A stretch of DNA of 36,949 nt from Candidatus Woesearchaeota archaeon CG10_big_fil_rev_8_21_14_0_10_44_13 (GTDB taxonomy: Archaea; Nanobdellota; Nanobdellia; Woesearchaeales; UBA12501), in the NCBI GenBank assembly GCA_002762985.1, contig PCXZ01000008.1, positions 1-36,949 on the forward strand, given 5' to 3'. The notes under the pieces were generated by a model. It ran no database searches and had not been told where the DNA came from. It saw only the letters and a list, made by a program, of their open reading frames with translations. Numbering within the stretch: position 1 is the stretch's first letter; each line of letters starts with the position of its first letter. The position numbers and the translations under genes are program-made. This document shows positions 1-36,949 of the stretch, piece after piece.

Positions 1-2
1 GC

Positions 3-26
3 GCGAGGGTTCTTGCCGCCCCTCGC
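3..26. repeat. short palindrome at window edge
   Basis: A 7-bp perfect stem (3-9 with 20-26, gcgaggg/ccctcgc) encloses a 10-nt loop, just beyond the 3' end of the membrane-protein gene. It may be a transcript-end hairpin or the tail of one of the GC-rich palindromic elements found elsewhere in the window. It is cut by the window edge. Confidence 0.4.
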
Positions 27-56
27 ACTAAACGGCTGATTTTTTTCGGGCCCTAT

Positions 57-797
57 TCAGGCCTTATCCTTCACTTTCGTGCTCAGCGCCCTGCTTATCA
101 TTAAAAATGCGACGAATGACAGGATGTAGCTTAGAGTGTAGAACCCGTCAGACAATAGGCCAGGCATCCCATAAATATCATTCCATGAATAATAAGTATA
201 TAGCATGTCCCCGCAGAATGAGGATGCATTGTACAGGACCAAAAAGAGCAATGGCCTTCCAAGCGTCTCAAGCCTTCTGAAGAAAGCGTATGTCGACAAG
301 GAGATTATGAATATCGCTGCGCTCGATATGGGATAGAAATAATCAAGGAATATCTCGAATGATGTCTCTCCGGCCTGCGCTCCAAGGATGAAATTCGAGA
401 TGAGATAATATATTATGAGGTAAGAGAATGCCGTGGCTATGCTCATTATGGATATTCCCTTCTGCAGTGAGCCGTGCCTCTGGTACATCTTATAGCTGAA
501 ATATAGGAATCCTGAAAAGACCATGACAACGCCCGCGATCCAGAAGTAATCCGGGAAACCCACAAATGTGGTCTGGCCGGTCCTCTGCCCAATGATATTC
601 CATGACAGTTCTGCTATCGCATATAATATATATCCTGCTGCCAGCATGATGAACACATTTATGAGGAAATCCTTAACATTCTCCTGGCTTTTCTTCCTCC
701 ATATCCTGATCACTGTAAGCGTTGCAAATGCAGCGGTCAGGACTGCAAAAAGATCCACTAACAGAAGAAGATATATCTGGTATTGTTCAAGCGCCAT
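57..797 (-). CDS. seven-helix membrane sensor-like protein
   Basis: A 246-residue protein that is almost entirely hydrophobic, with about seven predicted transmembrane helices and short loops. The segment around residues 60-95 (Glu-Leu-Ser-Trp ... Pro-Asp-Tyr-Phe-Trp-Ile-Ala-Gly) resembles the membrane sensor modules found at the N-terminus of some bacterial and archaeal signalling proteins, but no output domain is attached. It is the last gene of the signalling operon, 118 nt behind the histidine kinase. A GAGGT site sits 5-6 nt before the ATG. I infer a membrane partner or input module for the kinase. The family assignment is by general pattern only. Confidence 0.6.
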   Translation of the reverse strand: MALEQYQIYLLLLVDLFAVLTAAFATLTVIRIWRKKSQENVKDFLINVFIMLAAGYILYAIAELSWNIIGQRTGQTTFVGFPDYFWIAGVVMVFSGFLYFSYKMYQRHGSLQKGISIMSIATAFSYLIIYYLISNFILGAQAGETSFEIFLDYFYPISSAAIFIISLSTYAFFRRLETLGRPLLFLVLYNASSFCGDMLYTYYSWNDIYGMPGLLSDGFYTLSYILSFVAFLMISRALSTKVKDKA

Positions 798-915
798 TTT
801 TCAACCTCTCTTTCAACCTCTCTCCATCTCCTGCTATAATAGCCCCATTTTTTATTAATCTTTTGGTTTTTATCATGGTTTTACGGGTTTTTATGATCAT
901 GCTGCCGGTTTTCCG

Positions 916-2781
916 TCATTTCCTGAAAAAATACTCTATCTCGTGCTCTATGCCTCTTTCATGATGGTTAATATCTGATGAAGGCTTAGCGAATACCCTT
1001 TTGACCTTATTCTTGAAAGATTCCGCTGATCCCTTATCCAGTATGCCCTTCTCAACCAATGAATTGATATATGCGAGAATATTCCCTTCTGTCACTCCTT
1101 TTTCCAGCAATTCTTCAAATTCTCGTTCTCCCATCGGGCCAAGAATCTCGTTGAATATATTCCTGAGTTTAACATCTATTATCTCCTGGTCTGAGAAAAG
1201 CACCCTTATCGGCTTCATCTCCTTAACTGGAACTAATGGCAGTGTGAAATAAAAAGTGCTTCCCTTTCCTGACTCGCTTTCCGCCCATATCTTGCCGCCC
1301 TGGGACTCTACAATCCCCCTGCAGATCGACAGACCTAGGCCTACGCCGCCATACTTCCTGTATATTGTCTGCTCTGCCTGATAGAACGGCTCGAAAAGCC
1401 TTATCCTTTCCTGGTGGGACATGCCTATGCCTGAATCCTTCACGCTGAAAAGGATGTGCTTATCTTTCGGCTCGACGTGAACTATCACCTTGCTATTGTT
1501 GTTTGAGAATTTTATCGCATTGTTAAGAAGATTCCTAAGGACCTGCATCGTCCTGTCAGGGTCTGCCTCTATGACGGGCAGCTTGCCCAGATCCAGTTCA
1601 ATCTTGATTCTCTTCTCAGACATGAATGCCTTCATCTCCTTGACAACATTGTTTATGTGCCCTATCAGGTCTGTCTTCACGAAATTAAACTTCAGCCTTG
1701 CTGCCTCTATCCTGGAAATCTCAAGGAAATCCAGTATTATGCCATCAAGCCGTTCTGTGTTCCTCAATATTATATCTGTTGATTCCTTCTGCTTCTTGTT
1801 CAGCTTTCCGTAATACCCTCTCAGGAGCATCTGCAGCTGCGCTTTCATGGGTGTCATCGGGCTCCTGAGCTCATGGCTTGTTATCGACAGGAATTCTGTC
1901 TTCGCCTTATCGAGCTGGCTCCTTTCCTCGTCTGCCCTTTCCAGTGTGCTTGCTGTCTTATTGAATGTGTTGCCAAGCTCCCCGAGCTCATCGCCTGTCC
2001 TTATATCGACCCTTGCCTTGAAATTTCCTTTCTCGAGCTCTTTTGAAGCATTAGTCAATTCCAATATCGGCTTTGATATGCTTCCTGAGAAGAGCAGAGC
2101 TGCTGCGATAGAAAAAGCCAAAACAGCCATGAAGATCAACGTAAAATATCTTGTATTTGAACTTATCTTCTGTGAAATGGTCTTTATGATCGCATCAATC
2201 CTTCCTGTAGATGCTGAGAATGCCTCATCATATTTCGCCCCTCGTCTAGACACATACTCCCTAAGGCCGGCTTCATATACTTCCTTCTGATCCCAATATT
2301 CCTCGCTTTCAAGTATCCCTATCGCTTCACTGTTCCTGCCTTCCCCTGTAAGAGACATTGCCCGCTCTTCCATGTCAACAAGGGCAAGATTCGCCTTGTC
2401 TATGCTGGAAAAGATGCTCTTGTCCTCTTCATCACCTTTCTCTATGGCCTCCTTTATCATCCTGTCCAGTTCAGGAGCAGACATATAATATCTCGTCCTC
2501 CATTTTTCGTCTGAAGTGAATGCATAGTTCCTTGCGGACTGCGTCAGGACCTCATCATAATACCTTATGAACTGGGCCAATGAATCAAGTTCAGATGTCT
2601 CTGATATCAGTCTTACGCCCTGAGGGAGATCTTCATTTATGGGCGCTGCTATCCCTTCTATTATGCGTAAGGAGACATAACCCACACAACCCAATAACAA
2701 TGAGAATACCAAGAGCAAAAATACCAGCTTCCTGCTTATCTTACCAAAAAATAACCTGTTCAGGCTGCCTTTCAATTCCAT
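916..2781 (-). CDS. HAMP-containing sensor histidine kinase with extra C-terminal domain
   Basis: A membrane histidine kinase of about 621 residues. In order: TM1 (about 18-40), a helical extracytoplasmic sensor (about 40-210), TM2 (about 212-236), HAMP (about 237-290), HisKA with H-box SHELRSP near residue 300, and HATPase_c with an N box near 420, DSGIGM near 450 and a G2-like GVGLGLSI. About 110 further residues follow after the usual kinase end and match no domain I recognise. The start is set at the ATG at 2781, with GAGGG just upstream; the in-frame extension to 2814 begins at TTG without a site. It should phosphorylate the response regulator encoded two genes upstream. Kinase identity is certain; ligand unknown. 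Confidence 0.93.
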   Translation of the reverse strand: MELKGSLNRLFFGKISRKLVFLLLVFSLLLGCVGYVSLRIIEGIAAPINEDLPQGVRLISETSELDSLAQFIRYYDEVLTQSARNYAFTSDEKWRTRYYMSAPELDRMIKEAIEKGDEEDKSIFSSIDKANLALVDMEERAMSLTGEGRNSEAIGILESEEYWDQKEVYEAGLREYVSRRGAKYDEAFSASTGRIDAIIKTISQKISSNTRYFTLIFMAVLAFSIAAALLFSGSISKPILELTNASKELEKGNFKARVDIRTGDELGELGNTFNKTASTLERADEERSQLDKAKTEFLSITSHELRSPMTPMKAQLQMLLRGYYGKLNKKQKESTDIILRNTERLDGIILDFLEISRIEAARLKFNFVKTDLIGHINNVVKEMKAFMSEKRIKIELDLGKLPVIEADPDRTMQVLRNLLNNAIKFSNNNSKVIVHVEPKDKHILFSVKDSGIGMSHQERIRLFEPFYQAEQTIYRKYGGVGLGLSICRGIVESQGGKIWAESESGKGSTFYFTLPLVPVKEMKPIRVLFSDQEIIDVKLRNIFNEILGPMGEREFEELLEKGVTEGNILAYINSLVEKGILDKGSAESFKNKVKRVFAKPSSDINHHERGIEHEIEYFFRK

Positions 2782-2832
2782 CTTCCCTCTTTTTTGCCGA
2801 TATTTCGATGGCAATCGGCTGATGCCAAGAAA

Positions 2833-3363
2833 CTATCTCCCCAGATCGATCACTTTATCAACGAACATAGAGCATTCCTGTATAAGCTCATTGTGCTGAT
2901 CTACCTTAAGGGCGTAAAATACCGCCTTTATCTTGCCCTCTTTCACCCTGTTTATCACGCTTGACAGGAATTTCGCCACTGGTGCCTTTTTCTCGTAAAC
3001 CATCAGATTAGTGAGTGAATCAAAGATAATGTAATCGAAGCCATCCTTGACGAATTTTGAGAGTGTTATCGACAGCTCTGTCAGGGCGGCGGGAGAGCTT
3101 ATGAAATGGCACCTGCCTGTCTGCTCAGGCTTGTCCATGAAAGTCCTGGATATCGTGTCGACGAACACCATGTTTTTCGTGTCAATGCCGTTCTTGCTGA
3201 ATGTCTCATCCAGGGCATGGAAGGTCTTATTCAACGTAACATAACACATTTTCTTCCCGGATAGCTGCTTTGCTATGCTTAAAGTAAGATTGTTATAGTT
3301 CTCACCCATCATCAGCAGAAGTATTGTCTGGTTTTCCTCAAGCTCTTTTTCTATGTTTACCAT
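2833..3363 (-). CDS. RecA/KaiC-like protein lacking a P-loop
   Basis: A 176-residue protein with a RecA-superfamily core layout: an N-terminal strand-turn-helix where a Walker A would lie, strand 2 (CYVTLNK), then a Walker-B-like strand (DYIIFDSLTNL, about residues 109-120). The turn at the Walker A position reads MMGENYNNLT and has no GKT/S, so canonical ATP binding looks lost. Such degenerate KaiC/GvpD-like proteins occur beside archaeal two-component genes. It lies between the response regulator (43 nt) and the kinase (51 nt). GGTGA precedes the ATG by 4 nt. I infer a regulatory scaffold or adaptor role in this pathway; function unproven. Confidence 0.7.
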   Translation of the reverse strand: MVNIEKELEENQTILLLMMGENYNNLTLSIAKQLSGKKMCYVTLNKTFHALDETFSKNGIDTKNMVFVDTISRTFMDKPEQTGRCHFISSPAALTELSITLSKFVKDGFDYIIFDSLTNLMVYEKKAPVAKFLSSVINRVKEGKIKAVFYALKVDQHNELIQECSMFVDKVIDLGR

Positions 3364-3406
3364 CTATTCACCGCATACGGGCATTAAGGCATTTCCATGC
3401 TGCCCT

Positions 3407-3760
3407 TCATCCCACAAACTTCTTTACTCTTCTTATGAGGTCGTCAATATCAAATGGCTTCTGTATGAAATCAACTATGTTCTTGTTCTTCATCAGCTCC
3501 TCTTTCTCTGCGTCACCCACCCTTACTACACTGAGGTATGCCACTTTTGTGTCTTTTATCTTCTCTATTGCCTTCTTGACAGGCATTCCGGGCATCATTA
3601 TATCCATCAGGATGAGGTCGACTTTCTGCTTAGGCAGTTTTTTCAGGCAATCGTCTGCATTTGATGCTGTGATGACCTTATAACCTTGTTTCTTTAGTAT
3701 TGCGCTTACAGTTGTCTTTATGTCCTCCTCGTCATCGACTATCATTATTGTTTTTGCCAT
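3407..3760 (-). CDS. single-domain response regulator (receiver)
   Basis: A stand-alone CheY-like receiver of about 117 residues with no output domain. The acidic pair lies in MIVDDEED, the phospho-acceptor Asp in LILMDIMMPG, and the conserved Lys in IQKPF. The switch Thr is replaced by Ser (VAYLSVVR), a common conservative change. The start is the ATG at 3760: GGTGA at 3768-3772 is 6-7 nt away, whereas the ATG at 3766 would touch the site. It is the first gene of the operon, behind a TATA-like GCTTATAATC at 3788-3797. With no DNA-binding domain it probably acts by protein contact, perhaps with the RecA-like protein next to it. Confidence 0.92.
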   Translation of the reverse strand: MAKTIMIVDDEEDIKTTVSAILKKQGYKVITASNADDCLKKLPKQKVDLILMDIMMPGMPVKKAIEKIKDTKVAYLSVVRVGDAEKEELMKNKNIVDFIQKPFDIDDLIRRVKKFVG

Positions 3761-3787
3761 TCTCATTCACCTTTTATTGCTTTAAAG

Positions 3788-3797
3788 GATTATAAGC
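3788..3797 (-). promoter_or_regulatory. TATA box of the signalling operon
   Basis: GCTTATAATC, centred about 33 nt before the response regulator start, leaving a leader of a few nt that holds the GGTGA site. Confidence 0.5.
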
Positions 3798-3953
3798 GGT
3801 TATTATGCTACTTTATTTTTAAATATTTCCTTATTTAAGATGTTAAAATCGTTTAAAGGGGTTTAAAAGACTTAGAACGGTGTGGCCTCGATTGTGATGA
3901 GATATACAGGCATATAATAAATAATGCCCTGTGCAGATTGGGCAGGAGACAGC

Positions 3954-5843
3954 TCATTTGATCCTTACTGCCTCGAGGTTCCTCGGCGCAGTGGTCTCTA
4001 TCCTGAACATCTTGTGTATCGATGAAGCCAGGTCAAGGCATCTTGAGTTCTCGCCGTGGCCTATTATGACTTTTTTGGGCTTCGGCTCGCATTTTGAGAC
4101 GAAATTCATCAGCTGCCTCCTGTCAGAATGGTCTGATATCTCCACCTTATGGATCTCCATCTTTATGCTGAGCATCTCGCTCTTCTGGCCTTCCCTGAAT
4201 GTGAATTCCTTTTCGCCGTTCTGGATCCTCTTGCCCATGCTGCCTTCGCCCTGGTAGCATGTGAACATGAGCGTGTTCTTGGGATTGTCGCCGAGCGCCT
4301 TGAGGTACTCGACTGAAGGCCCTCCGACAAGCATGCCCGATGTCGCAAGTATGACGCAAGGCCCTGTCTCTTCAAGCACCTGCTGCCTCTCTTTTGCAGA
4401 GCCAATCCTCTTGAAGATAGGGTTCAGGAATGGGTTCTGGTCCTTATGGAATATTAGCCTTCTTATGTTGCTGTTCAGGAACTCAGGGTAAGCCGTATGG
4501 ATCGCCGTCACATCCCACACCATTCCGTCTATGTATACCGGGACTTCTTCAAGCTCTTTTGTCCTCACAAGATTCTCTATCAGCACTATTATGTCCTGCG
4601 CTCTTCCTGAACCCAGAACCGGAAGAAGCACTTTTCCGCCCCTCTTGATCGTCTTTGTTATCACTTCTTTCATGAGCTCGTCTGCTTCTGTGAGGGGTGG
4701 CATGATATTGTCCTTGCCGCCGTAAGTGCTCTCTATGATAAGGGTCTCGAGCCTTGGGAATATCGTCGAGGCCTGCTCAAGCAGCTGGGACCTGCCGAAT
4801 TTCAGGTCTCCCGTATAGACAAGATTATGAAGGCCGTTCCCTATGTGCAGATGGACTAAAGCGCTGCCGAGTATGTGGCCTGCATTGTACAAAGTGATCC
4901 TTACGTCAGGCGTTATGTCTGTGACTTCCTCGAATTCGAGGCAGATTGTATGTTTCACCATCTCTTTCACATCATCAGCAGTATAGATCGGCTCTTTTCC
5001 CTCATTCATCATTATCTTGATCAGATCGAGCTGCAGCAATGACATCACATCCCTTGTGGGCATTGTGCAATAGACAGGGCCCCTGTAGCCGTACTTGAAA
5101 AGGTATGGCAGAAGGCCTGAGTGGTCCAGGTGAGAATGCGATATTATGACTGCATCAAGCTCTCCGACCTTGAATTCCGGCGCTTCAAGGAAAGGGTATG
5201 GCTGCTGGTCTGATGCGACATCTATGCCGCAGTCAAGAAGCACCCTTGACTCAGGCGTCTGCAGCAGCAGGCAGCTCCTTCCGACCTGCCTTGCGCCGCC
5301 CAAAAAACTCACCCTTATCCATTCGTTCTTCCTGTCCCTTATCCAGCCGTCATATATCCTATGGCCAGTCTTGTTCAGGAATTTTCTCCTGTAATCGGAA
5401 TTCTGGTACAGCACGGCCCTTATGTTCTCTATGAGCTGCGACCTGATCGGGGGCGTCCTCTTGATCAATGGCACCCAAAGCGTCTTCTCTTTTATTTCCC
5501 TGAGCAATGCCCCCTGCTTCCCTATCGCCAGCCCGGGCTTCTCTGTCTCTATCACCACCTGGCTCCTCTGCGTATCGAATATTATGTTCGTTATGCCCGC
5601 TTCTTCAGGCAGGATCTTCTTTATCATGTCCTTTGCCGCTTCCTCTTCCATAGTTATGGAAGGGTCAGGCCTCAATTCCACCCTTTTCTTGAACTGGTCC
5701 ACTATCTGCTTGACCACCCCGTTATTATTAAGGAAGAACTCCTTGTCCTTCGTGTAGAACATTATATTCGCCCCTTCAAAACCTGCGTCGCTGATCTTGT
5801 CTTCAGGCAGGTACTTCATCATTTCCTTTATTATATCTCCCAT
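3954..5843 (-). CDS. fttA: KH/metallo-beta-lactamase/beta-CASP ribonuclease FttA (aCPSF1)
   Basis: A 629-residue archaeal CPSF73-like nuclease that cleaves nascent RNA 3' ends and terminates transcription. The N-terminal ~145 residues form the archaeal KH part (GLAIGKQGALL is the KH turn). The metallo-beta-lactamase motif HSHLDHSG lies near residue 237, GHILGSA near 323, the beta-CASP domain follows, and SGMLVGGPS and the late motif IIGHGE close the active site. Length is as expected for the family. The start has a clear GGTGA 4 nt upstream. TATA-like sequences at 5899-5908 and 5911-5920 imply a leader of some 30-50 nt, unlike the leaderless genes around it. Sole gene of its transcript as far as can be seen. 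Confidence 0.97.
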   Translation of the reverse strand: MGDIIKEMMKYLPEDKISDAGFEGANIMFYTKDKEFFLNNNGVVKQIVDQFKKRVELRPDPSITMEEEAAKDMIKKILPEEAGITNIIFDTQRSQVVIETEKPGLAIGKQGALLREIKEKTLWVPLIKRTPPIRSQLIENIRAVLYQNSDYRRKFLNKTGHRIYDGWIRDRKNEWIRVSFLGGARQVGRSCLLLQTPESRVLLDCGIDVASDQQPYPFLEAPEFKVGELDAVIISHSHLDHSGLLPYLFKYGYRGPVYCTMPTRDVMSLLQLDLIKIMMNEGKEPIYTADDVKEMVKHTICLEFEEVTDITPDVRITLYNAGHILGSALVHLHIGNGLHNLVYTGDLKFGRSQLLEQASTIFPRLETLIIESTYGGKDNIMPPLTEADELMKEVITKTIKRGGKVLLPVLGSGRAQDIIVLIENLVRTKELEEVPVYIDGMVWDVTAIHTAYPEFLNSNIRRLIFHKDQNPFLNPIFKRIGSAKERQQVLEETGPCVILATSGMLVGGPSVEYLKALGDNPKNTLMFTCYQGEGSMGKRIQNGEKEFTFREGQKSEMLSIKMEIHKVEISDHSDRRQLMNFVSKCEPKPKKVIIGHGENSRCLDLASSIHKMFRIETTAPRNLEAVRIK

Positions 5844-6097
5844 TCTTTCACCTATATCTTCTCTTTGAGAAAATCCACCATATTCATTTTTGATTCCATC
5901 ATATAAACTATGATATAAACTAGATTTTTGTTATTTTGCTGTTTTTGCCGTATGTCGTTTGTTATATTATCATATTTTTTTAAAAAGTTTAAGTGCGGTG
6001 AGAATTAATCGAACACCGTCTGAATATAACTTTTATATCGCCATAGACCCTAAGATTACCTTATTATACATGTATTATTATATGCGTACGCGGCCAA

Positions 6098-6739
6098 TCA
6101 CATCTCTATCTTGGTCTTTATCTCCTTGGTCATTATCTTCTGATATCCCTTGTCTGTGATCGTGATGACATCGATGCCTGAGCCTGATGCCGAGTCCCTC
6201 TGCAATGCTGCATTGACTGCCTTGACTGCAAGCTTTATCCCTTCGTCCATGCTCATATCTTTCTTGTATAATGTCTCGAAGACACCATAAGCGAAGACTG
6301 AACCTGAGCCGTCTGATGTATATTCGTCCTCTTCTGTTATTCCGCCTGAGACATCGATATTGTACAGATGATAGCCGTGCTTGTCTTTCCCTCCTAAAAG
6401 GAATCCGACGATGCCCGGCACCATGCTCATCCTCCTTATGTTCTCGTAAGTCATGCCTGCGAGAAGATTGACTGCCTCTTTTACCTCTATGACCCTGTCA
6501 GTCCTGACTTTCTTCAGCCTCAATTCGGCCTTTATGAGCTTGACCAGAAGCTGAGCGTCTGATACCAATCCTGCTATCGTGATGCCTATGGAATCATCTA
6601 TCTGGAATATCTTGTCCATCTTTTTTCCTGCGATGAAATGGCCCATTGTGGCCCTTTTGTCTGCTGCCAGGATAATGCCGTCTTTGCATATCAAGCCGAC
6701 GGTTGTTGTCCCGGTTTTGGTTACGTTTTTTTCGTCCAT
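6098..6739 (-). CDS. psmB: 20S proteasome beta subunit
   Basis: A 213-residue N-terminal nucleophile hydrolase. A 10-residue propeptide ends at Gly10, so autocleavage would expose Thr11 as the catalytic Thr1 (GTTTVG). Asp27 and Lys43 occupy the Asp17 and Lys33 positions of the mature enzyme. It forms the two inner rings of the archaeal proteasome; the alpha subunit is not in this window. A TATA-like TTTATATA lies at about 6806-6816, 70 nt upstream, so a leader is expected. The three hundred or so bases further upstream carry a dispersed repeat, not a gene. Confidence 0.97.
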   Translation of the reverse strand: MDEKNVTKTGTTTVGLICKDGIILAADKRATMGHFIAGKKMDKIFQIDDSIGITIAGLVSDAQLLVKLIKAELRLKKVRTDRVIEVKEAVNLLAGMTYENIRRMSMVPGIVGFLLGGKDKHGYHLYNIDVSGGITEEDEYTSDGSGSVFAYGVFETLYKKDMSMDEGIKLAVKAVNAALQRDSASGSGIDVITITDKGYQKIMTKEIKTKIEM

Positions 6740-7147
6740 CTTTTCTCTTTTAGCTGTGATTTAACATCTCTGAGAATTACACCCTGAATATATGATTTGA
6801 GAGGTAATATATAAATCTTTTGATTTTTAAGGGGTTAAAATGGGATTTTGAGAAGTATTTTTGCTCATGAAAATATGCTTATAAAATAAAACAACAATAT
6901 TTGCGGGTGGACCAAGGTCCCCCCCGTCCCCCTCCTGCTCGGTGCTGGGAAGCGGAGCAATTTAGCGGGGCAGTTGAGAGATTTGCAGTTGTGCGGCCGT
7001 GAGCAATACTGTCAAACTTCGTTTGACAGGCCTGAAAATGCTTTGCATTTTCAGTATCAGAAAGTTCTGCGGTGATCGCGAATGGATTGAAGATTATGGT
7101 GCAAAAAGCTTAGAAAAACAAATTAAGAGATTAAACAAACCAGAAAT
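6740..7147. other. gene-free interval between rps12 and psmB
   Basis: 408 nt without a credible gene. It holds the psmB promoter region (TATA-like element near 6806-6816), an unusual C/G-rich tract (6904-6970, with a run of C at 6917-6932) and copy A of the dispersed double-hairpin repeat. The only ORF on the plus strand (6999-7448) runs antisense into rps12 and is not credible. Confidence 0.7.
6989..7060 (+). repeat. dispersed double-hairpin repeat, copy A
   Basis: 72 nt identical to the reverse complement of 19556-19627, with weaker similarity continuing to about 7089. It carries two perfect hairpins in tandem: 7009-7029 region (tgtcaaac-ttc-gtttgaca) and 7032-7054 (ctgaaaatgc-ttt-gcattttcag). 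It begins with ttgtgcggccgtgagc. No coding capacity. Confidence 0.9.
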
Positions 7148-7585
7148 TTATTTCCTTGCTTTCTCTACCTTGCCTTTCAATAGGGCATCCAGGCTCTGGT
7201 CATTCACTTTTATGACTGCCCATCTCACGCCGGGGATATCTCCTTTTGCCCTGCCTTTTGTCCCGCCGATCCTCTCGACTATGACCTCGTCGTGCTCGTC
7301 CATCAGTTTTATCGCTCCGTCGCCAGGCGCGAATGCGGTAACCTGCCTGCCGTTCTTTATCAGCTGTACCCTGACGCATTTCCTCATCGCAGAGTTCGGC
7401 TGTTTTGCCTCCAGCTGGACTTTCTCAAGGATTATGCCTTTTGCCTGATGGGCCCCTTCAAGAGGGTCTGATTTCAGCCTTAAGCTCAGCGTCCTCTCTA
7501 CATAATATGGGTCGAGCCATCTTCCATGGACTCTCCTCTTCTTGAGCTTCTTCCCTGCTTTCAATCCTCGTGTTTTCTTGCCCAT
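7148..7585 (-). CDS. rps12: 30S ribosomal protein uS12
   Basis: A 145-residue small-subunit protein of the decoding centre, archaeal/eukaryotic length. The signature [17 protein letters not shown] (about residues 60-76) and the Lys-Gly-rich N-terminus [18 protein letters not shown] are typical of archaeal S12/eukaryotic S23. TATA-like AGATATAAAC lies at about 7625-7634. In many archaea this gene stands with rpoA2, rpl30e and rps7. Here it is alone, with repeat-bearing intergenic DNA on both sides, which suggests an eroded str operon. Confidence 0.97.
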
Positions 7586-7710
7586 TTTGACAGTTATATT
7601 CTGGTTATATTGGCTGTTAGATATAGTTTATATCTATTATATATGTGGTTTAAGAGGGGGTTTATAAAGATTGCTTTTGTGAACGCCTTTTAGTCCCCTT
7701 CGAACTCGCA

Positions 7711-7775
7711 GAGCGGCCTTACTCCGCTCGCACGTAAACTAGTATGGGGCATTCTCGCTACGCTCGAAGCCCCAT
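7711..7775. repeat. pair of GC-rich palindromes upstream of rps12
   Basis: Two adjacent hairpins lie between apt and rps12. The first pairs 7711-7716 with 7724-7729 (gagcgg/ccgctc). The second pairs 7744-7750 with 7769-7775 (atggggc/gccccat) around an 18-nt loop containing ctcgctacgctcgaa. Resembles the other palindromic islands in style, not in sequence identity. Confidence 0.6.
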
Positions 7776-7805
7776 TCCGTGCGCACAAATAAGACTGCAT
7801 AATTC

Positions 7806-8339
7806 TCAGTCACCTTCAAATTCACATTGGGCATAGACCTTGTATCCCTTGGCCTCGAGCTTCTTCCTTCCGCCGATATCAGGCAGGTCAACTATGAAAG
7901 CGCACTCAACAACTTTCCCGCCGAGCTTCTCGACAAGCCTGCACGCAGCGAGAGCTGTACCCCCAGTTGCAACAAGATCGTCAACAATAAGAACATTCTG
8001 GCCTTTTGTTATAGCATCCTTGTGTATCTCTATGGTGTCTGTGCCATATTCCAATTCATAAGTCTCTGCGACAGTCTCTGCAGGCAGTTTCCCTTTCTTT
8101 CTCACGGGGACAAATCCTTTGCCCAGAAGATAAGCGACTGCTCCCCCCAGGATGAACCCGCGGGAATCTATGCCTACAACGACATCAATCTTCTTTTCCT
8201 TGTATCTCTTCACAAGATCATCGATGACAAGCTTCAATCCTACAGGATCCTTCAGCAGTGTTGTTATGTCCCTGAACATGATTCCTTTCTTAGGCCAGTG
8301 AGGCACAGTGCGTATCTTTGATTTTATCTTCTCCGACAT
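7806..8339 (-). CDS. apt: adenine phosphoribosyltransferase
   Basis: A 177-residue type I phosphoribosyltransferase that makes AMP from adenine and PRPP. The PRPP loop is VLIVDDLVATGGTA (about residues 122-135); GIDSRGFILG and the flexible-loop region RKKGKLP are also typical of APT. The second of two tandem ATGs (8339) is preferred because GGGTGA ends 4 nt before it and only 1 nt before the first. A TATA CTTTATAAAC at 8372-8381 gives a short leader. It follows MTA phosphorylase, whose product adenine is its substrate, so the run looks like an adenine-salvage unit. Confidence 0.95.
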   Translation of the reverse strand: MSEKIKSKIRTVPHWPKKGIMFRDITTLLKDPVGLKLVIDDLVKRYKEKKIDVVVGIDSRGFILGGAVAYLLGKGFVPVRKKGKLPAETVAETYELEYGTDTIEIHKDAITKGQNVLIVDDLVATGGTALAACRLVEKLGGKVVECAFIVDLPDIGGRKKLEAKGYKVYAQCEFEGD

Positions 8340-8371
8340 CATTTCACCCTAAATCATACGTTATTGGATAA

Positions 8372-8381
8372 GTTTATAAAG
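8372..8381 (-). promoter_or_regulatory. TATA box of apt
   Basis: CTTTATAAAC, centred about 35 nt before the apt ATG pair, so apt can be transcribed apart from the upstream genes. Confidence 0.6.
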
Positions 8382-8415
8382 ATTTTGCCGTGCAGATTCT
8401 CATCCCTGCTGTCGG

Positions 8416-9096
8416 TCAGAGCCTGAACTCTGCCAGTATCTTTGTCTTCTTATTTGAGCATGCTGCATTTGTGCTTATGAGCGATATCTTATCAACTCTG
8501 ACCTTATCCAAACCAATGGACTTTATCTTTTCAAAGGCCTTCAGAAACTCCTTGTTCGGAGTATTATAAAACCTGCAGAGAGTTATGTTCCCTATGACAA
8601 CATCAGGGAGTATGTATCTCTTATCATCCCCAACACCAATCTCTGATAATCTCTCCCTCAAACCAAGTATGAAATCCTGTGTTTTTATGTCAGGGTATCC
8701 TTTGACTGACACTCCCGCTATTGTTTTCAAGAGCCCTGAGAATTCAAATGATGGCATCTCTTTACCTTTAATGTACTCTGACAGGCTTTTCAGTGTAGTT
8801 ATATCGCTCGCAGTGAAGTTCGGAGGGTCTGCAATGACCTTCACATTATTTATTGTAACATGGAACGAATCAAGAAGGTAATAATACTGAGAAGGGTCTG
8901 CTTTCTTCAGAGGGTTTATGATTTCCTGGTTTATTTTCTCTTTTAGTCTATCTGGCAAGAAATAAACCATAGTCAGACATATACGGGAATCATCTTCAAA
9001 ATCATCAACTTTTGAGACCACAGATGCTTTTGAATTAGCGCCTGAGTTCTCCAATTCATTGAATATAGCATCTTGTCTTTCTTTGAGAGAAGCCAT
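8416..9096 (-). CDS. 2H-phosphoesterase-like protein, degenerate second motif
   Basis: A 226-residue protein that I place tentatively in the 2H (LigT/2'-5' RNA ligase-like) superfamily. The first motif is seen as SFHVTINN (about residue 78), a classical HxT. At the expected distance the second repeat reads GNITLCRF (about residue 172), in which the catalytic His is replaced by Asn while the xTLxRF frame remains. If the fold is right, the protein may bind rather than cleave, or use another residue. It lies 16 nt behind MTA phosphorylase and ahead of apt on the same strand. Its role in nucleotide salvage is inference only; it could also be an unrelated lineage-specific protein. Confidence 0.5.
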   Translation of the reverse strand: MASLKERQDAIFNELENSGANSKASVVSKVDDFEDDSRICLTMVYFLPDRLKEKINQEIINPLKKADPSQYYYLLDSFHVTINNVKVIADPPNFTASDITTLKSLSEYIKGKEMPSFEFSGLLKTIAGVSVKGYPDIKTQDFILGLRERLSEIGVGDDKRYILPDVVIGNITLCRFYNTPNKEFLKAFEKIKSIGLDKVRVDKISLISTNAACSNKKTKILAEFRL

Positions 9097-9112
9097 TTTT
9101 TTCAGATGAGAT

Positions 9113-9862
9113 TTATTTTATCTTAGGTATTGCCTCAACAAGCAGCTTAGTGACCTTCTCGACATTCTTCCCGAATATCTTGAGAATCGCTTCCCATGTC
9201 ACGGGCTCTTCGTCTGTCTTCCAGCAATCATAGTCTGTTGACATCGCCACAGCAGCATAGGGTATCCCTGCCTCGCCCGCAAGTATGGCCTCTGGAGCTA
9301 TCGACATATTGATCACATCAGCGCCCCATTGCCTGAACATCCTGCTTTCGGCTCTTGTAGAAAACCTTGCGCCTTCGATAGTTATCACAGTCCCCTTATG
9401 GTGATGCCTTATTTTCAATTCCTCTGCTGTCTTTATCAGGATTTTCCTCAGGTTCTCATTAAAAGGGTCTGCCATCGGCGTATGCACTGCTTTGTGTGGC
9501 TCAAATTTATCGTAAAAACTTACCTGTCTGTGCCTTGTGAAATCTATGAACTGGTCTACAATAACCAAATCCCCTCTTCCGATCTCCTGCCTCAAGCTTC
9601 CGCATGCTGTCGTCGCAAGTATGTGCGTGCAGCCGGCTTCTTTGAGCGCCATTATGTTCGCCCTGAAATTGACATGCGTCGGCGGGATAGTATGCTGCCT
9701 TCCGTGCCTTGCAAGCAGGACGACATCGACGCCTTTTATCTTGCCGGCTTTCAGCGGAGAAGAAGGAGCGCCATAAGAGGTATCAACTTCAATATCCTTC
9801 GCATTCTCAATTATCTTGGGATCATCAAGTCCTGAGCCGCCGATTATGCCTATTTTCACCAT
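9113..9862 (-). CDS. mtnP: S-methyl-5'-thioadenosine phosphorylase
   Basis: A 249-residue trimeric PNP/MTAP-family enzyme that splits methylthioadenosine into adenine and methylthioribose-1-phosphate. GIIGGSGL at the N-terminus and the RHG...H phosphate site are family marks. ATTACGSL and the base-binding region INMSIAPEA ... MSTDYDCW are of MTAP type: the two Asp of DYD favour adenine over 6-oxopurines. An AGGGGG stretch precedes the ATG, and a TATA-like AACTATAAAAAC near 9908-9921 gives a leader of about 25 nt. It heads the run with the 2H-like gene and apt. Confidence 0.93.
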
Positions 9863-10019
9863 CTAAACCCCCTCTGCAAAATTTAATGATAATGATTCCA
9901 TACTTCGATTATGTTTTTATAGTTTGCGGTTGACAGGCATGTTTCTGAGGCCCGATATGTATGCTCATATCATCCATTGGAATCTCCCTGACTGCCCGGA
10001 TACAGGGATAATAGAGGGA

Positions 10020-10589
10020 TCAAAGCTTCGTCTTCACGGCCTTCTCAGAGATGACTGCAGAATTCCCGGTCTTGTCCTCGATGATTATCCTGCACTTCTC
10101 CTGGCCCCACATTATCCTTGTGATCTTATTGAGCATATTCTTCGCTTTCTTCTTGTCCTCTTCATCCTCTGAACTGTCCCTTGCGAATTCGACGGCCTTC
10201 TTTACCCTGTTGAAAAGCCCTTCGACAGTCGTTATGTAGCCGTTTGATGTCGGTCCGCCCTCCATGGTCGTGATGTGCGGGATCTTTACAGTCGCTTCGC
10301 ATGATTTCATCAGCATTATGTTCATGTCCTTCTCATTGTCTATGTCCAATGTTATCTTGATAGGCTCATTCTCCTCAGAGAATTCTACATCGGCCTTGTG
10401 GTACTTGCAGCTTGAGCAGGTCATTGAGAAGACATAGATCAGGACTTCCTTGTCGCCGAAAGGGATGTACCTGTCCATCTCTGTGAGGGTGCATGTCTTC
10501 TCCTTGCAGACAGGGCATTCCTGGCCCGGCAGGGTCTCTATGCGCTCCTTGTTGGGGGCATTGCCATGTGATTTTTTTTCTTCTGACAT
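10020..10589 (-). CDS. ZPR1-family zinc finger protein
   Basis: A 189-residue single-copy ZPR1 module. The four-Cys zinc finger is formed by CPVC (about residues 25-28) and CSSC (about 58-61), followed by the beta-rich ZPR1 domain with the signature GPTSNGYITTVEGLFNRV near residue 113. Eukaryotic ZPR1 carries two such modules and assists eEF1A folding; archaeal homologues carry one, as here. The ATG is the probable transcription start: TATA CTTTATAAAT is centred 27 nt upstream and there is no ribosome binding site. Confidence 0.92.
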   Translation of the reverse strand: MSEEKKSHGNAPNKERIETLPGQECPVCKEKTCTLTEMDRYIPFGDKEVLIYVFSMTCSSCKYHKADVEFSEENEPIKITLDIDNEKDMNIMLMKSCEATVKIPHITTMEGGPTSNGYITTVEGLFNRVKKAVEFARDSSEDEEDKKKAKNMLNKITRIMWGQEKCRIIIEDKTGNSAVISEKAVKTKL

Positions 10590-10610
10590 GGGAGAAACCA
10601 GGGGTTATAG

Positions 10611-10620
10611 ATTTATAAAG
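10611..10620 (-). promoter_or_regulatory. TATA box of zpr1 gene
   Basis: CTTTATAAAT, centred about 27 nt before the ATG; implies a leaderless mRNA. Confidence 0.65.
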
Positions 10621-10813
10621 TTTTTGATGGAGAGGTTTGTTTGTGTAGAGAAGTGTGTTTATTTTGTTTTTTCATCAAAAAATAACCCTTCCGCTTCCAA
10701 TCCTATATCCCTCCCTTCCAGCCAAATGTGCGCATTGGGACAAACTTAAGGCACGAAGTTTTACAGATGAAAGAAGATAAGGTAGAATTAAAACAAGAAA
10801 TAAATCAAAAAAA

Positions 10814-11233
10814 CTAAATCTCGTCTCCTGCCTGCTGAGCAGCCATCTCTGCAGGAGATTTCTTCTTCTCCCTGTGGATCTTTGCGAACGAAGGCGCAAT
10901 GCATATCCAGTCATCGCCGAATCCTGCAATGTCCCCTTCAAGGGCCTCGACTGTTTTCTTCAGCTTGTTTATCGATCTCTTCAATTCGATAAGATCCTGG
11001 TCTTTCAATGGCTTTATGTTGACGAGCGCGATAGTGTATCCTTCCCTCACGATATCAAGGATGGGCTTTGTATCAGCGAAATCCTGGAGTATGAAAGGCC
11101 TTATCATTATCTTTGCAGGTTTCTCTTCAGAGCCTGATGTATCAAGCTCAAGATAACCCTCATCATAATCATCGGGCAGATCTGCTCCGCCAGAACCAAC
11201 CATTGCTTTTATCCTTTCAAAAATACTTGCCAT
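10814..11233 (-). CDS. sepF: SepF cell-division protein
   Basis: A 139-residue SepF. The N-terminal amphipathic helix (MASIFERIKAMVG) would bind the membrane. A linker follows, then the SepF core from about residue 42, containing FADTKPILDIVREGYTIALVN and the dimer segment GFGDDWICIAPS. In archaea SepF anchors FtsZ to the membrane; FtsZ is not in the window. Strong GGAGG ribosome site 6 nt before the ATG. It diverges from the envelope-gene run starting at 11552, so division and envelope genes face each other across one control region. Confidence 0.93.
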   Translation of the reverse strand: MASIFERIKAMVGSGGADLPDDYDEGYLELDTSGSEEKPAKIMIRPFILQDFADTKPILDIVREGYTIALVNIKPLKDQDLIELKRSINKLKKTVEALEGDIAGFGDDWICIAPSFAKIHREKKKSPAEMAAQQAGDEI

Positions 11234-11551
11234 AACGCCCCTCCTTTAAAGGTTTTTGTCTGATTGCTTTTGGTTTAAATGTGGTTTTAACCGCTATTAA
11301 ACACTTACAAACTTGAATTAGGTTTATATACAAATATATAAATGTTTCGCTTAATTGCTTTTTTGGGATAGTAACAAACCGGGCATGAGCAGCATATGTG
11401 ATAATGGCTTTAAAACCCTGCAAAACAGCGATAAATTTAAAAATTAAGCCCATATTTAAAGGTGAATAAAGGGATATATATTATTAATATATCAGGGCCA
11501 GCATAACAGATGGACCGGCCATGATTGGTTTTGAAAAGAAAGAGGTGTTTG
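11234..11551. other. divergent control region sepF / envelope operon
   Basis: 318 nt, AT-rich. Near 11321-11350 lie overlapping TATA-like sequences readable toward sepF. Near 11431-11445 an AATTTAAAAATT element can serve the plus-strand run. No RNA gene or credible ORF was seen; the minus-strand ORFs covering it (11217-11453, 11437-11805) have no ribosome site or recognisable content. Confidence 0.5.
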
Positions 11552-12298
11552 ATGCTTTTTTGGATTCTGATTATAGCGGCTTTCATACTCCTTACAGCGC
11601 TGTTTTTTGCGATTCTGAAAGGCATCCTGAAAGCCCTGGCATCCGCCCTGGGTGTAATCTCAGTTATCCTGATCATATTGGGTGTCTGGGCTATCCTGGA
11701 TGCAAGGTCCTTTGTCGAAGAATCGAAGACCCCGGGCCAATTGTTCGTGCTCGACGAGGATGGAAGGATGCTTGCAGGAGTGAATGACCTTTTCATGCAG
11801 GACAAGAATGCGACAAAAAAGATGACAGAGGATGAGCTCTCATCTTATTACAGGTCATACAGGGGAAAAGATATTAAAGGGATACTAAAAGACAAAAAGA
11901 GGGTCTTCGTGATCGACATGAGCGCATTTGATACCCTCACAGAAAGCGATTTTGGGCCCTATGAAGGGCTCAGCAGGGATTTCGTCTTCAGCGCATTGAG
12001 ATCAGACAATGCGGCAAAAGCCCTCCTTGACAAGACGATAAGGGAATCCAATGTGACAGGGGAGTATGAAGGCATCCTCAGGGACCAGATGATGGAGAAG
12101 ATGCCCCCTGAATCCGAGATAAGGTCAAGCCTTTTCAATGTCCTTCTCGATGCATCGATGAGGAAACAGGGTCCTGCTTTCCTCCTGGGGCTGTTGAAGG
12201 AAGGCAAGATGGATGCTTACCCCAACTCAATGATGTTCAGGGCGATAAAAGTGATGCCGATGTCCGTTTTCAGGAAAGCTGAGAGCATGATGAAGTAA
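11552..12298 (+). CDS. membrane protein with two N-terminal helices, unknown function
   Basis: A 248-residue protein starting at the ATG at 11552, where AGAGGTG lies 4 nt upstream; the longer frame from a TTG at 11525 has no such site. Two hydrophobic helices (about 1-20 and 25-48) form a hairpin. About 200 charged, mostly helical residues follow, with a short strand-like segment KKRVFVIDMSAFD near residue 115. I do not recognise the family. First gene of the run, 60 nt ahead of the large surface protein and divergent from sepF, so an envelope or division role is possible but only inferred. Confidence 0.75.
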   Translation: MLFWILIIAAFILLTALFFAILKGILKALASALGVISVILIILGVWAILDARSFVEESKTPGQLFVLDEDGRMLAGVNDLFMQDKNATKKMTEDELSSYYRSYRGKDIKGILKDKKRVFVIDMSAFDTLTESDFGPYEGLSRDFVFSALRSDNAAKALLDKTIRESNVTGEYEGILRDQMMEKMPPESEIRSSLFNVLLDASMRKQGPAFLLGLLKEGKMDAYPNSMMFRAIKVMPMSVFRKAESMMK

Positions 12299-12358
12299 GG
12301 GATTGAGAGAAGTTTAGGAAAATATCACCTCCAGTAAGCGGATCGGGAGTGCAAGAGA

Positions 12359-15145
12359 ATGAAAAAAGAGGATATTAAGAATATTGGAAAGATGGCTGCT
12401 GCCTATTGCGCAAAGGCTGCTTTTTTCCTGCTAATGCTGTGCTTCATATCCCTATTTATTCCGCACGATGCACGAGCAGACACTACTACGAAGATAAGCG
12501 GGTATTATTATACTGATGAAACTTTTGTCCTGAATGACAGGCTGGCCATAATCAATGTCGATTCAGACGACCAGATAATAATAAACTATGACGGCGAATT
12601 CCTTGTCATAAAGAACAACACGTGCAAGACAGTTATAAACAACAAGTTCTGCGTCGATTCGATATTACACGATAAAACATTAGATAAAAAAAAGGCGCAG
12701 ATAATAGTCTATTATATCGGGCCTGACATCACGATATCGAGGAGCATAAACAAGTCTGACCCTTTCATCGGAGAAGGCATAAAGATGACCGTAAAATTAG
12801 AGAACAATGGGAATATCACTGCAAAAAATGTGACTTATATGGATATGTTCCCCCCCGAGATTGAGATTACGAAAATCAAGAAAGGCAATGCTGTCATAGA
12901 AAAGGTGCAGATGATAGGGAATGAAACCGGGACGAAGCAGAACATGACAAGGGTCTTCTGGAAAGGGGAGATAGCCATGAACGGAGTCATAGACCTTGTC
13001 TATACCATCAAGCCCCTGCAGTATATAAACACATTATTCGCTGCAAAAGCGATATACAATGACGGCAGGAAAAATGTCGAGGTGATATCATCCACATCAT
13101 CCATAAAGACAAAATCCTTCTTCGAGATATCAAAAAAATTCGCTCCGACAGATTACAGCGTGGCTGCTGAGTCCACAACTTTGATAAGCGGCGAAACAAA
13201 GGCGGACCTTTACATCGGAGAAGAAGCCCTGTTCATAGTGGAGATAAAAAACAAAGCACTGAAGAATGAGACGATAAATGTCAGCTACCTCGATTTCTAC
13301 ATACCTGAAAACCTCCTTTACAAAGGCTCAACCACATTCGTGGTGTATACGAACAAGAGCAATGAGAACGAGACATATAATCCGGGGGCGCATACGCTTG
13401 AGAAGATAGGCGCAGGCAGGTACAGGTGGCATGGCCTGATGAACCCTGATGGCCTTGTTTTTGCCATAAAACTGAAGGGAGTGAAGAAAGGGCATGCGAG
13501 CATAGCTGTATATGCCAAACTCGTCCAGTTGGACGAGAAAAAAGAGCCCTATTACAGGTCATTGTATGATCAGGATTATTATGACAATGAGGATATAGAA
13601 GTGAAGTTGAAGGATCCGTCCATAGAGACCAACCTCAATGAAGGGAAGACATTCGACTCTGCACAGAAGGCCTATTTAACTATCTATATGATAAACCCGA
13701 ATGAATTCGCGAATTTAACAAAAATGAAGGTCATCCTTGATACCCCCTGGACATCAAAAAATTTCACCATCAACGACCTTAGGAAGGGGAATTATGTAAG
13801 CATCTTTGACGGCTTCGTGACAATGCCCTCTGTCACTGAATCCACAGGGAAAAAGATCAAGGTCAATGTCACATACGAGACAGAGTATGGGGAGCTGTAT
13901 TCCCTTAAACTTGATAGGAACATAGCGATAAAGCCTTTCCCGCCGATAAAGATAACATATTCGGTATCCCCGGCAAAGAGCTCCACAACGGACAAGAGCA
14001 TAATCGATTATCAGAAATCAATAGTCACAGTAAGGCTTTCTAACACGGGCAACAGCAGGATAGAGCACATCAATGTCACGCAGATAAGCGACCCTCTGCT
14101 CACGAACCAGGATAACATCTCAAGGACGATAAACCTGGAAAAAGGGGTGGTGATGGATGTCCTGATGTACGAGATAGAACCTCCTGATGACAAGGATATA
14201 AAAGAATACCTTCTCAGCACAAACATAGATTACATGGCCTCTAATGAGACATTCCATGCTGTGAGGGATTATGTCATCGAGGTGAACCCTAAAAAATTAT
14301 CCATAACAGGCACAAAAAAGGCGCAGGTGGAGACTGCTGTGAGGGGTGTCCCGTTCAAGACAGATTATATCATCGAGAACACTGAAGAAGAGACATTGTA
14401 CAATGTGACTGTGCTTTTCCCTGAGAGGGAGGATTATGATCTCCTAGGCAGCAGGCATTACTCGATAAAGAAGATAGACAAGGATGAGAGGATACCTATA
14501 ATTGGGAAAGAGAGGGTTGTGTCAAAAATAAACCTAAGCTCTGCCAGGCTTCCGAAAGCAGAGATTGTCTTCCACGATGTTGATGGTGTTGAGTTCAAAG
14601 CGAACAGCAGCGATACGACGATTGAGATACTTTATGCCCCTTTCGATTCCCCGACAATGACCTTAAGAAGGAACATATCGAAAGACACGGTAAATGAGTC
14701 AGAGAGTTTCCTTGTTGATACGATGATAATGAACATCGGCCAGAAGGACGCAAGAGTGACATTGACAGATTTCGGCAAGTCCTGGGAGATCTACAGCTAT
14801 GCCGGAACGAACAAGACGATGACCTATTTGGTCAATGAGAGCAGGTTGGGGGACATCGAGCTTCAGCCTGCAGTCATAAGCTATGGTTACAATGATGAAA
14901 CATATTATTCCTTCTCTAACAAGAACATACTCACTGTAAAAGAAAAGCCCGGTGCGGGGAAAGCAGAGGAAAAGCCTGTTGAAGAGGCTGTCCAGGAAGT
15001 AAAACAGGAAGTCGTGGAGAAGAAAGCGAACCCTTATGCAAAATACCTCTATCTTGTGGTCTTTGTGATAATAGTGTGCCTGATCATATTTTCTGTGATA
15101 AGGATGAAGCCCAGCGAGAAGAGATTCGAGTTCATGGAAGAATGA
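12359..15145 (+). CDS. large surface protein with repeated Ig-like/COG1361-type domains
   Basis: A 928-residue secreted, membrane-anchored protein. An N-terminal signal sequence (hydrophobic about 16-36, then PHDARAD) is followed by successive beta-rich domains of the COG1361/DUF11 kind, each opening with phrases such as KMTVKLENNGNITAKNVTY. Many N-X-S/T sequons suggest N-glycosylation. A Glu/Lys-rich stalk precedes a C-terminal transmembrane helix (about 900-918) and a short charged tail ending EFMEE. This is the layout of an archaeal cell-surface or S-layer-associated protein. Which partner it binds cannot be read from sequence. Confidence 0.85.
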   Translation: MKKEDIKNIGKMAAAYCAKAAFFLLMLCFISLFIPHDARADTTTKISGYYYTDETFVLNDRLAIINVDSDDQIIINYDGEFLVIKNNTCKTVINNKFCVDSILHDKTLDKKKAQIIVYYIGPDITISRSINKSDPFIGEGIKMTVKLENNGNITAKNVTYMDMFPPEIEITKIKKGNAVIEKVQMIGNETGTKQNMTRVFWKGEIAMNGVIDLVYTIKPLQYINTLFAAKAIYNDGRKNVEVISSTSSIKTKSFFEISKKFAPTDYSVAAESTTLISGETKADLYIGEEALFIVEIKNKALKNETINVSYLDFYIPENLLYKGSTTFVVYTNKSNENETYNPGAHTLEKIGAGRYRWHGLMNPDGLVFAIKLKGVKKGHASIAVYAKLVQLDEKKEPYYRSLYDQDYYDNEDIEVKLKDPSIETNLNEGKTFDSAQKAYLTIYMINPNEFANLTKMKVILDTPWTSKNFTINDLRKGNYVSIFDGFVTMPSVTESTGKKIKVNVTYETEYGELYSLKLDRNIAIKPFPPIKITYSVSPAKSSTTDKSIIDYQKSIVTVRLSNTGNSRIEHINVTQISDPLLTNQDNISRTINLEKGVVMDVLMYEIEPPDDKDIKEYLLSTNIDYMASNETFHAVRDYVIEVNPKKLSITGTKKAQVETAVRGVPFKTDYIIENTEEETLYNVTVLFPEREDYDLLGSRHYSIKKIDKDERIPIIGKERVVSKINLSSARLPKAEIVFHDVDGVEFKANSSDTTIEILYAPFDSPTMTLRRNISKDTVNESESFLVDTMIMNIGQKDARVTLTDFGKSWEIYSYAGTNKTMTYLVNESRLGDIELQPAVISYGYNDETYYSFSNKNILTVKEKPGAGKAEEKPVEEAVQEVKQEVVEKKANPYAKYLYLVVFVIIVCLIIFSVIRMKPSEKRFEFMEE

Positions 15146-15206
15146 CCAAAAGATTAAGGAAAAATATAAAAAGGCAGTTGCAATAATCGTATAAAAAGGT
15201 GAATGA

Positions 15207-15683
15207 ATGAGTTTTTTAGGAAAACTGATGTTCTGGAAAGAGCCAGATTTCGACAGCGGAGGCAAGTTCGAGGATGTGAGCAAGGACTTCAGCTTAGGAG
15301 GAGGCAAGGAGACAGGGTATGGGCTCACGAAAGAGCCCCTTGGATCGGACAGGGCCCCTGGGCTGGCAGGCACTGGCGAGCTGCCTTCAGATAGCCTGGG
15401 TGCAGGAATGAGCGTGAAAGACACAGGATTCGAGCACGCAGAAGAGCCTGCACAATTCAGGTCCCAGCCTGAAAGGAAGCCTGCTTATTTCCAGGAGATC
15501 CCCCAGCAGCAGGGGTACGGCGGGTTCAATCAGCAGCAACAGGGCTATCAGAGGGATTTCTCAAAGGATATGGAGATAATATCAGCGAAGCTTGATTCCA
15601 TAAAGGCCATGCTTGACACGATAAACCACAGGATAGATTCTATTGAAAGGCAGCAGGGGAAGAAAGGAAGGATGGAGTGGTAG
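15207..15683 (+). CDS. small Gly/Gln-rich protein with C-terminal coiled coil
   Basis: 158 residues. A short N-terminal MSFLGKLMFW that could dip into the membrane is followed by a disordered Gly/Ser/Gln-rich middle (about 15-112) and a heptad-like helix (about 113-148; MEIISAKLDSIKAMLDTINHR). No known family. GGTGA 4 nt before this ATG selects it over the overlapping out-of-frame ATG at 15203. An AAAATATAAAAAG box near 15161-15173 can start a short transcript. lspA begins 6 nt after its stop, so the two are co-translated. I infer a membrane-peripheral helper; unproven. Confidence 0.75.
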   Translation: MSFLGKLMFWKEPDFDSGGKFEDVSKDFSLGGGKETGYGLTKEPLGSDRAPGLAGTGELPSDSLGAGMSVKDTGFEHAEEPAQFRSQPERKPAYFQEIPQQQGYGGFNQQQQGYQRDFSKDMEIISAKLDSIKAMLDTINHRIDSIERQQGKKGRMEW

Positions 15684-15689
15684 TTTTTC

Positions 15690-16118
15690 ATGAAAATTGA
15701 TAAGCTGAGATTGTTTGTCATTGTTTCTGCAGCTTTTGTTTTCTTAGACCAGCTGACAAAATATCTTGCTGCGAAATCAGAAGTGAGCATCGTCCTGATA
15801 AAAAATTTCCTTTCCCTAATCTATACGACGAACACAGGCGCAGGATTCAGCATACTGCAGGGAAGGCAGATATTCCTGATTTTATTTTCAATCATTGCGC
15901 TCGGAATCATAATATATTATTACAGGCAGACCCCCGCAAGATGGATACCTTTCACAGCGATGGTATTCGGGGGCGCCATGGGAAATCTTATTGACAGGGT
16001 TATCCGAGGCCATGTGATAGATTTCATCTCGTTCTCGTTCTGGCCGAGCTTCAATGTCGCGGACATCGGAGTCATGTTAGGCGTGATCGGATTGGTCTGG
16101 ATGATATGGAGAAGTTGA
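15690..16118 (+). CDS. lspA: lipoprotein signal peptidase (signal peptidase II)
   Basis: A 142-residue, four-helix aspartyl protease that in bacteria removes signal peptides from lipid-modified prolipoproteins. All conserved blocks are present: FLDQLTK (Asp20), NTGAGFS (48-54), GNLIDR (98-103), HVIDFI with catalytic Asp111, and FNVADI with catalytic Asp125. The family is standard in bacteria and rare in archaea, so this copy is probably of bacterial origin. No lgt homologue or clear lipobox substrate is in the window. It is translationally linked to the coiled-coil gene before it. Confidence 0.93.
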   Translation: MKIDKLRLFVIVSAAFVFLDQLTKYLAAKSEVSIVLIKNFLSLIYTTNTGAGFSILQGRQIFLILFSIIALGIIIYYYRQTPARWIPFTAMVFGGAMGNLIDRVIRGHVIDFISFSFWPSFNVADIGVMLGVIGLVWMIWRS

Positions 16119-16164
16119 AATAGGCCTGAAAGTTATTTTATATGTTACGAAACCAATTTTTCAG

Positions 16165-16279
16165 CAATGGACGAAACCACGGTTTTAGAAACGACAAGCT
16201 TAAACATTGCACGGAAAGGGATTTCCGAACGGAGTGAGGAATATCCCTTACTAGTTTCGGTGCCAATGGACGAAACCAC
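16165..16279. repeat. 16-bp direct repeats flanking a hairpin
   Basis: The 16-mer caatggacgaaaccac occurs at 16165-16180 and again at 16264-16279, 99 nt apart. Between them is an imperfect hairpin: 16216-16226 (aagggatttcc) pairs with 16238-16249 with one bulged base. This lies between the convergent lspA and aIF1A genes. It could be a small insertion with target duplication, a paired-end structure, or a shared terminator. Confidence 0.65.
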
Positions 16280-16281
16280 TG

Positions 16282-16623
16282 TTAGAATTCTTCAGCCTCT
16301 TCAATCCCCTTCAGTTTCCCGTTGTGCTTCAGCCATTCGACCTGTGTCGGCCTGTACTTGAGGAGTATATCGCCTTTCTCATTATCATATTCCCATGGCT
16401 CTACTATGACTATGTCATTCTCCCTGACCCATAATTTCCTCTTCATCCTGCCGGGAATCCTGCATATCCTCTTCTTTCCGTCAAGGCATCTCACATACAT
16501 CCTGCTGCCGCCAAGGCGCTGCTCGACAATGCCTATGACTTCCCTGCCGCGGGGCAGCTTTATTCGGCTTATCTCCTGGTTGATCTGGTCCTGCCTTGCC
16601 TGCTCCTGCTTCTTGATGCCCAT
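16282..16623 (-). CDS. eif1A: translation initiation factor aIF1A
   Basis: A 113-residue OB-fold initiation factor that binds the ribosomal A site and supports initiator tRNA placement. PRGREVIGIVEQRLGGSRMYV and CLDGKKRICRIPGRMKRKLWV are the archaeal/eukaryotic IF1A signature, with the C-terminal helix and an acidic tail (EEAEEF). The frame is open to 16689, but the start is set at the ATG at 16623: TATA CCTTATAAAC is centred 27 nt upstream, matching the leaderless pattern of this genome, and the upstream 22 residues look untypical. The ATG at 16629 is the alternative. Confidence 0.95.
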   Translation of the reverse strand: MGIKKQEQARQDQINQEISRIKLPRGREVIGIVEQRLGGSRMYVRCLDGKKRICRIPGRMKRKLWVRENDIVIVEPWEYDNEKGDILLKYRPTQVEWLKHNGKLKGIEEAEEF

Positions 16624-16644
16624 GAGCATATAGAAAAAAAGGCT

Positions 16645-16654
16645 GTTTATAAGG
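16645..16654 (-). promoter_or_regulatory. TATA box of aIF1A gene
   Basis: CCTTATAAAC; its distance of about 27 nt selects the ATG at 16623 for a leaderless mRNA. Confidence 0.65.
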
Positions 16655-16827
16655 TTTTTGGTGAATCGTTGGTAAAAAAGTGATGACAATGATTTTTATT
16701 TGCCTCAAAAACTACCCCACCCAAAAACGCTGCAAAATCAATGTCCCGCCCTTTCATTCAAATGTGCCTAGAATTTCCATCCTAGAGCACAGGCATTTAG
16801 TTGTGCGCAGTTGTGCTGAAAAAAGAA

Positions 16828-16873
16828 GCGGCCGTGAGCCATATCCGGAAGTTGTGCGGTGGAGGCGAACGGA
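16828..16873 (+). repeat. dispersed repeat, hairpin-less copy C
   Basis: Contains the left end gcggccgtgagc (16828-16839) and the right end agttgtgcggtg...gcgaacgga (16850-16873) of the element seen at 6989 and 19529, but the two internal hairpins are missing and replaced by about 10 nt. It lies between thrS and aIF1A. The rest of the 16690-16926 spacer holds no gene. Confidence 0.65.
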
Positions 16874-16926
16874 ATGATGTGGGTTTAAGAAATGATTAAA
16901 CTCCACTTAGAATATTTAACTTCAGA

Positions 16927-18828
16927 CTAAACTTTTCCTTCAATCTCCTTCTTCATCTGCTCCAAGAATGCATCCGCCTTCTTCTCCCCATGCACCTTGT
17001 TGTCCCTTGTCCTCACATTCACTGTGCCGTTCTTCACTTCATTATCGCCGACGACAAGGATGTAATTGATGTGCTGCATCTGGGCGTCCCTCACTTTCTT
17101 TGGCGTCGATTCTGCCCTTGCATCCAGCTCCACCCTTATCCCTGCTTCAAAGAACCCTTTCTTTACGTTCTCGCAGTATTCATGGTGCCTGTCTGCAATC
17201 GGCAATATGACTGCCTGCACCGGACTCAGCCATAATGGGAAGTTGCCTGCATAATGCTCTATCATGACTCCCATGAATCTCTCAAGGCTGCCAAGGACTG
17301 CGCGGTGTATCATGACTGCCTGGTGCTTCTTCCCGTCAGCGCCCTCATACTGCGTACTGAACCTTTCTGGGAGATTGAAATCAAGCTGGCATGTGGGGCA
17401 CTGCCATTTCCTTCCCAGGGCGTCTTCTATATCAATGTCTATCTTAGGCCCATAGAAAGCCCCTTCTCCTGGTTTTATCTGGTATCTTATCCCTGCCTTC
17501 TTGAGCGCATTGGCGAGAAGCTTTTCAGCCTTGTCCCATGTCTCTCTTGTCCCAAGGGCTTTTTCAGGCATCGTGGACAGATAATACTCCAGCTTGAACC
17601 TGAAGATGTCTTCCCAGACATATTTTATGAATTCCAGCACACCGAGCACTTCGCTCTCGATCTGGTCGAATGCACAGAATATGTGGCCGTCATCCTGGGC
17701 GAATTTCCTCACCCTGAACAATCCTGAGAGCGTCCCTGAGAGCTCATTGCGGTGGAGGTTGCAGAAATCAGCGATCCTCACCGGAAGGTCTTTGTAACTC
17801 TTTATGTCCCGGTTGTAGATGAGGCAATGTGATGGGCAGTTCATCGGCTTCAATGAATGCTCCTGTCCTTCGACATGCACTATGAACATGTTCTCCTTGT
17901 AATGCTCCCAATGCCCTGAAATCTCCCATAGCTTCTTGTTGTACAGCTGAGGGGTTATGACTTCCTGGTACCCCCTCTTCCTGTATTCTGCTCTTATGAA
18001 ATCTATGAGCGCATTGTAGATCACTGCGCCTTTCTTAAGGTAGAACGGGGCTCCCGGGGCGAACTCATGGAAATAGATGAGGTCAAGATCCTTCCCTATC
18101 TTCCTATGGTCCCTCTTCTCTGCCTCCTCGATCAGCTTAAGATGCGCGTCAAGCTCTTTCTGCGAGAAGAATGAGATCCCGTAGATCCTCTGCAATTGCT
18201 TGTTCTTCGCATCCCCCCTCCAGTATGCTCCTGCAAGTTTTGTGATCTTGACCGCTTTGATCAGGCCTGTTGAAGGGATATGCGGGCCCCTGCAAAGGTC
18301 GATGAAATCCCCCTGCTTGTACGCGGATATCTCTCCCTCTGCAAGCTCATTTATCATCTCGACCTTGAACTCATTGTCCTTGAACAGCTCCAATGCCTTC
18401 TTTTTTGTCAGCTCTATCCTCTGGAAACTCTCGTTCTTTGCTATGATCTCCTTCATCTTCTTCTCTATCTTATCAAGGTCTTCGGGATTGAATGGCTTGT
18501 GGTCGAAATCATAATAGAAACCTTCCTCTACTACGGGGCCTATAGTTGGCTTTGCATAAGAGAACAAAGATATCGCTGCTTCTGCAAGTATGTGGGCTGT
18601 GCTGTGGCGGAGCACCGAGACCGCTTCCTTGTCTTTCACTGTGATTATCTTCAGCTTTGAATTCTTATGCAGGCTTGCTGACAGATCGGCAAGCTTGCCG
18701 TCGACTTCAGCAGCGACCGCCTCTTTCGCCAGCCTCGGCCCTATGCTTTCAGCTATCTCTTTGGGGGTGATCCCTGCTTCGAATTCCCTCTTGCTGCTGT
18801 CCGGAAAAGTCACGGTTATTTTAGGCAT
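16927..18828 (-). CDS. thrS: threonyl-tRNA synthetase, bacterial/eukaryotic architecture
   Basis: A 633-residue class II synthetase. In order: TGS domain (about 1-62), the SAD/editing domain with HSTAHILAEAA near 75 and the later CRGPHIPSTG near 178, catalytic core with motif 2 (FRVRKFAQDDGHIF region) and motif 3 (HRAVLGSLERFMGVMIEHY), and an anticodon-binding domain. Zn-site residues are present in the core (NCPSH). Most archaea instead use a form with a D-aminoacyl-tRNA-deacylase-like N-terminal domain, so this copy is of the bacterial type. TATA CTTTATATAC at 18852-18861 suggests a leaderless mRNA. Confidence 0.96.
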   Translation of the reverse strand: MPKITVTFPDSSKREFEAGITPKEIAESIGPRLAKEAVAAEVDGKLADLSASLHKNSKLKIITVKDKEAVSVLRHSTAHILAEAAISLFSYAKPTIGPVVEEGFYYDFDHKPFNPEDLDKIEKKMKEIIAKNESFQRIELTKKKALELFKDNEFKVEMINELAEGEISAYKQGDFIDLCRGPHIPSTGLIKAVKITKLAGAYWRGDAKNKQLQRIYGISFFSQKELDAHLKLIEEAEKRDHRKIGKDLDLIYFHEFAPGAPFYLKKGAVIYNALIDFIRAEYRKRGYQEVITPQLYNKKLWEISGHWEHYKENMFIVHVEGQEHSLKPMNCPSHCLIYNRDIKSYKDLPVRIADFCNLHRNELSGTLSGLFRVRKFAQDDGHIFCAFDQIESEVLGVLEFIKYVWEDIFRFKLEYYLSTMPEKALGTRETWDKAEKLLANALKKAGIRYQIKPGEGAFYGPKIDIDIEDALGRKWQCPTCQLDFNLPERFSTQYEGADGKKHQAVMIHRAVLGSLERFMGVMIEHYAGNFPLWLSPVQAVILPIADRHHEYCENVKKGFFEAGIRVELDARAESTPKKVRDAQMQHINYILVVGDNEVKNGTVNVRTRDNKVHGEKKADAFLEQMKKEIEGKV

Positions 18829-18851
18829 AACTGCTTAGAAAGGCTGGTTTC

Positions 18852-18861
18852 GTATATAAAG
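18852..18861 (-). promoter_or_regulatory. TATA box of thrS
   Basis: CTTTATATAC, centred about 29 nt before the thrS ATG. Confidence 0.6.
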
Positions 18862-18879
18862 TTTATTGGTTGTCTTGTG

Positions 18880-19281
18880 TCATGATTTAATCTTTTTTAC
18901 AAGCCTCGCGATCCATGACATATCGCTTATTTCCCTGCTGATTCTCCTTGATACAGCTATATGTATGATATCCATCGCAAAATGCACGCTTGCTCCTATT
19001 GAGACCAGCATGACATAGCTTGAGAAAAATCCGATGAGGAACAGAATCGCGATAAACTCAAAGTGATGGAAGATGCAGAATACATCCGAATATGTCTTAT
19101 TCTCGCAGAAATGATAGGCTTTTTTCAGGTTTAGGTCCTTTGTTTTCATTATGTAATAAAAATAGTGGTCCATATCGATGAAGAACCCGCCGACAAAGAC
19201 AAGCAGCGCCATATGCCTGTAATGAGGGTATAACCCCATGAAGAGGAGGGATGTTGCGATGAGGTGTGTCTGGAGCTTCAT
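18880..19281 (-). CDS. YdjM/DUF457-like membrane hydrolase
   Basis: A 133-residue membrane protein with about three to four helices. Spaced polar residues in membrane segments, notably GGFFIDMDHYFYY (about 31-43), FHHFEF (about 71-76) and VHFAMDIIH (about 99-107), match the His/Asp pattern of the YdjM-like metal-dependent membrane hydrolases. It is shorter than typical members. TATA GTTTAAAAAT-type element at 19303-19312 (27 nt) suggests a leaderless mRNA starting at this ATG. Substrate unknown. Confidence 0.65.
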   Translation of the reverse strand: MKLQTHLIATSLLFMGLYPHYRHMALLVFVGGFFIDMDHYFYYIMKTKDLNLKKAYHFCENKTYSDVFCIFHHFEFIAILFLIGFFSSYVMLVSIGASVHFAMDIIHIAVSRRISREISDMSWIARLVKKIKS

Positions 19282-19302
19282 TTAGAAAAGGTTGCCCGGA
19301 AT

Positions 19303-19312
19303 GTTTAAAAAT
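19303..19312 (-). promoter_or_regulatory. TATA-like box of YdjM-like gene
   Basis: ATTTTTAAAC on the minus strand, centred 27 nt before the ATG at 19281. Confidence 0.5.
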
Positions 19313-19320
19313 TTATCCGT

Positions 19321-19374
19321 TCAGCCGTCATAATCATCATAATCTTCAAAATTGTCTTCTTCTTCGTCTGGCAT
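19321..19374 (-). CDS. possible acidic microprotein (17 residues)
   Basis: A 17-residue frame, MPDEEEDNFEDYDDYDG, with ten Asp/Glu. GGAG lies 6 nt before its ATG; an in-frame ATG at 19386 would give 21 residues. It starts 30 nt downstream of the tRNA-Arg 3' end on the same strand and overlaps the promoter of the YdjM-like gene. The composition is far from random, but so short a frame can be chance. No known family. Confidence 0.25.
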   Translation of the reverse strand: MPDEEEDNFEDYDDYDG

Positions 19375-19403
19375 TTTCCACTCCATTTATGATTTACGAA
19401 TAA

Positions 19404-19477
19404 CGCCCCCTCGAGGATTTGAACCCCGGTCTCAAGCTCCGCAAGCTCGCATACTATCCAGGCTATACTAAGGGGGC
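19404..19477 (-). tRNA. tRNA-Arg (anticodon GCG)
   Basis: 74 nt that fold as a full cloverleaf. The acceptor stem GCCCCCU/AGGGGGC is fully paired with discriminator G. The D arm is GUAU/GUAU (two G-U pairs) with GG in the loop, the anticodon stem CGAGC/GCUUG carries loop UUGCGGA, the variable loop is 4 nt, and the T arm is CGGGG/CCUCG with loop UUCAAAU. Anticodon GCG reads CGC and CGU arginine codons. CCA is not encoded, consistent with the CCA-adding enzyme at 33496. No intron. A TATA-like TTATAATAA near 19511-19520 lies upstream. Confidence 0.95.
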
Positions 19478-19555
19478 ATGGGAATTTATTGTCGGGTCTG
19501 AGTTCATTTTTATTATAACCCCTCAACAATCCGTTCGCAATCACCGCACAACTAC

Positions 19556-19627
19556 CTGATACTGAAAATGCAAAGCATTTTCAGGCCTGTCAAACGAAGT
19601 TTGACAGTATTGCTCACGGCCGCACAA
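19556..19627 (-). repeat. dispersed double-hairpin repeat, copy B
   Basis: Exact reverse complement of 6989-7060 over 72 nt, with similarity extending to 19529 (right end agttgtgcggtgattgcgaa on the minus strand). Both internal hairpins are perfect. It lies between the tRNA-Arg promoter and the PHP gene end. Confidence 0.9.
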
Positions 19628-19651
19628 TTAAAATCTGGATGACTAACCCAA

Positions 19652-20530
19652 TTATAAAATCTTTTCCTTGATATTCTCAATCTTCTCCATTATCTTAGGC
19701 TTTATCTTCCCTTTCACCCTGTGGTCATAATGGAACTTCAATGAGCAGCCTGCGTATTTCGTATGCTTGCTGATGGATTTCATGTTTGATATGACCCTGA
19801 ATCCTGTCTTGGTCTCTTTCCCCACGACAATATTTTCCTTCTTGAGGATGGATTTCAAGAATGAGTCGATGTCGTCTGCCTTTGAGCAGGTGACGACAGA
19901 GCCCATCTTCTTCAGGGTGTGGCTGTCTGAGCCGCCTGTTATGCATTTATCGCATTCTCTCGCCCACTCCATCGCCTTGAGGTTCATTTTCCGCGCCATG
20001 AGCCCGTTTATGACCTCGAAGCAGGGTATCTTCCTGAGGATTGAATCGTCGCATCGGCCTTTCTCTATCTTCTTCTGGAGGTTCCATGGCGATACGTTCA
20101 GGGGATGCGCAGCAGATATCATGCAGTTGTACTTCTCAGTGGATTCTATAAGGTCAGCGAGCCTTGTTGTCGTCAGATGGGGGTTCTTTATGAGGTTCCT
20201 CTTTACCACATTGTCATAGTATTCTTTCAGTTCTCCAGTTGAATGGAAATAGACGAGGAAATGCGGGCCTTCAAGGCATGAGACTTCCATGCCCGGGATG
20301 ATGAGGACATTGTGCTTCCTGTTTTTTTTCTCTGCGTCCAGGCAGCCCTTGATCTCGTTATGGTCTGTTATCGCGACACCCAGGCCATTCCTGCTGCATT
20401 TCTTCAGTATATTGCTTATCCTGGTATAAGTGTCAGAATACTGCGTGTGGCAATGCATATCAACGCACTTATAACCCTCTGCATTGAGCTGCTTGAGCAG
20501 CGGTTTCTCGAAATGCACCCTTTCTATCAT
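19652..20530 (-). CDS. PHP-domain phosphoesterase
   Basis: A 292-residue PHP-family metal-dependent phosphoesterase. Metal ligands appear in order: DMHCHTQYSD (His26, His28), TDHNEI near 55, PGMEVS near 79, AAHP near 141 and GGSDSH near 199. Stand-alone PHP proteins of this type hydrolyse phosphoesters such as nucleotides; the substrate here is not deducible. A basic C-terminal tail (about 235-292) is rich in Lys and may bind nucleic acid, which is inference. TATA near 20553-20564, about 29 nt before the ATG, points to a leaderless mRNA. Confidence 0.88.
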   Translation of the reverse strand: MIERVHFEKPLLKQLNAEGYKCVDMHCHTQYSDTYTRISNILKKCSRNGLGVAITDHNEIKGCLDAEKKNRKHNVLIIPGMEVSCLEGPHFLVYFHSTGELKEYYDNVVKRNLIKNPHLTTTRLADLIESTEKYNCMISAAHPLNVSPWNLQKKIEKGRCDDSILRKIPCFEVINGLMARKMNLKAMEWARECDKCITGGSDSHTLKKMGSVVTCSKADDIDSFLKSILKKENIVVGKETKTGFRVISNMKSISKHTKYAGCSLKFHYDHRVKGKIKPKIMEKIENIKEKIL

Positions 20531-20552
20531 GTGGGGACGGATAAAGGGCCAA

Positions 20553-20564
20553 GGGTATAAAAAG
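20553..20564 (-). promoter_or_regulatory. TATA box of PHP gene
   Basis: CTTTTTATACCC on the minus strand, about 29 nt before the ATG at 20530. Confidence 0.55.
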
Positions 20565-20639
20565 TTTTATTTTTCAATGCGGATCATTAAGACATGTAGA
20601 TTATAGAAAAAGTATATGGGATTGATATATAGAAAAAGA

Positions 20640-20792
20640 TTATCTCTTGTTTTTCCTCTTTTCGGCCCTGTTCTTCTTATTCCTGTCCTTTGCACGTTCA
20701 TTCGTAAGAATGCGCCTGCAGTCTACGCACCATTTCCTCAGCCTGTTAAGGCTTGGAATCTCCCCCCCGCATCTTTGACAGACAACCGCCAT
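20640..20792 (-). CDS. 50-residue basic zinc-finger protein
   Basis: A 50-residue protein. Two CxxC pairs (Cys5/Cys8 and Cys22/Cys25, 13 residues between pairs) make a likely zinc finger. The second half is strongly basic (RAKDRNKKNRAEKRKNKR), suggesting RNA or ribosome binding. TATA ATTTATATA at 20818-20826 is about 30 nt before the ATG, consistent with a leaderless mRNA. No gene symbol can be given; comparable tiny zinc proteins in archaea are often ribosome-associated, which is analogy only. Confidence 0.7.
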   Translation of the reverse strand: MAVVCQRCGGEIPSLNRLRKWCVDCRRILTNERAKDRNKKNRAEKRKNKR

Positions 20793-20817
20793 TATACAGT
20801 GTGTGAAATGGATGGGG

Positions 20818-20826
20818 TATATAAAT
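20818..20826 (-). promoter_or_regulatory. TATA box of 50-residue zinc protein gene
   Basis: ATTTATATA, about 30 nt before the ATG at 20792; supports reading this short frame as a gene. Confidence 0.6.
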
Positions 20827-20870
20827 ATTTCTTTTTTTTGAGCACTCTAAAGTAGTATTAAAATCAAAAG

Positions 20871-20880
20871 CTTTATATAC
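20871..20880 (+). promoter_or_regulatory. TATA box of signal peptidase operon
   Basis: CTTTATATAC, centred about 30 nt before the ATG at 20906. Confidence 0.6.
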
Positions 20881-20905
20881 AACATATTTACTTATAAGTA
20901 GTAAA

Positions 20906-21424
20906 ATGCTCGAGAAGACATCATTTAAATGGTATCTATTGCCCTTTTTGACCGTTTTCATGCTGGGGTGGATTGCAGGAAGCGTATTCTCTAATTACAG
21001 CAATATAGGCCTTGAAAAGCCATTGTCATTGGGTGTCCTGATAGGCCTGAGCCCTGAGATAAGCTCGCCTTCTGACCATGTCCCTGAGAAAGATATCCAT
21101 GTATTCGACGAAAATATCATACTTGACATAAAGGATGCGAAATGGGCCTCTTTCACTGACACGAATTCCATGGATCCTGTGATCGATACCGGCGCGAACA
21201 GCATTGAGATAAGGCCGAAGAGCGAGAATGATATCAAGATGGGGGATATAATCTCTTTCAGGACTGGTCTTGCTGAAGGGATAATCATACACCGCGTTGT
21301 CGGCATTGGCAATGATGACAGCGGAAGATATTATGTCACAAAAGGTGACAATAATCCTTCTGTTGATCCGGGGAAAGTGAGGTTCGGGGACATTGAAGGG
21401 CTTGTTGTCGCTGTGGTTTATTGA
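20906..21424 (+). CDS. signal peptidase I, archaeal/ER type
   Basis: A 172-residue S26B peptidase that removes secretory signal peptides at the outer membrane face. One N-terminal transmembrane helix (about 10-28) is followed by the catalytic domain: Ser88 in NSMDP, His129 in IIHRVVGIG (His where bacterial enzymes have Lys), and Asp148 in KGDNNPSVDP. This Ser/His/Asp set is the archaeal/eukaryotic form. It is short but complete. The prephenate dehydrogenase gene starts 27 nt after its stop, so the pair is probably co-transcribed without an evident functional link. Confidence 0.92.
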   Translation: MLEKTSFKWYLLPFLTVFMLGWIAGSVFSNYSNIGLEKPLSLGVLIGLSPEISSPSDHVPEKDIHVFDENIILDIKDAKWASFTDTNSMDPVIDTGANSIEIRPKSENDIKMGDIISFRTGLAEGIIIHRVVGIGNDDSGRYYVTKGDNNPSVDPGKVRFGDIEGLVVAVVY

Positions 21425-21451
21425 AACTGTTAGCGGAACAGGATGATTAAA

Positions 21452-22717
21452 ATGAAGAGTATAGGCATCATAGGTATGGGTGATATGGGAAAACTGTATG
21501 CCCTCATATTTTCCGGCCTTGGTTTTGATGTGAATGGATGCGATCTGCCTGGAAAAAGAAGTCAGCTGGAAAAAGAGCTGGCAGGGACAAAAATCCATAT
21601 TCTTGATGATGGAACTGCAGTCTCCAGAATAAGCGACATAATTTTCTACAGCGTTGAAGCAGAGAATATAGGCAAAGCGGTGAAACTTTATGGCCCTTCA
21701 ACAAAGAAAGGAGCCATAGTTGCAGGCCAGACATCAGTGAAAACGCCTGAAATCGAGGCATTCCAGGAATATCTGCCTCACAATGTAGACATAATAACCT
21801 GCCATTCGCTGCATGGCCCATCAGTGGACCCTAAAGGCCAGACCTTGGCTGTAATCAATCATAGGAGCACCCCTAAAACTTATAATATATTCTTGGAAAC
21901 TGTCAAAAAACTTGGCTCAAATATCGTTGAGTTGAAAGATTATATGGAACATGATAAGATCACAGCAGACACCCAGGTAACCACCCAGGTCGGATTTGAA
22001 AGCATGGGCACAGCATGGAAAAGATGCGAATCCTATCCCTGGGAGGATGCCTCTTATGTTGGCGGCATTGACAATGTGAAGGTGCTGATGTGCCTTAGGA
22101 TTTATGCCGGCAAACCCCATGTTTATGCGGGGTTGGCGCTCTATAACCCTTATGCCAAAGAGCAGGTAAAGCAATATGCAAGATCAGTGACAGACCTGTT
22201 TGGGCTGATGATCAAAGAAGATGAAAAAGTATTTAGGCAGAGAATCGAAAAAGCAAAGGAATTTGTATTCTCAAATGATAATTCGCCCATATTGCTAGAT
22301 GATGATATTATGAGGGAATTCAGCCTGGGGATACTGCCTGAGCAAAAAATGCCGAACTCTCATCTTAGCCTGCTTGCGATGGTTGATGCATGGCATAACT
22401 TGGGTATAACTCCTTATAATAACATGATATGCCAGACCCCACTTTTCAGGTTAAGACTGGGCATTGCAGAATATCTTTTCAGGAATACTGAATTGCTTGA
22501 AGAATCAGCTCACGCTGCCTTATTTGACAAAAAAATAAGAGGGGATGACCTGCAGTTCGCCATAGCAGTCAATGAATGGGCGACCCTCATAGAAAAAGGC
22601 GATGCAGAGGGCTACAAAAGGCATTTTGAAGAGACAAAAGGATTCTTTAAAGACAAGCTTCCGGAAGGCATGAAAAGAAGCAATGAGCTGATAAAAAGGC
22701 TGAGCGGGAATAGGTAA
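21452..22717 (+). CDS. tyrA: prephenate dehydrogenase, Tyr1-like
   Basis: A protein of about 421 residues that oxidises prephenate to 4-hydroxyphenylpyruvate for tyrosine synthesis. The Rossmann motif GIIGMGDMGKLYA opens it, and the active-site region HSLHGPSVDPKGQTLAVINHR-like (about 112-132) resembles the long fungal Tyr1 form more than the short bacterial one. ATG at 21452 is preferred: AGGATGATT upstream resembles a ribosome site, while the ATG at 21443 sits within it. No other aromatic amino acid gene is in the window, so either the pathway is scattered or the enzyme works on imported intermediates. Confidence 0.88.
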   Translation: MKSIGIIGMGDMGKLYALIFSGLGFDVNGCDLPGKRSQLEKELAGTKIHILDDGTAVSRISDIIFYSVEAENIGKAVKLYGPSTKKGAIVAGQTSVKTPEIEAFQEYLPHNVDIITCHSLHGPSVDPKGQTLAVINHRSTPKTYNIFLETVKKLGSNIVELKDYMEHDKITADTQVTTQVGFESMGTAWKRCESYPWEDASYVGGIDNVKVLMCLRIYAGKPHVYAGLALYNPYAKEQVKQYARSVTDLFGLMIKEDEKVFRQRIEKAKEFVFSNDNSPILLDDDIMREFSLGILPEQKMPNSHLSLLAMVDAWHNLGITPYNNMICQTPLFRLRLGIAEYLFRNTELLEESAHAALFDKKIRGDDLQFAIAVNEWATLIEKGDAEGYKRHFEETKGFFKDKLPEGMKRSNELIKRLSGNR

Positions 22718-22756
22718 GGAAAGAGGGATTTTGTTGGTATATTATCCCAACAAAAA

Positions 22757-22766
22757 CCTTATAAAC
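22757..22766 (+). promoter_or_regulatory. TATA box of map
   Basis: CCTTATAAAC, 26 nt before the ATG at 22788; decides the start of map. Confidence 0.7.
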
Positions 22767-22787
22767 ACCCAGGAATCTCTTTCCTGT

Positions 22788-23714
22788 ATGGCACAAAAAC
22801 CGGATAAAAACACAGTCAAGATAGAGGGCCTTGAAAACTACCGCAAAGCCGGCAAGATAGCTGCCCAGGCCATAGAGTATGGAAGAAGCATCATCAAGAT
22901 AGGCGCTTCCCTCTACGAAGTCTGCGACAAGATAGAATCAAAGATAATCTCATTGGGAGGAAAGCTCGCTTTCCCTACGCAGACCTCCCTGAATGAGGTA
23001 GCTGCGCATTACTGCTCAACGCCTGATGATAAGACAGTCTTCAAGGAGAATGATCTTGTGAAATTGGATCTGGGCGTCCATGTCGATGGCTATGTCGCTG
23101 ACACAGCCATAAGCATTGATCTTAGCAAGGACAAGAGGCATGAAAAAATCATCAAGGCATCAGAAGAAGCGCTTGCAAATGCGATCAAAACAGTTAAGCC
23201 TGGAACAAAGATAGGGGAGATAGGAAAGGCGATCCAGGATTCTATAACGAAATATGGCTATGCTCCTGTAAGGAATCTCGGCGGGCACGGAGTTGGAAGG
23301 TTCATCGTCCATGGGCCGCCTTCAATCCCAAATATAGACACCGGCGACAAGGAAGAGATCGAGGAAGGGATGATATTCGCCATCGAGCCTTTCGCATCTG
23401 CGGGCGCAGGGGTGATCTATGAGAGGGAGAATGCGAATGTCTTTATGGTCATAGGGAGGAAAGGGGTCAGGAATATGATCACAAGGCGGGTCCTGGCTGA
23501 GATCGACAAGTTCGAAGGCCTTCCATTCACAGAGAGATGGCTGGTCAGGAAAGGGGTCTCGTTGCCGAAGATAAATTATGCGCTGAGGGAGCTGGATAAT
23601 CTCGGAATCCTCAGGAAATTCCCGCCATTGCCTGACAAGAACAAGGGATTGGTGAGCCAGGCAGAGCATACTGTGATCGTGACGAAGGGGGGGTGTGAGG
23701 TTATTACGAAATAG
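22788..23714 (+). CDS. map: methionine aminopeptidase, type II
   Basis: A 308-residue metalloprotease that removes initiator Met. HYCS, DLGVHVDGYVADTA (two metal Asp), GGHGVGRFIVHG (His), EGMIFAIEPFA (Glu) and AEHTVIV (Glu) supply the metal and active sites. The helical insert around residues 225-285 (RWLVRKGVSLPKINYALREL) marks type II, the archaeal/eukaryotic class. The frame opens at 22731, but the ATG at 22788 is taken as the start because it lies 26 nt after a TATA box and begins the conserved region; the mRNA is leaderless. Confidence 0.96.
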   Translation: MAQKPDKNTVKIEGLENYRKAGKIAAQAIEYGRSIIKIGASLYEVCDKIESKIISLGGKLAFPTQTSLNEVAAHYCSTPDDKTVFKENDLVKLDLGVHVDGYVADTAISIDLSKDKRHEKIIKASEEALANAIKTVKPGTKIGEIGKAIQDSITKYGYAPVRNLGGHGVGRFIVHGPPSIPNIDTGDKEEIEEGMIFAIEPFASAGAGVIYERENANVFMVIGRKGVRNMITRRVLAEIDKFEGLPFTERWLVRKGVSLPKINYALRELDNLGILRKFPPLPDKNKGLVSQAEHTVIVTKGGCEVITK

Positions 23715-23777
23715 TATAGTGTTTAACACCAATAAATTTATTAATATATCAAGATTGTATAACATGGGGTGAAATAA

Positions 23778-24662
23778 ATGGTTTCAGCAAATAAAAAAAT
23801 CTTTTCCCAGCCTTCTTTCAGGCACTGCACAATTCTTAGCAAAATTCCTAAAAGCTTGGAGACTCAGGCAGTGGTCAATGCTCAGAAGCAAATAATGGGT
23901 CCTCTCTGGAAACCCATGCTCAATGACCTGACAGATTTGTTTCAAGAAAATGAAGTAAAGGTAGTGGATGCGGAAATTAGTGGTTGCAAGCCCGAAAAGA
24001 CGCAATATGAGGGTTTAGTGGTGAAATTGCCCAGCCTGCTTGTCCAGTATGGGGATTTTGATGCTAATTTCAGAGTAGCACTGACTTTATGCGTGCCCCC
24101 AAATTACCCTAAGGTATGGTGCAGCTACTCCATGACTTCTTATGAAGGAAAAAATGGGGGCCTTGACGCTGAAACAGCAAGGAAATTTTTTGATTGTTTC
24201 CTTCCGCTTGCGCAGAAAACAGCATCCATACACCTAAATTATTACGCTAAAGGCATGAAAGCTGAAGGCATAGAAACCAAAGCAAGAATAGAACATTTCT
24301 TTGATATGCGCACTGTGGGCATAAAAAAGAAAGAGTTTAAGGGGGATATTGCTAAACTCGCTTCCCTCAGGTCAGCATATATCGATGAAGTACTGAAAGA
24401 TCCTTTGAAATTTAGCATGCTTGAAGAGTGCTTCAGATATCTGCCTCCGGAAATCCGCATAACAAAGAGAAGAACGAAATGGTTTGGCCTCAGCACAATG
24501 ATAGGAGATCAAATGGCAGATTTCCTGTATTACCGGACTTCAACAGACAATGGAAGAACAAACACTTATGCTGTGGGCGTTTGCCCTGATTTGGGTCGTG
24601 AAAATAATGCCCCAGCAGTCGGCAGCAGCCGCCTTATGAGGTCGCTTTCCATAAACCTATAA
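23778..24662 (+). CDS. unknown 294-residue protein
   Basis: A soluble protein of 294 residues that I do not recognise. It has no signal peptide or membrane helix. Its middle (about 75-130) is beta-rich with LVVKLPSLLVQYGDF and VPPNYPKVWCSYSMTSYEG; the last third is mixed and ends in a low-complexity tail. GGTGA lies 6 nt before the ATG, and a TATA-like TTTATTAATATATC near 23737-23750 lies upstream, so it is expressed from its own promoter. The mini zinc ribbon follows after 2 nt, which suggests co-translation. Confidence 0.65.
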   Translation: MVSANKKIFSQPSFRHCTILSKIPKSLETQAVVNAQKQIMGPLWKPMLNDLTDLFQENEVKVVDAEISGCKPEKTQYEGLVVKLPSLLVQYGDFDANFRVALTLCVPPNYPKVWCSYSMTSYEGKNGGLDAETARKFFDCFLPLAQKTASIHLNYYAKGMKAEGIETKARIEHFFDMRTVGIKKKEFKGDIAKLASLRSAYIDEVLKDPLKFSMLEECFRYLPPEIRITKRRTKWFGLSTMIGDQMADFLYYRTSTDNGRTNTYAVGVCPDLGRENNAPAVGSSRLMRSLSINL

Positions 24663-24664
24663 AA

Positions 24665-24772
24665 ATGAAATGCCCCACCTGCAATGCCGAGATGCTGAAC
24701 AAGAGAGGCCCCGCGAACCAGATACTCTGGCATACATATTACTGCCCGAAGTGCGGGTATGAAGAGAACTGA
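24665..24772 (+). CDS. 35-residue zinc ribbon protein
   Basis: A mini zinc ribbon, MKCPTCNAEM...YYCPKCGYEEN, with two CPxC knuckles (Cys3/Cys6 and Cys27/Cys30). It starts 2 nt after the stop of the 294-residue gene and has no separate promoter, so its expression depends on that gene. Fully formed knuckles make chance unlikely. It might complete the zinc site of a partner protein; function unknown. Confidence 0.6.
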   Translation: MKCPTCNAEMLNKRGPANQILWHTYYCPKCGYEEN

Positions 24773-24778
24773 ATAACC

Positions 24779-26678
<1,900 letters not shown>

Positions 26679-26726
26679 ATCTTATTAGGATTACATCCTA
26701 GAAACAGGCATGAAGAAGCAGACTTT

Positions 26727-28193
26727 TCATTTTGTTCTCTTTTTTATTCTTATAATCCCATTGTCTGCATCAACCTCTACCAAATCACCGTCTTTTAAGA
26801 TTTGTGTTGAAATTTTTGTGCCAATAATACAAGGGATATTAAACTCCCTGGATATGATGGCTGCATGACATGTGATCCCGCCTTCGTCTGTAACAATTGC
26901 CTTTGCCTTTTTAATTAAAGGCACCATGATGGGGTTTGTCATGCCTGCAACTAAAATAAACCTTTCATTAATTGTTTTGGCCATCTTTTCAATCAATCGC
27001 AGGTCATCAAATTTTATCAGTTTCACAACGCCTTCTGCCTTGCCTTTGTTGGCGATAATCCCTTTAAATTCAGTTATAATTTCAGATGAGCCAGAGCCAA
27101 GAATTCTCTCTTTAATTTCCATTCCCTTTGACCCCGAATAAAAACTCATTATTGGCCTTTCGAACACCAACAAATAAAATTCCCTGCGTTGCTTCATCTC
27201 CTCTTTTGAAACAACTTTCTTGCTTTCTACAAAATTAAGCATATCTTTTATGCTCCAAAACATCATTATGTCCTTAATGCTGAGTCCAGACGTCTCTGAT
27301 ATTTTTAAAAACAGAGGGAACAAATAGAAATGGATCCCCATCCAGCAGTTTTTAAGCTCTAATCTTAATAATCCAAATTCCTGGAGAAGATATGCGAGTT
27401 CCCGGGCTTTTTTTGATTTTATCTCTTTGAATATCTTATTTTGAGATGATTTGATCTTAAAAAGTCTTTTTTTATTTTTAGCAATCTCATTTTTAATATC
27501 TGACAAAGATCCAGATTTCAATCTTTCTGATATTATATTGAAGGAATCTTCTTCGGATTCGATATTAGCAAATAAAAAGGGGAATCTCAGCATGTGCTTT
27601 TCAATATTTTTTTTAACAGGGTCCTTTATAACTCCCAGCCAAGAAACCTTCTCTCTAAACAAAAGATCTGATTTAATCAGTGTAGTCAAAATTGCCAATT
27701 TTTCCATCCAATCTGGGGGGTAACTTGATTGCATTATTTTTTGCAATTCTTGTTCTGAACAGTAAACGGTCGCTTCCCATGTAGTAAGGAAATAAGCAAA
27801 AATTTTAATTACTGATTCATCAAACTTTTTAAATATATTCACAAATCTTTTACTATGCAGATCCTCTTTCTTTCTTAGCATTAATCTCATAGTTTGAGAA
27901 ATCTTCAGGAATTCATTAATGGCGGCTTTTACCTCGTTTATGGTTTTTTCGGCTATTTTATGCTCTAAGAGCTTCTTTCCGTCTTCTTGTGTTTCCTGAT
28001 AGCTTTTTTTGGTTAAAAAAGCCCTTACATACCCGTTTTCACCATATATCATCGCTTTGCTTGCAACATTTCCTATAATATGGCTGTATCTTATAAGCCT
28101 CTCAATTTGTGCATACTGCTTAAACAACGGCTGTTCTGCTGCCCAGGCTTGTTCCCATTCACTAACCTGATTACTGATTTGTGGTTCTATCAT
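26727..28193 (-). CDS. PEP-utilising mobile (phosphohistidine) domain protein, no ATP-grasp or PEP-binding domain
   Basis: About 488 residues. The last ~90 form the swivelling phosphohistidine domain of PEP synthase/PPDK/rifampicin phosphotransferase enzymes, with VTDEGGITCHAAIISREF carrying the transfer His near residue 443. The first ~370 are helical and recall the middle part of such PEP-utilising proteins (LLRLELKNCWMGIHFYLFPLF...GLSIKDIM). Neither the ATP-grasp nor the PEP-binding barrel is present. The start at 28193 overlaps the phosphatase gene by 23 nt, so the two are translationally coupled. The phosphate donor and acceptor are unknown. Confidence 0.82.
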   Translation of the reverse strand: MIEPQISNQVSEWEQAWAAEQPLFKQYAQIERLIRYSHIIGNVASKAMIYGENGYVRAFLTKKSYQETQEDGKKLLEHKIAEKTINEVKAAINEFLKISQTMRLMLRKKEDLHSKRFVNIFKKFDESVIKIFAYFLTTWEATVYCSEQELQKIMQSSYPPDWMEKLAILTTLIKSDLLFREKVSWLGVIKDPVKKNIEKHMLRFPFLFANIESEEDSFNIISERLKSGSLSDIKNEIAKNKKRLFKIKSSQNKIFKEIKSKKARELAYLLQEFGLLRLELKNCWMGIHFYLFPLFLKISETSGLSIKDIMMFWSIKDMLNFVESKKVVSKEEMKQRREFYLLVFERPIMSFYSGSKGMEIKERILGSGSSEIITEFKGIIANKGKAEGVVKLIKFDDLRLIEKMAKTINERFILVAGMTNPIMVPLIKKAKAIVTDEGGITCHAAIISREFNIPCIIGTKISTQILKDGDLVEVDADNGIIRIKKRTK

Positions 28194-28737
28194 CCTTATT
28201 TTTATTCTGGGGCTTTTCAACAATTTTGTCTAAAACATTATATGCCAATCCTTCACATTCTCTTATCATTTTAGAAGCAGCTTTTAATCTGTTAGTTTCT
28301 CTGCCCCTATACTTTTCTCCTTCAGCTATCTTGGCAGGGTCACCCACATCCTCATCTATGTCTCTTTTTCCCGTTAAATACCCCCTAATAGAGTATATCT
28401 TGTCCTTATGCGCAGGAAATAGTTTATATAAATGGTCTTTGATTCCTTTTTCAAATGTCAGGACTATATCCGCTTCGCTTATAAGCGTATTATCCACTGG
28501 TTTTCTTGTATGTTCATATGAAATCCCTTGATATTGCTTTTCAAATACTGTTTCCATATAAGGGCTTACTCCAGTCTCATTATTTTTTGCATCTTCCAAA
28601 ATCTTCCCTTCATCTATGCCTGCAGAATCCACCCTTATGCCTTCATATTTTTTATCACTCCCCCTAATATGATCAGCCAATATTCTAAATGCAGCACTTC
28701 TTCCTTTATTCCCCCTACATACAGCTAATATTTTCAT
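28171..28737 (-). CDS. low-molecular-weight protein-tyrosine-phosphatase family protein
   Basis: 188 residues. The catalytic loop VCRGNKGRS gives Cys7 and Arg13 in the CX5R arrangement at the N-terminus, and VGDPAK provides the general acid Asp133. The family also includes arsenate reductases and protein-arginine phosphatases, so the substrate is open. It is longer than the usual ~150 residues because of an extended region after the catalytic core. Its ATG overlaps the hisS stop (ATGA), and the PEP-domain gene overlaps its end, so the three form one tight operon. Confidence 0.9.
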   Translation of the reverse strand: MKILAVCRGNKGRSAAFRILADHIRGSDKKYEGIRVDSAGIDEGKILEDAKNNETGVSPYMETVFEKQYQGISYEHTRKPVDNTLISEADIVLTFEKGIKDHLYKLFPAHKDKIYSIRGYLTGKRDIDEDVGDPAKIAEGEKYRGRETNRLKAASKMIRECEGLAYNVLDKIVEKPQNKNKDDRTTNQ

Positions 28738-29975
28738 TGTTTTAAGAATTTGCTTAGGCTGACTTTCTTCTCTCTCCCCGTCTTCATATCCTTTATCTTG
28801 ACTATCTTCTTCTTCAGCTCATCATCGCCTATTATGACGACGTTCTTTGCGCCTGTCTTGTTCGCATAATCAAGCTGCTTCCCGAGGCCCCTGTCCATGA
28901 GGTCGATCTCGACAGAGCCTTTTTTCCTGAGCTTTTCAGCGATCTCTGCTGCTTTCTTGATTGCTTTTTCGCTTGCAGGAGCGACATAATATTCTACGCC
29001 CAGGTTTATCTTCGGAAGAAGCTTCTTTTCCTCGAGCAGCAATGTCAATGTGGCAAAGCCGAGCCCGAATCCGCATGCAGGAGTCTTCTGACTGCCAAGC
29101 AGCTGGACAAGGCCATCATATCTTCCTCCTCCTGCTATGCTCCTGAACTCTCCTTTCCTGTCAAATATCTCGAAGACTGTGCCCGTGTAATACGCAAGGC
29201 CTCTTGCTGTTGACAAGTCGAGCTCAATGAAATCCTTTCTTGCCTTCAATGCGTCCATGACTTTCTGGAGATTCTCAAGGCCAGGAGTGTCTTTCTTTAT
29301 CTTTGACAATGATCTTATCGCAAGTATGCCTTTTATCTCCTTTATCTTCGCAGGGTCTATTATCTTCCCCAATTCAATATCAAATTCCTCGACGCTTATC
29401 TTCGCTTTTTTGTCTATTATCCTGAAAACATTGTCCATACTTGATTTTTCTATCCCGATACCTTCAATAAGGCTCTGGAGCAGGACCCTGTTGTTTATCT
29501 TCACGACAAAATCCTTCTTTTTTAATCCTAAAGAGCATAATGAATCTATTGCGAGGCTTATCATCTCTGCATCTGCTTCAGGCGTTGCAGGGCCGTAGAT
29601 CTCTGTGCCGAACTGGTAGAATTCCCTCAATCTTCCCTGCTGGGGCCTCTCATACCTCCACATCCTTGTTATGTAGAACCATTTGACTGGCCTTGGAAGT
29701 TCGAATTGCTTCTGTATGAACATCCTTGTGACAGGAACAGTGATATCGGGCCTCAATCCGAACTCCTCATCACCTTTTTTCTCAAGAATGAATATCTGGG
29801 ATTTTATCTCATCGCCCTGTTTCGCTGTCAGGAGGTCCATGGTCTCTATCGCAGGGGCCTCGACTTCCCTGAAGCCGTACTTCTTGGCGCTCTGCCTGAA
29901 AGAATCTGCAATCCTATTGAACACTTCTTTTTCCTCGGGGTAGTAATCCCTTGTTCCCTTGGGTTTTTGGTACAT
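28734..29975 (-). CDS. hisS: histidyl-tRNA synthetase
   Basis: A 413-residue class II synthetase. It begins YQKPKGTRDYYPEE, and holds motif 2 (RMWRYERPQQGRLREFYQFGTEIYG), the His-specific LARGLAYYTGTVFEI-like block (about 250-262), GGGRYDGLV, motif 3 (ACGFGLGFATL) and the C-terminal anticodon domain ending in SKFLKQ. AAAGGAG lies 5 nt before the ATG, with a TATA CTATATAAACC at 30007-30017. A HisG-HisE fusion lies directly upstream and the phosphatase overlaps its end, so histidine supply and charging genes are side by side. Confidence 0.97.
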   Translation of the reverse strand: MYQKPKGTRDYYPEEKEVFNRIADSFRQSAKKYGFREVEAPAIETMDLLTAKQGDEIKSQIFILEKKGDEEFGLRPDITVPVTRMFIQKQFELPRPVKWFYITRMWRYERPQQGRLREFYQFGTEIYGPATPEADAEMISLAIDSLCSLGLKKKDFVVKINNRVLLQSLIEGIGIEKSSMDNVFRIIDKKAKISVEEFDIELGKIIDPAKIKEIKGILAIRSLSKIKKDTPGLENLQKVMDALKARKDFIELDLSTARGLAYYTGTVFEIFDRKGEFRSIAGGGRYDGLVQLLGSQKTPACGFGLGFATLTLLLEEKKLLPKINLGVEYYVAPASEKAIKKAAEIAEKLRKKGSVEIDLMDRGLGKQLDYANKTGAKNVVIIGDDELKKKIVKIKDMKTGREKKVSLSKFLKQ

Positions 29976-30006
29976 TTTGTCTCCTTTGCATGTTCTTTGG
30001 TGTTTT

Positions 30007-30017
30007 GGTTTATATAG
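30007..30017 (-). promoter_or_regulatory. TATA box of hisS operon
   Basis: CTATATAAACC, centred about 37 nt before the hisS ATG; the short leader carries AAAGGAG. Confidence 0.55.
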
Positions 30018-30090
30018 TTTTTGGAAAAAACTGACTTAAAAAATAATCAATAAAAAAAATAAAAAAGTTTGATTGCTGACAAATCACATT

Positions 30091-31086
30091 TCATCTGCGG
30101 TATAGGGCTGATGCAATCTCGCGCGGGGATATGCCTTCTGCAACCATCAAAAGGTTAAGGGCATACATCACGTCTGTGATCTCCCCAGGTATATTCTTCC
30201 CCGATTCTATCGCTGAGAACAGCTCCATCATCTCTACACCTATCTTGTTCCTTCTCTCCTTCCCATCATTAAGGAGTTTAGTGGTAAGAGAATCTTCTTT
30301 AGGATTCAGTTTCCGTTCCATGACCTGCCTGTAATCCTCGCAGAATGCATTGCCCATATCATTCGGATCCTGCCCTATTAGGACTATATCGCTGAATCTC
30401 ACTATGTCCAGCACATTCAAGCCGTTTTCCCTCAGGGATTTTCCGCTGTAGACTATATCTATGCAGCAGTCGTTTATCCCGTCAGTTATTGTCTCTTCTG
30501 TTCCGCCACTGTAGGTCTTGATAGCTGGCTTCTTGCCGAGTGCATACATCGCTTTTTCGATATACTCATTCGATATGAACCAATATTTGCTGTTCATTGC
30601 GAGCTTTGGCTTTTCTGGGAGATCTGATATACTGCTTGTTCTTGCCATCAAACATAATGCTGGCCTCTTATACATTGCAGCCTCATCAAACCAGTCGTAG
30701 GTGTTTAGGACCTTAAGGCCGCTTCTCTGATTATTCCATGACATCTTCATGAGATACTCATCAAAGAGATCGTCTCCTGTGAGCCCGTAAACTGTCTCCC
30801 CTTGTCCCATGAAATCCTCGACAAGCTGAGGTATGTCCCCCCCTCTCACAAAATCTATCTGGAAAGTCTTTTGTCCTGTCCTTTCCATGATAATATCATC
30901 TATCTCCAATGACGAGATGGCTGCATCATCCTTTGCTATCCTTTCTAGGCCTTCCATATTTTCACCAGTGACCACGCCTATTTGCGGCAACAAGGATCTT
31001 ACATATGTGTTCAGACCCCTGTTCTTCGGAATCAATAATTTGACTCTATCTTCTTTGACAAAATTCGATATATTTTCTCGGTACAT
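30091..31086 (-). CDS. HisG-HisE fusion: ATP phosphoribosyltransferase with phosphoribosyl-ATP pyrophosphatase-like domain
   Basis: 331 residues. The first ~235 match the short HisG catalytic form: KLLIPKNRGLN, DFVRGGDIPQLVEDF, PKLAMNSKYW and the PRPP-site region SGGTEETITDGINDCCIDIVYSG. From about 245 a HisE/MazG-like helical domain follows (KLLNDGKERRNKIGVEMMELF ... EITDVMYALNLLM ... RR), with the Glu pairs expected for metal binding. The product would run steps 1 and 2 of histidine synthesis. ATG at 31086 is chosen because GGAGG is 8 nt away; the frame upstream starts at TTG. Short HisG normally needs the HisRS paralogue HisZ; the only HisRS-like gene here is hisS next door. Confidence 0.82.
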   Translation of the reverse strand: MYRENISNFVKEDRVKLLIPKNRGLNTYVRSLLPQIGVVTGENMEGLERIAKDDAAISSLEIDDIIMERTGQKTFQIDFVRGGDIPQLVEDFMGQGETVYGLTGDDLFDEYLMKMSWNNQRSGLKVLNTYDWFDEAAMYKRPALCLMARTSSISDLPEKPKLAMNSKYWFISNEYIEKAMYALGKKPAIKTYSGGTEETITDGINDCCIDIVYSGKSLRENGLNVLDIVRFSDIVLIGQDPNDMGNAFCEDYRQVMERKLNPKEDSLTTKLLNDGKERRNKIGVEMMELFSAIESGKNIPGEITDVMYALNLLMVAEGISPREIASALYRR

Positions 31087-31409
31087 TTTATTTTCCTCCA
31101 ATAGCTCTCGCTATCTTTTGTTTTATTTTTCTTTAGCATTTCATCTATGCAAATCAATCAAAAAAATTTGTTCCTCAGAAAAGCCGGAATAATCTTTTTC
31201 CGGGATTTTCAGACTTGCTTAACCTTTTCAGCGGCTTTCGCAAGTGAAGAATAGTTGTTTTTGGTTTTGGAGCTAGCAGAGGCTAGCAATGGAATAAAGC
31301 AGAATTGATTATGGAGCAATCGCTAAACAAACCGCAGAATGTTTCTCTAACAATGAATACAATCACTCCTTGTCATTTTTTATCACTAAGATTAAGATGA
31401 TGTTTTTAT
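31087..31409 (-). promoter_or_regulatory. long hairpin-rich region upstream of hisG-hisE
   Basis: 323 nt without a large gene. A canonical TATA (GTTTATAAAT, 31408-31417) points toward hisG-hisE and predicts an RNA start near 31385, so a leader of roughly 300 nt. Hairpins in it: 31272-31277/31282-31287, 31213-31218/31240-31245, 31184-31188/31199-31203 and 31101-31114 (stem ATAGC/GCTAT with GAGA tetraloop), the last just before the GGAGG site. A 9-codon frame at 31376-31347 (MTRSDCIHC) is possible. This could be a regulatory leader or an independent small RNA. Confidence 0.45.
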
Positions 31410-32066
31410 TTATAAACTTTTCGTTTTTTTGTATTTTTTTGTTTTTGCCGTCTGCGCTTTCTTCTTCTTCAATATCTTCACAAAATGCCAAACATAATAC
31501 CCTCCTGCGACCAAGAGCAAAGCAACAACGACATAATCAAGTATCCTCGAGTATTCATGTATCAATGTATAATTCTTGCCCAGATAATAACCTGCGACTA
31601 CAAGTATCGAGTTCCAGATTGTCGCTCCGAATAGAGTGTATATGCTGAATTTCCCCAGGTTCATCTTACCCAAGCCTGCTGGCAAAGATATAAGGTGTCT
31701 CACAACAGGTATGAACCTGCTTATAAAAATGGTCTTGTCGCCGTATCTCCTGAACCATCTCTCGGTCCATTTCAGTCTCTCTTCATCAAGCAGGACATAA
31801 TGGCCCACTTTCCTGATCAGCGGGATTCCGCCGTAATAGCCAAGGCCGTATGAGAAAAGGCTTCCTAACAGGCTTGCAATGGCTGTTGTGATTATGACCC
31901 AGAAGAAGCTCATCTTGCCCTGGGCAATGAGGAAGCCTGCGAATGGCATGACCACTTCAGAAGGTATGGGCATCATGGTGCTCTCAAGGAACATGAATAG
32001 CATGAGCCCGAGATAGCCTATCGAGAGGATTATTGAGTTTATCATCTCTATGAGCTGTTCTATCAT
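31410..32066 (-). CDS. DedA-family membrane protein
   Basis: A 218-residue DedA/SNARE-associated protein, a family of lipid-flipping or membrane-homeostasis transporters. FLESTMMPIPSEVVMPFAGFL holds the conserved Glu and Pro-Ser-Glu, GYYGG follows, and the amphipathic motif GDKTIFISRFIPVVRHLISLPAG carries the two conserved Arg. About five hydrophobic segments and a Lys-rich cytoplasmic tail complete it. ATG at 32066 is favoured over 32072 by the 28-nt distance from TATA CTTTATAAAC (32089-32098). Confidence 0.93.
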   Translation of the reverse strand: MIEQLIEMINSIILSIGYLGLMLFMFLESTMMPIPSEVVMPFAGFLIAQGKMSFFWVIITTAIASLLGSLFSYGLGYYGGIPLIRKVGHYVLLDEERLKWTERWFRRYGDKTIFISRFIPVVRHLISLPAGLGKMNLGKFSIYTLFGATIWNSILVVAGYYLGKNYTLIHEYSRILDYVVVALLLVAGGYYVWHFVKILKKKKAQTAKTKKYKKTKSL

Positions 32067-32088
32067 AAGCATAGAAATTTAGCTGGAA

Positions 32089-32098
32089 GTTTATAAAG
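32089..32098 (-). promoter_or_regulatory. TATA box of dedA gene
   Basis: CTTTATAAAC, 28 nt before the ATG at 32066. Confidence 0.6.
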
Positions 32099-32114
32099 TT
32101 TGTTTATTGATAAA

Positions 32115-32735
32115 TCACTTTTTCAGTTTTCCAAGAAGGCAGTAATGGCTGTTCTTAGTGAGTTTAAGTATCCTAAAATTCCTGAAATCTTTCCTGAGCA
32201 GTTTCATGTTGTAGATATAATGAGGGATTCCCCTCTCCCATTCACCTAAATTCACATATGTCCTTGGTGCAAGGTTCTTTAATCTTGTTCTTTTCCTGAC
32301 TTTGCCATATTTGCTTGTAGTAACTGTGATAAAAACTATCCCGCCTGGCCTTAAAACCCTCTCAATCTCAGAAATGCAGTATCTTACCTTCTTTATGTAA
32401 TTATGGTGTATTACCTGCGTTGAAATTACGGCGTCAAAAAAATCATCCTCAAAAGGAAATCTTTTGTAGCAGGATGCTTTTTTCAGGTTTGCCTTCAGGC
32501 CTTTTTGCTTCAGCCATTCCCTTGTCTGCCTCAAACCTTCATCCGAGACATCTATGGCATAAACATCAAACCCTGCCTTTGCCAGCATCACAGTATGCCG
32601 GCCTGTTCCGCAGCCCAAGTCAAGAACGCGCTTTGCTTTTTCTTTTTTCAGAAGTTTAATCACTTTAGGCATGTCTTCCTGTGGTCTATTGAAGATTTTG
32701 CCCTTTTTCCTGAAAAGCGCTTCCCAGTCTGCCAT
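32115..32735 (-). CDS. class I SAM-dependent methyltransferase
   Basis: 206 residues with motif I VLDLGCGTG (about 37-45), an acidic residue at the end of beta 2 (YAIDVSD), motif FPFEDDFFDAVISTQVIHH and RVLRPGGIVFI. This is a Methyltransf_11-like enzyme; the substrate cannot be read. The last 60 residues are basic. It follows the nucleotidyltransferase by 9 nt and is the end of the cca operon. It might act on a sugar, lipid or tRNA; operon context does not decide. Confidence 0.88.
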   Translation of the reverse strand: MADWEALFRKKGKIFNRPQEDMPKVIKLLKKEKAKRVLDLGCGTGRHTVMLAKAGFDVYAIDVSDEGLRQTREWLKQKGLKANLKKASCYKRFPFEDDFFDAVISTQVIHHNYIKKVRYCISEIERVLRPGGIVFITVTTSKYGKVRKRTRLKNLAPRTYVNLGEWERGIPHYIYNMKLLRKDFRNFRILKLTKNSHYCLLGKLKK

Positions 32736-32744
32736 GATTCATTC

Positions 32745-33503
32745 CTATTTATTCTGTCTTTTCTTCCTGTACAGCTCATCAGCCTCTTTCAGCTTCTCAT
32801 GATCGCCTATGTCGAACCATGTTCCCTCGAAGACGAAGCCGAATGTGTGCCTCACAGTGTGCAGCCATTCTATCAGCCTGCCCGGCGCATCAGGATTCTT
32901 GCCCAGCTCGAGATATTTGTCGATGTAAAACAGGTCTTTTTTTGGAAGAAGATACATGCAGATGGCTATCAGCGTGCTTTTCGGCTGCGCTGGCTTCTCG
33001 ACAAAGCTTATCAGCCTCTCGTTGTCATCGATCTCGACAACGCCCATTCTCATCGCTATATGGTGGTGTTTGACATCATGCAAAACGACGATCGGGTCAT
33101 TCTTGTCATAGAAAAAGTCAATAAGGTCCTGCATCTCGAACTCAAAAAGGTTGTCTCCGCCGACGATAAGCATGTCATCATCTATCTTCTTCAGGTCCTT
33201 CACGAACTTCATGTCTCCTATCGCGCCCTTCCTGTCATCCTCGCTCATCGTACCATCATTTATTATCTCGATTGGCTTTCCGCAGTCATACTTCCTGTTC
33301 CAATCCTCAAAGTGGGGGTGGAATTTGTTGTTTGTGACTATGTAGATCTGATCAACCTCTTCGATGAGGGATATCTTCTCGATGATATACTCAATTATAG
33401 GTTTTCCTGCTATCGGAAGAAGGGGCTTTGGCCTGTCTTTTGTCAATGGATAAAGCCTTGTTGCGTATCCTGCTGCCAGAATCAGTACTTTGATTTTAAC
33501 CAC
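32745..33503 (-). CDS. sugar nucleotidyltransferase (NDP-sugar pyrophosphorylase family)
   Basis: 252 residues with the family opening VLILAAGYATRLYPLT...RPKPLLPIAGKPI, the metal-binding GGDNLFE near 118 and the VEKP block near 172. It transfers a nucleotide to a sugar-1-phosphate; RmlA/GlmU-like, no C-terminal left-handed helix, so base and sugar are open. The start is GTG at 33503, overlapping cca by 8 nt, with no other start codon nearby; GGGCGAG precedes it. Likely supplies activated sugar for glycoprotein or envelope glycans, such as on the sequon-rich surface protein (inference). Confidence 0.9.
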   Translation of the reverse strand: MVKIKVLILAAGYATRLYPLTKDRPKPLLPIAGKPIIEYIIEKISLIEEVDQIYIVTNNKFHPHFEDWNRKYDCGKPIEIINDGTMSEDDRKGAIGDMKFVKDLKKIDDDMLIVGGDNLFEFEMQDLIDFFYDKNDPIVVLHDVKHHHIAMRMGVVEIDDNERLISFVEKPAQPKSTLIAICMYLLPKKDLFYIDKYLELGKNPDAPGRLIEWLHTVRHTFGFVFEGTWFDIGDHEKLKEADELYRKKRQNK

Positions 33504-34779
33504 CTCGCCCGGATATTGATTTGACCCTGTTTTTTATATATTCTTCCTTGATAAGCTTGCTTATCAGATCTTTCGCATCCGTGAACTCCCTCTTCTCGTC
33601 AGCAAACACCCTGCCGCCCTTCTCATAAGCCTGTTTGTGTATTTTCCTGAAATTATCGTAATGCTTCTTTATCTTCACAGGGGGCCCTTCATAGGTCTTT
33701 GTCTGCGGAAGGTCTTTTGCATCCACGATCACCCAGAACAATGCCCTTTTTGCCCTGTCCCACTCCCATCCCTTGTTTATGATGACAAAATCCCCTTGTT
33801 TGAGATTAGAGATTATATATTCGAACGCCTTCAGCAGCTTTGCCCCGACAACATCCTCCTTTCCCTGCTTTGCCTCTGCATCCATCAGGATGAGCCTGCC
33901 TTTTCCCTGTTCCGCATCAAGCCTCAATCTTTCGATGTCAAGCTTCTCAGCGAGGAAGAATCTTTTTGAGGGATTCTTGAGGAATTCTGACGCTTTTTTC
34001 CTGAAAACATCGAATTTTTCCCTGTTCAATGCCGCTGCTGCATTCCTGTCAGGCTGGATAGGATCGATCACCACGATGGCTGATTCTGTCTTTGACTTGT
34101 TGAGATTGAACAAGGCCTTGCCCTTGTGCTTGTTATAATAATCAATGACTTCTTTTTCTTCTTTTCTGCCTTTTGCATCTCCTGTCTTCCATTTCTGAGA
34201 TGCCTTGAGAAGGGCCATGAACCCGCCATAATAGATAGTGAGTATGTCCACGACATGGCCGGAAAAACCCTTGATGTATGATTCTGCGCCATAAGTGCCT
34301 GCGGCTTTCATGAACGCCTTTGTCAGCATGATCTCACCCTTCATCTTCGGGAATTTGTTGACCCAGCTGACATGCAGGGGGCTGCAGTCAGTCACATTCA
34401 CTGCTTCTGATGTCTTCCTTATGTCGAGCACTGGCACTATTTCGTACCTGAATTCCCTTGATTCCCTGTCAAGATGGAAATAATCCCTTGAGCCATGCAC
34501 CTTCTCGACATTCTTGAATGATTTTTTCAGCACAGACTCGAGAATCTTTGACAGGTCCCTGTCCTTGTATTTTTTGAGGTTGAATTTGACGAAAATATCG
34601 CAGTCATAATCCCCTTCAAGGAAAGTGCCTTTCGCGATCGAACCGCCTGTCACGGCCTTTGCCTTGACTTTGGCTTTCCTGAGCCTGGAATTCAGCTTTC
34701 TCAGCGTGACATCTATCTCTTTCTTGACTTTCTTCTCGTCAGGCCTTAAACCCGCCAGAACCTCCTTTAAAAGCTCCAT
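33496..34779 (-). CDS. cca: CCA-adding tRNA nucleotidyltransferase, archaeal class I
   Basis: A 427-residue enzyme that builds the 3' CCA of tRNAs without a template. The active site GGSIAKGTFLEGDYDCDIF (about 45-63) provides Asp59 and Asp61. The central tail domains RFRYEIVPVLDI and FSGHVVDIL and a C-terminal region typical of archaeal class I enzymes follow. It is needed because the tRNA-Arg in this window lacks an encoded CCA. Start 27 nt after TATA CTTTTTATAC gives a leaderless mRNA. It leads the operon with the nucleotidyltransferase and methyltransferase genes. Confidence 0.96.
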   Translation of the reverse strand: MELLKEVLAGLRPDEKKVKKEIDVTLRKLNSRLRKAKVKAKAVTGGSIAKGTFLEGDYDCDIFVKFNLKKYKDRDLSKILESVLKKSFKNVEKVHGSRDYFHLDRESREFRYEIVPVLDIRKTSEAVNVTDCSPLHVSWVNKFPKMKGEIMLTKAFMKAAGTYGAESYIKGFSGHVVDILTIYYGGFMALLKASQKWKTGDAKGRKEEKEVIDYYNKHKGKALFNLNKSKTESAIVVIDPIQPDRNAAAALNREKFDVFRKKASEFLKNPSKRFFLAEKLDIERLRLDAEQGKGRLILMDAEAKQGKEDVVGAKLLKAFEYIISNLKQGDFVIINKGWEWDRAKRALFWVIVDAKDLPQTKTYEGPPVKIKKHYDNFRKIHKQAYEKGGRVFADEKREFTDAKDLISKLIKEEYIKNRVKSISGRGG

Positions 34780-34800
34780 GGCCCAGAATAAAATTTGTAG

Positions 34801-34810
34801 GTATAAAAAG
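34801..34810 (-). promoter_or_regulatory. TATA box of cca operon
   Basis: CTTTTTATAC, centred 27 nt before the cca ATG. Confidence 0.65.
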
Positions 34811-34856
34811 GTTGCGGGATGGAGAGTTTAATTTTGTAGACGAGTTATTCGAAGAC

Positions 34857-35092
34857 ACCACCACTGCGGCGGCTGTCGGTCTGCTTCGCAGACCTCGCGA
34901 ACCACCCCGGAGGGGGCACGGAAAACCTTCGGTTTTCCTAGTCGCGCTCGCTGCGCTCGGCGACCATCCCCCGGTTCGCCAGCGCCGCGGTGGCGTTCGG
35001 CGAGGCGGGGGTTGTCCCTTACGGGGTGCCGAGTAGGACAAAATCGAACGAAGCGAGATTTTGGCCGTCGACCCGCCACCCGCGGCGCAAAT
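34857..35092. repeat. GC-rich palindrome island between cca and endonuclease IV
   Basis: About 235 nt clearly richer in G+C than the flanks and packed with hairpins: 34879-34893 (gtctgc-ttc-gcagac), 34920-34938 (ggaaaacc-ttc-ggttttcc), 34941-34964 (gtcgc/gcgac), and 35040-35062 (aaaatc/gatttt around gaacgaagcga). It lies between two divergent promoters and outside both transcripts as predicted. Short frames through it have no start signal. It may be a clustered palindromic element or a structured RNA. Confidence 0.7.
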
Positions 35093-35145
35093 AACATCTA
35101 ACTTTGTTCAACTAACTTTGAATCATAATCCCATTCCAACAGCAA

Positions 35146-35155
35146 ACTATAAAAA
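35146..35155 (+). promoter_or_regulatory. TATA box of endonuclease IV gene
   Basis: ACTATAAAAA, centred 27 nt before the ATG at 35178; leaderless mRNA. Confidence 0.6.
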
Positions 35156-35177
35156 CAGCCTCACCCAATAAGGCAAT

Positions 35178-35951
35178 ATGACCATCAAAATCGGCCCGGC
35201 AGGCACAGGCGGGGACTCTTACAAGGGGCTGCAGATGATAAAAGAGGCAGGACTTGACGCAGTAGAGATAGAGTTCGTCCGCGGCGTCAAGATGTCGAAC
35301 GAAACAGCAAAGAAGATAGGAGAGCTCAACAAAAAACTAGGCCTGATACTTTCCATACATGCCCCATACTACATCAATCTTAATTCTGAGGAAAAACCGA
35401 AGATTGAAGCGTCAAAGCAGAGGATTCTCCAGAGCTGCGAACGCGGCCATCATCTCGGCGCAAGATGCATTGTCTTCCACGCTTCTTATTACGGGAAATC
35501 GACTCCAGAGGAATGCTACGATGCGACAAAGGAAGCAATCATCGGGATGCAGAAGAAGATAAAAGAGAATGAGTGGGATGTCATACTGTGCCCTGAAACC
35601 ACAGGAAAGGGCTCCCAGTTCGGCACAGTCGATGAGCTTGTGAAGCTTTCAAGGGAGACAGGCTGCGGGATCTGCGTTGATTTTGCGCACGTCTATGCCA
35701 GGAACAACGGCAGGATAGATTATGATGATGTGATGGGAAAGATAAAGCGCATCAAACACCTAACTGCTCATTTCTCCGGCATCAATTTCACTGCAAAAGG
35801 GGAGAGGAACCATGAGCTCACTCCACCCGAAAGGATAAGAGAACTGTACAAATACCTGAAAAAATACAATATTTCCATCACAATAATAAACGAGAGCCCC
35901 GACCCTATGGGTGATGCGCTGAAGATGAAGAGGATGCTGAAAGAAGTCTGA
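35178..35951 (+). CDS. nfo: endonuclease IV-like AP endonuclease (TIM barrel)
   Basis: 257 residues of the AP-endonuclease-2 family. Zn-ligand positions are seen in LSIHAPYYINL (His near 56), IVFHASYYGKS (His near 96), LCPETTGKGSQFGT (Glu near 137), ICVDFAHVYAR (Asp/His near 170), LTAHFSGI and INESP. This is the DNA repair enzyme that cuts at abasic sites; some archaeal relatives are sugar isomerases, but the SxxGxxxQFG pattern GKGSQFGT fits Nfo. Shorter than the E. coli enzyme (285). Leaderless by its TATA spacing; the zinc ribbon gene follows 57 nt later. Confidence 0.88.
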   Translation: MTIKIGPAGTGGDSYKGLQMIKEAGLDAVEIEFVRGVKMSNETAKKIGELNKKLGLILSIHAPYYINLNSEEKPKIEASKQRILQSCERGHHLGARCIVFHASYYGKSTPEECYDATKEAIIGMQKKIKENEWDVILCPETTGKGSQFGTVDELVKLSRETGCGICVDFAHVYARNNGRIDYDDVMGKIKRIKHLTAHFSGINFTAKGERNHELTPPERIRELYKYLKKYNISITIINESPDPMGDALKMKRMLKEV

Positions 35952-36008
35952 GGCAATCGGCTGGCAGTCATGAGAGCAATCTATTTGAGAGATATTTGAG
36001 AGGTTAAG

Positions 36009-36170
36009 ATGCAGACAAAAAAGGTGTTAGTGTGCCCGAAATGCGGCTCAAGGGACATAGACTGGCATATGAAAGGGAGAGACGGATTCCGGGAATGCAG
36101 GGCCTGCGGCCATATCGGAAATTTCAACGAGGAGACTGTTGATGACCAGGGCGATGAGATATGGCCCTGA
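36009..36170 (+). CDS. 53-residue zinc ribbon protein
   Basis: MQTKKVLVCPKCGSRDIDWHMKG... with Cys9/Cys12 and Cys30/Cys33 in two CxxC knuckles, then an acidic tail (DDQGDEIWP). This is the TFIIB/RPB9-like zinc ribbon pattern common in small archaeal proteins. AGGTT precedes the ATG by 3 nt and the gene follows endonuclease IV on the same strand. It could be a transcription- or repair-linked accessory factor; no function is asserted. Confidence 0.7.
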   Translation: MQTKKVLVCPKCGSRDIDWHMKGRDGFRECRACGHIGNFNEETVDDQGDEIWP

Positions 36171-36174
36171 ATGA

Positions 36175-36840
36175 TCATGCTTGTCCTGACATGCTCTGCT
36201 GCCTAGAACCTGCCTTGCGATCAGTCGATTGCGCCCCTGAGAGTTTCTTCTCCCACTCGCGCTTTGCCCTCTCGATCTTCATGGCATCTTTTTTGGATAT
36301 CTCCCTCTGCTTATCATAAGGCTTATATCCTTTCTCAATAAGTGCCTTCACATGATTGAGCTCTTCAAGATTGAAGAAGTGCATGCCTTCGTCAGTCCCG
36401 GGATTATTCCTTTCGATGGGATTCAGCCAGTTTTTCTCTATCAGTTCATCGATCTCTGCAGCCCCCACGCCGAGATATTCTGCAGCATTGTACTTGTTCC
36501 TGACATAATCCATGCTTATTCCCCTGCTATTGCAGGAATTTGTCAGCGGTTTTATGATCTCCCCTTCCCATTGCCTGAAGTCAATTTTCATCCCGAGGGC
36601 AGAATCATCCCTGACCAAGATGGGGTAAAAAATATCTCCATGATCGACAACAAATGAGGAGTATTTCATTGCCTGCTCCATCCTTGCCTGCAGCGTCTTC
36701 TCATGATCGATTGAGTTGGATAGATTGTAGATTAGTATGGAATTTATGTTGTTTGTGGCATGAGGTATGAAGCTTTCAGCTATCCCTACACTTATCATGG
36801 GCTTTTTACCGGATCCAGAACCATAATCATCACTACTCAT
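36175..36840 (-). CDS. unknown protein with MerR/excisionase-like helix-turn-helix segment
   Basis: 221 residues, not recognised. After an N-terminal ~110 residues of mixed content, the segment YNAAEYLGVGAAEIDELIEK followed by a short loop and HFFNLEELNHVKALIEKGY (about 116-170) has the spacing of a MerR/excisionase-type winged helix, where a protein picks a site and then reads a wing. A Lys/Arg-rich helix and a Gln/Ser tail end it. TATA GTATATAAAA-type element at 36862-36871 (27 nt) implies a leaderless mRNA. It converges with the zinc ribbon gene with only 4 nt between. Confidence 0.6.
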   Translation of the reverse strand: MSSDDYGSGSGKKPMISVGIAESFIPHATNNINSILIYNLSNSIDHEKTLQARMEQAMKYSSFVVDHGDIFYPILVRDDSALGMKIDFRQWEGEIIKPLTNSCNSRGISMDYVRNKYNAAEYLGVGAAEIDELIEKNWLNPIERNNPGTDEGMHFFNLEELNHVKALIEKGYKPYDKQREISKKDAMKIERAKREWEKKLSGAQSTDRKAGSRQQSMSGQA

Positions 36841-36861
36841 AAATGGTGTTATAACATACTT

Positions 36862-36871
36862 GTATATAAAA
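36862..36871 (-). promoter_or_regulatory. TATA box of HTH-like gene
   Basis: TTTTATATAC on the minus strand, centred 27 nt before the ATG at 36840. Confidence 0.6.
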
Positions 36872-36949
36872 CTATTCGTTTTCTAGTCAACGACATAAGT
36901 AACGCATAAAATCTTGCATAAAAATATGTTCGGCCCAAAAGTTTTCCAA

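Follow-up and report, generated by a model that had tools for sequence, protein, structure and literature searches.

Double-hairpin cassettes at a fixed site within a mosaic repeat element of a Woesearchaeota-related archaeon

Repeats and neighbouring genes in the window

The window, by which we mean the whole 36,949-nt stretch of DNA that was analysed, contains three copies of a mosaic repeat element, two of which harbour the same 46-nt double hairpin, designated module H. Genes were called with a codon model and tRNAs with ARAGORN; the gene calls are computed and not curated. The following features were recognised, in coordinates of the window:

6889..7146, minus strand: host element copy 1 (type I end), consisting of leader, A, H, B and terminal hairpin
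About 6905-6925, minus strand: GC-rich terminal hairpin of copy 1
7009..7054, minus strand: module H, first copy, a 46-nt double hairpin with TA/TA flanks
7055-7089, minus strand: module A of copy 1
About 7090-7146, minus strand: T-rich leader of copy 1
7148..7585, minus strand: ribosomal protein S12 (rpS12) gene, immediately upstream of copy 1
16230..16281, minus strand: partial copy of a different hairpin module belonging to this mosaic system (CAGTGGTTTCGTCCATTGGCACCG...)
16690..16926 (about), minus strand: third host element copy (type II end), H site empty (GATATGGCTC)
16927..18828, minus strand: threonyl-tRNA synthetase (ThrRS) gene, directly preceding the third copy
19403..19478, minus strand: tRNA-Arg gene, adjoining the truncated copy
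19527..19627, plus strand: truncated host element copy, A-H-B only, without leader or right end
19562..19607, plus strand: module H, second copy, identical to the first

Copy 1 begins 1-2 nt past the rpS12 stop codon, and the truncated copy lies between the tRNA-Arg gene and a PHP-domain gene, in opposite orientation to both. The ThrRS has its closest relatives in Woesearchaeota (66-67% identity), on which grounds the genome probably belongs to that group. The module fragment at 16230-16281 begins directly after the stop codon of a small gene (16282-16689), and a further occurrence of its GTGGTTTCGTCCATTG motif lies at about 16180-16164.

The reverse complement of 19556-19627 was found to equal 6989-7060 with zero mismatches, in agreement with the perfect 72-bp inverted match described in the initial annotation; the inverted pair shares 95% identity across 101 nt. 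The two window copies of H share flank variants and are mutual closest relatives (0.90), hence one probably descends from its partner, or the two go back to a recent shared source. The possibility that these two were the only copies, produced by a local duplication, did not hold, as H is present in six copies within a larger paralog family; an ordinary local duplication is thus excluded as the origin.

Module H consists of hairpin 1, CTGTCAAAC-TTC-GTTTGACAG (7009-7029), and hairpin 2, CTGAAAATGC-TTT-GCATTTTCAG (7032-7054), joined by a GC linker. Both hairpins were perfect, as first proposed, and the TTT-looped stem does comprise 10 bp, whilst the TTC-looped stem is one of 9 bp and not 8. When folded as single-stranded DNA, the 46-nt core gave -16.2 kcal/mol (z = -7.0), which none of 200 shuffled sequences equalled. 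The repeat had been held to encode nothing, and this view was supported: the idea that the opposite strand encodes a leader peptide or other small protein (ATG/GTG AGC CAT ATC...) was rejected, as the paralog peptides stop at different places, several have early stops or 1-nt shifts, and the continuation is not conserved. A known RNA family was also rejected as its identity, the sole Rfam match at the gathering threshold being the tRNA, with no credible match at a relaxed threshold.

Module H and its site in the host element

The copy search covered the window's own assembly (1,515,128 bases in 36 contigs), and all counts are numbers of search hits. About 42 distinct copies of the host element were retrieved from this 1.5-Mb Woesearchaeota-related genome with a sequence model built on the leader and module A; the element spans 240-300 nt and comprises the leader, module A (CAATCCATTCGCCTCCACCGCACAACTTCCNGATA), module B (NNGCTCATGGCC...) and one of several right ends. 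H hairpins were located at six places, two on the contig of the window (C32) and one each on contigs C13, C17, C25 and C9, in every case at the same position and in the same orientation within module A. The mobile unit of 72 to 100 nt that was originally envisaged is therefore replaced by a 46-nt cassette nested in the longer mosaic element.

All 29 of the scored H-free copies had an exact, scar-free empty site devoid of remnants, with 37 nt between the start of A and GCTC in 27 of them and 38 nt in the other two. Compared between paralogs within the one genome, the empty site reads GATA|TGGCTC and the filled site GATA-[46]-TATGGCTC, with the filled copies following the form ATA-[H]-TA-NNGCTC, in which TA is doubled. 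TA flanks H on both sides in the six filled paralogs, and the insert measures 46 nt, or 45 nt in one copy. Mean pairwise identity was 94% for H and 73% for the flanks, and the H-bearing flanks did not cluster, being 0.739 identical among themselves and 0.731 to others (0.725-0.731 over the comparisons made; permutation 0.45). The greater uniformity of H, together with the absence of clustering among the flanks that bear it, indicates that H spread after the host elements had done so. The simplest reading of these sequences is that H would have reached a fixed site in several already diverged host elements, and the precise empty and filled sites agree with the recent mobility or gene conversion initially suggested for the repeat.

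A further H variant was recovered by pattern search at C33:7807, outside module A, with the sequence CTGAAAATGGC-TTT-GCCATTTTCAG-GC-CTTGAAAATC...GATTTTCAAG. The arrangement is that of H, but the first stem is longer, the second is entirely different in sequence, and no clear TA duplication accompanies it. A pattern search for H that allowed this variant arrangement found no match in 20 relatives. The surroundings of the variant (C33:7760-7880; L214, about 560-680) resemble the slot of a sister hairpin (GGTTACG...) described below, hinting that hairpins have been exchanged between slots.

We favour, with a probability of roughly 0.55, non-autonomous hairpin cassettes that are nested on two levels and mobilised in trans by a putative enzyme. 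At the outer level, the mosaic element would land behind genes and tRNAs in the same orientation, probably arriving at, or replacing, a T-rich transcription end. At the inner level, H would be inserted as a unit, in one orientation, at ATA|NNGCTC of module A with duplication of TA, the folded single-stranded hairpins presumably being recognised and H moved or copied in trans by a putative enzyme of the host or of an element. The data on H fit both insertion and gene conversion, and fit loss by slippage less well; of the three routes, we infer insertion.

Under gene conversion, H would have entered one host element once and then been copied to its paralogs by conversion or recombination, without a transposase. 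A fixed site in paralogous repeats would also be expected from this process, the shared flank variants and mutual relatedness of the two window copies accord with it, and the reshuffling of modules between elements demonstrates that recombination is clearly active. However, given the unclustered H-bearing flanks, the conversion tracts would need to have been very short on both sides of H, and the variant H lies outside module A altogether, such that we regard conversion as a rather unlikely source of the six copies.

Palindromic DNA is easily lost when it lies between short direct repeats. H could accordingly be ancestral to the host element and have been deleted from most copies by slippage between the TA repeats, which would yield exactly the empty site observed. 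Such loss appears improbable, in that no scar or partial palindrome was present at any of the 29 empty sites and H varies far less than flanks of supposedly equal age.

Placement of the host element behind genes

An upstream gene or tRNA in the same orientation was found for 32 of the 40 scorable host elements, versus 56% for a null of random intergenic positions, and 22 of the 40 start within 30 nt of a gene or tRNA 3' end (-11 to +26 nt), versus 5.7% for the null. Those preceding host elements include rpS12, ThrRS, tRNA-Ala and tRNA-Thr. In a leave-one-out test, approximately 20 of 26 leaders scored above 95% or more of the 126 gene ends used as controls, whilst six copies had no recognisable leader; the leader is thus more than mere T-richness and forms part of the repeat in most copies. 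REP sequences have likewise been reported close behind genes (PMC3733652), and placement near gene ends is therefore not by itself unusual. Fixed orientation is the stronger feature of the two.

The right ends have been reshuffled between host elements and carry additional hairpins. Pairing in the type I terminal hairpin is kept by two-sided changes in two pairs (5 cells), which is modest evidence at n = 7 sequences. In 20 relatives, the leader plus A model yielded background only (best E 5e-4), and the exact module A pattern had no match in genome_contigs or viral_contigs, collections that may omit this or near genomes.

These features could be read as selected RNA structures (a 3'-UTR, terminator or processing signal) in the element and its hairpins, dispersed long ago and now immobile. 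The 3'-end placement and orientation, the T-rich leader and the covarying stems are all compatible with such a role. Nevertheless, the element occurs at just about 42 gene ends and H in only six copies, and the background scores of leader plus A in relatives make the element look young, for which reasons we give this interpretation little credence.

Candidate enzymes and related hairpin repeats

The genome encodes one IS200-type Y1 transposase (Y1_Tnp), at the end of contig C30, a gene that had been proposed as something to look for. Only one of its flanks is visible, as the contig ends at the gene, and there the gene (C30 start, L082 1-600) adjoins a GC-rich palindrome, CCATAGCC...GGCTATGG, that differs from the H-family hairpins. 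With its sole Y1 gene bearing an unrelated terminal palindrome, a RAYT or IS200 enzyme was rejected as the mobiliser. An IS630-type (DDE_3) transposase is split across the ends of contigs C36 and C14 (L217, L218), and its visible, incomplete ends are unlike H, so an IS630-type MITE seems a less likely identity for H. Neither a TnpB nor a reverse transcriptase domain turned up in the genome, so a TnpB-associated RNA and a retroelement were set aside. An integron attC-like site was likewise set aside, given that the elements lie dispersed behind housekeeping genes and that archaeal XerA is the best-scoring identity of the integrase fragments.

REPs are defined by a GTAG or CGTC tag that stays unpaired at one foot of their palindrome (PMC3733652). 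Neither tag was present at the feet of H, which are CTG/CAG flanked by ATA and by TAT or TAG; the string CAGTAG, which extends into the flank, occurs in two of the six H copies and not in the remaining four. The description of the repeat as REP/MITE-like and mobilised in trans was consequently sustained insofar as it is multicopy, hairpin-forming and non-coding, but not as to REP membership. A classical REP or REPIN dependent on a RAYT or another Y1 transposase of the IS200 family, for which hairpin repeats close behind genes (PMC3733652) and the single Y1 gene might speak, is highly improbable in view of the missing tag, the low copy number and the unrelated palindrome beside that gene.

Several known systems share features with H. 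Like REP, BIME and REPIN sequences, the hairpins of this genome are palindromic intergenic repeats near the 3' ends of upstream genes, probably moved in trans, but no tag and no matching RAYT were seen, the orientation to the upstream gene is fixed and the hairpins are nested in a mosaic element. The GC clusters of yeast mitochondria, of which GC42 has short direct repeats AG or ACT at its insertion point (PMC4478555), and the double-hairpin elements (DHEs) or repetitive hairpin-forming elements of fungi and sponges, which have spread into intergenic mitochondrial DNA (PMC2800124), are also non-coding hairpins of about 40-50 nt with few to tens of near-identical copies and very short direct repeats (TA here). 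As in those elements, near-identical hairpins sit in diverged flanks (94% versus 73%); H differs in residing in an archaeal genome, in being AT-rich rather than GC-rich and in occupying one fixed site in another repeat, and no sequence similarity is claimed. Rickettsia palindromic elements are comparable as palindromic cassettes of about 50 nt able to keep a frame open, although the host sequence here is no conserved coding gene, its paralogs containing stops and shifts. The apparent TA duplication around H, seen between paralogs, and the DDE_3 fragment recall IS630/Tc1-type MITEs, yet H is two side-by-side hairpins and not one long inverted repeat, and its terminal repeats did not match the transposase, as judged by the incomplete ends.

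By analogy, the H system would work in the manner of mobile hairpin elements (GC clusters, DHEs and REPs), whilst failing the REP-defining features that were tested, and H looks like an undescribed archaeal counterpart of these repeats. A search of open-licence papers for Woesearchaeota palindromic repeats and transposases returned nothing relevant. Bacteria and the mitochondria of fungi and sponges are already well known to carry mobile hairpin repeats; what makes the H system interesting is that, in an archaeon, it is nested and tied to one fixed site. A single small archaeal genome has host repeats both with and without the 46-nt cassette, from which the insertion site, the duplication and the order of events can be read, and the consistent 3'-end placement offers a way into archaeal transcription ends and the tolerance of small genomes for repeats.

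A sister double hairpin, AACAG-stem-CTTA-GTT-stem-AAC, is present in host elements, where it separates the leader from A, and also in other modules. Exact-pattern searches returned 10, 25, 3 and 2 matches in four genomes of the same family and none in eleven genomes of other families; a reversed control pattern matched nothing. Two-sided changes were seen in five of eight pairs of its second stem, the 3' arm of which was left free in the search pattern, and the structure outperformed 500 of 500 shuffles for cells paired and covariation score, under a shuffle that ignores sequence kinship. The identical GAAAATGCTTTGCATTTTC core of H and the sister hairpin may have a common origin. It is conceivable, though doubtful, that the double-hairpin cassettes make up an active system in a lineage of Woesearchaeota, in which stems can be rebuilt whilst the fold and the short foot sequences are kept, in which insertion takes place at fixed short sites within larger repeats at transcription ends, and in which an enzyme outside the known IS200/REP type would read the fold and not the sequence.

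In several host elements (L025, L053, L062 and L041) the sister hairpins lie between leader and A with CAA on both sides. Matches in the relative G001 were rejected as H, being in fact the sister hairpin AACAG...CTTAGTT. This genome (L019, L020 and L022) has long non-coding intergenic stretches with CCAATGTTGTTGCTGCC-like repeats and such hairpins, several of them at contig ends, suggesting that these repeats break the assembly.
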